Virus record (IMG/VR): IMGVR_UViG_3300046413_000413
Span: 1 to 41,196 of that record
Length of the DNA stretch: 41,196 nucleotides
Strand: one strand, 5' to 3'
Origin: a virus
Shown here: in pieces, positions 1-41,196 of the stretch
How the letters are laid out: every line of letters starts with the position of its first letter
Position numbering within the stretch: position 1 is the stretch's first letter
Translations under genes and position numbers: made by a program
Notes under the pieces: generated by a model
Told to the model about the DNA's origin: nothing
Database searches by the model: none
The model's input: the letters and a program-made list of their open reading frames with translations, nothing else

Positions 1-127
1 AACCATTTTTAAAGTATAAACTAGCTCCAGCGTATCCAAGAGTTGTATTTCCCGAGCTGTCGATTCGCATTCGCTCGGCACCAGCAGTTACCCATTTAAA
101 ATAATCTCCATTATGGTCATACTGAAT
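1..127. repeat. Left copy of 127-bp terminal direct repeat
   Basis: These 127 bases are identical to the last 127 bases of the window. The repeat lies inside a tail-fibre gene that continues in frame when the ends are joined, so the window is a closed circle (or permuted genome) of about 41,069 unique bases. A length of 127 equals a common maximum assembly k-mer, so this is most likely the overlap an assembler leaves on a circular contig, not a biological terminal repeat. Confidence 0.95.
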
Positions 128-613
128 GACACCTCGATATTCATCAGCGCCCGAAGTAGCATCAGAAAAGAAAATTGTCCCAACACTACTTGTGCCGGAA
201 CGCAGAGTGATTCCGCAATGACCAGAATCTGCAATAGTTAAATTATCAGCGGTAGCCTCACCTTCAGTTGTTGTTCCAACCAACAGCCTGCCCGAGCTGT
301 CAATACGCATTCGCTCGGCATTATTAGTTGTAAATAGCAGTGGAATACTAGCTGCCGAGCCTATGTCAAAATATGTTGATCTAGATTGAATAAAAGCGTA
401 ATTAGTTCCTGCATCATTAGAAGTAAATCGCAATGTCCCTACACCGCCAGACGCGCCTCTAAAACGAACTGTCTCAGAAGAAGCATTTGAAACGATGTCT
501 AGCGGTAAGCCGGGAGCCGCCGTCCCAATCCCAACCCGTCCCGAGGTATCAATATCAATTCCGCCATCCGTTGTGGCCGTGTTCTCGTAGCGATTTGCTT
601 TAATCTTGGACAT
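1..613 (-). CDS. Tail fibre protein, N-terminal part (gene cut by the window start)
   Basis: This is the 5' part of a virion fibre gene. ATG at 613-611 overlaps the stop of the preceding gene as TGATG, with GGAGG a few bases upstream. The product starts MSKIKANRYENT and runs off the window. Joining position 1 to position 41069 keeps the frame and gives a 523-residue protein ending at 40111. It carries two early copies of the motif ERMRIDSSG, which also recurs in the two next fibre proteins. Such repeats are typical of phage fibre shafts. No S74 chaperone domain is seen at its C terminus, unlike its two neighbours. Role in host binding is inferred from family and position. Confidence 0.85.
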   Translation of the reverse strand, partial: MSKIKANRYENTATTDGGIDIDTSGRVGIGTAAPGLPLDIVSNASSETVRFRGASGGVGTLRFTSNDAGTNYAFIQSRSTYFDIGSAASIPLLFTTNNAERMRIDSSGRLLVGTTTEGEATADNLTIADSGHCGITLRSGTSSVGTIFFSDATSGADEYRGVIQYDHNGDYFKWVTAGAERMRIDSSGNTTLGYAGASLYFKNG

Positions 614-1536
614 CAGCCTGCCTCCAGTGTGGTCACTCTAGCTTCGAGAGTTTCGATCTTTGCAATTGCTTCTTGTAAGGCTGCAGTCAGCAGTGGAACA
701 AGTTTGGATTGATCGATGCCTTGCATTTCTTCACCGTCTTTCTCGCCAGTAACTGCTTCAGGCACAACAGTTTGTGCTTCGTGAGCAAGAAAGCCATCAA
801 CTGTCGTGTCAGCATCAACAATAAAGTTAAAACGTTTAGGTGCTAGTTGCTTGACGCGAGTAATGCCATCAGCAATGTCAACAACGTTTTCTTTTAATCG
901 GTAGTCAGAAGAGGTGTTGTAACTAGTTGATGTGTTGCTAGTGGCAATAGCGCCTGCGCTACCATTATTGGCAGAATTTCTAAAAACTATGGCAGTGTTA
1001 GAGGCGCCATAATTTTGAATAGCAATACCACCTGTGCCAGAATTCATTTTTAGATGTTGAATATATCCACCGCCAATTTGCGAGGTGCAATTCATTAAAA
1101 TTTGACCCGAGCTGTCGATTCGCATCCGCTCGCTAGACGCCGTGCCAAAACGCAGGGCGCCGCCAGACATTGTATTGAACAATGATAAATGGCTGTCAGA
1201 AGTACCTGCAAAACCTAAGTAAGACAGTTGAGAGTTTGAACTATCTCGGAATTGAATCGTTGCGTTAACACCGTTTCCTGTGCTATTTGAATCTTGAATA
1301 TAAAATTGTGGCTCAGTAGCTGCAACGTGAAGTGATACAGAAGGCGACAAAGTTCCAATCCCAACATTTCCCGAGCTGTCAATATCAACGCTACCAAGAT
1401 CAACTGATCCATCTGCTGCTTTAACGATTGCAGTACCAGCCGTAGCTGGCAGTGTTATCTGTAAGTCACTACCTACAGCAGCGGGTACATCGAGTTCAAC
1501 CGAACCGTTTGTTGCACCATTTAATTTAATTGGCAT
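613..1536 (-). CDS. Tail fibre protein with C-terminal S74 intramolecular chaperone
   Basis: A 307-residue fibre protein. Its short N terminus (MPIKLNGATNG) is followed by a shaft region with DSSGNVGIGT and ERMRIDSSG repeats. From about residue 209 it has a peptidase S74 (endosialidase-type) chaperone domain with the self-cleavage motif SSDYRLKENV (Ser210 and Lys215 as likely dyad). The C-terminal segment after IDQSKLVPLL is coiled coil. In this family the domain trimerises the fibre and then cuts itself off. The start ATG overlaps the previous stop as TAATG, with a strong AAGGAGGTG site at 1544-1552 inside the upstream gene. A 73-bp part of its chaperone region is about 92% identical to the next fibre gene. 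Confidence 0.9.
   Translation of the reverse strand: MPIKLNGATNGSVELDVPAAVGSDLQITLPATAGTAIVKAADGSVDLGSVDIDSSGNVGIGTLSPSVSLHVAATEPQFYIQDSNSTGNGVNATIQFRDSSNSQLSYLGFAGTSDSHLSLFNTMSGGALRFGTASSERMRIDSSGQILMNCTSQIGGGYIQHLKMNSGTGGIAIQNYGASNTAIVFRNSANNGSAGAIATSNTSTSYNTSSDYRLKENVVDIADGITRVKQLAPKRFNFIVDADTTVDGFLAHEAQTVVPEAVTGEKDGEEMQGIDQSKLVPLLTAALQEAIAKIETLEARVTTLEAG
651..723. repeat. 73-bp direct repeat in S74 domain, copy 1
   Basis: This stretch matches 1601-1673 with 6 mismatches in 73 bases. It codes for the IDQSKLVPLLTAALQEAIAK part of the S74 chaperone domain. Conservation at DNA level, including synonymous sites, points to recent duplication or gene conversion between the two fibre genes. Confidence 0.85.
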
Positions 1537-3368
1537 TAGCTTGCACCTCCTTCAAGAGCAGTAAGTCTGGCCTCAAGAGAGGCGTTTTGTGTTTCTAGGG
1601 TTTCGATCTTTGCAATTGCTTCTTGTAATGCTGCAGTTAGCAGTGGGACGAGTTTGGATTGGTCAATGCCTTGATATTTAGGAATTGTATTTTTATTTTC
1701 ATCTAACTTGCTATCCCCGACGCTGACACCATCTGGCAGGTCGTCATCTGAATCCCAAACCTCTACTCCATTGTGTGTTCCAGTAACAGCTTCCGATACA
1801 ACTGCTTGTGCTTCGTGTGCAATAAAACCATCAACTGTGGCAGAATCACCAATGAAATTGAAGCGCCTAGGAGACAGCTGCTTGACGCGAGTAATTGCTC
1901 CAGTTAGATCAACAACATTTTCTTTGAGACGATAGTCTGAAGAGGTGCTATAAGTTGTGCTTGAGTTAGAGAATGAAATTACACCAACTTGAGTACCATT
2001 ATGACGGAAACTAATCGCATCTCGGTCACCGTCAAAAGTCTTCTTAAAATAGAGATAGACAGGGGATGTCGAGCCACTTGAGTCTTGAAAAAGGGTGCCA
2101 GCACCAGCAAAGTCATCTGAAGTCCTACTTGCCAAAAGGAGGCTGCCACCGGACGTAATTCTCATTCGCTCGGTCGCACTTGATGCGTCGTCGGCTGTTG
2201 TAGAGAAAATTAAACGGCCTGGTTTATTGTTAATTGACTGAGTTCCATCAGCCGCTGCAATAATTGAAGCGTTTTCTTGATAAACGCCATTATTATCATT
2301 GCTGTAAAATCTTATAGCTCCAACAGCGTCTCCAGCTATAACAGTGGTGTCGTTTCTACCTAAGTAGATTTCTGCGCCAGAAGGGTCGGCAGTCTGGATT
2401 TTTCCATAACTGGTTGAATTAATTGCAGATGATGTCCCCACCAACAGCCTTCCCGAGCTGTCGATTCGCATTTTTTCCGACAGAGTGCCAGAAGCTTCCG
2501 TGGCAAATGTAAGGTTTGAGTTGTTAGCCGAAGAACCCAGCGATCCGATATAACAATCTGTATTATCACTTCCTGCTCGAGTCCTTAAAAGCAATCGTGC
2601 TTCTGTATTTGCGCCAGTTCCAAGATTTTCAAATTCAGCTACATAAGTACCACTGCCAGAAGCTGTGTCAGCTACATGCAAGCGGACATCAGGAGTAGTG
2701 CCAATCCCAACATTATTGCTGTCACTTAAATAAAGTGTTGAAGTTGCTACTCCTGAATTGTCAAAAGCTAAACCGCCATCTGAATCTACGCGAATATAAT
2801 AACCTTCACCACCTGAAGACTCTTCAATATAAATTGCAGCTTCATTGTTGCCAAGGCCATTGGAAATGGTTTTAACAACAAGTCCTCCACGTAAAGTACC
2901 AGGGCTGTCTAGTACACCTACCTGTAAGGTTGCATCAGGGCTTGTTGTTCCAATCCCAACTCTGCCCGAGCTGTCGATACGAAGCCTTTCAGAAGTGTTA
3001 ACATCGATGCAAAATGCATCATTTCTTGTAGATATGTAAGATTTGGGACTTCCACTTCTAAAAAAACCTATATGTTGACCATCATTCGTCTGTCTATTCA
3101 AGGTTAATTGCAAGTCACCCTTTCTTGCAATGTCAACAACCTCTCCATTACGTAGCACTATACCTTCGCTATCACTATCACCATTGTTATAAACGGTAGA
3201 ATCAGTTGTGCCCACGAGAACATTTCCCGAGCTGTCAACAGTTGCTCTCGCGGTCCCGCCAGTAACGATCTGGACTTCATCTGTTCCATAGACCAGACCT
3301 GTATCAGTGTCTGGCCCAGTAATCCCAGGACTTGCAGTGGTATTGGTGCCGTTGATTTTGATGGCCAT
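1536..3368 (-). CDS. Tail fibre protein with C-terminal S74 intramolecular chaperone (long)
   Basis: A 610-residue paralogue of the neighbouring fibre. The N terminus is MAIKINGTNTT. Most of the protein is an irregular beta-rich shaft with repeated blocks such as RLRIDSSGRVGIGTT, KMRIDSSGRLLVGT and RMRITSGGSLLL. The S74 domain begins near residue 476 (SSDYRLKENV, Ser477 and Lys481 as likely dyad). It has a roughly 35-residue insertion before IDQSKLVPLL compared with the 307-residue paralogue, and ends in a coiled coil. The start lies 2 bases after the stop of the upstream fibre gene, so the fibre genes form one operon. The length is in the usual range for S74-terminated fibres. Confidence 0.9.
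   Translation of the reverse strand: MAIKINGTNTTASPGITGPDTDTGLVYGTDEVQIVTGGTARATVDSSGNVLVGTTDSTVYNNGDSDSEGIVLRNGEVVDIARKGDLQLTLNRQTNDGQHIGFFRSGSPKSYISTRNDAFCIDVNTSERLRIDSSGRVGIGTTSPDATLQVGVLDSPGTLRGGLVVKTISNGLGNNEAAIYIEESSGGEGYYIRVDSDGGLAFDNSGVATSTLYLSDSNNVGIGTTPDVRLHVADTASGSGTYVAEFENLGTGANTEARLLLRTRAGSDNTDCYIGSLGSSANNSNLTFATEASGTLSEKMRIDSSGRLLVGTSSAINSTSYGKIQTADPSGAEIYLGRNDTTVIAGDAVGAIRFYSNDNNGVYQENASIIAAADGTQSINNKPGRLIFSTTADDASSATERMRITSGGSLLLASRTSDDFAGAGTLFQDSSGSTSPVYLYFKKTFDGDRDAISFRHNGTQVGVISFSNSSTTYSTSSDYRLKENVVDLTGAITRVKQLSPRRFNFIGDSATVDGFIAHEAQAVVSEAVTGTHNGVEVWDSDDDLPDGVSVGDSKLDENKNTIPKYQGIDQSKLVPLLTAALQEAIAKIETLETQNASLEARLTALEGGAS
1601..1673. repeat. 73-bp direct repeat in S74 domain, copy 2
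   Basis: This is the partner of 651-723 (6 mismatches in 73 bases, same orientation), inside the S74 domain of the 610-residue fibre. Recombination between the two copies would delete or swap the shaft and C terminus of one fibre gene. Confidence 0.85.
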
Positions 3369-3370
3369 AA

Positions 3371-4678
3371 TTAAGCAATCACCCAGTTAGAGCCAGAAGG
3401 AACGGTGACTGTGGCACCACTGTTGACCGTTAAAGGACCAGCAGAGATCACGTTCTTACCTGTGCCAATAGTGTAAGACGTAGTAATCGTGTTGTCGTGC
3501 TCGACAGCCCACGTATCACTACCGCCACCTGTCGCACCACCACCACTGCTGTCTTGCCATGATGGTGCGCTGCTTGTGCCGTTCGATGTAAATACCTGAC
3601 CGCTTGAACCGTAGTTAGTCCCGCCAATACCAATTTGACCTGCACTTGCAACCCTGAAACGCTCGACACCTTCTGTTGTGACCTTGAAGTGTCCGTCTGA
3701 TCCCGTATCAACAACCTCTGCTTCTGTATTGCCTTCAATGATTTTGTCTGTATCTGCAGCAGTCCCGCTTGATGCTGCAGTAACCCGACCCTGTGCATCA
3801 ATAGTGACGCTGCTCAACGTGTAACTGCCAGGAGTTACAGCAGTATTGGCAAGCTTTGCTGCAGTTACTGCATCGTCTGCAATCTTGGCAGTTGTAACTG
3901 CATCATCTGCAATCTCAGCCGTACCAACTGTCCCGCTTGCTGCCGCCGTAATTCGGCCTTGAGCATCAACAGTTATATCTGCGGCTGTGTAGCTTCCAGC
4001 AGAAACTGATGTGTTAGCAAGCTTTGCTGCTGTAACTGCATCATCTGCGATGTAAGCCGTTGCAATCGCAGTACCGTTCCAAACACCAGTCGCAATCGTT
4101 CCAACACTGGTAAGGCTAGAGCCAACAACAGCACTGCCTAAGCTTGTTGCGTCAAGGACTTTTGTCCCAGCAATACGAAATTCTTTTGCACTTGCAATAT
4201 TTACGTGCTCACTAAGTGTCCAAGCATCTGTGCTGTTAATCCAACTAATTGTCTTATCAGTTGCACCTTTTAGCGTAATTCCACCACCATCAGCCGTTGT
4301 GTCTGTAGGTGTAGCAACACTGCCAAGCTCAAGGTTTTTATCGTCGATCGTGACAGTCGTGCTTTCAACCGTTGTGGTTGCACCCTGAACCGTCAGATCA
4401 CCAGAAATTACGACGTTACCGCTGGCATCAACCGTGACACGTTGCGTTCCACCAGTCGTAATCCCGACGGTATCCGTACCAGCAAGGTAAATACCGTTTG
4501 CTTGGTCTGAGCTAAAAGCTAGTGCTGGTGCGGCTGCTGTTCCATCAGGCAGTGTACGAAACAGGTTGGTCGATGTAATCTTCTTCGTTTCATCCGTACT
4601 TATATCAACAACAGGCAGGACATCATCTGCAGCTAGCGAGCCCGCAGCATTGAGTTCCGTAATCTTGATATTGGCCAT
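3371..4678 (-). CDS. Tail fibre / baseplate-associated structural protein
   Basis: A 435-residue, Thr/Ser/Ala/Gly-rich protein with the look of a phage fibre. The N terminus contains a DVLPVVDISTDETKKIT segment and a block reading TGGTQRVTVDASGNV. The middle has two near-identical units, SYTAADITVDAQGRITAAASG and SYTLSSVTIDAQGRVTAASSG, each followed by repeats of IADDAVTTAKIADDAVTAAKL. The C terminus ends PSGSNWVIA, an ending I associate with marine phage fibres. No enzymatic motif is visible. It sits between the collar-domain fibre and the S74 fibres with gaps of 2-5 bases. The fibre assignment is by composition, repeats and context. Confidence 0.75.
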   Translation of the reverse strand: MANIKITELNAAGSLAADDVLPVVDISTDETKKITSTNLFRTLPDGTAAAPALAFSSDQANGIYLAGTDTVGITTGGTQRVTVDASGNVVISGDLTVQGATTTVESTTVTIDDKNLELGSVATPTDTTADGGGITLKGATDKTISWINSTDAWTLSEHVNIASAKEFRIAGTKVLDATSLGSAVVGSSLTSVGTIATGVWNGTAIATAYIADDAVTAAKLANTSVSAGSYTAADITVDAQGRITAAASGTVGTAEIADDAVTTAKIADDAVTAAKLANTAVTPGSYTLSSVTIDAQGRVTAASSGTAADTDKIIEGNTEAEVVDTGSDGHFKVTTEGVERFRVASAGQIGIGGTNYGSSGQVFTSNGTSSAPSWQDSSGGGATGGGSDTWAVEHDNTITTSYTIGTGKNVISAGPLTVNSGATVTVPSGSNWVIA

Positions 4679-4683
4679 GGCAA

Positions 4684-5817
4684 TTAAGTTTTGATGACGT
4701 ACATCATTGCCACGTTACGCGGTCTTGCCTCGCTGCCACCATCGTTATTGATCGTTACTGACGTGCTTGCAGAAATAGTGGCATCGCTGGTGCGATAAAC
4801 CTTGCCGTTACCTGATTGGCTCTTAGCGTCGTAGTTAAAATCAGCTGTTGTTCTGTTTGTCCAACCACCAATGCCGTTTGCATTTGCGAACTGATCGTCA
4901 CCAGGGAATACGTGGTTATGAACAGAAGGGCTAATTGATGTAGTAGCCGAACCGCTGTGATTGTGCTGCTTGTTTTGGTCTCCCTGTGACGTAGCAAAGT
5001 TGCGGCCACTATCTATGCCACGACTATCGTCCCAACCACGAACAAACTCACCACGTAAATCTGGAACGTTGAACGTGCTTGACCCATCACCTGCACCATG
5101 CGCTGTGCCGATAATTGCAAACAAACCCGCATACGTTGACCGGCTAATTGCAGCGCCGTTGCATTTCAAATAGCCACTTGGGGCGGTGGTCGTCGCCATC
5201 ATGTGAACAGAACCAGTTGGCACAGCCTGCGGCAAAGCAGTAAAGCTCAGGTTTCCGCTGCCATCTGACTGCAATACATCATTCGCATTGCCATCACTGT
5301 TTGGCAAAGTCAGCGTGATGTCGCTGCTTACATTTGATGGAGCCTGAATTGCAATAAAGTTGCTGTTGCTGGTGTCGCGCAGCCTTAATGCTTTGCGATC
5401 CCGAATCGTGATGCCGTTGCTGTCGAAGTGAGCACGTCGCGTTCCACCAGTAACAATGCTGAAATCGTCCGCACTGTTTTTGAAAAACCCGGTATTCGTG
5501 TCTCCGGTAAAGGCAATCGGCAGACTGCTTACCGTTCCAGCAGGAATGGCAACATTGCCGGTAAACGTAGGGCTGGCTTTTGCTGCAAGACCAAAATTGG
5601 TTTCAGAAAGCGTGCCAACAGTAATGAAAGCGGAATCAGCAGCGTTGCGGATCTTCAGCTCATTATTATTGGTATCCGCAAACCACATGAACGCTGAGGT
5701 TACGGCTGGTTCTGACGCTCCAGAGTTATTGCTAAAAAGCGCGTCAAAGTTATTGTTCAGGTCAGCACGGACAGAGCTACCCGAGGCGTTTTGTATCTGC
5801 TGGTCAGATTGTGCCAT
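4684..5817 (-). CDS. Short tail fibre with phage tail collar domain
   Basis: A 377-residue protein. The N-terminal half is a fibre shaft (DTNTGFFKNSADDF, TGGTRRAHFDSNG). The C-terminal half, from about residue 198, is a phage tail collar domain: PTGSVHMMATTTAPSGYLKCNG, then STFNVPDLRGEFVRGWDDSRG. His-rich HNHSG and HNHVF segments follow, of the kind that bind metal in T4 gp12-like receptor-binding tips. Its ATG overlaps the stop of the tail tip gene as TAATG, so it is translationally coupled to it. This makes it the best candidate for a fibre that attaches directly to the tail tip and contacts the host surface. Confidence 0.85.
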   Translation of the reverse strand: MAQSDQQIQNASGSSVRADLNNNFDALFSNNSGASEPAVTSAFMWFADTNNNELKIRNAADSAFITVGTLSETNFGLAAKASPTFTGNVAIPAGTVSSLPIAFTGDTNTGFFKNSADDFSIVTGGTRRAHFDSNGITIRDRKALRLRDTSNSNFIAIQAPSNVSSDITLTLPNSDGNANDVLQSDGSGNLSFTALPQAVPTGSVHMMATTTAPSGYLKCNGAAISRSTYAGLFAIIGTAHGAGDGSSTFNVPDLRGEFVRGWDDSRGIDSGRNFATSQGDQNKQHNHSGSATTSISPSVHNHVFPGDDQFANANGIGGWTNRTTADFNYDAKSQSGNGKVYRTSDATISASTSVTINNDGGSEARPRNVAMMYVIKT

Positions 5818-8800
5818 TAGCCTTTACCGTGTCCGACAGCATTCCAACGCACCGTTCGATCCAAGCGAGTTGTCTCATCACTAGCATAAACCGATACGTC
5901 AAATCCGGTAGAGGAAAGATTCACGATTTTGTAGAACTCGCCAGTGTTTACCGCGTTGAAAATAATGCCGACAGATGGGTCAACGTAGAACTGGTTGCCC
6001 GTTCCAAACGCAACAGACACGTCAGCACTGGTGCTGGTTGTAACTTGGCCTGACAGGCTGCGATAAGGCATCAGTGCCTTGACGCGCAACTGATCAACCG
6101 AAATCTGAGCGGTATCATCGCCAGTCTCAAACTCGGCTTTCAGCTCAAACGCACGACACTTAATCTCTGCATTGTTGAAATGACGCCAAGACGTGAAATC
6201 TGCATCGACGTAACCTGACCCTGGGGGTGCAAGCTCTGTCGTCCGAACGTATAGCTTCACATCACAGGTGGTTGGAGTCGTGCCATCAAAGTCTGGAATC
6301 GCATCGAAATCAATAGCGTTATCAATCAGGTTGGTGGCTGGGAAGTAAGACCGAGCGCGAAGGGTGCTTTCAAGTCGCAAACTACCAACGTGAGTCAACG
6401 TATATGGATTGCCACTAAACGCATACTCCCCAGTTGTATGAAGTACAGAACCGTTAGCTGCCATCTCTAATTCTTGGTCAACCCCATCAACGCTTAAGTT
6501 TGTTTTCGTTCCAGAGAACGCCGTATCTTCTGTTGAAGAAAGAGCTGAAACTTCTTCTGTGCTTTCAAGCTCAGGCTTGGTGTATTCAATCAACGCAAAG
6601 TTCGCGCTTTCGCGACCGCCAGAGTCAATGAACTTCATTGAATACGTTCCAGACTTAAGGTCTGCGTAGGCTTCTGTTGCAGATCCTGCAATCTCCTCAG
6701 AAATACTGGTGGAATTACTCCAAGTAACGTTTGACGTATTTGGAGAATGGCGCAATCTGACGTGACCACCATTCCGCACATCAAGATCAAGTGATTGCCG
6801 CCAAGTCAACTTGGCTTGCCCGTTAACGGGAATCATGTCAAAAGTAATGTAATTAGGATTCGCGCCACCGCCTGAAAGCGTTTCAGCAGTGTCCAGCTGA
6901 GGACGAGCCGTTTTCCCTTCAATTGAAAAAGTTTCAACTGAAATAATGCTGCCACGATTCAAGTAATTTCTTGCTTGTACTTGCACCTGAAGAGTGCCAG
7001 CACGAATATCGCGGATAGTTACTGAAGGCGAAGACGTAACCAAGGTCTCAAAGTTGTCGTCATCGATGCGGTACTGAACACGAAACTCACTAATGTTGAT
7101 TCGATCGTGCTGCCAACTAATCGACGTACCAACAAACACACCTTGACCTGTCTCATACAAGAACTCTTCAGAGACAATCGTGTCAACTGGGTTTGGAGTA
7201 GCCGACAGGTTTGTGATGTCTCGATCGGTTAGTTCATTGTCTGATTCAATAGCGTCGTAAATTGTGGCGTTATAAGCTGCAGCACTTACTCCATAAACAC
7301 CCTCTTCTGATTCAGCGACAGAGATAACTCTGAATTGCTGAGATTGAATATCTGATGTTTGTACTAAGAATACTGAACCAGCCGTTGGTGCTTGGCTAAA
7401 CGCAGAGGTGACATCAATAGTTGCCGTTCCATTCGCTTGAGGCTGAATACCACCTGCAGGGATACTTCTTGTTTCGGCAATACCACTTGCCAGCATTACC
7501 GAAAGTTTTGGATCATTAGTACCGTTTGCTGTGCTAACCGTAAGGTTCGTGCTGCTGTCTACGACGACTTGAGTTGTTGTTGCAGAACGGACTCGACCAC
7601 TACGTCTGACACCAGATCGAACTGGATCGGCAATATCTATGACATGACCAGGGCGCAAAATAATTCCGCTGTCTATTCCAACCGCAAACTGGCACGTTTC
7701 TGTCAAATTCTGTTCAGACAGTAATGTCCACTTTCCAATTCTGTGCGCTTGGCCCTGGCTATAACAACCAATAGCCTTGATGTTTTTATTGATAATTCCG
7801 TACTTAGCGACGGCCTCATGATCCTCTACATACTCATATTCTGTATCTCCTTGAGTGTCGTAATTTTGGTAGGCAACTGTTGCTACGGTGTGACGAGCTT
7901 TCTGGGCCGTTCCAGAATATTCAAAGTTGCCATCAATTACGTTTGATGGACCAAGAGCATAAGTGGAGTCTGTTGGCCTGTCTTGATTAAGGACTAACGA
8001 GCCAGCGCCGTAATAAGCAATGCCACGGAAAATAGCTGTCATCTCTTGGATGACGTTGTAAACCTCAGCACGAGTATTGATCAACATGTTGAGGCTGAAG
8101 CGAGGTTCTTGCCCGCCTTTGCCGTCATCAACTAAAGCGTTGCAATACTGGCTGACAGAGAAAAAGTCATACTTATCAAGCGAAGATTCAGGCACAGAAC
8201 ACCCATAGCGGGTGTCTGTAAGCAAGTCATGTAGGCACCAGGCAGGATCTGAAGTCCAAGTTGCAGCCTGGAACGTTCCATCCCAAATACCGGAGTATGT
8301 GATCCGACCTAAATGCGTGGTTGTGTCTACCGTCGCATTGCTTGGGATCTTGATCTTGATGCCACGAATTAAGTATTTACGAGACGGAATGCTGCTGAAC
8401 TCGCGAGAGTCAAATCGAAGCGCAACAAGCGCAGAGTTTGGATAACTAAATTTCTCCTCAATGATCTCGGTATAACTTTGAAAAATAGTTGAGCTGGCCC
8501 GCTTTTGGCTTGTTTCGTCAGCACTGACTCGCACCATGCGAACTTGCACGTTAGTGCTACTTGTCAGGTTGACCATATAGTCACGCTGATACCTATTGCT
8601 GCTTTTACCGCTAATCGTGTCTGTAATTACATCGTTAAATCCACCACTGTCATATTGAATTTGTATTTTTATCTGAACGCTATGACCAACAATATCGCCA
8701 TCATCTTCAACTTTTTGCAGCCCAGGGATCGTAAGCGTTATACGAAGACGATCGACCTCAGATGCAAGAACATTACGAGTGACAGGCGTGCCGTTTGTTA

Positions 8801-9119
8801 CTTCAACGTTGACAGCTCTTTCAACTTGCGTAGCAGCAAAATCTCCTGGAATATGGTTTTGCGCTTGAGTGCCATTGCGTGTAGTAACGCTATAACCACT
8901 GAAGTTGTTGCTACCGTCTGCGTTTTGGACTGGCGTACTGTCTAGAAAAATACTTTTATTGCCGTCGTCTAAACCCTGAATTTCGCCTTCGCTAATTAGA
9001 TCCAAGACGTTTGCAAACTGGACCGACTGCAGAGTGTCGTCTGCTTCAGTTGGTGGACCATTGTTGCCGCCAAACTTGCCGCCACCACCCGCGCCAGCAA
9101 CGTATTTAGTCTCTGTCAT
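5817..9119 (-). CDS. J: Tail tip attachment protein (lambda gpJ-like)
   Basis: A 1100-residue central tail tip protein. The N terminus is Gly-rich and followed by DTLQSVQFANVLDLISEGEIQGL, the typical gpJ opening (SxxxxxxxDLISEGEI-type). The HII insertion-like and fibronectin-like domains expected in gpJ homologues fit the middle and C-terminal beta-rich parts. In lambda this protein closes the tail tip, contacts the receptor and carries host specificity. The order K-I-J upstream matches lambda. Start ATG at 9119 overlaps the stop of the gpI gene (ATGA). The length is close to the 1132 residues of lambda gpJ. Confidence 0.93.
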   Translation of the reverse strand: MTETKYVAGAGGGGKFGGNNGPPTEADDTLQSVQFANVLDLISEGEIQGLDDGNKSIFLDSTPVQNADGSNNFSGYSVTTRNGTQAQNHIPGDFAATQVERAVNVEVTNGTPVTRNVLASEVDRLRITLTIPGLQKVEDDGDIVGHSVQIKIQIQYDSGGFNDVITDTISGKSSNRYQRDYMVNLTSSTNVQVRMVRVSADETSQKRASSTIFQSYTEIIEEKFSYPNSALVALRFDSREFSSIPSRKYLIRGIKIKIPSNATVDTTTHLGRITYSGIWDGTFQAATWTSDPAWCLHDLLTDTRYGCSVPESSLDKYDFFSVSQYCNALVDDGKGGQEPRFSLNMLINTRAEVYNVIQEMTAIFRGIAYYGAGSLVLNQDRPTDSTYALGPSNVIDGNFEYSGTAQKARHTVATVAYQNYDTQGDTEYEYVEDHEAVAKYGIINKNIKAIGCYSQGQAHRIGKWTLLSEQNLTETCQFAVGIDSGIILRPGHVIDIADPVRSGVRRSGRVRSATTTQVVVDSSTNLTVSTANGTNDPKLSVMLASGIAETRSIPAGGIQPQANGTATIDVTSAFSQAPTAGSVFLVQTSDIQSQQFRVISVAESEEGVYGVSAAAYNATIYDAIESDNELTDRDITNLSATPNPVDTIVSEEFLYETGQGVFVGTSISWQHDRINISEFRVQYRIDDDNFETLVTSSPSVTIRDIRAGTLQVQVQARNYLNRGSIISVETFSIEGKTARPQLDTAETLSGGGANPNYITFDMIPVNGQAKLTWRQSLDLDVRNGGHVRLRHSPNTSNVTWSNSTSISEEIAGSATEAYADLKSGTYSMKFIDSGGRESANFALIEYTKPELESTEEVSALSSTEDTAFSGTKTNLSVDGVDQELEMAANGSVLHTTGEYAFSGNPYTLTHVGSLRLESTLRARSYFPATNLIDNAIDFDAIPDFDGTTPTTCDVKLYVRTTELAPPGSGYVDADFTSWRHFNNAEIKCRAFELKAEFETGDDTAQISVDQLRVKALMPYRSLSGQVTTSTSADVSVAFGTGNQFYVDPSVGIIFNAVNTGEFYKIVNLSSTGFDVSVYASDETTRLDRTVRWNAVGHGKG

Positions 9120-9757
9120 GCTTGTTTCTGGTCAACGTCAAGGCTGCTAGATAGCACTGCTGATCCAGCGAACACTCTTCCATAGGCTATCGGTACTGGC
9201 AGCCCCTGCTTTGAGGTATTTACAACGTTAGAGAACGCAAAAGACTCAAGCTGCACTGATTCGTCAAGACTGGTTGGCTCAGGCTGAGGCGAAAGTGCTT
9301 GAGCAATACCACCAAGAACCATGTAAAGACCGAGGTTTCCAGCGGCGATTGCAAAACTTGTTGCAAAAGTGGCCGTTGTAACACCCTGCGCTAAGCCAAA
9401 ACCTGCAGTAAATGCAATCGAAGTTCCGCCAGTAACAACTGCAAGAGCAATTAGTCCAATACCAACAGCAATCATTCCTCCACCCCTGCCCGCACCAGCA
9501 ACAACCGGCGTAATACTGAAAACCTCTTTTTCGCTCCAAGGCATTACTAACGGACTTAGATCATCAGTGATGTGCTCCTTGCCAACAGTTACTCGATAAC
9601 CAACGCCGTCTTTTTCGCTATCCATCAACCATTTCTCTAAGCCAGAGAAATTTACACACAACGCTTTGATCGCCTGCGCTGGTGTCGCTACGTCAAACTC
9701 AAATCGACACTGGCCTAACCGCTTCCTGAGTGCGCCGTAGACCTTAACGACTTTCAT
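9116..9757 (-). CDS. I: Tail assembly protein I (lambda gpI-like)
   Basis: A 213-residue tail tip assembly protein. The first 90 residues resemble the ubiquitin-like fold of the gpI family (VKVYGALRKRLGQCRFEFDV; SITPVVAGAGRGGG). A Gly/Ala-rich hydrophobic stretch of about 70 residues follows (GMIAVGIGLIALAVVTGG onwards), as in lambda gpI. The C terminus has VPIAYGRVFAGSAVLSSSL, a motif shared with gpJ-associated tip proteins. It overlaps the upstream K-like gene by 14 bases and the downstream J gene by 4, so all three are probably co-translated. The function is known only as a requirement for tail tip assembly. Confidence 0.88.
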   Translation of the reverse strand: MKVVKVYGALRKRLGQCRFEFDVATPAQAIKALCVNFSGLEKWLMDSEKDGVGYRVTVGKEHITDDLSPLVMPWSEKEVFSITPVVAGAGRGGGMIAVGIGLIALAVVTGGTSIAFTAGFGLAQGVTTATFATSFAIAAGNLGLYMVLGGIAQALSPQPEPTSLDESVQLESFAFSNVVNTSKQGLPVPIAYGRVFAGSAVLSSSLDVDQKQA

Positions 9758-10454
9758 GCCTCAAGGCGCAAGCAGTGTTCTTTCCATAGTAACCGCCATA
9801 AAGATCCCTGCTAGACAGCCTGCCCTGCACATGATGCAAGATTTGCTGATCGCCTAGATAAATCGCTGCATGATTCGGTAAAGGCGAAACCAGTTGCATC
9901 AACAGCAGGTCACCGCGCTGCACCTCATCAACCGGAATCTTGCGGAAGCCTTCTGCCGCAAAATTATCTAGGTACAGGTTTTCGCCGCGATCCCAGAACT
10001 TGTCACGCCTTTCATAATCTCGCAAACTCAATCCCCATTCTTTTTTGTACCAGTCACGCACCAGCGTGTAGCAATCGATAACGCCAAAGGAAAATTCACG
10101 ACCCACATAAGGCAGCTCAAAACCAGTTGGCTCGCAGCCTCCCCAAGCCTCCGTATTGGGATTAACGATGAACCAGGGCAGTTCTGATTTTTCGCACGCA
10201 ACCTTGTCGGCAACTGATGGCTCAGGTTTGGTTTTTGGGTGGCTATGCACAATCGCTACGACTTCTCCTTGGTCCTCAACAACGTTCCAGCCGCTAAGGA
10301 TGAAGTGCTCGTCAGGTGTTTCAGCAATGTTCTGGCACGGAAAATACTTGCGCCGTCCTTTGATTACAGCAACCAGGCCGCAGCACTCACGCGGAAACTC
10401 ATCCTTGGCGTGCTGCAGGATTTCAGCCTTCATTGCGGCTGTTAGCTTCATCAT
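9744..10454 (-). CDS. K: Tail tip peptidase: JAMM plus NlpC/P60 domains (lambda gpK-like)
   Basis: A 236-residue two-domain hydrolase. The N-terminal Mov34/JAMM metalloprotease domain has Glu23 and the complete HxHx7Sx2D motif (His70, His72, Ser80, Asp83). The C-terminal NlpC/P60 domain has Cys128 in IDCYTLV, His195 in NHAAIYLG and a third polar site near His207-208. Known relatives cut peptidoglycan or process tail proteins during tail assembly or entry. I chose ATG at 10454 because it forms ATGA with the stop of the gpL gene and has GGAG upstream; an in-frame start 23 codons earlier would extend into that gene with an unlikely Trp-rich leader. Both active sites look intact. Confidence 0.92.
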   Translation of the reverse strand: MMKLTAAMKAEILQHAKDEFPRECCGLVAVIKGRRKYFPCQNIAETPDEHFILSGWNVVEDQGEVVAIVHSHPKTKPEPSVADKVACEKSELPWFIVNPNTEAWGGCEPTGFELPYVGREFSFGVIDCYTLVRDWYKKEWGLSLRDYERRDKFWDRGENLYLDNFAAEGFRKIPVDEVQRGDLLLMQLVSPLPNHAAIYLGDQQILHHVQGRLSSRDLYGGYYGKNTACALRHESR

Positions 10455-11488
10455 TTGGTTAAGCCAGCTCCAGGGAACGATCCAAACGGAAGCTCTGCAT
10501 TGTCGCCAAAGCGGCATTTGCAACTAGCAACTCGTTTGCCGCATACATCTTCAGCGTCAGTTGTGACGCCCTCGTTGTTTACATCAAACCGTGTATAGGT
10601 AACGCCATCAATCTGTTTGCCTGGTCCGACAGCAGGGTTATAACCACATTCTGAGGACTTATAAATCCACTGACAAACGTTCGCGATAATCTGACGTTTT
10701 GGCAACTTCTGTCCAGCTAGGTCAAACTTGCTGGCTAGCTCAAACGTCACTGAGTTACGCGACTCATTTGCTTTGCGATCAATAAACCATCGCTCTTGCG
10801 GGAACTCAGCGTGAGGGTCGGCCACACCACTTGGATTACCAAGACGACCAAAGTTCAAGTTTTCTCCGGCCTGAGTTACCAACGGATCATTATCTTGCGT
10901 GACAGCAGCCTCGGTAAATCGAAAGTTAATGTCATCAAGATATTTCTTCAGAGTGCGGATCCGTCGAACCTCCGCTCCACCAAGGTCATTACCAGCAGTC
11001 GTTGCATTTACTAATGCAAGCAAAATAGTCATTGTGCCGTCTAAATTACTGACGGTTAATGTGGGGCGCGGCAATGTTCCGGTGTTGGAATATTCAAACC
11101 CATCCGCTGCGATTGGCAGCCTGACGTATTCCTGAGAGTTAAAGACTACGTTTGCTTGTATATTTACATTGTTTCTAGACATACCGTTATGGAAACGATA
11201 TACATCTGAGCTGCCATGCAAACTATTATCTAGGCGTAACTCAAAAAGTTCAATAACTGCACTTGGGGAAAGCTTTAGTAGTTCCTCGTAGACACTGCTG
11301 ATTGCAGTCCATGTGACGCCACCATCAACAATGGTGCTGCCTACATCCGTTGGCCAACTTGGCTCGGTGCTAGCAGACGTTCCAGCAACCGCACATTGAA
11401 AGAATAAGCCGGTTGCTTGATCTGTTGTGGCACGGCGAATATCACCAACAGAAAATGCGGTGGTAGCGGCCCAAGACGATACAGCCAT
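10451..11488 (-). CDS. L: Minor tail protein L with N-terminal binding-module-like extension
   Basis: A 345-residue protein. Residues about 70-345 match the lambda gpL family: KLSPSAVIELFELRLD, FNSQEYVRLPIAADGFEYS, and a Cys-rich C terminus with Cys272, 281, 316, 323 and 325. Lambda gpL holds an iron-sulfur cluster through four C-terminal cysteines, and this protein keeps a comparable set. The first 65 residues are extra. They read like a small carbohydrate-binding-type module (WAATTAFSVGD, LFFQCAVAGTSAS, EPSWPTDVG, DGGVTWTA) found in many phage tail proteins. The start lies at the stop of the gpM gene. Confidence 0.9.
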   Translation of the reverse strand: MAVSSWAATTAFSVGDIRRATTDQATGLFFQCAVAGTSASTEPSWPTDVGSTIVDGGVTWTAISSVYEELLKLSPSAVIELFELRLDNSLHGSSDVYRFHNGMSRNNVNIQANVVFNSQEYVRLPIAADGFEYSNTGTLPRPTLTVSNLDGTMTILLALVNATTAGNDLGGAEVRRIRTLKKYLDDINFRFTEAAVTQDNDPLVTQAGENLNFGRLGNPSGVADPHAEFPQERWFIDRKANESRNSVTFELASKFDLAGQKLPKRQIIANVCQWIYKSSECGYNPAVGPGKQIDGVTYTRFDVNNEGVTTDAEDVCGKRVASCKCRFGDNAELPFGSFPGAGLTK

Positions 11489-11829
11489 TAGGGTTCAAAT
11501 ACTTCGCGGAATGTTGTCTGCAATGTGGCGCGGTTTAGATAAGGAATCGACTTGCTCCACTGTTCACAAACAAATTTTGAGCTGGTGCTTTCCCCAGGCG
11601 GCGTAAAATCAAAACTTGCATTGTCATCAGCCCGTGCATCCAAGAACGTTTCGATAGTGTCGGAATCGGCCTCAGACACTTCAAACGTCAGGTTGTAAGT
11701 CTTGGGGTTTTGATTCAGACCGAACGTCAACCTGGCTTCGTAGCCATCACCAAACTGCACTTTCCGCACCGCAGGGGTGCTGCTTTTTTGCACGCCATAG
11801 GTCGGTGTAATTGAAGGAAATACAGCCAT
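11488..11829 (-). CDS. M: Minor tail protein M (lambda gpM-like)
   Basis: A 113-residue protein of the gpM family (lambda gpM is 109 residues). The hallmarks are the opening FPSITPTYGVQKSSTPAVRKVQFGDGYEAR, written here as separate blocks FPSITPTYGVQ and VRKVQFGDGYEAR, the SFDFTPPGES segment and a C-terminal TFREVFEP. In lambda gpM is placed at the tail tip together with gpL and gpK. It overlaps the tape measure stop and the gpL start by single bases, consistent with one operon. Confidence 0.92.
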   Translation of the reverse strand: MAVFPSITPTYGVQKSSTPAVRKVQFGDGYEARLTFGLNQNPKTYNLTFEVSEADSDTIETFLDARADDNASFDFTPPGESTSSKFVCEQWSKSIPYLNRATLQTTFREVFEP

Positions 11830-14648
11830 TAGCGAGTCAACAAGCCTCCAGGTCGTTTTTGCTTGATCAGTTCTTGTTGTACTGCAATGCCAATCGCCTT
11901 GCCAAGTTGCGCGGCTTGATTGCCATCACCCTCGACAGAAGAGCCAGAAGCATCAACGTTCACAGTCACACTAGCGCCACCGCCCATTGCATTATTTGGA
12001 ACGATATTACCCTGCGCTCCAGGGACAAACATCTCTGGGCCACGCTCGCCAACTAGATAAGGTTGATTTCTTGAGACTGGTCCGCCAAGTGCTTTGGCCG
12101 CCATAAGCGTTGGTGGTGCAAACAGTTTTGGATCGGCAAAACCTGGACCTGAGCCCAATCCAAAATTACCTCCAGGTCCAGCAAGATTGGCTGCTGACCC
12201 GTATTTGCTAGCTGGCGCACCCCCACCAAAAATAGGCGCACCGAAACTCATAAACAATTTCACCGCTTGCATCCTGATCTGAGCTGCAATCATTTGTGCA
12301 GCCATATCCAAGAAGTGATCTGCTGTGCGTTGGAACAGGTTGGCCAACGCTTGCTGAGCAGTCATGCTTCCTGAAACAATGCCTTTAAACGACTCGCTGA
12401 AGGAGTTACCCAAGCTGTCCGCCAAGCTAATTAGCTGGTTAACAGGGTCCATCAATGTATTTATCTGTCCTTGAATTGCGTCTATAGCGGCTCGAATCCG
12501 ATCTTCATCTGTCTTTATGGCATCTTTAGCTGCGCCTTTAGCTTGCTCGCCTGCGCTTTCAATCTCGTTACGACGCCTTAATGCTTCATTTAATCTTTCC
12601 TGGAGCTTTGCTTCGAGTTCCGTTCCTGCTGCTTTATCAACTTGAAGCTGCAAAGACTCAATTCGTAAGTCAATCTCTTCAAGCTGTTTTTCCAACAAAC
12701 GGTCAATTTCTTTAATTTGTTCATTAATTTCAACAGTTTGCTGGGCCACTGCTGGTATAACGCCTGCACGAATAAGCTCGCCGTATTCACGCTCGAAAGC
12801 GGCCTTATCTTTTATAGCTTTAAGCTGATCCTGCAACGGTTTAGCTAAATTTTCTGTCTGCTTTAAAGTTTTATCTGCTAAAGCAAGTGATTCACGGCTG
12901 AATTTTAAGTTAGCCGCTTCTATAGAACCAGCTTCGATAGCTCTACTTAATATCTTATCCTCCTCGTCAACAAGCTTTTTACGTTCTGCGTCACCTGTAG
13001 CCTTGGCTTTAGTTATTGCTTTTTCTTGGCGAAGAATAATTCGAGAAAGTTCCGACTGTTTCCCTTGAAGCTCCAGCAAGTCTTCTTCACTGTTTATTTG
13101 ACCAAGGATAATATCTAAACGTTTTTGCAATCCAATAGTCGGGTCGGATACAGACCCTCCTGTCTTCCCTGTATCTTTCAGTTGAGCCAACTGTTTCAAC
13201 AAATCTGCTCTAGATTCTGTTATGCCCGCTGCTTCTTCTTGGCTTACAGGAGTCCTTAGCCCCGTTACGGCCACGGATCTTCTTCTGGACTGTCTTAATT
13301 GGGTAGTATTTAATTCCTCTTTCGTAAGTTTTACTGTTTTTTCTTTTAATTTATTCAGCCTAGTTGTAGCCAGTATTCGTTGTTCGTCAAAATTCTTGCC
13401 TTTTGCGTCATTTAACAGTTGAGTCGCCTGTATGTCGCCAAACTCATTAGCAATATCAAGAACAACAGCTGCAAATGATGCTTCATCGCTAATACCAGCG
13501 AATAAGTCAAATCTTTGCTTACTGCCAAACAGCTTAGCTGCGCCCGAAACCAAGTTTTTATCCCCGAGAAAGGCAAAAGCTCCCGCCAGCTCAAGAGCTT
13601 CTTCTTTTGTAATTTTTAAAGATTTTGCTAAATCATCAATATCGCTTGCAAGAATCTTGCTATTACTTCCGGCCTGAGCAAAACTTACATTTAAGTCTTT
13701 TAATGCCTCATTAAATTTAAGCTGTTTCTCAATAGCTTCTCCAAGAGCTGTACCAATAATGCCTAATGCAAACCCGAACGTTCCTCCTAACGCGCCACCA
13801 ATTCCTCCGCCTATTCCACCAATAGCGGATGCTGTCATCGATTGACCCATCAAAAGAGGAAAGCCTCCACTTAAGAGAGCACCACCAGCTGCTCCTTTTA
13901 GGCGTTGATTACGACGTTCTCTATTACGTCTGTTAAATTCTGCTCTTTGGGCCGCAGCCTCTGGCGAATCAAGATCAGTAGCTGGCCCCATACGACCAGG
14001 GGTTCCTGCCATTTGGTTATTTACTTCAGCGATTCGAGCGGCAAGTTCTTTATATGTGTCAGAAGCTCGATCAACCTTGACAATTACTCCCTCAAGTACA
14101 TCGCTGTAAGCTCTTAAAGCATTAGTCGTGTTTGCAGGCTCAAAAGACAAAAGATCCTGCATTGAAGAACCTCTTGCAAAAGCAGGCCCGCCCCCACCCA
14201 TTGACATTAATTTAAAAGTGTCAGCAGTAGCTTTTGCCTCCCTATTGAAGGCTTTTAACTGACTAAATGCTCCAGAAAAATTAGTTTTTACAATGGCCTG
14301 CGTAAACGTAGTCCATCCTTCCTTGGCGTTCTTAGTGCTTCTTCTGTAAGCCCTGAGCTGATTCTCCTGCTCCTTTAACGCACCAATACCTTTTTGAAGA
14401 ATCCCGGTACTCTGAGCAAACGCTTTCGCAGAATCTAGAGCAGCTTTTTTGTTTGCATTAATCTCGTCTTTTGCCGCTCGTCGAGCATCCGTAAGTTTTT
14501 TCTGAGATACCGATCCTGATTTTTGAATATCTATTAAATCTTTTTCTATTGCTCGCAGCTCTTTTAGCTGTTGAGACAATTTGGTCAGCGAACCGGACTG
14601 TACGTTTACGCCAATATTGATGCCATAATCGGCCATGGCTAAACGCAC
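11829..14648 (-). CDS. H: Tail tape measure protein
   Basis: About 939 residues, the largest helical protein of the virion module. It opens with a coiled-coil segment (SLTKLSQQLKELRAIEKDL), then has a Gly-rich hydrophobic region near residues 255-310 (GGALLSGGFPLLMG, GGIGGGIGGALGG). Long charged helices follow to about residue 740, and the C terminus is Gly/Pro-rich. Tape measure proteins set tail length; at about 0.15 nm per residue a tail near 140 nm is predicted. It directly follows the frameshifted chaperone pair, the classical order. The start is either GTG at 14648 or ATG at 14636 (MADYGINIGV); neither has a clear Shine-Dalgarno site, and I think the ATG is slightly more likely. Confidence 0.92.
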   Translation of the reverse strand: MRLAMADYGINIGVNVQSGSLTKLSQQLKELRAIEKDLIDIQKSGSVSQKKLTDARRAAKDEINANKKAALDSAKAFAQSTGILQKGIGALKEQENQLRAYRRSTKNAKEGWTTFTQAIVKTNFSGAFSQLKAFNREAKATADTFKLMSMGGGGPAFARGSSMQDLLSFEPANTTNALRAYSDVLEGVIVKVDRASDTYKELAARIAEVNNQMAGTPGRMGPATDLDSPEAAAQRAEFNRRNRERRNQRLKGAAGGALLSGGFPLLMGQSMTASAIGGIGGGIGGALGGTFGFALGIIGTALGEAIEKQLKFNEALKDLNVSFAQAGSNSKILASDIDDLAKSLKITKEEALELAGAFAFLGDKNLVSGAAKLFGSKQRFDLFAGISDEASFAAVVLDIANEFGDIQATQLLNDAKGKNFDEQRILATTRLNKLKEKTVKLTKEELNTTQLRQSRRRSVAVTGLRTPVSQEEAAGITESRADLLKQLAQLKDTGKTGGSVSDPTIGLQKRLDIILGQINSEEDLLELQGKQSELSRIILRQEKAITKAKATGDAERKKLVDEEDKILSRAIEAGSIEAANLKFSRESLALADKTLKQTENLAKPLQDQLKAIKDKAAFEREYGELIRAGVIPAVAQQTVEINEQIKEIDRLLEKQLEEIDLRIESLQLQVDKAAGTELEAKLQERLNEALRRRNEIESAGEQAKGAAKDAIKTDEDRIRAAIDAIQGQINTLMDPVNQLISLADSLGNSFSESFKGIVSGSMTAQQALANLFQRTADHFLDMAAQMIAAQIRMQAVKLFMSFGAPIFGGGAPASKYGSAANLAGPGGNFGLGSGPGFADPKLFAPPTLMAAKALGGPVSRNQPYLVGERGPEMFVPGAQGNIVPNNAMGGGASVTVNVDASGSSVEGDGNQAAQLGKAIGIAVQQELIKQKRPGGLLTR

Positions 14649-14676
14649 GTCTACTGCTCAGCCCACTCTACCGTGC

Positions 14677-15229
14677 TCACCTCATCTTGGCACTTTGAAC
14701 CGCTTTGGCTTGATCTCGGGCTTTTTCCTCCTCTTCGCTCTTAATCGAAAAGTAAGCAGCCCAGCTAACCAACTCCTCTTGCGTAAGGCTTTTAGTTAGC
14801 TGAGCTACTGTCATTCCAAGTTTTTCAGCAAGAAAAAATATGAAAAACCAGTCGTTACTAGCTTTTCAAACTAGCTTTCGCTTCCTCCACCTTGTTTTCT
14901 GCCCCTGAAGAAAGCATCGCCAGCTGGATGTCTTGGAGGACTGCAGCCTCGACTGAATTTTTTAAAACAGCTTTTTCGCCATCCTGAAAAAGACGATTGC
15001 CATCAGCATCTAGAGCCTTACGGATCATCATGCCCAGGGCAAAATCAACCCCATCATCTGTTTCTGTATTTTTTTGAATTGCTTCACGCTCGGAAATAGT
15101 AAGTGGATGCCAATACACCTCAAGAACCACTTCGCCGTCTTGCTCTACTGCATGTTTGTATAGCTGGCTTACGCCAAACTTATTACGAAGAAGCTCTGCA
15201 GCTCGCATGGAAGATTTACGTGTTCTCAA
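14677..15229 (-). CDS. Tail assembly chaperone GT fusion, made by probable +1 frameshift
   Basis: The frame +1 to the G-like gene is open from its end to TGA at 14679-14677. It encodes 61 residues beginning ASNDWFFIFFLAEKLGMTVA and ending in an acidic/basic helix (KSEEEEKARDQAKA). This looks like the T domain of lambda-type GT chaperones, where LTQEELVSWAAYF-like helices bind the tape measure. An upstream TGA in the +1 frame confines the shift to the last codons of G. The only good site is G AAA AGC TAG, where tRNA-Lys on AAA (14866-14864) can re-pair one base downstream because there are four A residues, just before a stop. The fusion would be about 183 residues from the 15229 start. Confidence 0.75.
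14858..15229 (-). CDS. Tail assembly chaperone G-like protein
   Basis: Up to 123 residues, ending at TAG 14860-14858. It resembles phage tail assembly chaperones that coat the tape measure before tube assembly: AAELLRNKFGVSQLYKHAV, then EVYWHPLTISEREAIQ and a region with two helices. Position just before the tape measure gene agrees. The longest frame starts with TTG at 15229, where there is no ribosome site; ATG at 15208 (MRAAELLRNKFG) gives 116 residues and may be the real start. The last codons form the probable frameshift site that makes the longer GT product. Confidence 0.8.
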   Translation of the reverse strand: MRTRKSSMRAAELLRNKFGVSQLYKHAVEQDGEVVLEVYWHPLTISEREAIQKNTETDDGVDFALGMMIRKALDADGNRLFQDGEKAVLKNSVEAAVLQDIQLAMLSSGAENKVEEAKASLKS

Positions 15230-15236
15230 TACAATA

Positions 15237-15665
15237 CTACGCCGTAGCAGTAAATTGGCAAGAAATTACGCCGACAAAGTGCGATCTGTCCTCAATGTCA
15301 AGCGGAGTAGGCCCAACAATGTCCAACACTCTGGGCTTAGTGCTAAACGTGTCTACATAGCCACTAGCGTTTACTGAAGTCAAGCCGTCAATAACAGATT
15401 CACTTATTGCTGCCAAGACTGACGTTCCAGCAGACTTTGGCACGTAGACGTTGCACTGGATCGTTCCGGCATAGTAATCCTGCGCTGCTCCTTGATTTTG
15501 GAGTGTTGCCTGGCCGAAACTGACGGACATAAGAATGTATTTCTTCGTCTTACCAGGAGTTGTAAATGCAACGTTGTCGTACTTCATCAGAACTGTAGCG
15601 TCAGCCGCTGCTACGGCATCAGTAACAGCTTTTTCAAAGGCAGCGCGAGCATTTGCAAGAGTCAT
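15237..15665 (-). CDS. Tail terminator-like protein (DUF4128-type)
   Basis: A 142-residue protein placed where phages encode the tail terminator, between the neck protein and the chaperone pair. The sequence has an N-terminal helix (LANARAAFEKAVTDAVAAA), a central segment QNQGAAQDYYAGTIQCNVYVP and a C-terminal beta strand region ending VGVISCQFTATA. This fits my memory of the DUF4128/gpU-like terminator family, which caps the tail tube and joins it to the head. The start overlaps the upstream gene by 4 bases. Confidence 0.7.
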   Translation of the reverse strand: MTLANARAAFEKAVTDAVAAADATVLMKYDNVAFTTPGKTKKYILMSVSFGQATLQNQGAAQDYYAGTIQCNVYVPKSAGTSVLAAISESVIDGLTSVNASGYVDTFSTKPRVLDIVGPTPLDIEDRSHFVGVISCQFTATA

Positions 15666-16177
15666 TGCGCCACCTCGTTGTAGTCAATATAGGTCTTGCC
15701 AGAGAAAGAACCAAACTTGCCAACACCACCTTTGCCTGCTACCGAGACAAGAGCACGGCGCTCCTTGAAGTTGCTTTTAACAAGTTTTGCCATTTCCGGG
15801 CTTTGCACAAAACGCTGGACACGGCCATCTTCTAAAGCCCATATAGCATATTTAGTCTTGTTGCCTATATAAACACGTCTTCTAAAATTAAAAGCTTTAT
15901 CGGGAGGATAAAAGCGAGGATCAATCTTATAGTCTTTGTTTTTTGGATCGGCAGACTTTTTACGTTTAATGCCTAGCCATGGCTCTTCTAGATCATCTTG
16001 TGGCTGGATTCTTTGACGATCAGCCATCCAGCTAGACGCGAAGAAGCCCGTATAAACAGGACTGCGTTTTTTAGTCGCAAGTTTTCGCATTATTTCACGG
16101 GTAAGTTTATTAAAACTTTCCTGCATGTGTGCGTCAAGATCAGGGATAATCTCGTCTATTCCAGCACGTTTGGCCAT
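15662..16177 (-). CDS. Neck / head-tail joining protein (HK97 gp10 or gpZ-like)
   Basis: A 171-residue basic protein between the head-closure-like gene and the tail terminator. It has LDAHMQESFNKLTREIMRKLATKKRSPVYTGFFASSW, shown here as MQESFNKLTREIMRKL followed by SPVYTGFFASSW; the PVxTGxxxxSW pattern is characteristic of HK97 gp10-like and lambda gpZ-like neck proteins. The middle is rich in Lys/Arg/Tyr, and the C terminus is Gly-rich (VAGKGGVGKFGSFSGK). The role, joining head to tail, is inferred from motif and gene order. Confidence 0.75.
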   Translation of the reverse strand: MAKRAGIDEIIPDLDAHMQESFNKLTREIMRKLATKKRSPVYTGFFASSWMADRQRIQPQDDLEEPWLGIKRKKSADPKNKDYKIDPRFYPPDKAFNFRRRVYIGNKTKYAIWALEDGRVQRFVQSPEMAKLVKSNFKERRALVSVAGKGGVGKFGSFSGKTYIDYNEVAQ

Positions 16178-16560
16178 TAGAAACGCACCAATAAAACGAA
16201 CAGATACTCTTGCCCGCCCTTGTAACTGCGAACATCAGTAATCTGAGCAGCACGATTGGAACCCGCATACTTAAGGCTTACTTCGTCCTCAAAAGTGGGC
16301 TGGTTGTCCCCAATCTGATCGGGGGTAATGTATAAACGTGCTTTGCGCTCTTCGCGGCCCTCTTCTTCTTCAGAATCGACAAACTCGATTGGGGCGTCAA
16401 AAGAGTAAGACGTGTCTGTCGTCGTTAACGCACCAGTGCTGGTGTTATACGTTGGCGATGCCTTGCGGGTGTAAATGATTGTCGTGTCAAGGGATTTGCC
16501 CAGATCAGCGACAACTGATTTGGCAACGCTTTTGAATAAACTATCTAGTGCTCCTGGCAT
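16177..16560 (-). CDS. Head-tail stopper / closure-like protein
   Basis: A 127-residue protein with an N-terminal amphipathic helix (LDSLFKSVAKSVVADLGKSL), then a beta-rich domain (TTIIYTRKASPTY, APIEFVDSEEEEGREERKAR, LYITPDQIG). Size, order and the helix-plus-barrel layout match head-closure proteins such as lambda gpFII or SPP1 gp16. No catalytic motif is seen. The gap to the upstream adaptor gene is one base, and it overlaps the downstream neck gene start. Confidence 0.65.
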   Translation of the reverse strand: MPGALDSLFKSVAKSVVADLGKSLDTTIIYTRKASPTYNTSTGALTTTDTSYSFDAPIEFVDSEEEEGREERKARLYITPDQIGDNQPTFEDEVSLKYAGSNRAAQITDVRSYKGGQEYLFVLLVRF

Positions 16561-16561
16561 C

Positions 16562-17092
16562 TCAACCCCTCACAGTACGTACTTGATAGCTACCACTACC
16601 TCCAAGACAATAAGCACCAAGATAAGACTGCAGCCAAGGGTAAACGTCGAATACGTTATTGACAGTTCCAGTAGCTTGGCTAGAAGTGTTGTACTTGACT
16701 TCGAGTTCTCCAAGCTTGACGGCTTCGTATAACCCCGTATCGCCGGTAGTCCCTGTAATCGAGTCCGTGTCATTTGCTAATGCACGCGCCAATTCATAAG
16801 TAGCGTACTTAATGTCCGCTGGAATGACACTGCAAGTTAATTCAACGCGATCAACGTGGTAATTGTTGCGTGGCCAGCTCAAAGCTTGGTCTGCATCGCA
16901 ACGATCACCATAGAAATTCAATGTGTCGATCCAGCGGGTGGCTGAAATCAAAGCACGGTTTTTGTTGTCGTCTTGTTTGTTATCCCATTGCGTTGAGCTT
17001 GGGACGGTTTCAAAATACGCATCTGCTTCTGCCAACGTCACAAAGCTGTTGGCTGTTGCGCTTTTGAGTGTGGCGTTGATCGTGGCAGCCAT
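16562..17092 (-). CDS. Head-tail adaptor (DnaT-like domain family)
   Basis: A 176-residue protein, directly downstream of the major capsid gene. The opening ATANSFVTLAEADAYFE and the later ALISATRWIDTLNFYGDRCDADQALSWPR are hallmarks of a helical phage adaptor family often labelled DnaT-like ssDNA-binding. Despite the label, its place between capsid and closure proteins suggests a connector that docks on the portal. I chose ATG 17092 (MAATINATLK) over an in-frame upstream start that would overlap the hairpin following the capsid gene. Confidence 0.75.
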   Translation of the reverse strand: MAATINATLKSATANSFVTLAEADAYFETVPSSTQWDNKQDDNKNRALISATRWIDTLNFYGDRCDADQALSWPRNNYHVDRVELTCSVIPADIKYATYELARALANDTDSITGTTGDTGLYEAVKLGELEVKYNTSSQATGTVNNVFDVYPWLQSYLGAYCLGGSGSYQVRTVRG

Positions 17093-17108
17093 AAGGCAAT
17101 AATAAGGT

Positions 17109-17130
17109 GGCCCCACCTAATGGTAGGGCC
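17109..17130 (-). terminator. Hairpin after major capsid gene (weak terminator or processing site)
   Basis: A 9-bp stem (one G-T pair) with loop TAAT lies between the capsid stop and the adaptor start. On the minus strand it is followed by ACCTTATTATTG, not a clean T run. It could lower read-through into the connector genes or stabilise the end of capsid mRNA. Confidence 0.45.
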
Positions 17131-17146
17131 TTTGCTCTGATCAAGA

Positions 17147-18226
17147 TCAGATGGTGCTGGTATCCAGCGGAGTGTTGACAGTCAACTGAACCATAGGGAT
17201 CAGGTCGATGTCATAAGTGGCGGCCCACTTGTTAGCGGTAGCCAGGTTGGCGTTGGTGGGGTTGTCACCAGCGTCAGACCACTTAGTTCCCATCACGTGA
17301 TAGGTGCTGTGGTAATCCACAGAAAGCACGTCTTGCTTCGAGAGGACGTTGCGGTCAGCTTCAATCCGAAGATCTTGCTGCACACCTTCAAGAATGGTGC
17401 CTGACTTAACCAGATAGCAGTAGAACTCTTTCTGGTGGCCGGACGTACCAGGAGCAACGGTGTTGACCTGTGAGTCAACAACAACGCGCATACCGGCAAA
17501 CTCACCAACTTCACGAGCGCCAATGCCTACGCCACCACCACCCCAAGTCACTGCGCCAGCAGCGGCGAGTGCTGAAGTAGAGAAGGTCAGCATTCCTACC
17601 TGATACAGGTAGTAAGCAACGGAAGGGTGAACAATCAGAGTGTCCAGCTCTTCACCACGCTCTCCAAGCTTGGAGCGGGCTTCTGCCACTGTTGCAGCAG
17701 TCAGGAAGTTGGCCTCAGCGCCGCCAGAAGCAGCACCTTTACCTTTGTCCAGCGCGTTGGCAGAAAGTGCTGTGCCAAACAAGCCAGCAAGCTGTGAGAA
17801 CAGACGTGCGCTGTTCAGCTTGTTGATTGCATCAGCCAGCTGGTTACGGATGTGAAGCATTGGATCTTCACCAGCCGCCAAAACTGCAACGTCATCTACG
17901 GCATACGCGAAACCGCGATGGCAGATGGTTGCAATTTGAGTGCCAGTACCGATCTTTTGTGGCGTTAGATAGCCACCAGAACTGGTACCCCATGTTGCTG
18001 TTCCGTCCAAGATCTCTTCAGTTGGAGATACAGGATTGAACTCAGGAACCTGGATGCGAGTACCGCCTTCGCGTGAATCGAGAAGTGCGTTACGAATGAC
18101 AGCGCCAGACTTGATAAACAAGCTGCGCTCTTTGATGGCCTCAGACACATAGGTGCTGAGATTATTCCTTTTTACGATGTCCGCGAGTAGGACACCGCCG
18201 GAATAATTCTGAAATGGAGCAGCCAT
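17147..18226 (-). CDS. Major capsid protein (HK97 fold)
   Basis: A 359-residue coat protein, placed after the scaffold gene. The N-terminal part reads LLADIVKRNNLSTYVSEAIKE and RIQVPEFNPVSP. The middle has VHPSVAYYLYQVGMLTF, the usual spine helix plus strand of HK97-type coat proteins, followed by GEFAGMRVVVDSQV (a common 'G.rVvvds.v' strand). Near the C terminus is SVDYHSTYHVMGTKW. No cleavable delta domain is visible because a separate scaffold gene is present. ATG at 18226 has only a weak AAGAA upstream. Confidence 0.93.
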   Translation of the reverse strand: MAAPFQNYSGGVLLADIVKRNNLSTYVSEAIKERSLFIKSGAVIRNALLDSREGGTRIQVPEFNPVSPTEEILDGTATWGTSSGGYLTPQKIGTGTQIATICHRGFAYAVDDVAVLAAGEDPMLHIRNQLADAINKLNSARLFSQLAGLFGTALSANALDKGKGAASGGAEANFLTAATVAEARSKLGERGEELDTLIVHPSVAYYLYQVGMLTFSTSALAAAGAVTWGGGGVGIGAREVGEFAGMRVVVDSQVNTVAPGTSGHQKEFYCYLVKSGTILEGVQQDLRIEADRNVLSKQDVLSVDYHSTYHVMGTKWSDAGDNPTNANLATANKWAATYDIDLIPMVQLTVNTPLDTSTI

Positions 18227-18256
18227 TTCTTATTCAGGGATAATGTTTGCGGTGGA

Positions 18257-18292
18257 TCAAGTCACAGACTTGAGATGGTGTCCCACAGGGAC
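18257..18292 (-). promoter_or_regulatory. Two tandem hairpins in the capsid gene leader
   Basis: Between the scaffold stop and the capsid start are two perfect stem-loops with the same 3-base loop (ACA on the plus strand): TCAAGTC/GACTTGA at 18257-18273 and GTCCC/GGGAC at 18280-18292. The second touches the scaffold stop codon. There is no T run, so RNA stabilisation or control of capsid translation is more likely than termination. Confidence 0.5.
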
Positions 18293-19002
18293 TATTTACC
18301 AGCCTCTCTCCTGAGCACAGCTGCAAGATCAGGGTTAGTTTCTTCCAACATCATACGTTGAGTTAAGTTCGCTGTCGCGTCTGCGTAGGGGTTGGCCATG
18401 CCCGTAGTACCTGCAGTTCCTGTTGATGGCTTAGCTCCCATCCCAGCTTGAGTGCTTGGCTTGAAGTGATGTTCAAAGCCAGAACCAGGATTTTTTAGCT
18501 TGGCTAAATAAACACCTAGGTCTTGTTCAACGCCACCGTCGAGAACTTTGACGCTGCCATCTTCAGACTTCTTAAGACCGTTCTGCACTAATTGCAGCAT
18601 TTGCTCAGCATTAATCGCTCCAGCCTGACTAATCGCAGACAAAGCAGACGTTTGCATTGCTGCAGTTTCGTTTGAAACCCGAAGATCTTGTAATTGACGC
18701 TCTAGCTCGCCAATTCGATCTTGCTTTTCTTGAGCAGTTTTGTTGGCTTCTTCCCAAAGGTCTTTCCATTGACCTTGGTCCTCAAGCGTTTTTCTACGCT
18801 GATCGTCTTGTTTTTTGTAGACATCATCAAGCTTGCCCTTGATGCCTTGGAATTTATCCTCGGCTTCATTGGCGCGTACTTTTAACGCCTGAATTTGTTG
18901 CTCGTATGCTGAAACGTCTACAGCAGGAGTTGAAGTCGCAGTCTCAGCCACGGGCTGATCAGGAGTTGCCACAGGCGTCTCCTGGATGACTTGTTCTTCC
19001 AT
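18292..19002 (-). CDS. Capsid scaffolding protein
   Basis: A 236-residue acidic, strongly helical protein just upstream of the capsid gene. Residues about 35-115 form a coiled coil (YEQQIQALKVRANEAEDKF, KTAQEKQDRIGELERQLQDL). The C-terminal third is Gly/Thr/Ala-rich with a short terminal helix (LAAVLRREAGK), which in scaffolds usually binds the coat protein. No protease motif is seen, so it appears to be a plain scaffold. Assignment is from composition and the portal-scaffold-capsid order. Confidence 0.88.
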   Translation of the reverse strand: MEEQVIQETPVATPDQPVAETATSTPAVDVSAYEQQIQALKVRANEAEDKFQGIKGKLDDVYKKQDDQRRKTLEDQGQWKDLWEEANKTAQEKQDRIGELERQLQDLRVSNETAAMQTSALSAISQAGAINAEQMLQLVQNGLKKSEDGSVKVLDGGVEQDLGVYLAKLKNPGSGFEHHFKPSTQAGMGAKPSTGTAGTTGMANPYADATANLTQRMMLEETNPDLAAVLRREAGK

Positions 19003-19016
19003 TGTGAAAAGTAGAT

Positions 19017-19124
19017 TTACTCTTCTACTTTACTGCTTTTAGCTTTTTTAGTTTCTTTCTTTGCAGCAGAAGCTGAAGATCCCTCTTTTTTGGGAGGGTT
19101 GATCTCTTCAAAACGAAGTCCCAT
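19017..19124 (-). CDS. Small lysine-rich protein between portal and scaffold
   Basis: A 35-residue reading frame starting MGLRFEEINPPKKEGS and ending in a Lys/Ala-rich tail (KKETKKAKSSKVEE). It fills the gap between the portal stop and the scaffold start. The sensible N terminus and lack of another gene here support it, but no clear ribosome site is present and I do not know its function. Confidence 0.5.
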   Translation of the reverse strand: MGLRFEEINPPKKEGSSASAAKKETKKAKSSKVEE

Positions 19125-19146
19125 GAGAACAAGAGCTGTTATGCCC

Positions 19147-20598
19147 CTACTGTACCTCTGATGCTTGGTCCTGCGACTCTGCTGATGTAGGAAGGATTTC
19201 ACCCTGTACCAACATCTCGCGGAACTCTTCGCGGTCGATAATGCTGTCTTGGAATAGCTGAGCCATTGCCGTAATGTCTTGACCAATAAGACGCTGAAGA
19301 TCGAAGTCACGGCTGATCTTCACTTCAGGTGGCTCAATACCCAAGTAATTAGCAGCCAAGTTATAAGCCTTCTGCAAACCTGACTCCAGATCCATGGAGA
19401 CCATCGACAGCATTGAATTCGTGTCGATACGGTCTAGGCGTCGTGCGTCGGCAGATTCAGCTACGAATTTCTGTTGGCTAAGCGTGCTGATACCCAACGT
19501 CGCCATTTGTTGCTGTAACTCTTGGATCTCCGCAGATTGCGCTTCAAAAGCACTAGCGGCAGGCTCCACGTAGTAAACCTTGTTTCCCGGCTGCGTCGCC
19601 ATCGCATAGTTGACACTAATCGCCATATCTTTCGTCTGATCGTCCCAACCCTCAAGCACCAACATCGGTTGTGATGCGATATGCAAGCTGTGGATCAAGT
19701 CAGCTTGGCGCTGGAAGTGAGCAAGATTTAGATGAGCAATGTCCAAAAGTGGTGGACGGCTTGTCAACGTGTCCGTCTTGTTCGCATATACGGTGACCAG
19801 GGGGACTTGATCAAGTGAATACGGCCCAGACTCAACAAGCTCAAACTCCGCCGTAGCGTCTGATTGGTCAAACGAAGAGGGGTATGGGAAGTTCCCTTGC
19901 ATCGCTTTCTTTTGCTCTTCTTGCCGATAGACGCGATAACGACCCGGCTCAATGACACGAATTTGGTCATAAACCTTTTCTCCAAACTCACCGTCAGGAA
20001 TAACAGCTTTTTCGCCAATACGCACTTGCGTCAGGTTGCCATAGTTGGATTCACGGTCCAAACGCCAGCCATACACTTTGGTTGGGTCAACCTCAATCCA
20101 ATATGGGCGACGATTTAATGCACGCTCTTCTGCAAGGCTTCGGGCTTCTGTTGGAGCGGGAAAGTCAACCAACGTATGGCAATGGCCATAGGTCAATGCA
20201 CAAATCACTAAACGACGTGCATATTCGTCTAGATCTGAACCGCAACCGTCAACATCCTTGTTGAAGACTTCTGTCCAATATGGATCGCCAACAATATTGA
20301 TTGGTTTACGCAGGATCAAGCCTGCTGCCGCTCGAATCAACCGTTGGGTATATGGCGTGAATACAGCACGATTTACACGTGCTAGGTATGCCGAATAGTC
20401 TTCGCGGGGTTCTAATGGGAGGAATGCTTCGCTGTTATCACGTAGATACTCAGTGCCGGAGACCACGGCTTTCATGATTTCCCAGCCCTTCATTTGATCG
20501 ATCACCGCTCGGGTGCGAACAAATGGACTATCAACTGATCCTAAATAAGAGGAGCTGACTAGGTGGGTTCTGACTGAGCCGGGGACTGAGTAGGTCAT
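19147..20598 (-). CDS. Portal protein (DUF4055-type)
   Basis: A 483-residue protein matching the DUF4055 portal family: RTRAVIDQMKGWEIMKAVVSG and YLRDNSEAFLPLEPRED near the N terminus, AYLARVNRAVFTPYTQRLIRAAAGLILRKP (here cited as YTQRLIRAAAGLILRKP), and a C-terminal helical crown region (LQQQMATLGISTLSQQKFVAES). Portals form the dodecameric ring through which DNA enters the capsid. Gene order portal-scaffold-capsid agrees. ATG at 20598 opens MTYSVPGSVRTH. Confidence 0.92.
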   Translation of the reverse strand: MTYSVPGSVRTHLVSSSYLGSVDSPFVRTRAVIDQMKGWEIMKAVVSGTEYLRDNSEAFLPLEPREDYSAYLARVNRAVFTPYTQRLIRAAAGLILRKPINIVGDPYWTEVFNKDVDGCGSDLDEYARRLVICALTYGHCHTLVDFPAPTEARSLAEERALNRRPYWIEVDPTKVYGWRLDRESNYGNLTQVRIGEKAVIPDGEFGEKVYDQIRVIEPGRYRVYRQEEQKKAMQGNFPYPSSFDQSDATAEFELVESGPYSLDQVPLVTVYANKTDTLTSRPPLLDIAHLNLAHFQRQADLIHSLHIASQPMLVLEGWDDQTKDMAISVNYAMATQPGNKVYYVEPAASAFEAQSAEIQELQQQMATLGISTLSQQKFVAESADARRLDRIDTNSMLSMVSMDLESGLQKAYNLAANYLGIEPPEVKISRDFDLQRLIGQDITAMAQLFQDSIIDREEFREMLVQGEILPTSAESQDQASEVQ

Positions 20599-20618
20599 GA
20601 CACTTTAGAAATGAGTGA

Positions 20619-20879
20619 TTAGCAACCCCAGCGACGACGAGCTGCTTTACCTCGTTCACCAGTCCAACTACGACTTCGGGCACAGAAAGAACGCTTGCGG
20701 GCAGCCTCCTCTTTTGTTTTTGGCTTACCTGTGACTGGTGGTTTCAAATTAGAACCGGTTTCCCGGTTGTATTTCGCACGACCTTTGGCAGTTAAGCCAG
20801 CACCTTTACTGGCAGGCAGTTTTTCGCCGCGCCCAACACTAAGGTTGGGGCCACGTTTACGCTTTTTGCGTTCTGCCAT
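20619..20879 (-). CDS. Small basic protein (DUF6321-like)
   Basis: An 86-residue, very basic protein with the pattern KGAGLTAKGRAKYNRETGSNLKPPV followed by KRSFCARSRSWTG and a C-terminal RRRWGC; for length I cite the blocks GLTAKGRAKYNRETGSNLK and KRSFCARS. I remember this pattern from a phage family of unknown function (DUF6321). The spaced Cys residues and high charge suggest nucleic acid binding, but that is inference. It sits just upstream of portal in the virion operon. Confidence 0.75.
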   Translation of the reverse strand: MAERKKRKRGPNLSVGRGEKLPASKGAGLTAKGRAKYNRETGSNLKPPVTGKPKTKEEAARKRSFCARSRSWTGERGKAARRRWGC

Positions 20880-20890
20880 TGCCCTAACCC

Positions 20891-21313
20891 TTACTCAAGG
20901 TTGGAGGTGATATTGCCGCTGGTGATGAAGTTGCAGGTAGCAACAACTAAATCGCCAACTGTGGACGCAATGTCCATGCTGGTGATAATGCCAGCGAAAC
21001 TGACGGAATCAGTGCCGGATGTTGTGCCAGTTGTAAACAACTCGAACGTGGCGTCTGCAGTATCTGCATTGGTAAGTACGTCCTCAACAAACGCTGCTTG
21101 ACCAGTCGCGTCTGGGTCGTACACCAGTTCAACGGTGCCGGAACCGCTAACCAAGCTGCCGACAAATGAACGGGATGTGTCACCGTGATCGGTAACGTCT
21201 AGCGTGTCTTTGGTGATGCTTAGCGTCCAGCTACGGGTTCCAACGATGGTGGCGTTGGAAGATCCAGCAGCGTCGAACTGAACAGCACCTTGTTCACCAC
21301 GAAGGATGGCCAT
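20891..21313 (-). CDS. Major tail (tube) protein
   Basis: A 140-residue beta-rich protein: FDAAGSSNATIVGTRSWTLSITKDTLDVT is typical of tail tube proteins, here blocks VGTRSWTLSITKDTLDVTDH and SGSGTVELVYDPDATG, with a C-terminal strand pair ending FITSGNITSN. It should polymerise into the tail tube around the tape measure protein. Its place upstream of portal, away from the other tail genes, is unusual. A promoter-like sequence precedes it, fitting a need for high expression. ATG at 21313 lies in CCATGG. Confidence 0.82.
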   Translation of the reverse strand: MAILRGEQGAVQFDAAGSSNATIVGTRSWTLSITKDTLDVTDHGDTSRSFVGSLVSGSGTVELVYDPDATGQAAFVEDVLTNADTADATFELFTTGTTSGTDSVSFAGIITSMDIASTVGDLVVATCNFITSGNITSNLE

Positions 21314-21317
21314 GGCT

Positions 21318-21370
21318 GGGCATAAAAGGGTCTATGCCGTGATTCTACTCTGTCTTAGTCGCCATGGGCA
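21318..21370 (-). promoter_or_regulatory. Candidate sigma-70-type promoter and leader hairpin for the major tail gene
   Basis: On the minus strand TTGCCC (21370-21365) and TAGAAT (21346-21341) are separated by 18 bases. A hairpin GGCATA/TATGCC (21318-21337) follows in the leader, 5 bases before the start codon. The match to a bacterial housekeeping promoter is moderate. Confidence 0.45.
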
Positions 21371-21380
21371 ATGAAACGTT

Positions 21381-21677
21381 CTACTTCTTGCCTTTGGGCT
21401 TACGACGTTTGTGCTGGTAACTTATCTTTTTTGAACCAGTCTTTTCACGCTTAAATCGTGCTTTTTCTGCAGGTGACATCTCTCCTGTTGTCTTAGGCGT
21501 CTTGGCGGATACGCGCTTTGATGGACGGCACGCTGGATAATCCCTGTCTTCGCCTTTGGAGCGGCCACAAGGCTTTCCGGTCTTTACATCGACCCATTTC
21601 TCATCAAACCAACGACTAAGCCCACCCTTGGGCTTGCTGGCCTTACTTGGTTTTTTTGGCTTTTTTCGTTCCGCCAT
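21381..21677 (-). CDS. Small basic protein (DUF5872-like)
   Basis: A 98-residue Lys-rich protein. Its core, LSRWFDEKWVDVKTGKPCGR then YPACRPSKRVS and later MSPAEKARFKREKTGSKKISY, matches a family I remember as DUF5872, common in phages and large viruses. The conserved Cys and aromatic residues suggest a compact metal or nucleic acid binding fold; the function is unknown. I chose ATG 21677; GTG one codon earlier is possible. It overlaps the upstream small gene by 35 bases. Confidence 0.8.
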   Translation of the reverse strand: MAERKKPKKPSKASKPKGGLSRWFDEKWVDVKTGKPCGRSKGEDRDYPACRPSKRVSAKTPKTTGEMSPAEKARFKREKTGSKKISYQHKRRKPKGKK

Positions 21678-21831
21678 CACTTACTTTCCGGTAGGTGCCA
21701 CCACGCTTTTTATATTCCCGCACCAGCCAAGCATTGGCATAGGCGCTGGGGTATACAGCGAATTTACGCTTCGCAGCCGCTTTGACACGGCTATAAAGCG
21801 CCTTATCTGTAGGCTCGTTTCTAGTTGCCAC
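21643..21831 (-). CDS. Small basic protein, conserved in phages
   Basis: A 62-residue protein with TDKALYSRVKAAAKRKF and YPSAYANAWLVREYKKRGG, a pattern I have seen next to DUF5872 genes in many phages. It starts with GTG at 21831, which overlaps the end of the preceding small gene, and ends with a Lys-rich tail overlapping the next gene by 35 bases. Such nested spacing suggests translational coupling. Probably DNA- or RNA-binding by charge; no known function. Confidence 0.75.
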   Translation of the reverse strand: MATRNEPTDKALYSRVKAAAKRKFAVYPSAYANAWLVREYKKRGGTYRKVSDGGTKKAKKTK

Positions 21832-21943
21832 AGGTGCAACGCATTTTCTTGGAGCCTTTCTTCATGCCCTTCTTTTTCTTGGCGGGGGGGCGACCCTTTT
21901 TTGTGCCATAAGTTCCAGGGCCTTGGGGCATGATGGGGATCAT
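21821..21943 (-). CDS. Very small basic protein with CxC tail
   Basis: A 40-residue frame (36 if ATG 21931 is used) containing PQGPGTYGTKKGRPPAKKKK and ending MRCTCGN. The GPGTYGxKxGRPP motif recalls a short protein found beside the two following genes in other phages; GRPP with flanking Lys is an AT-hook-like DNA-binding pattern. Its stop TAG overlaps the GTG start of the next gene by reading TGTGGCAACTAG. It would be the first gene of the minus-strand virion operon. Confidence 0.65.
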   Translation of the reverse strand: MIPIMPQGPGTYGTKKGRPPAKKKKGMKKGSKKMRCTCGN

Positions 21944-21952
21944 CTTTGGTCT

Positions 21953-21982
21953 AGTCTAGCCCTTCGTGCCAATCAACATCAA
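21953..21982 (-). promoter_or_regulatory. Candidate late promoter of the virion operon
   Basis: On the minus strand TTGATG (21982-21977) and TAGACT (21958-21953) are separated by 18 bases, 10 bases before the first virion-operon gene and inside the gap to the divergent zinc-ribbon regulator gene. The match to a bacterial promoter is 4 of 6 in each box. Confidence 0.4.
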
Positions 21983-21984
21983 CC

Positions 21985-22314
21985 TTGAACTGCCCAAAGT
22001 GCGGGAGCAATAGCCGCGTCATCTCCATCAACAAGAAAAAGCCAGGAGAAATTCGTCGTTACAGGAAATGCACCGTCTGTGATCACAAGTTTGTGACTAC
22101 TCAAGGCCCTGAAGAGATCGCACAGCGAAAACAGATTCTTTATCGCAAGGGCGAAGACCAGCAAAATTCAAAACTGACGGAAGATACCGTGCGTGAAATG
22201 CGTGAATTTGCTGCTGGTGGCGCTAGCTCGTTTGAATGCGGCTTAGCTTTTGATGTAGCGCAATCAACTGCATATAAAGCAATTGTTGGACGGTCTTGGC
22301 AACACGTCCAATAA
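21985..22314 (+). CDS. NrdR-type zinc ribbon fused to HTH, probable regulator
   Basis: A 109-residue protein. Residues 1-38 closely follow the zinc-ribbon of the NrdR repressor: CPKC (Cys3, Cys6), PGEIRRYRKC, CTVC (Cys29, Cys32), HKFVTTQ. NrdR's ATP-cone, which senses nucleotides, is absent. Instead residues about 60-107 look like a helix-turn-helix (LTEDTVREMREFAAGGASS, FDVAQSTAYKAIVGRSW). This suggests a small DNA-binding regulator. It is the only plus-strand gene between terminase and the virion operon and diverges from the virion promoter, a good place for a late-gene switch. The only usable start is TTG at 21985. Confidence 0.72.
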   Translation: MNCPKCGSNSRVISINKKKPGEIRRYRKCTVCDHKFVTTQGPEEIAQRKQILYRKGEDQQNSKLTEDTVREMREFAAGGASSFECGLAFDVAQSTAYKAIVGRSWQHVQ

Positions 22315-22319
22315 CAACT

Positions 22320-23573
22320 TCAATACAACCGATAAGAAGTTGGCCCCATTGTTTCTGGTTTTGCCAAATTAAACTGTTGCAAAACTAAATAACCAAACGC
22401 ATCAAATGCGTGGTCAACTCCTAAATTCTTGTTTGGTAGCCCTGTTCCAGGTGCATACGTCAGTGTTCGCAGCGATTTAATTAGGTTTTTACACCTTGGA
22501 TGCACTACCGTCCTTCGCGTTCCAGATGCATCCATTAATGCAGTGTTCACTGCTGTGATCTTGTCGCGGATCTTCCATGGCGCTCTTGGTGTTTGGACCG
22601 TAAATCCACTGCGACGCAAAATTGCATGGTCCGTTACACCTACCCCACTTGTTTTTCGTGCGCCGCCTGTAGGGTCAGGACAAGCAATAATTCTTCGATC
22701 TACGCCATATCTACGTGTAACTTCTTCGGCAAAATCCCAGGTTGTTGCACCGCCCGTCAACATAATCTCGTCAAATACATATAACGTCTCGCCATCCTTG
22801 ACCGCACAAATACCACTCATGGGATCGACGTTAAAGTCAACTCCAAGTAGTAATGGCTGAATCTTGATGTCTTTGGCTTCTTGAGAGATGTTCTCATCAC
22901 CAAAGCTGATCGCAACAAGTCCCGTTAAATTCTCGAAGCTAGCCTCAAATTCTTGACGGAATGTTCTCGTGTCAAGCTGGGCGCGGGCAGCTTCCACTTC
23001 ATGCTTGCTGACATTACCCCCGTCAATCGTCGTATAACTCCATCGTTCCCACAACCCTGTCTCGTCCTCCGGTACATAACACCACAAGTCATAAAACCAA
23101 CTAGCTGTACCGTCCGGTGTTGAAATAAATAATGCCCAACCCTCCTTATCCGCTAACGCAGGTCGAATAACTTCAAACCATACGTCCGAACTCATAAAGG
23201 CAGCCTCGTCTAATACGACCCCGGACAAACTGCGGCCCCGCAAAGCCATTGCGTTCTCTGTTCCCTTCAACTCGATCGTTGATCCATTAATTAACTCAAG
23301 TCGTAGGTCGGTCTCGTTCTTACTCTTGATCCAAACTTGTGGCACAAGCTTCTTTAATGCTCGCCACGCAATGTCCTTTGCCATCCGATACGTCGGAGCA
23401 CAATAAAAAAATGTCTCCCCAGGGCGATTGATCGCTCCACGCACCAATTCAACACAAGACAAATACGATTTACCGAAGCGGCGTCCTGCTACTAGGACCC
23501 GAAAACGTTTTTCACAGGAAAATACTTGCCCTTGAGCCCATCGAAGCTCAATTGGTGCGGTTTTTTGGCTCAT
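22320..23573 (-). CDS. terL: Terminase large subunit
   Basis: A 417-residue DNA packaging motor. The ATPase half has Walker A GRRFGKS (residues 30-36), Walker B VVLDEAAF (Asp122, Glu123) and a coupling-like ISTPDG. The nuclease half has GVDFNVDP (Asp246), ACPDPTG (Asp300) and VDHAFDAFGY (Asp387, Asp391), the RNase H-like acidic set. All key residues appear present. It pumps DNA into the procapsid and cuts it. I prefer ATG 23573 (MSQKTAPIEL) to GTG 23582. It is transcribed toward, but not joined to, the virion operon, since a convergent plus-strand gene lies in between with only 5 bases between stops. Confidence 0.95.
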   Translation of the reverse strand: MSQKTAPIELRWAQGQVFSCEKRFRVLVAGRRFGKSYLSCVELVRGAINRPGETFFYCAPTYRMAKDIAWRALKKLVPQVWIKSKNETDLRLELINGSTIELKGTENAMALRGRSLSGVVLDEAAFMSSDVWFEVIRPALADKEGWALFISTPDGTASWFYDLWCYVPEDETGLWERWSYTTIDGGNVSKHEVEAARAQLDTRTFRQEFEASFENLTGLVAISFGDENISQEAKDIKIQPLLLGVDFNVDPMSGICAVKDGETLYVFDEIMLTGGATTWDFAEEVTRRYGVDRRIIACPDPTGGARKTSGVGVTDHAILRRSGFTVQTPRAPWKIRDKITAVNTALMDASGTRRTVVHPRCKNLIKSLRTLTYAPGTGLPNKNLGVDHAFDAFGYLVLQQFNLAKPETMGPTSYRLY

Positions 23574-23670
23574 AAATGCCACATTACACAGATTCTTGAC
23601 CCCTGCCCCCCTTAATCAGAGGCTAGAAGCCTTTCTACCAGTTAAGATCTTGGAAAAGGTCGTATCAAGC

Positions 23671-24054
23671 ATGACTCAAGACGAACGCCGCTCCAATAAT
23701 GCAAAAGAGGACCGTGTGCGGCGTTTATATCGTCGGCAACTTGAAGGGTTGTCGGCTAGGGCGCTTGTTTATGAGCACGTTGAACGTGAACAGGTCAGCA
23801 TCAATACCGCTTGGCGTGATTGGGCCGAAGTAAAGCTTCTCGTTGATGAAGACTGGAAGTCTGACCGCGAAAATATGTTGGCGCGACTCCAGCACATGCG
23901 TACCAAACTGTTTAATCAGGCGATCAAGAAGGGGCAGTTGCAGACCGCAAGCCAGGTGCTGGATTCCATTGGGCGCGTAATTGGTGAGTCCACTGAAACC
24001 GTCAATATCCAAGCGCCTGATCTGACTATCAAAATTCAGGACAGGGCCGACTGA
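23671..24054 (+). CDS. Probable terminase small subunit
   Basis: A 127-residue helical protein divergent from terminase large subunit. It has an HTH-like N-terminal region (RVRRLYRRQLEGLSARALVY, VSINTAWRDWAEV), a central helix (ENMLARLQHMRTKLFNQAIK) and a C-terminal segment ending VNIQAPDLTIKIQDRAD. This layout (HTH, oligomerisation helices, beta tail) is usual in small terminases, which recognise the packaging site. ATG 23671 has GGAAAAGGT upstream; an in-frame TTG at 23596 would add a poorly structured leader. Another HTH protein at 27122 is an alternative candidate. Confidence 0.6.
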   Translation: MTQDERRSNNAKEDRVRRLYRRQLEGLSARALVYEHVEREQVSINTAWRDWAEVKLLVDEDWKSDRENMLARLQHMRTKLFNQAIKKGQLQTASQVLDSIGRVIGESTETVNIQAPDLTIKIQDRAD

Positions 24055-24083
24055 TACGACCGCAAAACTCAACCCCCACCCCC

Positions 24084-24110
24084 GCCTCCACTAAATGTGG
24101 GGGCTTTTTT
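24084..24110 (+). terminator. Rho-independent terminator
   Basis: An 8-bp stem GCCTCCAC/GTGGGGGC (one G-T pair) with loop TAAAT, followed by six T. It ends the probable small terminase transcript. Confidence 0.88.
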
Positions 24111-24227
24111 ATTACAAGAGAACTATTTAACGGATATATGTTTGGGGTACCCGCTAACTGATAGCCAGTTAAAAAACTGGCACCCTACCCCCATCTGGTG
24201 CCCCATTTCTCCCTGTTCTGTGATAGA

Positions 24228-24303
24228 CTATTGGTAACAGCGAAGGGGAGAGAAGTCGGCTCGCCGGTGACTCCAACTGCTCGCTGTACTTGTCACCAAT
24301 AGT
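24228..24303. repeat. Interrupted inverted repeat in gene-free stretch
   Basis: CTATTGGT at the left pairs with ACCAATAG at the right, and CAGCGA pairs with TCGCTG inside it, leaving a loop of about 40 bases. The repeat TGTGATA occurs just before the left arm and just after the right arm (24220 and 24304). It could be a binding site for terminase or a replication protein, or the base of an RNA fold. Confidence 0.55.
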
Positions 24304-24318
24304 GTGATAAGATGACAA

Positions 24319-24417
24319 GGTGAACAGGAACCCGACAGCGGCCAGCGGCTGCCCATCCCGTAAGGGCTCTGGTTAGTGCGGTTATACCTGGCAAGGGCCA
24401 GGGGCAAACTGTTCACC
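24319..24417. ncRNA. Candidate structured RNA of about 99 nt, multibranched
   Basis: A perfect 9-bp closing stem GGTGAACAG/CTGTTCACC encloses three possible hairpins: CAGC/GCTG near 24335-24350, CCC-GTAA-GGG (24357-24366, a GNRA tetraloop) and CCTGGC-AAGG-GCCAGG (24387-24402). A closed junction with three arms is unusual for chance sequence and suggests a folded RNA or a cruciform-prone DNA site. It is not a tRNA (no T-loop, anticodon arm or CCA pattern). The strand of transcription is unknown. Confidence 0.45.
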
Positions 24418-24628
24418 TCACATCCGAACCTTGACAACTGAATACGCTTGGGAGCCGATCCGCTCCAATCGCAGGCAAGCCGGGCACCACGTCCAGCTCT
24501 CGCTCTGCAATCTCACCGGCTCACCCCTTCGCGGGGCTGCTCCCAGGCAATGCGAGGAAACCAACCTGAAGGCACGGCACACAAGCCGGTAAGCAACCCT
24601 TCAGACCACCCAACCAACGGACCAAACC

Positions 24629-24799
24629 ATGCGACACATTGTCACCAGGTACGAAGGAATCGAGGCAGGCTGGCAGCCAGTAGGCCGTCCCAAGACACAG
24701 CAAGATGCACAACGTCTCGCAGTGTTACGGGCACGGATCAACCCTCATCGGATCTATCGCGTAGCAGCGTTAGCGCCTGAGCTGCCTAGCTTCGTTTGA
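24629..24799 (+). CDS. Small conserved protein of unknown function
   Basis: A 56-residue protein starting MRHIVTRYEGIEAGWQPVG and containing RPKTQQDAQRLAVLRARINP then RIYRVAALAPE. I remember similar short proteins (RHIVTRxEGIExGWQPVGRP-type) in marine phages and Synechococcus. It is the first gene after the gene-free stretch. The leader before ATG is CA-rich with no Shine-Dalgarno site. Function unknown. Confidence 0.65.
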   Translation: MRHIVTRYEGIEAGWQPVGRPKTQQDAQRLAVLRARINPHRIYRVAALAPELPSFV

Positions 24800-24801
24800 T
24801 C

Positions 24802-25005
24802 GTGTCAAACATCACCCAGTCCGCGGTTATCCGCTCTGTACTTCCAGAAGTGTATGAGCGGATTTCCGCCGGTACGTTCGATGATGAGCAGCTTTACGAA
24901 GCTCTTTGTGTCATCGTTCGGATGGAATCAGAGACACGTTCCGACGCTCAGTGCGAAGAACTAGCGGATAAGGTCCACACTTGGATCACCGCTCACATCG
25001 CCTAA
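24802..25005 (+). CDS. Small acidic protein of unknown function
   Basis: A 67-residue protein from GTG 24802 (69 from TTG 24796). It is helical and acidic: VLPEVYERISAGTFDDEQLY, CVIVRMESETRSDAQCEELA, ending KVHTWITAHIA. The TTG start would overlap the stop of the preceding gene. I do not recognise a family. A terminator follows directly. Confidence 0.6.
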   Translation: MSNITQSAVIRSVLPEVYERISAGTFDDEQLYEALCVIVRMESETRSDAQCEELADKVHTWITAHIA

Positions 25006-25011
25006 TCAATC

Positions 25012-25038
25012 GCCCGGTTTCGGCCGGGCTTCCCCTTT
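25012..25038 (+). terminator. Rho-independent terminator (short T tract)
   Basis: A 6-bp stem GCCCGG/CCGGGC with loop TTTCGG, followed by TTCCCCTTT. The T tract is broken by C residues, so it may be leaky. Confidence 0.65.
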
Positions 25039-25060
25039 CGTTCCAACAAACAACAACACC

Positions 25061-25321
25061 ATGGACCACAAAGTCACCCATCGTTTCGATGCTTCCGGTT
25101 GCCGCTTATCGCTTCGAGCTTTCGAGATTGAAGCAAGGACGGCGACGGGTAGCGTTGAGTTACGGAGCATTGGCAAAGAGATTCTTAGGAGTTCAATCCT
25201 TGACTATGTTTCATCTGAAAGATGGAACGATGACGGGAGGGATCACCTAGAGGATGTGATCAAGCACGCGACGGAAGCGATCCGCAAGATCGACGAAGCT
25301 GCGGAAGCTGCCAAGAACTAA
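25061..25321 (+). CDS. Early protein of unknown function
   Basis: An 86-residue protein: a basic N-terminal part with many short strands (HRFDASGCRLSLRAFEIEAR) and a C-terminal helix (IKHATEAIRKIDEAAEAAKN). It is bounded by terminators on both sides and so is probably a single-gene unit or part of a leaky series. The leader CAACAAACAACAACACC before ATG has no G and no Shine-Dalgarno site. No family recognised. Confidence 0.65.
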   Translation: MDHKVTHRFDASGCRLSLRAFEIEARTATGSVELRSIGKEILRSSILDYVSSERWNDDGRDHLEDVIKHATEAIRKIDEAAEAAKN

Positions 25322-25328
25322 AGGAATC

Positions 25329-25352
25329 GCCCGGCTCTGCCGGGCTTTCCTC
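25329..25352 (+). terminator. Rho-independent terminator
   Basis: A perfect 7-bp stem GCCCGGC/GCCGGGC with loop TCT, followed by TTTCCTCTT. Confidence 0.75.
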
Positions 25353-25390
25353 TTGTCTGTTAGTATTCTAGAGAACCAATTAACCACACT

Positions 25391-25549
25391 ATGCAAACTT
25401 ACAAAATCGTTCGCTGGTTTAATCCGACCTTGCATAAGCAAACCCGCACGATCAAAACAGGTTTAACAGAAGATCAAGCGCAAGCACACTGCAGCCATCC
25501 CGACACTCGCAAGGCTGAGGTTTGGTTTGACTGTTACGTCAAGGAGTAA
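25391..25549 (+). CDS. Small conserved phage protein (TxEEAQAHC-type)
   Basis: A 52-residue protein: MQTYKIVRWFNP, then RTIKTGLTEDQAQAHCSHP and a C-terminal VWFDCYVKE. The pattern KIVRxF...TIKxGLTxEEAQAHCxxPxT...WFDxY is one I remember from short proteins of many unrelated phages. Function unknown; two Cys and conserved aromatics suggest a small compact fold. A terminator precedes and follows it. Confidence 0.8.
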   Translation: MQTYKIVRWFNPTLHKQTRTIKTGLTEDQAQAHCSHPDTRKAEVWFDCYVKE

Positions 25550-25567
25550 CCACTCCAACAACACACT

Positions 25568-25593
25568 GGCTGGCCTAACGGCTGGCCTTTTTT
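25568..25593 (+). terminator. Rho-independent terminator
   Basis: GGCTGGCC, loop TAAC, GGCTGGCC forms an 8-bp RNA stem with two G-U pairs, followed by six T. Confidence 0.8.
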
Positions 25594-25617
25594 CATCCGT
25601 ACCAATCAATCAAACTC

Positions 25618-25908
25618 ATGATGCTCTGCTCTGGCCCACTTATTCGCACGAAATTTATCGGGCCCACTACTCACCGATGCTCGCGAATCACGGCTTCGCA
25701 TAAGCGAGACAATGATCAAACCTGGCGAGCGACGCTCGAATGGGACAACGACCTCGACGCAATGGAAAACGCGAAAGCCGCAGCACTGGCCTTGATCGAA
25801 ACGTCGCCAATGGCTGAATGGCAAGTTCAGCTTTTAGCCAGTGGATACGATCAAGACCACTATTACTTCATTGCGTCATCCGTACCAACACAATCAACCC
25901 CGGCTTAG
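25618..25908 (+). CDS. Conserved early protein (GPTxHRxSRIxA-type)
   Basis: A 96-residue protein with TKFIGPTTHRCSRITASHKR near the N terminus, then WDNDLDAMENAKAAALALIE and a C-terminal WQVQLLASGYDQDHYYFI. The block FIGPTxHRxSRIxAxHKR recalls short proteins of marine phages and cyanobacteria; no function known to me. The stop TAG lies in the loop of the following terminator, so the last four codons form its left arm. Start is ATGATG at 25618; the second ATG is equally possible. Confidence 0.75.
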   Translation: MMLCSGPLIRTKFIGPTTHRCSRITASHKRDNDQTWRATLEWDNDLDAMENAKAAALALIETSPMAEWQVQLLASGYDQDHYYFIASSVPTQSTPA

Positions 25909-25924
25909 GCCGGGCCTTTTTTTT
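25899..25924 (+). terminator. Rho-independent terminator overlapping a stop codon
   Basis: A 6-bp stem CCCGGC/GCCGGG with loop TTAG, followed by CC and eight T. The stop codon TAG of the upstream gene is within the loop. Confidence 0.85.
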
Positions 25925-25944
25925 ATTCAATCAACTAACCAACC

Positions 25945-26205
25945 ATGAACACTCTCTATCGTGCGCCACTCCTTGATCCTGAGACTAAGGAACTCTCAAA
26001 TGATCATTATCAAGTGATGACTACGGCCCAATGGTGGAAGCTTGCGATGTGGTCTATGGAGACAGGTAAAGACGTTAAGACCCTATTGCGAGAATTTAAC
26101 CCGACAGCAGAAGAAGAATCACCCACAACCATCCGGCTGGCAGGCATTATTCCAACTTGTGGAATGCCTGGATGCCTTGATTCTGATGGATCAGTCCACA
26201 CCTAA
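25945..26205 (+). CDS. Early protein of unknown function
   Basis: An 86-residue protein with an N-terminal YRAPLLDPETKELSNDHYQV, a hydrophobic helix (TAQWWKLAMWSMETG) and a C-terminal CGMPGC pair of cysteines. The leader AATCAACTAACCAACC has no G. A strong terminator follows. I do not recognise the family. Confidence 0.6.
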   Translation: MNTLYRAPLLDPETKELSNDHYQVMTTAQWWKLAMWSMETGKDVKTLLREFNPTAEEESPTTIRLAGIIPTCGMPGCLDSDGSVHT

Positions 26206-26226
26206 GCCACCGTTCCAACAAACACC

Positions 26227-26251
26227 AGACCCCAGCTAGGGGTCTTTTTTT
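26227..26251 (+). terminator. Rho-independent terminator
   Basis: A perfect 7-bp stem AGACCCC/GGGGTCT with loop AGCTA, leading into a run of seven T. It closes the series of single early genes. Confidence 0.92.
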
Positions 26252-26262
26252 ATGCTTTGCTG

Positions 26263-26292
26263 TTGACGGCTGGCCGATATTGATGCAATACT
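26263..26292 (+). promoter_or_regulatory. Candidate early promoter for the 26.3-28.6 kb operon
   Basis: TTGACG and AATACT with 18-base spacing, directly after a strong terminator and 27 bases before the first gene of a tightly packed operon. The position makes it more credible than the boxes alone. Confidence 0.55.
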
Positions 26293-26318
26293 AGAGGAGT
26301 GCAAAGCACAATCAACCA

Positions 26319-26534
26319 ATGAATCAACCAAAGCAACAAACCCACGTCTTTCATCTTTGCCAGTACACCGAACGACACGGCCATCAAGTCGTTTATCAAC
26401 TGGTCACGTCACAAAATGATGCTGACGAGTTAGCGGACGACTGGAATCAACAGTTAGCGCAACGCGGAATCCCTGGCTCCGTCTGCTCTTGGTACACCAC
26501 AGGCCCGCACCAGAACACTTTAGGATTTAACTAA
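26319..26534 (+). CDS. Small early operon protein of unknown function
   Basis: A 71-residue protein, His/Gln-rich: THVFHLCQYTERHGHQVVYQ, then a helix with acidic residues (DADELADDWNQQLAQRG). First gene of an operon in which the next genes start in TAATG or ATGA overlaps. The GAGGAG at 26294-26299 is too far upstream to act as its ribosome site, and the leader CACAATCAACCA is CA-rich. Confidence 0.6.
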   Translation: MNQPKQQTHVFHLCQYTERHGHQVVYQLVTSQNDADELADDWNQQLAQRGIPGSVCSWYTTGPHQNTLGFN

Positions 26535-26728
26535 TGAATCACCACGTCATCCTCACAGACGAAGAGCAGAACATGGCGGTTAACGCTCTTGCATTCTTCT
26601 ATGAGTTCTTTAAGTACAACGGCGACGACTACCGCGCCGAAGTTGTCAAAGAATGGCAGGATGTAGCTGATGACAGCAACATTCAACAGTTCGATTTATT
26701 TGCTACTAAAATCGCAACCTCAAACTAA
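26534..26728 (+). CDS. Small early operon protein of unknown function
   Basis: A 64-residue, mostly helical protein: LTDEEQNMAVNALAFFYEFF followed by DYRAEVVKEWQDVADDSN. The ATG overlaps the stop of the previous gene (TAATG). No family recognised; aromatic residues in the first helix suggest protein-protein contact. Confidence 0.6.
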   Translation: MNHHVILTDEEQNMAVNALAFFYEFFKYNGDDYRAEVVKEWQDVADDSNIQQFDLFATKIATSN

Positions 26729-26925
26729 TGAATCACGACAAAGACGACTTCATGCTCCCCAGTGAGCTTGAGCCAGCATGGCCGCCATCAGACGATGACA
26801 TCGACGCCATGGAGCTGGATGCCTACGACCGTCAGAAGCTTCAAGATTTAATCGATCATGAGCTGTTCATGGACGAAATGGCAGGCGTTCCAACACCAGC
26901 AGAACTCAACCCAAACCTCAGATGA
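26728..26925 (+). CDS. Small acidic early protein of unknown function
   Basis: A 65-residue, very acidic protein (PPSDDDIDAMELDAYDRQKL, LIDHELFMDEMAG). It is joined by TAATG to the gene before and by ATGA to the gene after. Strong negative charge is common in phage proteins that mimic DNA or block host enzymes, but nothing more specific can be said. Confidence 0.6.
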   Translation: MNHDKDDFMLPSELEPAWPPSDDDIDAMELDAYDRQKLQDLIDHELFMDEMAGVPTPAELNPNLR

Positions 26926-27092
26926 AAGAACTCACAGCCGAATGGACAGGCGTCACGCTCCAGGACTTCATTGAACTCGACAATGAGGATCTGGCTCACA
27001 TTGAGCACCTGTTGATGGACGAATGCGCTTGTACACCTAAAACCGAAATCCTGTTAGCCAAGATTCGGATCCTCCAGCACTGCACCCTTTAA
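26922..27092 (+). CDS. Small acidic early protein of unknown function
   Basis: A 56-residue protein: MKELTAEWTGVTLQDFIELD, then EDLAHIEHLLMDECACTPKT and a short basic C-terminal helix. The ATG overlaps the preceding stop (ATGA). The CxC pair and acidic helices resemble its upstream neighbour in style only. Confidence 0.6.
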   Translation: MKELTAEWTGVTLQDFIELDNEDLAHIEHLLMDECACTPKTEILLAKIRILQHCTL

Positions 27093-27121
27093 TTTTTTGT
27101 CCAACTTTTCCAATTCGTCTT

Positions 27122-27481
27122 ATGTCAACCCAGCAGGAAGTCCAAGCCCGCCTCAGTTACACAAGAGCAATGCTCGAACGAGGCATCCGTACCGCTTCAG
27201 TCGCCACAATGGTTAGCGCCAAGTTTTGCGTCTCACGTTCCACCGCTTACAACGACATCACAGCTTCACAAGCTGAGATCGACTTGAGCGAAGACGGACC
27301 AAGCTTGGAGGAGTCTTCCGAACCAATCAACACCAACAGCGTCCTAGCGATGCTTCAGCACCGCCTGGAGGTGTCTGTGGCTACTGGTGACGACAAAGCA
27401 GTATGCAGCTTAATTAAAGCTATGAACCAAGCCAAACAATGGAATGGGTACAACACCCAGTCCGTATCACCCTTCGCCTAA
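27122..27481 (+). CDS. HTH protein, possible regulator or small terminase-like
   Basis: A 119-residue protein. Residues about 8-50 form a helix-turn-helix (ARLSYTRAMLERGIRTASVA, KFCVSRSTAYNDITAS). An acidic linker (DLSEDGPSLEESSE) leads to a C-terminal helix pair (LAMLQHRLEVSVATGDDKAV). The plan is like that of the probable small terminase at 23671, and a packaging role cannot be excluded. Its position in an early operon makes a regulator somewhat more likely. Confidence 0.6.
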   Translation: MSTQQEVQARLSYTRAMLERGIRTASVATMVSAKFCVSRSTAYNDITASQAEIDLSEDGPSLEESSEPINTNSVLAMLQHRLEVSVATGDDKAVCSLIKAMNQAKQWNGYNTQSVSPFA

Positions 27482-27488
27482 CGCACCA

Positions 27489-27734
27489 ATGAACGTCAAC
27501 ACTGAATCCGGTGGCTTCCTGATCGCAAGCTTGGGACGTTACACAAGCAAAACGGAGAAGATCATCTTCTTCAAAACCAGAGCTGGTTCTCTGGTTAGCA
27601 GCTACTACATCAGCACCTTCAATGCAATCAAAGAAGGTAATGGTTTGATGCTGTCTAACTCTTGCGATCCTGATCAAGTCATCGATGCTGATCAAGTCGC
27701 CAAATGTAAAACTTTCATCCGTAACCACTCATGA
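27489..27734 (+). CDS. Small early protein of unknown function
   Basis: An 81-residue protein starting MNVNTESGGFLIASLGRYTS, with central KIIFFKTRAGSLVSSYYIST and a C-terminal helix. I use ATG 27489, 7 bases after the previous stop; an in-frame upstream ATG would lie inside that gene. Strand-rich, no family recognised. Confidence 0.6.
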   Translation: MNVNTESGGFLIASLGRYTSKTEKIIFFKTRAGSLVSSYYISTFNAIKEGNGLMLSNSCDPDQVIDADQVAKCKTFIRNHS

Positions 27735-27955
27735 CTTATCACTATTTACCAAAAGAAGAATATGAGGTTTACAAGCTTGAAAGAATACTAAAGCAGCTTG
27801 AAGGCATCGTTAATCGTGAAAATAAACGGCATGAAATGGATCAACATCTTCATAGTCACACGACAGAGCTCCTTGAGCTGGAGTTAATACCAGCTCTTGA
27901 AGCTGAAGTAAATTACGACCCAACACCAGACACAGCCTACGATTTCTTCCACTAA
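27731..27955 (+). CDS. Small coiled-coil protein, tandem paralogue 1
   Basis: A 74-residue protein with a helical first half (YKLERILKQLEGIVNRENKR) and the block HEMDQHLHSHTTELLELELI, ending PALEAEVNYDPTP plus a short tail. The next gene encodes a clear relative with the same order of blocks and the same DPTP ending. ATGA overlap with the gene before, TAATG with the gene after. Function unknown. Confidence 0.65.
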   Translation: MTYHYLPKEEYEVYKLERILKQLEGIVNRENKRHEMDQHLHSHTTELLELELIPALEAEVNYDPTPDTAYDFFH

Positions 27956-28158
27956 TGAATCAAGAACTGATTACACAAGAGCTAGAAATAGCTAAACTCC
28001 AGCAGATTCTCGAAGAACTCCAGTCCATTATTGAGCGTGAAAAAAAGCGCCATATGATGGATGAACACCTTACCCATTCAATGCGAGATCTTCTTGAATA
28101 TGAGATCATCCCAATGCTTGAAGCTGAAGTGTATTACGACCCAACACCACAGTATTGA
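27955..28158 (+). CDS. Small coiled-coil protein, tandem paralogue 2
   Basis: A 67-residue relative of the preceding gene product: KLQQILEELQSIIEREKKRH, MMDEHLTHSMRDLLEYEIIP, MLEAEVYYDPTP. About half of aligned residues agree by eye, so this is a tandem duplication. The third gene (28162) also starts MNKELI and may be a more distant relative. The paralogues could form hetero-oligomers through the coiled coil; this is inference. Confidence 0.65.
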   Translation: MNQELITQELEIAKLQQILEELQSIIEREKKRHMMDEHLTHSMRDLLEYEIIPMLEAEVYYDPTPQY

Positions 28159-28161
28159 TCA

Positions 28162-28449
28162 ATGAACAAAGAACTAATCTCACGACAACAAGCTGACCGT
28201 GCCATCAACCAATTACTTTCTGTCATCATCGGCAGAAAGCAAGCGATAGCCTCCAATCATCTTGAAAACTATATTCCAGAACGTTTGGAATTTAGTCTTA
28301 AATTGATTGCTCAAGAGATGGAGGCCGACATAAAATTAAATGACCCTGAAATAGTTGGCGCTGCCTTGAGTAGATCTCAACGCAAACTTTCTAGCGTTCA
28401 ATCATTAAAGGTTTTGTCTACCTTAATTAGAGAGGTTGAGTGGTCATGA
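28162..28449 (+). CDS. Small helical early protein of unknown function
   Basis: A 95-residue helical protein: RQQADRAINQLLSVIIGRKQ, then ENYIPERLEFSLKLIAQEME, and a basic C-terminal half (SRSQRKLSSVQSLKVLSTLI). The first ten residues resemble those of the paralogue before it, but the rest does not align clearly. ATGA overlap with the next gene. Confidence 0.6.
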   Translation: MNKELISRQQADRAINQLLSVIIGRKQAIASNHLENYIPERLEFSLKLIAQEMEADIKLNDPEIVGAALSRSQRKLSSVQSLKVLSTLIREVEWS

Positions 28450-28610
28450 CTAGTTTTTCTAGTTGGTCTAAAAGACCAGAAGATATGAGAGCAGCCGCTA
28501 AAACTAGGGCGATCGCTGCGCTCCATCAAAAACATAGTAAAGGACTTACTACTCTTGAACGTGCTTACCTTCATGCCCTAAAAACTGGCCGCCTTGATCT
28601 TGATGATTAA
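28446..28610 (+). CDS. Small basic early protein of unknown function
   Basis: A 54-residue protein: SSWSKRPEDMRAAAKTRAIA then GLTTLERAYLHALKTGRLDL. Last gene of the early operon, starting in an ATGA overlap. Its TAA stop overlaps the stop of the convergent minus-strand gene within the four bases TTAA (28607-28610). A GCGATCGC (HIP1) site is inside it. Confidence 0.6.
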   Translation: MTSFSSWSKRPEDMRAAAKTRAIAALHQKHSKGLTTLERAYLHALKTGRLDLDD

Positions 28611-28789
28611 CAATATGGCCAGCTAACTTCTAGCTCTTCCTCCCATGAATGGCCGCTTATCGGACGTTCCAATATATAAGCAGTCAGCAGACGTTTCATC
28701 TCTATAAATGGGATTTCGACTTCTGCGGCTGCTTTTGCCACATTCTTTTTGCCGCGATAACAAAGGTCTAACGCTTCTTCAAGCTTCAT
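28607..28789 (-). CDS. Small HTH-like protein downstream of nuclease
   Basis: A 60-residue protein: MKLEEALDLCYRGKKNVAKA, VEIPFIEMKRLLTAYI, then EELEVSWPYC. The first 40 residues look like a short HTH. I recall similar proteins (LCYRGxxNVxKAAxEVxxPFxEMKRL, ending LSWPF) in cyanophages. The ATG forms ATGA with the stop of the nuclease gene, so the two are coupled. An in-frame upstream start would overlap the nuclease by 57 bases and is less likely. Confidence 0.65.
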   Translation of the reverse strand: MKLEEALDLCYRGKKNVAKAAAEVEIPFIEMKRLLTAYILERPISGHSWEEELEVSWPYC

Positions 28790-29607
28790 CCCACCGCTCC
28801 AGCAACCACCATCGCCATATATCGGTCCATACGCTCTTGCCACCTGACCTCGCAGCCACGCATCTCAAGCTCGCTAAGCATTCGCAGCTGGATGGTCCCA
28901 TTAGGTTTGCCGATAATTACCGCTCCACCACCAACACGGATGCCAGCTCTTTCATATAAAGCGAGGCTATAAGCACCAAGCTGGTCCTGGTGATCCTTTA
29001 ACCAGGCTTCGGGCTTGTCTGTTTCCCTGCCGCTCGTCTTAAAGTCGCAGATTGTCAGTCCTAGCTCTGTGTCCAGCAAGGCGTCTGCTGTTCCGGCAAA
29101 ACCTGATGAATGGCTAACACTGAATTCCGAGGCATGAATGGCCGTTACCGCTCCACTTACCAGCCAGTCGGATAAACCTCTGGCGTACTCACGGGCTGCC
29201 CACGATACCTTCGGCGCTCCTTTCTCTGACTTCTTAAGTGCCCAGGTGGTGATGGCTTTTGGAGGACGTGCCAAACCATCATCCCAAACCTTCCACGCTC
29301 CTTTCTTGTTGGCACTTTGACGTGCCAGCTTGGCTGCTGTCTTGAGTACATACTCGCAATGCTCATGGGCAACAGTACCCCGGTCACAGGCAAGATCACG
29401 CTCCAATGAACTGCCAGGTCTCTTGGACCATCGTGCCAATGCATCTTTCTGGGATTGAGGGGCTGTGTGCTTCAGAATATGGGTGACAGAGTGATATATC
29501 TGTCCTTCTTGATCTCTGTAAACCCTGAATGGGCCAGAGTTATCTTGTTCCAGTTGCCATCGACGCAGTGACGCCAATATGTCTTGGGCGTCAGGCTGCT
29601 CCGTCAT
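28786..29607 (-). CDS. PD-(D/E)XK (RecB/Cas4-like) nuclease
   Basis: A 273-residue nuclease. The motifs run in the expected order: RGTVAHEHCEY (His81), a Glu161 before SVSHSSGFAGTADALLD (Asp175), ICDFKTS (Asp188, Lys190) and DQLGAYSLALYE (Gln209). This is the RecB-family exonuclease pattern seen in phage recombination and end-processing enzymes. No Cas4-type Cys cluster is evident. GAGG lies about 5 bases before ATG 29607, so I prefer it to ATG 29616. It overlaps the preceding gene and sits in a minus-strand operon with a probable ssDNA-binding protein, as in exonuclease/annealing systems. Confidence 0.85.
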   Translation of the reverse strand: MTEQPDAQDILASLRRWQLEQDNSGPFRVYRDQEGQIYHSVTHILKHTAPQSQKDALARWSKRPGSSLERDLACDRGTVAHEHCEYVLKTAAKLARQSANKKGAWKVWDDGLARPPKAITTWALKKSEKGAPKVSWAAREYARGLSDWLVSGAVTAIHASEFSVSHSSGFAGTADALLDTELGLTICDFKTSGRETDKPEAWLKDHQDQLGAYSLALYERAGIRVGGGAVIIGKPNGTIQLRMLSELEMRGCEVRWQERMDRYMAMVVAGAVG

Positions 29608-29788
29608 AGTCCTCATTTAATAGAGCTTCTGATTTTTCTTCCAGCCATTTACGCATTAGCTGGTTTGCTTTTGGCTCAATTAAATGGGCGCTCGAAACCC
29701 AACCTCTTAAATGACCAACGACGACAGCAACGGAACCGTCCTCTAAAAACTCTGTGACTGTCTCGGGTAGTTCTGTTGTACCGGGCAT
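29591..29788 (-). CDS. Small protein of unknown function
   Basis: A 65-residue protein: TELPETVTEFLEDGSVAVVV, HLRGWVSSAHLIEP and an acidic C-terminal helix (MRKWLEEKSEALLNEDYDGA). The first half resembles a small beta barrel. It overlaps the nuclease gene start by 17-26 bases. No family recognised. Confidence 0.6.
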   Translation of the reverse strand: MPGTTELPETVTEFLEDGSVAVVVGHLRGWVSSAHLIEPKANQLMRKWLEEKSEALLNEDYDGAA

Positions 29789-29819
29789 TAGACGCTCTTT
29801 CCCAAGACTAATTTACACC

Positions 29820-29844
29820 AAAAAGAAGGGGGCGCAAGGCCCCC
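29820..29844 (-). terminator. Rho-independent terminator (minus strand)
   Basis: On the minus strand a 6-bp stem GGGGGC/GCCCCC with loop CTTGC is followed by TTCTTTTT. It lies between the 113-residue helical protein gene and the nuclease operon, so part of the transcript probably stops here. Confidence 0.8.
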
Positions 29845-29853
29845 GCTCCAAGA

Positions 29854-30195
29854 TTACTCCTGGTCCTCCCAATACCCTCCGAGTTTATGGCCAGCCTTTC
29901 GCTCAGCTAAATGACGCAGGGAAACGTGAATGTCATGAAGCCAGTCGCGTTGATGATCCATAGTTTCATTTAACTCAGCCAAATGCTCGTCGATGTTCTC
30001 AAGGCTTTTGTCAAAGTATTGCCCTCCGTTTCGCGGAGCAAACTCTGAAAATCCATTTTCAACATTACTAAGAGCACTTTCAATGCCTTGAGTGTCGAAA
30101 TTCGGTGTTTCAGGAAGGTTGTTACCAATCCAACCAAGAGATTCTGAGATTGATGCCAAGGATTGGCTAACGGATTCGCTGATATGCGGCTCCAT
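29854..30195 (-). CDS. Helical protein of unknown function
   Basis: A 113-residue, acidic, helix-rich protein: ESVSQSLASISESLGWIGNN, then SNVENGFSEFAPRNGGQYFD and a heptad-like stretch LENIDEHLAELNETMDHQRD, with a basic end. It starts 3 bases after the stop of the ssDNA-binding-like gene. It may bind its neighbour; no family recognised. Confidence 0.6.
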   Translation of the reverse strand: MEPHISESVSQSLASISESLGWIGNNLPETPNFDTQGIESALSNVENGFSEFAPRNGGQYFDKSLENIDEHLAELNETMDHQRDWLHDIHVSLRHLAERKAGHKLGGYWEDQE

Positions 30196-30198
30196 GGT

Positions 30199-30804
30199 TC
30201 AACCCTCGCTGAACGGATCTTCGCCTGTCACCATTCGGTTCAGGTCAAATCCACCTTTCTGCACCTGCAGCCAAGCCTTCTCCATCTGAGTCTCGTTGTG
30301 CTCGTCCTCGTCACGGGGGACGATCAACAGCTCATAACGCACCATGTCAGCTTTGATCTTGCTCAGCTCGAAATCCCAGTCCAGCAAGTTCTTGCTGTAC
30401 TTCTTGTTCAAGCCATACTTTGCAAACTGCCGTGCCAATGAAATGTGTGAAACTTCAAGGACTTGAACCCTATCCATGTCCCAGTTGTAAACAGGCCATG
30501 TCAAGCATTGCTGAGGCTTGCGAATAGCTGTCTTGTCATAATTCATCGACTGAACATATTCAGAGCCAAGCTCTAAATCAATCTCATCAGATGATGGCTG
30601 ACCCATGAAACGGAATGGCTTCATAGAGCCTGATGCTTTGGCTTCTGCCCAGACAAGCCAGTATTCAAGCGGGTCTTGCTCTAAAAGTGCAAAGTTTGCT
30701 GGCTTACCTTGCTCTAGTTTTGTATATCCAAGGTAGTTATCTTTGGAAGAACTACCGTCATTCTCTTGTTCAAGAGATTGAATGAAGCCTGCGGAAAGTT
30801 TCAC
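30199..30804 (-). CDS. Probable ssDNA-binding protein (OB-fold type)
   Basis: A 201-residue protein. The N-terminal half has GKPANFALLEQDPLEYWLVWAE, cited as NFALLEQDPLEYWLVW, and MKPFRF. The C-terminal half has VQVLEVSHISLARQFAKYGL, LLDWDFELSKIKADMVRYEL and LIVPRDEDE. The order pl-W-xVLEvs..i...l..y......DwDfel......YeLlvvP is one I associate with gp32-like phage ssDNA-binding proteins. It also heads the operon that encodes the nuclease. The start is GTG at 30804. Confidence is moderate because the family similarity is from memory. Confidence 0.55.
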   Translation of the reverse strand: MKLSAGFIQSLEQENDGSSSKDNYLGYTKLEQGKPANFALLEQDPLEYWLVWAEAKASGSMKPFRFMGQPSSDEIDLELGSEYVQSMNYDKTAIRKPQQCLTWPVYNWDMDRVQVLEVSHISLARQFAKYGLNKKYSKNLLDWDFELSKIKADMVRYELLIVPRDEDEHNETQMEKAWLQVQKGGFDLNRMVTGEDPFSEG

Positions 30805-30851
30805 GAAAAAGTTGTCTTGTGGGTTGTCACGTCAGTGTTTGACGCTCCAAC

Positions 30852-30880
30852 AAACTACAAACAACCTTGCCTTTTGTCAA
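30852..30880 (-). promoter_or_regulatory. Candidate promoter for the minus-strand recombination operon
   Basis: On the minus strand TTGACA (30880-30875) and TAGTTT (30857-30852) are separated by exactly 17 bases, 48 bases before the GTG start of the ssDNA-binding-like gene. The -35 box is perfect. Confidence 0.65.
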
Positions 30881-30891
30881 TATGGGCTAGG

Positions 30892-30938
30892 ATAAAAAAA
30901 CTCCCGACTAGCCCACGAACCAGGGGGCCAATCGGGAG
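30892..30938 (-). terminator. Hairpin with T run on the minus strand, in front of the primase gene
   Basis: CTCCCGA (30901-30907) pairs with TCGGGAG (30932-30938). Read on the minus strand it is followed directly by seven T, a good terminator. Read on the plus strand it is a leader hairpin just before the primase gene with no T run. It could block antisense transcription coming from the primase gene into the divergent promoter. Confidence 0.6.
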
Positions 30939-30965
30939 AGTTAAATAACCGCCCTTCTATAGTAC

Positions 30966-33215
30966 ATGAACCTTCAGGAATTTGTTGCCCAGCTGCCTTC
31001 TGGCTTGGTCTACGCACCGATATATGCCAAAGATGCCCCAATGGTCTCTGGCAAACCAGCGACTGGTAAGAACCCTCTAGAGGCCAGCTACGACTCGAAG
31101 TTTGATCCTGCTGATGTAGCCCTCGCAATCAAACGCAACCCTGACCTCAAGGCTGTTGGCGTCTTTACCGGTATCCGTGGCAATGGCATCGTCATCCTTG
31201 ACGTTGATCGTCACCTCAACAAGCACTTAAAAGTCTGGGGCTCGTCCATCGATGACGCTCCAATCATCACTTCAACCAAGGACGATGCAGCTAAGTACCT
31301 GTTTCGCGTCCCTGAAGACCTCTGGAGCCAGGTAGAAGGCCATGGACTTACCGATGACTGCCCTGATTACGAGATCCTCTGGAACTCAAAGCGTCAAGGC
31401 GTCATCTTTGGTGCCTACCCAGGTGGCAAGAACTCAACTGCTGGTCACTACAGCTTTGACGGTGATCTGAATACCATTCCTGTTGCTCCAGATTGGTTGC
31501 TTGCAGAAATGAAGCAGCCTCCAAAAACAATCAACAAACGCGATCTTGATTTCACTGATCGCACCCAAGACGAAATCTTTGAGATCGTCCGTGATTGCCT
31601 AAACGTCATCCCATGTAAAGGCGCTGGCTCCAGGGATCACTGGGTCAGGATTGGTATGGCAATCAATTCTGCTTTGCCCAATGAAATGGGCTTCATGCTT
31701 TGGTCAGCATGGTCAGCAGAAGATCCTGATTACGCCTCTGAATGGGAAGACTCCAACCCCTGTGCTGATGCCTGGAACACCTTCAAAGGCAATGGCATTG
31801 GCATCGGTACCTTAATTTTCTTGGCTGACAGGGAGGATCCAGAACGCCGTAGGTTTTCAGACGATCTGGCCAAAGTCGTCAAATCAGCAGAGGAAAAAGT
31901 AGTTCAAGAAACGCGCCAAGCAACTCTCGACTTCGATGAAGTCATCCGCCGCGCCAAACACATCCTTGATCTAGACAACCCGGCTGAAGTTAATTACAAG
32001 CTCAACACCCTTGCCCTGCAAGCTGGTTACAGAGATCAATCAGCCCTTGAGAAATTAATCGTCGATCAACTGTCGTACGAAAAAGCTCAAGACCTGATGA
32101 CCGTTAAAGAGCTGATGAAGCTGGACGCCAAACGTGATTACTTGATCCCTGATGTCCTTCCTCATCCTTCTGTCGTCTTGATATATGGCGCTGGTGGTGA
32201 CGGTAAATCCATGTCCGCTTGGGCTCTTGCAAAACACATTGCAACTGGCCAACCATTCCTCGTTCGTGGCAATCACGTTCCAGTCGAACAAGGCCCTGTC
32301 CTTCTGCTGAACGGTGACCAGCCTTTGGTCCAGCTCAAGGAGCAACTGGAAGAGATGGACTTCCCCATCACTGATCAGACCTTGATCCAGACCGATTGGC
32401 AGCTTCAACGCTATGCACAATTCATCAAGCTCATGGAGAAGCACCGCCCCAAACTCGTTGTCATTGACTCGCTTATTGGTTGCTCTGGTGGTCGAGCCTT
32501 TGATGAGAACAAGTCTGAATTTGCTCAGCCCTTGTATTGGCTCACTAAAAACAATGGTGATCTGTTCCCCGCCACCACAATTCTCATCGTTCATCACGCC
32601 AACAAGAATGGTGGCTTTAGGGGAACCTCAGCCATCCGTGATGCAGTTGACGAGACCTGGGCCTTACGCAAGCCCAATGATGAAGAAAGAGGCCGTGTAG
32701 GCGGTCATAGCCGTCTAATCACAATTGAAAAGTCACGCTCAGGTCGTATGGACACACAGCTCGTCATGCAAATGCAAGATGACCTGTCCTTCACCATCAG
32801 TGACTTCACGCCCGAAGTCGATGAAAACAACACCTCACCAGCCTCCGTTGCTGATCGTGTCCTTCAAAAACTCAGAGTCGTTCACCCTGAATCACGCACT
32901 ATCGAAGATCTGTTTTACGACCCACTCATCAATGGCAAAACAGCCGCTATTCGCAAATCGCTCCAACGATTAGAAAAACGAGGCTTAGTCGTCTCAAACG
33001 CCTCAGATAAGTCCCGTTCCAAACAACAAGTCAACTCCTACAAAGCAATACTCGCGCGTGGAGAGGGTAAGAAAGTGTCCCAACCAGGGGTAGATGCTAG
33101 TGCTGGAGCGGTATCTGAGGTGGGACACAAGGCTGGGACACCCCTATCCTGTCCCAACCTTTCTGAGGGTTCTGTTGTAGTTGATATTGGTGCGGAAGAG
33201 CTGGGACACATCTAA
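30966..33215 (+). CDS. Primase-polymerase / RecA-fold helicase fusion
   Basis: A 749-residue replication protein. Residues 1-180 look like a bifunctional primase-polymerase domain, with catalytic LDVDRH (79-84) and RQGVIFGAYPGG (143-154). Residues 205-290 match a PriCT domain (IVRDCLNVIPCKGAGSRDHW, EWEDSNPCADAWNTFKGNG in the same region). Residues 395-620 are a RepA/RecA-type ATPase: Walker A GAGGDGKS (408-415), Walker B LVVIDS (Asp501) and LIVHHANKNGGFRGTSAIRD. A short winged-helix-like end follows. It would prime and unwind phage DNA. No separate DNA polymerase is seen, so host polymerase or this protein's own must do the rest. The last 50 residues are encoded by repeat-rich DNA. Confidence 0.92.
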   Translation: MNLQEFVAQLPSGLVYAPIYAKDAPMVSGKPATGKNPLEASYDSKFDPADVALAIKRNPDLKAVGVFTGIRGNGIVILDVDRHLNKHLKVWGSSIDDAPIITSTKDDAAKYLFRVPEDLWSQVEGHGLTDDCPDYEILWNSKRQGVIFGAYPGGKNSTAGHYSFDGDLNTIPVAPDWLLAEMKQPPKTINKRDLDFTDRTQDEIFEIVRDCLNVIPCKGAGSRDHWVRIGMAINSALPNEMGFMLWSAWSAEDPDYASEWEDSNPCADAWNTFKGNGIGIGTLIFLADREDPERRRFSDDLAKVVKSAEEKVVQETRQATLDFDEVIRRAKHILDLDNPAEVNYKLNTLALQAGYRDQSALEKLIVDQLSYEKAQDLMTVKELMKLDAKRDYLIPDVLPHPSVVLIYGAGGDGKSMSAWALAKHIATGQPFLVRGNHVPVEQGPVLLLNGDQPLVQLKEQLEEMDFPITDQTLIQTDWQLQRYAQFIKLMEKHRPKLVVIDSLIGCSGGRAFDENKSEFAQPLYWLTKNNGDLFPATTILIVHHANKNGGFRGTSAIRDAVDETWALRKPNDEERGRVGGHSRLITIEKSRSGRMDTQLVMQMQDDLSFTISDFTPEVDENNTSPASVADRVLQKLRVVHPESRTIEDLFYDPLINGKTAAIRKSLQRLEKRGLVVSNASDKSRSKQQVNSYKAILARGEGKKVSQPGVDASAGAVSEVGHKAGTPLSCPNLSEGSVVVDIGAEELGHI

Positions 33216-33280
33216 CTGTCCCAACCCCCTGTCCCAACCTTCTTCCATTGCTATCACTAGCATTTGGCACGGTTGGGACA
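33076..33280. repeat. Cluster of eight TGTCCCA repeats, candidate origin or operator
   Basis: The heptamer TGTCCCA occurs eight times in 205 bases. Four copies are on the plus strand, all extended to TGTCCCAACC (33076, 33150, 33217, 33230). Four are on the minus strand, as TGGGACA at 33121, 33134, 33202 and 33274 (the last extended to GGTTGGGACA). The cluster covers the 3' end of the primase gene and the short gap after it. Iteron-like sites beside a primase gene suggest a replication origin or autoregulatory site, but transcript hairpins are also possible. Confidence 0.75.
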
Positions 33281-33313
33281 CCTACGGCATCTATACGCGC
33301 GAGAAGCCTTTCG

Positions 33314-33511
33314 ATGAATTGGAGCGAAATCCTTAGCAAGGCTGGTGTTCCCGAACCTCCGGGCTACCTTGAAACCGTTGCTTCGGTACGCTCCAAACCT
33401 AGAGTTAAATCGTCCAACAAATCCAAAAAACCCAAAAGGAAACCCGTAAAATTACGGAATGAAAAGAATCGAAACCTACCTCCCAGAAGACATCGCCAAA
33501 CGTCTTTCTGA
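33314..33511 (+). CDS. Small basic protein after the repeat cluster
   Basis: A 65-residue protein: MNWSEILSKAGVPEPPGYLE then a Lys/Arg/Ser-rich tail (KSSNKSKKPKRKPVKLRNEK). The opening (NWxEILxKAGxPEPPG) seems conserved in phage proteins I have seen, and the tail suggests nucleic acid contact. It overlaps the next gene by 53 bases. GAGAAG upstream may serve as ribosome site. Confidence 0.6.
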   Translation: MNWSEILSKAGVPEPPGYLETVASVRSKPRVKSSNKSKKPKRKPVKLRNEKNRNLPPRRHRQTSF

Positions 33512-33731
33512 TCAAGCAGAAAGTGCTGGCATCAAGCGATCAGAATTAATCCGTGACCTGATCCTTAACTCTCAAACAAGCTTCGACATCACCCCAGATG
33601 ACTACAACAGAGCTGTCATTAGGATTCGCAAGCGTTGCGGTAATTTGTTGGGGCGTCATCAAGCTGAAAGCCTTGTGGCATCAGTTTTTACAGAGTTCTC
33701 AGGAGCTAGCCTTCGTGCCGCAAAAAATTAA
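33459..33731 (+). CDS. Ribbon-helix-helix (CopG-type) DNA-binding protein
   Basis: A 90-residue protein. Residues 1-32 are a classical RHH domain: RIETYLPEDIAKRLSDQAES then GIKRSELIRDLI, with the N-terminal strand that binds DNA. The remainder is helical and basic. Such proteins are dimeric repressors, often of their own operon. It overlaps the gene before it by 53 bases and the next start by 17. Confidence 0.82.
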   Translation: MKRIETYLPEDIAKRLSDQAESAGIKRSELIRDLILNSQTSFDITPDDYNRAVIRIRKRCGNLLGRHQAESLVASVFTEFSGASLRAAKN

Positions 33732-33972
33732 TCTCTACTACTGCCAGGTCGATGATGATGAAGATCATTTCCCCTTAGCCATTGCTCGATTTACGGCCTA
33801 TGACGAGGACCATAAACCTCTGTCCGTAGAGCAAGTCACTTACGAAAGTGACCCACGTTATTTTCAACAACAGGTCTCTGCTGCTCTTTCATGCGGGGTT
33901 GACGTAAGTGTCATAACCGCTTCACCCATGGAAGATTTTGCTTGGATCAATAAGCTGGCGCAGCAAGCTTGA
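33715..33972 (+). CDS. Small protein of unknown function
   Basis: An 85-residue protein: PQKINLYYCQVDDDEDHFPL, ARFTAYDEDHKPLSVEQVTY, ending MEDFAWINKLAQQA. The GTG at 33715 is chosen because a good AGGAG lies about 10 bases upstream; the longer frame from 33598 would overlap the RHH gene by 134 bases. No family recognised. Confidence 0.6.
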   Translation: MPQKINLYYCQVDDDEDHFPLAIARFTAYDEDHKPLSVEQVTYESDPRYFQQQVSAALSCGVDVSVITASPMEDFAWINKLAQQA

Positions 33973-34142
33973 AACTTAGAATCTTTCGCCGTGAAACCAC
34001 ATGGTTTGTGCTAACCGAGAATAATGAGATAACGTTCCACCAAACGCTTGCTGGAGCGATGACTAATGCCGCTACCAAAATCAGGGCGTCAAATCATGTT
34101 GGATCGCCTGTATGCAGCAGTCCGTTCAGCGACGACTGCTGA
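33969..34142 (+). CDS. Possible small protein (57 residues)
   Basis: An open frame starting with TTG at 33969, overlapping the previous stop as TTGA. It reads MKLRIFRRETTWFVLTENNE then ITFHQTLAGAMTNAATKIRA. The first 40 residues look protein-like, with coupling to the upstream gene, but it overlaps the next gene by 77 bases and uses a TTG start. Plausible but not firm. Confidence 0.35.
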   Translation: MKLRIFRRETTWFVLTENNEITFHQTLAGAMTNAATKIRASNHVGSPVCSSPFSDDC

Positions 34143-34275
34143 CATACAAAGAGCTGCAATGCTCTTAGAAGGAGCCAAAAAAGTTAGAGCTGGGTCTAGT
34201 CGTCAACGTTCTTCCGCTCGATCAGCACAGGCTAATGCCTGGAAAAAGAAGGTTGACAATTCAGTAACATGGTAA
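34066..34275 (+). CDS. Small basic protein of unknown function
   Basis: A 69-residue, Arg/Lys/Ser-rich protein: GRQIMLDRLYAAVRSATTAD then LEGAKKVRAGSSRQRSSARS. GGAG lies about 10 bases before ATG 34066. Its last codons contain the -35 region of the promoter for the next gene. Probably nucleic acid-binding by charge. Confidence 0.5.
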   Translation: MPLPKSGRQIMLDRLYAAVRSATTADIQRAAMLLEGAKKVRAGSSRQRSSARSAQANAWKKKVDNSVTW

Positions 34276-34282
34276 CATTACT
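34253..34282 (+). promoter_or_regulatory. Candidate promoter with palindromic operator
   Basis: TTGACA (34253-34258) and ATTACT (34277-34282) with 18-base spacing, 18 bases before ATG 34301. Between and over the boxes are two GTAAC direct repeats and the palindrome GTAACATTAC. These may be an operator for the RHH-like product of the next gene or of the gene at 33459. Confidence 0.5.
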
Positions 34283-34300
34283 GTACTATTGTGCCGATTG

Positions 34301-34570
34301 ATGGCAAGTAATCACGGCAAGCGTATTTACGTTCAAGTTCTTTTAGAACCAAGTCGTGGAAAGCTATTTTTAAAAGAAGCAGAATCTAAAAATCTCAAGC
34401 CTTCAGTGTTGATGCGTGAGATTGTCTATAACTATCTTGCAGAAGAATGCGACCAAGATACTTACGTTAATGCTCTTACACAAGACAAGGAAGAGTGGGA
34501 AGCATCTGTTATCGCTAGGTTGAATGGTCGAGCGGCAAAACGTCGTGAGCGTGCTGACCTAGATCCTTAA
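34301..34570 (+). CDS. Probable ribbon-helix-helix regulator
   Basis: An 89-residue protein: RIYVQVLLEPSRGKLFLKEA then NLKPSVLMREIVYNYLAEEC, which fits an RHH fold (strand, helix, turn, helix). The C-terminal half is a charged helix (EWEASVIARLNGRAAKRRER). A promoter with palindromic repeats lies just upstream, so autoregulation is likely. Its stop overlaps that of the convergent gene in TTAA (34567-34570). Confidence 0.65.
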   Translation: MASNHGKRIYVQVLLEPSRGKLFLKEAESKNLKPSVLMREIVYNYLAEECDQDTYVNALTQDKEEWEASVIARLNGRAAKRRERADLDP

Positions 34571-34791
34571 ACCTGCTCTAATCCAGCAATATGTCCAACA
34601 GCTTGTTTCAACAACTTGCCCTGATGCCACTGTTGACGCGCCATAGCAACACAAAGCTGTGACAGCACATCTATGTTTTCGCAGTCCTCAATTTGCCTAA
34701 TGCTGCGTTCGAGCGTCAACTCCTCTTCAAGACTTTGCTCAACGACCATCCATTCCATTGATGGATCGTAAGGCTCGTTTTTCGGAGGCAT
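34567..34791 (-). CDS. Small conserved acidic protein (MPPKNEPYDP-type)
   Basis: A 74-residue helical protein: MPPKNEPYDPSMEWMVVEQS, EEELTLERSIRQIEDCE, then LCVAMARQQWHQGKLLKQAV. I recall close relatives in marine Synechococcus and their phages. AGAGGA precedes ATG 34791. Last gene of the minus-strand peptidase operon. Function unknown. Confidence 0.7.
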   Translation of the reverse strand: MPPKNEPYDPSMEWMVVEQSLEEELTLERSIRQIEDCENIDVLSQLCVAMARQQWHQGKLLKQAVGHIAGLEQV

Positions 34792-34936
34792 AAGGTTCCT
34801 CTGTCCTAAACCGAATGTAATCATGCACAGCAGGAAATAACCAGTCCTGCACTGGCAAACATGCTTCCCAGTTCACAGGTTGAACACAGTTCATCACGAC
34901 TGTCGTCCAAAACGCGCTGATATAGCCCCAGTTCAT
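34739..34936 (-). CDS. Small Trp-rich protein coupled to the C39-like peptidase
   Basis: A 65-residue frame: MNWGYISAFWTTVVMNCVQP, LPVQDWLFPAVHDYIRF, then RTEEPYASEKRALRS. The ATG overlaps the stop of the peptidase gene (ATGA) and no other gene covers 34792-34932. It overlaps the next gene by 53 bases. The composition is aromatic but no clear membrane helix. Probably real. Confidence 0.5.
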   Translation of the reverse strand: MNWGYISAFWTTVVMNCVQPVNWEACLPVQDWLFPAVHDYIRFRTEEPYASEKRALRSINGMDGR

Positions 34937-35670
34937 CGATCAACAAATATGGCCCAGCCGCTTGCTTCGCCTTCTATAGACCAACGCTGGTAGAAAGCAG
35001 GACGCGACATCTTGATCAGTTCACCTGATTTCTTGGGGTTATGACCGCCAGTATCCATATATGGCATACCCATTGGATCCATGGCGATGAAATCATCTTT
35101 GTCGTAACCGACAATTACGCTCCAATGGCCACAGCCCTCGCTGTCGCACACTGCTGGTTGGCCTTTGGTGAGATCACCTCTATGCAACCAACCAACCAAG
35201 ATCGGTCTGCCAGCATCAATCTCAATCTCAATATCCTCAACCCTTGCATCTCTGCGAAACTCAGCATCCAAGCCAAGTGACCTCAACGCAGAGACCTGAG
35301 CGTGGACTGCTGTTGTATCACCAAACTTTCGGCGTACATGCCGATAAGCGTCTTGGCTTTTTATACGATGATGAAATCCAACGACCATTGCAGCTGCTGC
35401 GTCAAAGCATTCCCGGTAGCCATAGCCGGTAAGACTATCTAGCTGGCTGTAATACGGAACTCCGTAAACCTCTTGGTGAATGCCGCTGGTCTTCCAGGTC
35501 TGGAACCATTCCGCTTCTTCATCAAGCAATGCTGGATCGGTAATCGAATCCTCTAGCTGCTTTATCGCTGCCATTTGGTGCGGTGTTTCCCGAAACCACT
35601 TGAAGAAGGGCAGCAGACTCAACGACACAACGCTCGACAGCAAAACTACTTGGATAATGCCGGAGAACAT
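34933..35670 (-). CDS. Membrane-anchored C39-like cysteine peptidase
   Basis: A 245-residue protein. Residues 3-23 are a single N-terminal membrane helix (FSGIIQVVLLSSVVSLSLLP). Residues about 70-235 match the C39-like peptidase fold: a Gln76 before Cys88 in YRECFDAAAAMVVGFHH, then GRPILVGWLHRGD, His182 in GCGHWSVIVGYD and Asp198 in AMDPMG. The catalytic set looks complete. Possible jobs are cleavage of peptidoglycan stem peptides, as a lysis factor, or processing of a membrane-associated protein. The flanking genes for small membrane proteins favour a lysis role. Confidence 0.8.
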   Translation of the reverse strand: MFSGIIQVVLLSSVVSLSLLPFFKWFRETPHQMAAIKQLEDSITDPALLDEEAEWFQTWKTSGIHQEVYGVPYYSQLDSLTGYGYRECFDAAAAMVVGFHHRIKSQDAYRHVRRKFGDTTAVHAQVSALRSLGLDAEFRRDARVEDIEIEIDAGRPILVGWLHRGDLTKGQPAVCDSEGCGHWSVIVGYDKDDFIAMDPMGMPYMDTGGHNPKKSGELIKMSRPAFYQRWSIEGEASGWAIFVDR

Positions 35671-35765
35671 GGTGTATGCCTAGCTGCAAAACCGCTCATA
35701 AACATTGCGCCGCTACCAAACACGACGATCAAGACGCTGATCACAACAGCCAGTACGGATGGCAT
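35646..35765 (-). CDS. 39-residue membrane protein, holin-like candidate
   Basis: A 39-residue protein: MPSVLAVVISVLIVVFGSGA then MFMSGFAARHTPCSPALSK, i.e. one membrane helix from the N terminus and a short tail. It starts 4 bases after the stop of the 57-residue gene and overlaps the peptidase start by 25 bases, so the two are coupled. Size and context suit a holin or anti-holin, but this is only inference. Confidence 0.6.
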   Translation of the reverse strand: MPSVLAVVISVLIVVFGSGAMFMSGFAARHTPCSPALSK

Positions 35766-35769
35766 AAAA

Positions 35770-35943
35770 CTACTTTTCTACCCTTTCGGTCGGAAATAAC
35801 AAATTCTTGAGATACGTGCAGGCCACATCGTCCAGCTCGTTATCAGTCTGCTCGCTGATCTTGACCAGGCAATCAAGTAGCAGCTGTTTTACGGCCTTTG
35901 ATTTGATGAATCCAAACAGAATTGGCTTTAGTAGTAAAACCAT
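35770..35943 (-). CDS. Small conserved protein (MVLLLKPILFGF-type)
   Basis: A 57-residue protein: MVLLLKPILFGFIKSKAVKQ then LLLDCLVKISEQTDNELDDV and LKNLLFPTERVEK. I remember this type, with the LLLKPILFGFxKSKAVKQ opening, as a common small cyanophage protein. It is amphipathic and may associate with the membrane. It lies in the operon with the 84-residue coiled coil and the 39-residue membrane protein. Confidence 0.7.
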   Translation of the reverse strand: MVLLLKPILFGFIKSKAVKQLLLDCLVKISEQTDNELDDVACTYLKNLLFPTERVEK

Positions 35944-35967
35944 GAAATCACTGTGTGTGCAAAAAGT

Positions 35968-36222
35968 CTAATTCCTATTGGCGTGTCCTTCCAGTCGTGC
36001 AACATCTTGCTCCAGCGTTGATATACGGGCAAACAGCTCCTGATCCCTAACCCTCAGATCAGCGTGGAGCACATCCATCCGTGACGCTAAATTATCGACA
36101 GCACTGGTGAGGCGCACTAAAGAATCACGTCCATGCTGGTTTTCGCGGTTGGCTCCTTTGATGCCAGAAGCCGCTACGCCTATTGACGCTCCAGCAACAG
36201 CAGCCCAGATTTCAACCACCAT
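35968..36222 (-). CDS. Membrane-anchored coiled-coil protein, possible spanin- or holin-like
   Basis: An 84-residue protein. The first 20 residues (VVEIWAAVAGASIGVAASGI) are a membrane helix or uncleaved signal. Residues about 30-80 form a coiled coil (LVRLTSAVDNLASRMDVLHA, LFARISTLEQDVARLEGHA). The layout recalls inner-membrane spanins, but no Rz-type partner lipoprotein is seen. First gene of the minus-strand lysis-like operon, divergent from the exported-protein genes. Confidence 0.65.
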   Translation of the reverse strand: MVVEIWAAVAGASIGVAASGIKGANRENQHGRDSLVRLTSAVDNLASRMDVLHADLRVRDQELFARISTLEQDVARLEGHANRN

Positions 36223-36245
36223 TCGACCTTTAGCGTGAACTCATC

Positions 36246-36509
36246 ATGGCAGAAGAACAGATTAAGCAAGAGCAAGAGCCAGAATCAACGCCGTTGGCGG
36301 ATTTTGTAAAACTCGCTGTTCTTACGTGGTCTATTGCAATGCTGACCCTTAATTACTTGGGTCACGTCAAAGCCATGGATCCAACTTTCCCCGCAAGTTT
36401 GTTGACTGGGACGTTGAGTTCCGTAGGGGTCAACATCAAACGCGCCAATGGCAAGAAGAAAGAAGACCCTACAATCAAGCCAGAAACCACTACGTCCAAG
36501 CCAAAATGA
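36246..36509 (+). CDS. Small membrane protein with charged tails
   Basis: An 87-residue protein: acidic N terminus, then a hydrophobic segment from about residue 22 to 40 (VKLAVLTWSIAMLTLNYLGH) and a Lys/Thr-rich C terminus. A second weak hydrophobic segment (FPASLLTGTLSSVGVNIK) follows. Common in cyanophages as I remember. It starts 23 bases from the divergent operon and ends in an ATGA overlap with the exported protein gene. Confidence 0.65.
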   Translation: MAEEQIKQEQEPESTPLADFVKLAVLTWSIAMLTLNYLGHVKAMDPTFPASLLTGTLSSVGVNIKRANGKKKEDPTIKPETTTSKPK

Positions 36510-37036
36510 GACGTTTTTTCTTTGTAACCTGTCTAACATTTTTTGCCTCAAGTCCTGCGTTGGCTGACATTAATCATGTCTTGACGCAATCAGCTCAGAT
36601 CAGCATTGATCAGGCTTACAGCTCAGCCAAACGAATCGGTTCTACCTACAGCGCATCAGGCTCAAATGTGACACCAAGCGTCACCAGTGGTAGCACTACA
36701 ACCAGTGGGGCCATTGGCGGCCTGAATCTTGGCAGCCTGACCAGTGGCGTTCCAGCCATGGTTGACACGAATTACGCGGTGACTACCGCAGGTTCGGCTT
36801 TCTCATTTAGTGAGTCGGCAGTGGTTGGCGACACGATAAGTTCAGCCACTGAGGTGACCTCTACCACTGGCACCGTTGATGACCTTCCAACATACGGCGA
36901 AGTCGTGACTGGTTCTGGTGGGGTGAAAGCTAATCTGGCGGCGACAGCTCTTTCAAGCGGCATTATGACGATTACAGCAGGTGGAGCGGGTACAAGTGCA
37001 ATCCTGTCTAACAAGATGGCACTTGAAATTGATTAA
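36506..37036 (+). CDS. Exported Ser/Thr/Gly-rich protein 1
   Basis: A 176-residue protein with a signal peptide (MRRFFFVTCLTFFASSPALA, cleavage after residue 20). The mature part is low in charge and rich in Ser, Thr, Gly and Ala, with blocks YSASGSNVTPSVTSG, GAIGGLNLGS and SAFSFSESAVVGD. A similar order of blocks occurs in the next protein (YSYSAAGHNV, GGVNFSW, SLTES), so the two are probably distant paralogues. Expected in the periplasm or at the outer membrane. The function is unknown. Confidence 0.75.
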   Translation: MRRFFFVTCLTFFASSPALADINHVLTQSAQISIDQAYSSAKRIGSTYSASGSNVTPSVTSGSTTTSGAIGGLNLGSLTSGVPAMVDTNYAVTTAGSAFSFSESAVVGDTISSATEVTSTTGTVDDLPTYGEVVTGSGGVKANLAATALSSGIMTITAGGAGTSAILSNKMALEID

Positions 37037-37460
37037 AGCTTGGCTGCTGGTTTTGTTGTTGCCTAGCTCTGCTTTGGCAGCTCCAATCGTGCCGCAGTTC
37101 ACTCAGGGTCAACTTAATTCCCGCACTGAATCCACAACAATCATTCAAGAATCGATCACCAGTCACAATTACAGAACCGGATATTCTTATTCAGCGGCAG
37201 GCCATAATGTCGAAACTGTGGGGGATATTCCTATCTCGCCTGACGCTACCGTCACAAACAATCAGACAGTTGGTGGAGTCAACTTTTCATGGACAAGCCC
37301 AAACCTTGAAACTAAGCCCCAATGGCAAGTAATCAATCCTGGTGCAAGCTGGAGCCTGACAGAATCATTCATGGCTCCAGGCTTAGATGCAGTGACTACG
37401 ATCCAACGCACCATCCAAACCGAAAGCGTAACCGAGTCGCAGTCGGTGTTCTCGCAATAA
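37023..37460 (+). CDS. Exported Ser/Thr-rich protein 2
   Basis: A 145-residue protein starting with TTG at 37023, which lies in the end of the previous gene. The signal peptide is MKLIKAWLLVLLLPSSALA, cleavage after residue 19. The mature protein includes HNYRTGYSYSAAGHNV, TVTNNQTVGGVNFSWTS and WSLTESFMAPGLDAVT. It resembles the preceding exported protein in block order. A start upstream in the same frame would place a signal peptide far from the N terminus, so TTG is preferred. Function unknown. Confidence 0.7.
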   Translation: MKLIKAWLLVLLLPSSALAAPIVPQFTQGQLNSRTESTTIIQESITSHNYRTGYSYSAAGHNVETVGDIPISPDATVTNNQTVGGVNFSWTSPNLETKPQWQVINPGASWSLTESFMAPGLDAVTTIQRTIQTESVTESQSVFSQ

Positions 37461-38098
37461 TTACTGCATTTGGTGGACCGGTGCAAGCCAACACAACAGT
37501 GGCAAATCCGTCCAGTACATCAAGCGGTTCAGTCGTCAATAACGCCTATCAAATGATGACCGGACCACATCCTATATATCGGATGAGTCAAGGTATTCAG
37601 TGCCCTGGTCCTACGTTATCGCTCAGTCCGTTTGTCACATCTAGCCGAAACTTTGATCTGCCCCATCAATCAGTAACCAGAACACCTGTCTACTCAAGTG
37701 CTGATGCAGACGATAACGGTGAGCCAGACTCCCCAGGCAAGGTGCTCTACTACTCAGAAATGCCGCGATTTGAGAAAGATCGTAGATCAGTCAACTACGG
37801 AATAACAGCAACGTTTTCTATGCCATTGGATGGTGGCCTAACTGCTAGGTGTAAGCGTGCCGTAGAAACAAACATCGAGCTGCAACAGCAGTTATTGGCA
37901 ACAAAGCGGCTGGAGTACGAATTGTTCCGCGCCAAGCAATGCGGGCAGCTAGCTGAATCAAGAATCCAATTCAGACCAGGCAGTCGATACGCTCAAGTTT
38001 GCGAAGACATTGTGGTTTACATTCCACCCCAAAAGGTGATCCCACATGTTCACGCTATTTCCGCGCCTTCCGCTGATTCTTCTGACGCTCAAAAGTAG
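37322..38098 (+). CDS. Exported protein 3, with long overlap on protein 2
   Basis: A 258-residue frame. A hydrophobic signal-like segment lies at residues 39-56 (VAVGVLAIITAFGGPVQA), with a basic NRKRNR just before it, so export is likely. The mature part has QCPGPTLSLSPFVTSSRNFD, VNYGITATFSMPLDGGLTAR and a C-terminal helical, Cys-containing region (ELFRAKQCGQLAESRIQF). The only ATG is at 37322, which makes a long n-region and overlaps the previous gene by 139 bases; a non-AUG start nearer the signal is possible. The 3' end overlaps the convergent gene by 44 bases. Confidence 0.65.
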   Translation: MASNQSWCKLEPDRIIHGSRLRCSDYDPTHHPNRKRNRVAVGVLAIITAFGGPVQANTTVANPSSTSSGSVVNNAYQMMTGPHPIYRMSQGIQCPGPTLSLSPFVTSSRNFDLPHQSVTRTPVYSSADADDNGEPDSPGKVLYYSEMPRFEKDRRSVNYGITATFSMPLDGGLTARCKRAVETNIELQQQLLATKRLEYELFRAKQCGQLAESRIQFRPGSRYAQVCEDIVVYIPPQKVIPHVHAISAPSADSSDAQK

Positions 38099-38765
38099 AA
38101 GGGCGATCTTCCTTCTTACGGGTTACGACCTCTTTTAGTTTCGTAATTACCTTTTTGACCAGCGGCTTGACGATACGCAGCAGAAAAGGCGTACTCAATG
38201 CGGCAGTAGTAGCAAGCACGGCAATGCTTGCAGTTTGCGCTGCTTCATAAGGCGATGGAACAGCTTTGATCAACTGCTCTGTCACTGGCACGTTTCGATA
38301 GACCTCTTTGCAAACGCCATCTACTAATTCGTAAGACTCAAGAATCTTGCGGCCATCAGGTGACAATGTGCCAATCTCTGCAGCGTCTGCAGCAGGGCAA
38401 TCGATTTCTGGCTTTTTATCCTCTGGCGGTGGGTTTGGTTTCTGTGGTTTAGTTTCTGCTAGTGGGGTCTCTTGCTGTTGATTCTGAACAGGCGCTGCTT
38501 CGATGATTTTTAGATCCCGTGGATTCCAATCCATCGGGTTATAACTTGGCATTTTGCCTTCAGGGCAAGCCGTTCCAACACCATTCGGATCATCACGAAG
38601 CAGCGATGGGTTGAGTTGTGCATCTCTGTGGACGTTGGCACAACCAGGCACCTGATAAATCGGGGCAGGTGGTAACTCTGCTGTTATCGGTGGAGCGTAA
38701 ACGTAAGGCTCTGGAATTATTCGCGGTTCAATGCTTCGGATCTGTATATCCGGTATGTCAGGCAT
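38055..38765 (-). CDS. Proline-rich protein with C-terminal membrane segment (cyanophage family)
   Basis: A 236-residue protein: MPDIPDIQIRSIEPRI, a Pro-rich first half (PEPYVYAPPITAELPPAP, KPQKPNPPPEDKKP), a middle with paired Cys (YQVPGCANVHRD, GTACPEGKMPSYNPMDWNPR), then a hydrophobic helix near residues 183-208 (ASIAVLATTAALSTPFLL) and a basic C-terminal tail. I recall clearly similar proteins, with the same opening and MPSYNPMD-type block, in cyanophages. Possibly a virion or envelope-spanning protein; function not known. Confidence 0.75.
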   Translation of the reverse strand: MPDIPDIQIRSIEPRIIPEPYVYAPPITAELPPAPIYQVPGCANVHRDAQLNPSLLRDDPNGVGTACPEGKMPSYNPMDWNPRDLKIIEAAPVQNQQQETPLAETKPQKPNPPPEDKKPEIDCPAADAAEIGTLSPDGRKILESYELVDGVCKEVYRNVPVTEQLIKAVPSPYEAAQTASIAVLATTAALSTPFLLRIVKPLVKKVITKLKEVVTRKKEDRPSTFERQKNQRKARK

Positions 38766-38769
38766 ACAG

Positions 38770-39009
38770 TCAGAAAGGTGACTTAGGAAGCTCGACTGCT
38801 GGCCCAGTTGCTTTAGGTAGTTCAGGCATCACGTCATCGATCTTGCCTGGCACCATGTCAGCCAAAACCTTGGTCAGTTCAGTCTGTAGCTCACTCATGT
38901 AGTGCTTTGTGATTGATGGGATGCGCGTGTAAAGCACCAACGACCCAACAACCATCGTTCCACTCATCAAAAACCCGAGGGCTCCGGCCAAGTTAAAAAA
39001 CTTCTGCAT
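38770..39009 (-). CDS. Small membrane protein (cyanophage family)
   Basis: A 79-residue protein: MQKFFNLAGALGFLMSGTMV is the start of a membrane helix, followed by a helix (YMSELQTELTKVLADMVPGK) and a Pro-rich end (PELPKATGPAVELPKSPF). The same plan, with TGPAxxLPxSPF at the end, is known to me from cyanophage genomes. It lies just upstream of the proline-rich gene with a 4-base gap, so the two may act together. Confidence 0.75.
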   Translation of the reverse strand: MQKFFNLAGALGFLMSGTMVVGSLVLYTRIPSITKHYMSELQTELTKVLADMVPGKIDDVMPELPKATGPAVELPKSPF

Positions 39010-39020
39010 GATCAGATGTG

Positions 39021-39061
39021 CAAAGAAAAGCCCCTTCCCTGGTGTGAGGACAGGAAAGGGG
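39021..39061 (-). terminator. Rho-independent terminator (minus strand)
   Basis: An 11-base stem CCCCTTCCCTG/CAGGAAAGGGG with one mismatch (39031-39041 with 39051-39061), followed on the minus strand by CTTTTCTTTG. A second perfect hairpin GTCTCC/GGAGAC lies at 39068-39084 just after the outer-membrane-like gene. Together they separate this gene from the two downstream genes. Confidence 0.75.
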
Positions 39062-39088
39062 TAAGGCGTCTCCCTATTGGAGACTAGC

Positions 39089-39451
39089 TCAGAAGCTGTA
39101 CTTAGCTCCCACTTTCAGGCCATAGCCTGCATCAACGTCTTCGTACTTAGCGAACGAAACTTCGCCGTACATGTCAACGTTGTCTGCAACAGAAGCTGAC
39201 AGCCCGGTTTTGCCTGAGAATCCAACCTCAGCATCAGCGCCATCGACCATCAGTACAGATGGACCTCCCTGCAGGTAGAACGCACCAGACTCATATCCCA
39301 CTCCGAGATCTAGAACTCCAGCAGTGAAGTCAGAGCCGACCCAGCCAGCGTTATATTCCGGGTTCAAATAGAAGTTACCTTCTGCTTGGGCAGGAGATGC
39401 CAGCACAGCAGCGCCAACGACGGCAGAACTCACAATCAATGATTTGATCAT
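39089..39451 (-). CDS. Small outer-membrane barrel-like protein (porin-like)
   Basis: A 120-residue protein with a signal peptide (MIKSLIVSSAVVGAAVLASP then AQA, cleavage after residue 23). The mature part of about 97 residues has alternating beta strands: FYLNPEYNAGWVG, GVLDLGVGYESGAFYLQGG, KTGLSASVADNVDMYGEVS, and a terminal GLKVGAKYSF with the C-terminal Phe that targets outer-membrane barrels to assembly. I recall close relatives in cyanomyoviruses. It could alter the host surface (for example to block superinfection) or be a virion part; neither is shown. ATG 39451 is preferred over ATG 39484. Confidence 0.8.
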   Translation of the reverse strand: MIKSLIVSSAVVGAAVLASPAQAEGNFYLNPEYNAGWVGSDFTAGVLDLGVGYESGAFYLQGGPSVLMVDGADAEVGFSGKTGLSASVADNVDMYGEVSFAKYEDVDAGYGLKVGAKYSF

Positions 39452-39528
39452 TTTGGGAAGAGAAAACGTTTTCCGTAGGTACATTAACCGCCCTAGTCAA
39501 TGGACGGTTTTGGATGTGATCTACAGGA

Positions 39529-39723
39529 TCAGTTCTCATCCGTTCCAGGAAACGTTGAGTAGTGCTTACGGTGCAGTCCCGTATAAAGACCACGCTTTGG
39601 ATGGTCAGGCTTGTCCCTGCCTTCCAGCATATAGAGCATGGTCATCCACTCATTGCGATTATTCATCGCAGTTAAATCTTCTGCCCCTGGCTTGCAGGGG
39701 ATCATTGGATCAGGTCTTTGCAT
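39529..39723 (-). CDS. Small conserved protein of unknown function
   Basis: A 64-residue protein: MQRPDPMIPCKPGAEDLTAM, NNRNEWMTMLYMLEGRDKPD, HPKRGLYTGL. The block RPDPMIPxKPGAEDL is one I remember from cyanophages. ATG 39723 overlaps the previous stop as TGATG; an ATG at 39735 in the same frame is possible. It is the end of the fibre operon. Function unknown. Confidence 0.65.
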   Translation of the reverse strand: MQRPDPMIPCKPGAEDLTAMNNRNEWMTMLYMLEGRDKPDHPKRGLYTGLHRKHYSTFPGTDEN

Positions 39724-40046
39724 CAGGCGGTCCAAGGCGTGCCAGCACCTACGGTTGGAGTGCGCTTTTCTGTTAGCTGATTATCCAAAGCAGTTTGGAT
39801 TTCAGTGACCTTTTCATCACCACCAATCGCAGCCTTTACCCAAGCAATGCAGTTCGCTTCGGTCACGCTGTCATACGCAATCATCGTTTCAGCTTCAGGT
39901 GCTTCGAGACCGATTGAGCCATACGCACCAGCGGAATAAACGCCATCATCTGTCACTGCTGTGACGGTGTAGTGGAGCGTATTGATCACGCCATCAGCCA
40001 AAGTGCGATCGCACTGGCCAACTTTCCAGGTGTAGGTGTTTGCCAT
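39723..40046 (-). CDS. Tail-fibre-associated small protein (DUF7936-like)
   Basis: A 107-residue beta-rich protein: NTYTWKVGQCDRTLADGVIN, VTAVTDDGVYSAG, then WVKAAIGGDEKVTEIQTALD and PTVGAGTPW. I recall a phage family labelled DUF7936 with the same MANTYxWxI opening, often near tail fibre genes. It may be a small structural protein of the fibre. A hairpin lies in the 64 bases between it and the fibre gene. Confidence 0.65.
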   Translation of the reverse strand: MANTYTWKVGQCDRTLADGVINTLHYTVTAVTDDGVYSAGAYGSIGLEAPEAETMIAYDSVTEANCIAWVKAAIGGDEKVTEIQTALDNQLTEKRTPTVGAGTPWTA

Positions 40047-40079
40047 GAAAAAGGAGCAATAGGGTCAGTGTAACTTGAG

Positions 40080-40101
40080 CGCCCCACGTTGCCATGGGGC
40101 G
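40080..40101 (-). terminator. Hairpin after the fibre gene
   Basis: A 7-bp stem CGCCCCA/TGGGGCG with an 8-base loop, between the stop of the cut fibre gene and the next gene. No T run follows on the minus strand, so it is a weak terminator or a processing or stabilising site. Confidence 0.45.
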
Positions 40102-40110
40102 GGTTGCTGA

Positions 40111-41196
40111 TCAACAAGCCATCAATACGCAAGGTACGCAATAGCTGTTGTCTGAGTAAGTCGTAGAAACTGTGGTGCTAGTCACCTTTGCAATCGTCTT
40201 GGAACGCACGATGTCATCATCTTGAGGCTTAGCCGTTCCATCACCAGCAGACATCAATAGATCTCCGCGAGCAACTGTTGTTCCTTGTGCAATACGAATA
40301 ACAAAATCCCCCGTCATCGCGCAATAGAAATCATTGGTGTAGGTGTCATCGTCATCGTCCCAAGCTTGGAATACACCTGAGACGTTCTTATCGCCTTCGA
40401 CATCGCTGACCTGCATACGGTTTAGTTGTTCGTTATCTTCTTCGCCCCATTCACACATTTCGTCGAGGTTGCTTAATACAGAACCACGCAAGATTTCAGT
40501 GCGTGCTGCACCAGCTGCAAGTTGTGACCAGCGAGCAAGGTGACCACCGTTATATGAAACAGTGCTGCCAGAAACAGAAATATTTCCTTCTACACTATTA
40601 TCCTGGCGGAATTGTATTAATTCTCCATCACTACCTTTGCGATTTACCATATGTGGAGGCGTGTTAGTAGCTACAGCAACAACGGCATAATCGTTATCTC
40701 CATTTAACAATTCAGCGCCATTATCGTTATTACCACTGGCGCTTTTACCCACCAACAGCCTGCCCGCGATGTCGATTCGCATTCGCTCAGTAGCATTTGA
40801 TTCGTCTTTAAACGCGAGAGCGTTATCTGTACCAACCGCTAATGAGTATGTCGCATTGCCAGGATTACTTATTACAAGTTTAGCGTTAGTATCATCCGTT
40901 ACTTGGAAATTAGCGTCTGATACATACGCGCTTGTGCTACCCACCAACAGCCTGCCCGAGCTGTCGATTCTCATTGCTTCCGATTCAGAACCGGAATTGT
41001 TGACTAAAAATTTGAAGTTGGAACTATTTGAACCACCACCATTTTGTATTCTTGACGTACTATTATTAAAACCATTTTTAAAGTATAAACTAGCTCCAGC
41101 GTATCCAAGAGTTGTATTTCCCGAGCTGTCGATTCGCATTCGCTCGGCACCAGCAGTTACCCATTTAAAATAATCTCCATTATGGTCATACTGAAT
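40111..41196 (-). CDS. Tail fibre protein, C-terminal part (gene cut by the window end)
   Basis: The 3' part of the fibre gene that begins at 613 and wraps round the circle. Bases 41070-41196 repeat 1-127. The shaft repeats ERMRIDIAGRLLVG and AMRIDSSGRLLVGS are visible; then comes a different C-terminal domain of about 180 residues (GGHLARWSQLAAGAARTEIL, DEMCEWGEEDNEQLNRMQVS, FYCAMTGDFVIRIAQGTTVA). It resembles the end domains of fibre proteins that carry VSGVFQAWDDDDD-type blocks. No S74 domain is seen. This C terminus would be the receptor-facing tip if the fibre is oriented as usual. Confidence 0.85.
   Translation of the reverse strand: MQYDHNGDYFKWVTAGAERMRIDSSGNTTLGYAGASLYFKNGFNNSTSRIQNGGGSNSSNFKFLVNNSGSESEAMRIDSSGRLLVGSTSAYVSDANFQVTDDTNAKLVISNPGNATYSLAVGTDNALAFKDESNATERMRIDIAGRLLVGKSASGNNDNGAELLNGDNDYAVVAVATNTPPHMVNRKGSDGELIQFRQDNSVEGNISVSGSTVSYNGGHLARWSQLAAGAARTEILRGSVLSNLDEMCEWGEEDNEQLNRMQVSDVEGDKNVSGVFQAWDDDDDTYTNDFYCAMTGDFVIRIAQGTTVARGDLLMSAGDGTAKPQDDDIVRSKTIAKVTSTTVSTTYSDNSYCVPCVLMAC
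41070..41196. repeat. Right copy of 127-bp terminal direct repeat
   Basis: Identical to bases 1-127. Trimming one copy gives a circular molecule of 41,069 bases. Confidence 0.95.

Follow-up and report, generated by a model that had tools for sequence, protein, structure and literature searches.

The helicase of the phage P4 alpha protein belongs to SF3, and the lambdoid O protein is a separate initiator that has neither primase nor helicase domains. In P4 alpha, a Toprim-type primase, a helicase and a winged helix for origin binding are combined in one polypeptide, which is accompanied by repeated sites at ori and crr (PMC4234260). The same source describes for the pRN1 replicon a single protein with a primase-polymerase, a helicase and a C-terminal winged helix, an origin located 3' of its own gene, and a 100-nt stem-loop that is stated to be without iteron structure (PMC4234260). 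The initiator of lambdoid phages binds to iterons that are contained in its own gene and have an AT-rich region beside them (PMC7466680). Mobile-element proteins with the domain order Primase, PriCT, RepA-type helicase and winged helix (WH) have a RecA-type RepA helicase and a C-terminal WH (PMC5862659); the term 'iteron' is absent from the main text of that paper, and the passages considered here mention no origin array or helix-word code. A Prim-Pol/AAA_25 protein is also encoded by the roseophage CRP-810 (PMC11288001), in a report whose main text does not contain the word 'repeat'.

Here we analyze a window of 41,196 bases (the whole stretch of DNA under study), an IMG/VR virus record of a marine phage. 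Its layout is that of a long-tailed phage, with the terminase, portal, capsid and tail genes on the - strand and the early genes on the + strand. A match to Phage_OMP (cyanophage outer-membrane-protein-like) and a weak match to the ATPase of Synechococcus phage S-CBS4 suggest a cyanobacterial host. A tandem 30-bp repeat of 2.1 copies was observed inside a tail-region gene (3867-3930). One + strand gene (30966-33215) encodes a primase-helicase of 749 aa, in which Prim-Pol, PriCT-2 and AAA_25 (RecA-type) domains were detected by Pfam and a C-terminal winged helix was predicted by structural models; a sequence search for relatives with solved structures returned none at E 0.01. Prim-Pol, PriCT, a RecA-type ATPase and WH are thus all present in one polypeptide, in the same order as in the mobile-element proteins. 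The C-terminal winged helix, a predicted fold, is shared with the P4 alpha family and with pRN1. In contrast, the Prim-Pol, PriCT_2 and AAA_25 domains found by Pfam differ from the Toprim and SF3 domains of the former, and AAA_25 differs from the SF3 helicase of the latter.

Eight exact copies of TGTCCCA, four per strand, are clustered at 33076-33280. The + strand sites are located at 33076-33082, 33150-33156, 33217-33223 and 33230-33236, and all four read TGTCCCAACC; the - strand sites are located at 33121-33127, 33134-33140, 33202-33208 and 33274-33280. The sequence-only reading had described four direct and four inverted heptamers in 205 bases, extending from the C-terminal codons of the primase to a point before the next gene. 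Both statements were borne out. The primase-helicase ORF ends at 33215 and the next possible ORF, a small one, starts at 33314, followed by a gene for an RHH protein (33459-33731, by Pfam). Within 33001-33480, where there are eight copies, 2,000 shuffles gave 0.097 on average and at most 2, and no heptamer of any kind exceeded four copies in 1,000 shuffles. The whole window contains 13 copies (shuffle mean 4.87), and the five that lie outside the array are isolated (at 176, 4163, 18279, 25741 and 30477). What was found is a cluster of multiple short, specific sites beside a putative initiator gene. Its mirror-symmetric layout and its position inside and just behind the gene are unlike P4. Its place fits that of the pRN1 origin, with a putative origin function here, and recalls the lambdoid ori in the O gene, with binding by the encoded protein being likewise presumptive.

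Since five of the eight sites are coding, the repeats could be a by-product of a repetitive protein tail. However, the sites in the primase-helicase ORF use all three frame offsets (encoding VSQ, VGH, AGT, CPN and LGH) and the other three sites lie past the stop, so that it is the DNA, and not the peptide, that is repetitive. Moreover, in two relatives (L063 and L041) the reading frame ends earlier and the later sites are still kept, which already contradicts the protein-tail explanation and makes it almost certainly wrong. A second word, TGGAGCG, is present at 33104-33110 and recurs both in and after the arrays of several relatives (L009, L289 and others), with TGGAACG, TGGCACG and TGGTACG recognized by eye as its variants.

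Relatives were collected by a protein search of viral contigs, which yielded 76 loci, and by two further searches, which added 80 and 7. The first set comprised 156 loci (76 + 80), of which 127 were usable and 48 were left after dereplication at 96%. The seven loci of the third search and the weak genome relatives L294-L296 were judged apart, L289-L293 were assessed by inspection only, and L297 was left out. We excluded 120 pattern-selected loci from both the 48-locus and the held-out tests; some of them contribute to site logos, which do not serve as evidence.

Looking for the cluster at the same place in relatives, as had been proposed from the sequence alone, revealed that the repeats are conserved in position. 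In near relatives, all eight TGTCCCA sites occur at identical offsets, while more distant relatives have another word (TGTCCA or TGTCCCC) in the same places. The array word switches as a whole between lineages, the observed words being TGTCCCA, TGTCCA, TGTCCCC/G, TTTCCCA and TTTCCG. In a de novo word search, 40 of the 48 loci beat all 200 shuffles, and in 43 loci no more than two of the 200 reached the observed count; the five weaker arrays are those of L277, L206, L210, L245 and L249. Eroded arrays were seen in L210, L220 and L278. A conserved protein C terminus without conserved repeats had been named as an observation that would speak against a functional cluster. We found the opposite, namely repeats that are conserved in position and covary with the presumed DNA-reading helix of the neighbouring protein.

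No such array was found near the genes of the distant AAA_25 relatives in S-CBS4, BcepGomr, Tlacuache and CAM-P21, or near those of L286, L294 and L295. Four more distant relatives of the L156 type (L283, L285, L287 and L288) have other words repeated directly past the stop, and L284 is doubtful. TGTCCCA is the word in L282, the contig of L156 itself; a search for plasmid relatives of the L282 protein gave one weak record. Nine TGACGCA repeats follow a Desulfovibrio AAA_25-type gene (L296, 1447-1700), the product of which has a C terminus that appears HTH-like by eye. These observations suggest that repeats after such genes are a general habit and not a rule.

The sites of the window are ordered + - - + - + + - with spacings of 45, 13, 16, 52, 15, 13 and 44, forming a mirror image about position 33178. 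Among the 44 testable arrays (four of the 48 had under five sites and were left out), a mirror partner exists for a mean of 84% of sites versus 40% in random placement. The symmetry is significant at p<0.01 in 29 of these arrays and complete in 15; no mirror layout was found for L226, L243 and L249 within the tolerance applied. The outer spacing is about 45 bp in most arrays of the relatives, and the centre ranges from about 22 to 100 bp. Because adjacent opposite sites are able to pair (for example 33134-33156 and 33202-33223), they could work in RNA as hairpins, forming a terminator or a regulatory RNA. This is highly improbable given that all sites change word together, where pairwise compensation would suffice for a hairpin, and that the distances between opposite sites differ among relatives. 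In addition, the single Rfam match is at chance level and below its cut-off, and no terminator-like site was found within the array.

An imperfect inverted repeat with modest support brackets the array, with a left arm at 33051-33064 and a right arm at 33290-33303, which reads TATACGCGCGAG in the window's clade. It was rejected as a covarying stem: the complementarity was 7.07 within the own locus, 6.16 across other loci and 4.95 after shuffling, and the own value exceeded the cross-locus value in 27 of 44 loci, so that support for such a stem is only modest.

The C-terminal domain of the primase-helicase (residues 628-694, codons 32847-33047) was modelled by AlphaFold2 on 42 relatives as three helices followed by a beta hairpin, with a mean pLDDT of 77. 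Its best PDB match is 7ne9 (Z 9.8, 3.4 A over 77 residues), and the matches are winged-helix regulators; as winged helices are common, such a match shows the fold only. The segment AIRKSLQRL, encoded just before the array, forms helix 3 of the winged helix in two AlphaFold2 runs and includes residue 663 (R663 in the window, codon 32952-32954), the best single indicator of the array word. Across the 48 loci, with word labels taken from six words that had emerged de novo, none of the other columns among 720 is as strongly associated with the word as residue 663 (AMI 0.794; the next column has 0.502). Arginine at this position occurs with TGTCCCA in 28 loci and with TTTCCCA in one that also has K668. 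Lysine occurs with TGTCCCC in five loci and TGTCCCG in two (7/7), and histidine, glutamine or glycine with TGTCCA (10/10). Single rows have S663 with TGTCCCA and E663 with TTTCCG (K668).

On a tree built from residues 1-600, which leaves out the winged-helix domain, the array word has to change 12 times. In leave-one-out prediction, residue 663 gave the right word in 45 of 48 loci, compared with 40 of 48 for the nearest neighbour by residues 1-600. Judged by residues 1-600 as well as by its RHH gene, one locus (L033) groups with the TGTCCA loci, yet it has K663 and a TGTCCCC array. In comparison with the TGTCCA locus L054, its helix seems to have changed along with its array, and recombination may be the cause.

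The residue-663 rule was fixed in writing before new loci were fetched. The held-out set included 157 new loci, of which 127 were fresh, 121 usable and 43 left after dereplication. All 43 have an array of at least five sites, built on the core TGTCC or TTTCC. Of the 27 held-out loci with a predicted residue, 15 have the first six bases that the single-residue rule expects, indicating that residue 663 alone is not the code and that several helix residues matter. The misses comprise five loci with R663 and D or E667 (TGTCCG in four, mixed in one), six with G663 (TGTCCT in five, mixed in one), and L393 with R663 and TGTCCA. In the 43 new loci alone, residue 663 ranks fourth, after 653, 681 and 667.

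In all 91 loci, residue 663 is again the top column (0.425; next 0.368), with a clear lead for base 7 when the TGTCCC loci are taken (0.637; next 0.372). K663 is found with TGTCCC[CGT] in 12 of 12 rows, corresponding to seven of seven independent pairs (p 0.016). For R versus TGTCCCA, a mean of 8.6 pairs go the same way, 1.5 the opposite way and 1.9 show no difference (median p 0.065). The fraction of same-way pairs is 0.71 for residue 663, compared with a mean of 0.27 and a maximum of 0.60 for 40 control columns (from 153). Two further residues of the helix, Q667 and R668 in the window (codons 32964-32969), were associated with the word in rules judged after the fact: D/E667 with TGTCCG, and K668 with TTTCC in all four rows that have K668, representing two lineages (L228; L274, L301 and L302).

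The view that the sites are iterons bound by an initiator encoded beside them is supported by the positional conservation and by the covariation with the helix. Two binders had been proposed, the primase-helicase and the nearby RHH protein, and the relatives favour the former. The RHH protein was detected in 17 of the 48 loci, and its N termini are near identical despite a difference of word, both between L054 (TGTCCA) and L033 (TGTCCCC) and between L007 (TGTCCCA) and L029 (TGTCCCC). Often absent, and with an N-terminal strand that is unchanged when the word differs, it is disfavoured as the array binder, and the helix of the primase-helicase is the better candidate. We infer that the array sites are bound by the primase-helicase. 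Another small RHH-like protein was noticed by eye at 34289-34570, with relatives in 30 of the 48 primase loci.

The array could also be a transcriptional operator and not an origin, with either an autoregulating primase-helicase or the RHH protein encoded downstream as its binder. RHH proteins often bind repeats, autoregulation of initiators at their iterons is frequent, and an RHH gene is indeed located downstream. We nevertheless consider an operator unlikely, in view of the distribution and constancy of the RHH protein, the position of the array at the 3' end of the primase-helicase gene and not upstream of it, and the lack of any sigma-70-like promoter found in 32900-33700.

In enterobacterial prophages (a subset of L078-L197, e.g. 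L078:3643-3790, and L455, an E. coli HS prophage), TGTCCCA was likewise found in arrays, spaced at 13 and 16 bp much as in the window; no DNA matches of two such arrays were found in the phage collection. They are possibly packaging or operator sites that converged independently on the same word. These arrays are followed closely by a small gene and a gene for a gpA-type large terminase, which might suggest a packaging (pac/cos) or partition site for the window as well. There, however, the large terminase gene (22320-23582) is about 9.5 kb from the array and it is with the helix of the primase that the word covaries, which renders this function very unlikely.

The array is conserved in place, mirrored, and changes its word in concert with helix 3. 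Its sites are probably iterons, clustered in a self-encoded origin of replication, which the primase-helicase would bind via helix 3 of its C-terminal winged helix; the half-arrays would place two opposed assemblies for a bidirectional start. In the simplest reading, the protein would be an initiator-primase-helicase like P4 alpha and that of pRN1, reading iterons in its own gene as lambdoid O does. The primase-helicase would grip the sites through helix 3, the winged-helix codons ending about 30 bases before the first site. The two mirror-image half-arrays, each with an outer site, about 45 bp and an inner cluster, would when bound orient two helicase-primase assemblies outward, facing opposite ways, and these would separate the strands and provide primers for bidirectional replication. 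Binding has more support than helicase loading, bidirectional start and origin activity, and an origin rather than only a regulatory site is our interpretation. The GC skew, suggested earlier as a check, is monotone without a turn at the array and is uninformative as origin evidence. An AT-rich melting element beside iterons is usual, not universal; by AT content alone, none was found at the array (0.41-0.50 across it, at most 0.61 nearby).

Self-encoded iteron origins are a known kind, and the positional conservation, the mirror layout and the concerted change of specificity go beyond the initial observation; no description of the array or the helix-word code was found in the searched open-access literature. 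With somewhat more confidence than doubt, we propose a widespread type of phage origin in which the initiator recognizes the tail of the gene that encodes it: a primase-helicase would use its fused winged helix to bind two arrays that mirror each other. Residue 663 would pair with bases 6-7, residue 667 with base 6 and residue 668 with base 2, and this short helix-to-word code would switch repeatedly. Phages would then sort into origin specificities that exclude one another, with helix and array changing or moving as one cassette. Few uncultured phages have a mapped origin. If the proposal is true, the origin of a widespread phage group and the protein part that recognizes it would be readable from sequence. 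The natural specificity switches would provide ready variant pairs (R/K/H/Q/G at one position) for the study of initiator-origin coevolution, which also bear on the ability of phages with different words to replicate alongside one another.

Follow-up and report, generated by a model that had tools for sequence, protein, structure and literature searches.

A conserved block of exported and membrane-anchored proteins in three types of cyanophage as a candidate envelope-breach module

Organization of the locus

The window analyzed here is a 41,196-nucleotide stretch of viral DNA (IMG/VR record IMGVR_UViG_3300046413_000413), and the ten genes listed in Table 1 form a block within it. The open reading frames named in the original prediction, which described an envelope island beginning at 36246, were all found in place. 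Of its products, at least four were said to carry export signals (36506, 37023, 37322 and 39089) and three to have membrane helices; a simple heuristic for SPase I-type sites called a signal peptide in each of the four, and TM segments were called in the 36246, 38055 and 38770 proteins. The genes lie in two facing operons as predicted, with phrog_848 and phrog_570 overlapping tail-to-tail by 44 nt; a promoter and terminator scan gave a yield below chance expectation, and so the operons are defined by gene order alone.

Table 1. Features of the conserved block.
Feature	Position	Strand	Evidence
Endolysin, C39-type/lysozyme family (phrog_10051), N-terminal hydrophobic anchor	34933..35670	-	PHROG endolysin, E 7e-55
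57-aa protein, phrog_2738	35770..35943	-	Position conserved in relatives
84-aa protein, phrog_26178, N-terminal TM and predicted coiled coil	35968..36222	-	PHROG, Pfam, TM heuristic
DUF6450 (PF20048), holin candidate	36246..36509	+	48.8 bits, curated cut-off 25
phrog_564, exported, Ser/Thr/Gly-rich, 'OMP1' in some records	36506..37036	+	E 6e-35
phrog_650/DUF6322 (PF19847), exported	37023..37460	+	109.8 bits, cut-off 30.6
phrog_848, exported, four invariant Cys (94, 177, 207, 227)	37322..38098	+	E 1.4e-74; invariant alignment columns
phrog_570, Pro-rich, single TM near C-terminus, strongly cationic tail	38055..38765	-	E 5e-51
phrog_568, small, N-terminally anchored	38770..39009	-	E 1.7e-12; TM 10-26
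PF24653 Phage_OMP/phrog_417, small outer-membrane beta-barrel, signal peptide, C-terminal KYSF	39089..39451	-

By the heuristic, all seven genes in 36246-39451 and all ten in 34933-39451 encode exported or membrane proteins, compared with 13 of 54 genes in the whole genome, or 11 of 54 under strict flagging. The hypergeometric p values are ~2e-6 (7/7 against the strict flags) and ~1e-8 (10/10 against 13/54), with heuristic flags, our own gene list and a span picked after the data had been seen. The predicted island itself stands and its left edge does not: in relatives, the C39 endolysin and the two small proteins at 35770 and 35968 are part of the same conserved block. The endolysin scores 44 bits with Pfam Peptidase_C39_2 (cut-off 24) and has a TM segment at residues 5-23, and it adjoins the module in sipho relatives too. 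The 35968 protein gives a sub-significant Rz-like match (E 0.033). The DUF6450 protein has two hydrophobic stretches, at residues 17-33 and 48-64, and a charged C-terminus.

Exported proteins of the forward operon

The predicted SPase I-type cleavage sites are MRRFFFVTCLTFFASSPALA/D in phrog_564 and MKLIKAWLLVLLLPSSALA/A in phrog_650, and phrog_848 is predicted to be cleaved after residue 56, with an unusually long n-region of 35-40 residues ahead. The signal peptide is kept in 320 of 336 relatives of phrog_848, 281 of 338 of phrog_650 and 190 of 194 of phrog_564. The suggestion that the two Ser/Thr/Gly-rich proteins are distant paralogues is borne out by hhalign (36506 with 37023, probability 95%, E 3e-8 over 73 columns), in agreement with their cross-matches in PHROGs (E 1.7e-4 and 5.4e-4). 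The 36506 protein reaches 17.2 bits with DUF6322 (PF19847), under the cut-off that its paralogue exceeds. The C-terminal SVFSQ of phrog_650 is conserved in the alignment.

The phrog_848 gene starts 139 nt inside the phrog_650 gene in a different frame, and the length of this overlap is identical in 55 of 55 relatives tested. An annotation artefact in the overlapping 5' part of phrog_848 was ruled out, since the frame is open, the start is kept in those fetched relatives that cover it and the overlap length is invariant. Fourfold-site divergence of phrog_650 is modestly reduced in the overlap (0.41 compared with 0.51), despite which protein divergence is higher there. In P-SSP7, the phrog_848 gene starts nearer the signal peptide.

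A hydrolase signature was not found in the phrog_848, phrog_650, phrog_564 or phrog_570 protein. Profile searches of PDB sequences with phrog_848, phrog_650, phrog_570 and DUF6450 gave chance-level matches only and no solved homologue, and neither NCBIfam nor the PADLOC defence library, searched for known anti-phage defence and exclusion families, gave a significant match to the module proteins. Bacterial genomes scanned for relatives of phrog_848, at a sensitivity that picks up only close ones, gave none.

Facing genes and the outer-membrane barrel

The 38055 protein (phrog_570) has its TM segment at residues 180-196, with a net charge of -11 before it and +12 after it, and the heuristic finds no signal peptide in 300 relatives. 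A short homologue in T7-like cyanophages is phrog_9426. The 'plasmid stability' label attached to phrog_568 in databases gains no support from our analysis.

The predicted outer-membrane barrel is confirmed by a full-length match to PF24653 (1-122/122, 99.1 bits, cut-off 27), and its signal peptide, with the site MIKSLIVSSAVVGAAVLASPAQA/E, is kept in 106 of 106 relatives. The family is labelled 'DUF680' in T4-like cyanophages. It lies far from the core genes in Syn9, S-SZBM1 has the barrel without the core, and MED4-117 has the core without the barrel. When S-TIM4 was passaged on Synechococcus WH8102, the barrel family was lost through frameshift, nonsense and deletion mutations (PMC6224464), and the barrel is therefore a host-dependent, dispensable trait. 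It is an associated but separable outer-membrane member of the block.

Recurrence in other cyanophages

The original prediction staked itself on co-occurrence of these genes in other cyanophages, and the block does recur, in order. Among the sipho relatives fetched, those with sufficient flanking sequence have the genes in the order C39-35770-35968-DUF6450-564-650-848-570-568-barrel, in which DUF6450-564-650-848 faces 570-568. About 440 records contain the phrog_848 gene, and the block is found in T4-like cyanophages including Syn9, P-SSM2 and P-HM1. Five core families are carried by Syn9, S-SM1, S-SCSM1, P-SSM2, P-HM1, S-TIM4, S-SKS1 and MED4-117; S-TIM5 keeps the core families, with DUF6450 and phrog_568 relocated elsewhere in its genome. 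The view that such a concentration is unusual in a 41-kb phage was misleading, as these families occur widely in cyanophages whose size ranges over 38-250 kb.

The T4-like clusters T4-GC 234-237, 414 and 241 (Syn9 gp162-167, S-SM1 SSM1_164-169) consist of the same families as the island (DUF6322, DUF6450, Phage_OMP and PHROGs 564/568/570/650/848/417). As in the window, the order is 564-650-848 with phrog_570 facing phrog_848 in Syn9, S-SM1 and all 77 T4-like contigs compared, and the out-of-frame overlap of phrog_650 and phrog_848 is present in Syn9 gp165/gp166. The window differs in that its block is linked to the C39 endolysin and the two small proteins and has DUF6450 at the opposite end. 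The T4-like block sits among replication genes (regA, hsp20, gp43) and not in an obvious late region. T7-like cyanophages have a four-gene core, 570-DUF6450-650-848, which in nearly all of 156 loci is placed between the tail fibre and terminase genes. A conserved unit of exported and anchored proteins is common to T4-like, T7-like and lambda-tailed cyanophages.

Distribution relative to the endolysin

In 30 hand-picked genomes, which are not phylogenetically independent, the phrog_10051 endolysin is present in 14 of the 16 without phrog_848 and in 2 of the 14 with it (Fisher p = 1.3e-4), being absent from the other 12. The inverse pattern is seen within myo-, podo- and siphophages alike, and a search for Amidase_2 endolysins found none in the 30. 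Strong DUF6450 matches occur in exactly the 14 genomes that carry phrog_848 (Fisher p 7e-9); this co-occurrence and the two-segment topology make DUF6450 a candidate holin. Strict mutual exclusion is ruled out by exceptions: this phage's group and DSL-LC02 have both phrog_848 and the endolysin, and S-ShM2/S-RIM14 have phrog_848 plus a divergent C39 homologue (~29% identity). Syn5 and P60 have neither.

Possible functions of the block

In T7, the late lysis slot holds the gp17.5 holin and gp18.5/18.7 (Rz/Rz1), and the cyanopodovirus core lies at the position of T7 genes 17.5 and 18.5. The core of the P-SSP7 type occupies the same tail fibre-terminase place and has one two-segment hydrophobic member, a likeness of position only: no sequence similarity to the T7 lysis genes was found, and both a lipoprotein outer spanin and a T7-type amidase are lacking. 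The P-SSP7 annotation contains no holin, lysozyme or spanin. Like lambda S-R-Rz-Rz1 cassettes, the window clusters an endolysin, TM proteins and exported proteins; unlike them, it has three Sec-exported SPase I proteins in place of spanins, and most module carriers outside this sipho group lack that endolysin. The exported module proteins have AxA SPase I sites and no +1 Cys or lipobox, and none is a classical outer spanin. Of the classical holin-endolysin-spanin cassette, the block has a murein hydrolase gene (phrog_10051/C39) and a holin candidate (DUF6450), and no spanin was recognised among its exported proteins, phrog_570 and the 35968 protein.

The data agree well with the envelope-spanning system that the original prediction proposed. 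Among its three suggested roles, stepwise lysis is the best supported: cyanopodoviruses have the core where T7 has its holin and Rz genes, the core adjoins the endolysin here, and its distribution is mostly inverse to that of the lysozyme/C39 endolysin; exclusion of other phages and surface change are less supported. These observations lead to the hypothesis, to which we give a probability of about 45% from sequence evidence, that the products of the block, made late in infection, form an envelope-breach (lysis/egress) module specific to cyanophages. DUF6450, with both ends predicted to be cytoplasmic, would be a holin-like inner-membrane protein. The phrog_570 protein, anchored near its C-terminus with an acidic arm outside and a cationic tail inside, would reach into the periplasm, as may the small anchored phrog_568. 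The Sec-exported phrog_848, which is probably disulfide-bonded, would act in the periplasm or at the outer membrane, and the paralogous phrog_650 and phrog_564 may act with it in breaching the wall and outer membrane. The module seems to replace the lysozyme/C39 endolysin in most carrier phages and would work beside it in this phage and its relatives.

A less probable alternative is that the block remodels the host surface during infection, its exported proteins and barrel masking or blocking receptors so that other phages are excluded or uptake is altered. The presence of exported and outer-membrane proteins, the host-dependent loss of the barrel in S-TIM4 and the location of the T4-like block among replication genes are consistent with this, but the barrel and the core can occur without each other, the podovirus core occupies a late lysis-gene slot, this reading does not predict the inverse pattern with the endolysin, and the defence library gives no match.

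A role as virion parts or assembly helpers, such as decoration proteins or fibrils, spread by horizontal transfer is improbable. A DUF680 barrel homologue is present in purified S-SZBM1 particles (PMC9146016 Table 1), and tail-fibre genes are neighbours of the block both here and in podoviruses. However, in most relatives the core families have a Sec signal or a TM helix, mass spectrometry placed the S-TIM4 DUF680 protein among the non-structural ones (PMC6224464), and the S-SM1 core proteins are annotated as hypothetical in its record although S-SM1 virions have been analyzed (PMC3037559). Virions as different as the T4, T7 and lambda types would all need these proteins; a role confined to the virion is the less probable reading.

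An auxiliary role in cell physiology at the envelope, for instance a porin-like response to nutrients or stress, with the inverse endolysin pattern reflecting host lineage only, is improbable: the link of DUF680 to phosphate limitation (cited in PMC6224464) and its adjacency to pstS in S-SM1 and P-SSM2 concern the barrel and not the core, and although many C39-bearing phages come from estuarine and freshwater hosts, the oceanic S-PM2, P-SS2, S-CAM7 and ACG-2014f have C39 without a clear module copy.

Implications for cyanophage lysis

For most marine cyanophages, the way in which Synechococcus and Prochlorococcus are lysed has been hard to read from the genome, as many have no obvious endolysin. 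If the block is an envelope-breach module, it may be an unrecognised route by which cyanophages break out of their hosts. Tentatively, a common, hitherto unrecognised envelope-rupture machine of several proteins (DUF6450, phrog_570, phrog_650/564 and phrog_848), transferred between three unrelated types of phage, might replace the lysozyme/C39 endolysin and lyse the hosts of most marine T4-like and of many T7-like cyanophages, which have no recognisable endolysin. The outcome is a specific four-gene lysis candidate, phrog_570, DUF6450, phrog_650 and phrog_848, which is common to the three phage types and present in phages for which engineering already exists (S-TIP37 on WH8109, PMC8776855). 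If true, several of the commonest uncharacterised genes of ocean viruses would gain a role.

Clustering of exported and membrane proteins

The virus contig, 41,196 bp long, carries an exact terminal repeat of 127 bp, indicating that it is a circularised assembly forming a closed circle of about 41,069 bp. The structural genes resemble those of lambda (J-type tail tip, tape measure, portal and terminase), and the J protein has 29-30% identity over nearly its full length to J of the Prochlorococcus siphophages MED4-117 and P-HS2, identifying the virus by its sequence as a cyanosiphovirus. A tail-fibre ORF runs over the contig junction for up to 567 nt further.

The original prediction placed a concentration of envelope proteins, encoded in two facing operons, at 36246-39451 (the island). 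The proteins that it listed are all present as ORFs; a simple heuristic predicts cleavable signal peptides for the products of 36506, 37023, 37322 and 39089 and transmembrane (TM) helices for those of 36246, 38055 and 38770, and by the same heuristic these signals are kept in most relatives. All seven genes of the island are flagged, versus 11 of 54 strictly flagged genome-wide (p = 2e-6), as are 10/10 genes of the extended block from endolysin to barrel (34933-39451) versus 13/54 (p = 1e-8), the span being picked post hoc and the gene list being that of this analysis. The operons are convergent with a tail-to-tail overlap of 44 nt, and the two Ser/Thr/Gly-rich proteins are paralogues, as proposed.

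Families and features of the block and the contig ends
Position or start	Family or element	Predicted features
1-127 and 41070-41196	terminal repeat	
34933-35670	C39/lysozyme-family endolysin, phrog_10051	left of island; N-terminal hydrophobic anchor
	two small proteins	left of island; one a TM and coiled-coil protein
36246	DUF6450	two hydrophobic segments
36506	phrog_564	exported, Ser/Thr/Gly-rich
37023	phrog_650/DUF6322	exported, Ser/Thr/Gly-rich
37322	phrog_848	exported, four invariant cysteines
37322-37460	650/848 overlap	139 nt, different frames
38055	phrog_570	Pro-rich acidic arm, one TM, very basic tail
38770-39009	phrog_568	small membrane-anchored protein
39089-39451 (-)	PF24653 Phage_OMP/phrog_417	barrel
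40111-41139 (-)	tail-fibre ORF	

PHROG or Pfam profile matches assign every island member to a catalogued family. No hydrolase signature was found in the core proteins (570, DUF6450, 650 and 848), nor did profile searches of PDB sequences find a homologue of solved structure for any of them. The invariant cysteines of the 848 protein would be expected of a periplasmic protein, and the positive-inside rule predicts that the acidic arm of 570 lies outside and its basic tail inside. Many cyanophage genes bear the database label of phrog_568, 'plasmid stability', but it is a poor fit for a small protein anchored in the membrane. The endolysin is possibly a signal-anchored form, for which a holin pore would not be needed for export.

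The 848 gene starts within the 650 gene, and the overlap length is identical in all 55 sipho relatives tested, with a comparable overlap in the T4-like phages Syn9 and S-SM1. The overlap codes for an unusually long, basic n-region ahead of the 848 signal sequence, and fourfold-site divergence is modestly reduced within it.

Recurrence of the block in cyanophages

Co-occurrence in relatives, on which the original prediction had staked itself, was looked for and found in sipho, T4-like and T7-like cyanophages. The 848 search of viral contigs yielded 66 relatives; sipho relatives with enough flank keep the endolysin-to-barrel order, some with 570 and 568 separated by an additional gap or with no detectable 35968 gene. 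T4-like cyanophages have the block too, and its members there match T4-GC 234-237 in Sullivan et al. (PMC3037559). There 848 and 570 are convergent in 77/77 contigs compared; S-TIM4, outside this pattern, has both on the same strand. T4-like blocks also contain phrog_605, an extra membrane protein between 568 and 570 (L005:3710-4270 and L002:7267-7902, loci from other phages), which is absent from the window. About 440 records contain 848, all cyanophage or marine virus.

Of 156 loci from T7-like cyanophages, nearly all place a minimal set of 570-like, DUF6450, 650 and 848 genes between the genes for tail fibre and terminase, the slot where T7 has its holin and Rz genes. The annotation of P-SSP7 lacks holin, lysozyme and spanin alike. 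Strong DUF6450 matches occur in exactly the 14 of 30 genomes carrying 848, with weak, stop-interrupted matches (DUF6450 in S-N03 and S-CREM2, 848 in S-CAM7) counted as absent, and the two occur together even where far apart, as in S-TIM5. Since one exported and membrane set is common to unrelated virion types, its distribution points to a role at the envelope of the host.

Inverse distribution with the endolysin

Members of the lysozyme/C39 endolysin family occur in 14/16 genomes lacking 848 versus 2/14 carrying it (Fisher p = 1.3e-4, indicative only because the 30 genomes were hand-picked; S-SCSM1, whose weak partial match covers another part of the endolysin profile, was counted as lacking the endolysin). 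This pattern is seen separately in T4-like phages (848 in Syn9, S-SM1, P-SSM2, P-HM1 and S-TIM4 versus endolysin in S-PM2, S-CAM7, S-SZBM1, S-CREM1 and ACG-2014f), podophages (P-SSP7, S-RIP2 and P-SCSP1g versus S-CBP2 and S-SRP02) and siphophages (MED4-117 versus P-SS2 and S-CBS phages). S-SZBM1 has no block between regA and hsp20 of the T4-like map, and its C39 gene lies elsewhere. There are genuine exceptions: S-ShM2/S-RIM14 have 848 and a divergent C39 homologue, Syn5 and P60 have neither family, and the window phage with its relatives and DSL-LC02 have both. DSL-LC02, a freshwater phage and a second natural case of module plus endolysin, carries DUF6450, lysozyme and C39 peptidase genes within about 5 kb (L392:2137-6800), with 848 a few kb off. 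No T7-type amidase was found in any of the 30 genomes.

Possible roles of the block

PF24653, the DUF680 of T4-like cyanophages, adjoins the block in the window and is separable from it: the barrel is distant in Syn9, present without the block in S-SZBM1 and missing from MED4-117, which has the block. The S-TIM4 barrel is inactivated by many independent mutations on passage in Synechococcus WH8102 and is classed as non-structural (PMC6224464). The S-SZBM1 barrel was detected in purified particles (PMC9146016), for which membrane-vesicle carry-over could be an alternative cause. Surface change or exclusion of other phages is a less likely function of the block than envelope breach, a role in the virion is improbable, and an auxiliary role is slightly more so.

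The block is tentatively regarded as a late envelope-breach module that replaces or assists the endolysin (probability about 0.45). The observed basis of this reading is that the block is conserved in its genes and their order, that its proteins carry export or membrane signals, that it holds the T7-like position, that it is linked with DUF6450 and that it is distributed inversely to the endolysin. What speaks against it is chiefly that the block neighbours replication genes in T4-like phages, that no catalytic signature was found and that the distribution has exceptions. The open-access papers searched contain no mention of DUF6322, and those found or read make no link between these genes and lysis. 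We infer the late timing and every step of the following mechanism. DUF6450 would act as a holin-like inner-membrane protein, 570 and 568 would be anchors that extend to the periplasm, and the exported 848 and 650/564 proteins would be effectors acting on the wall or outer membrane.
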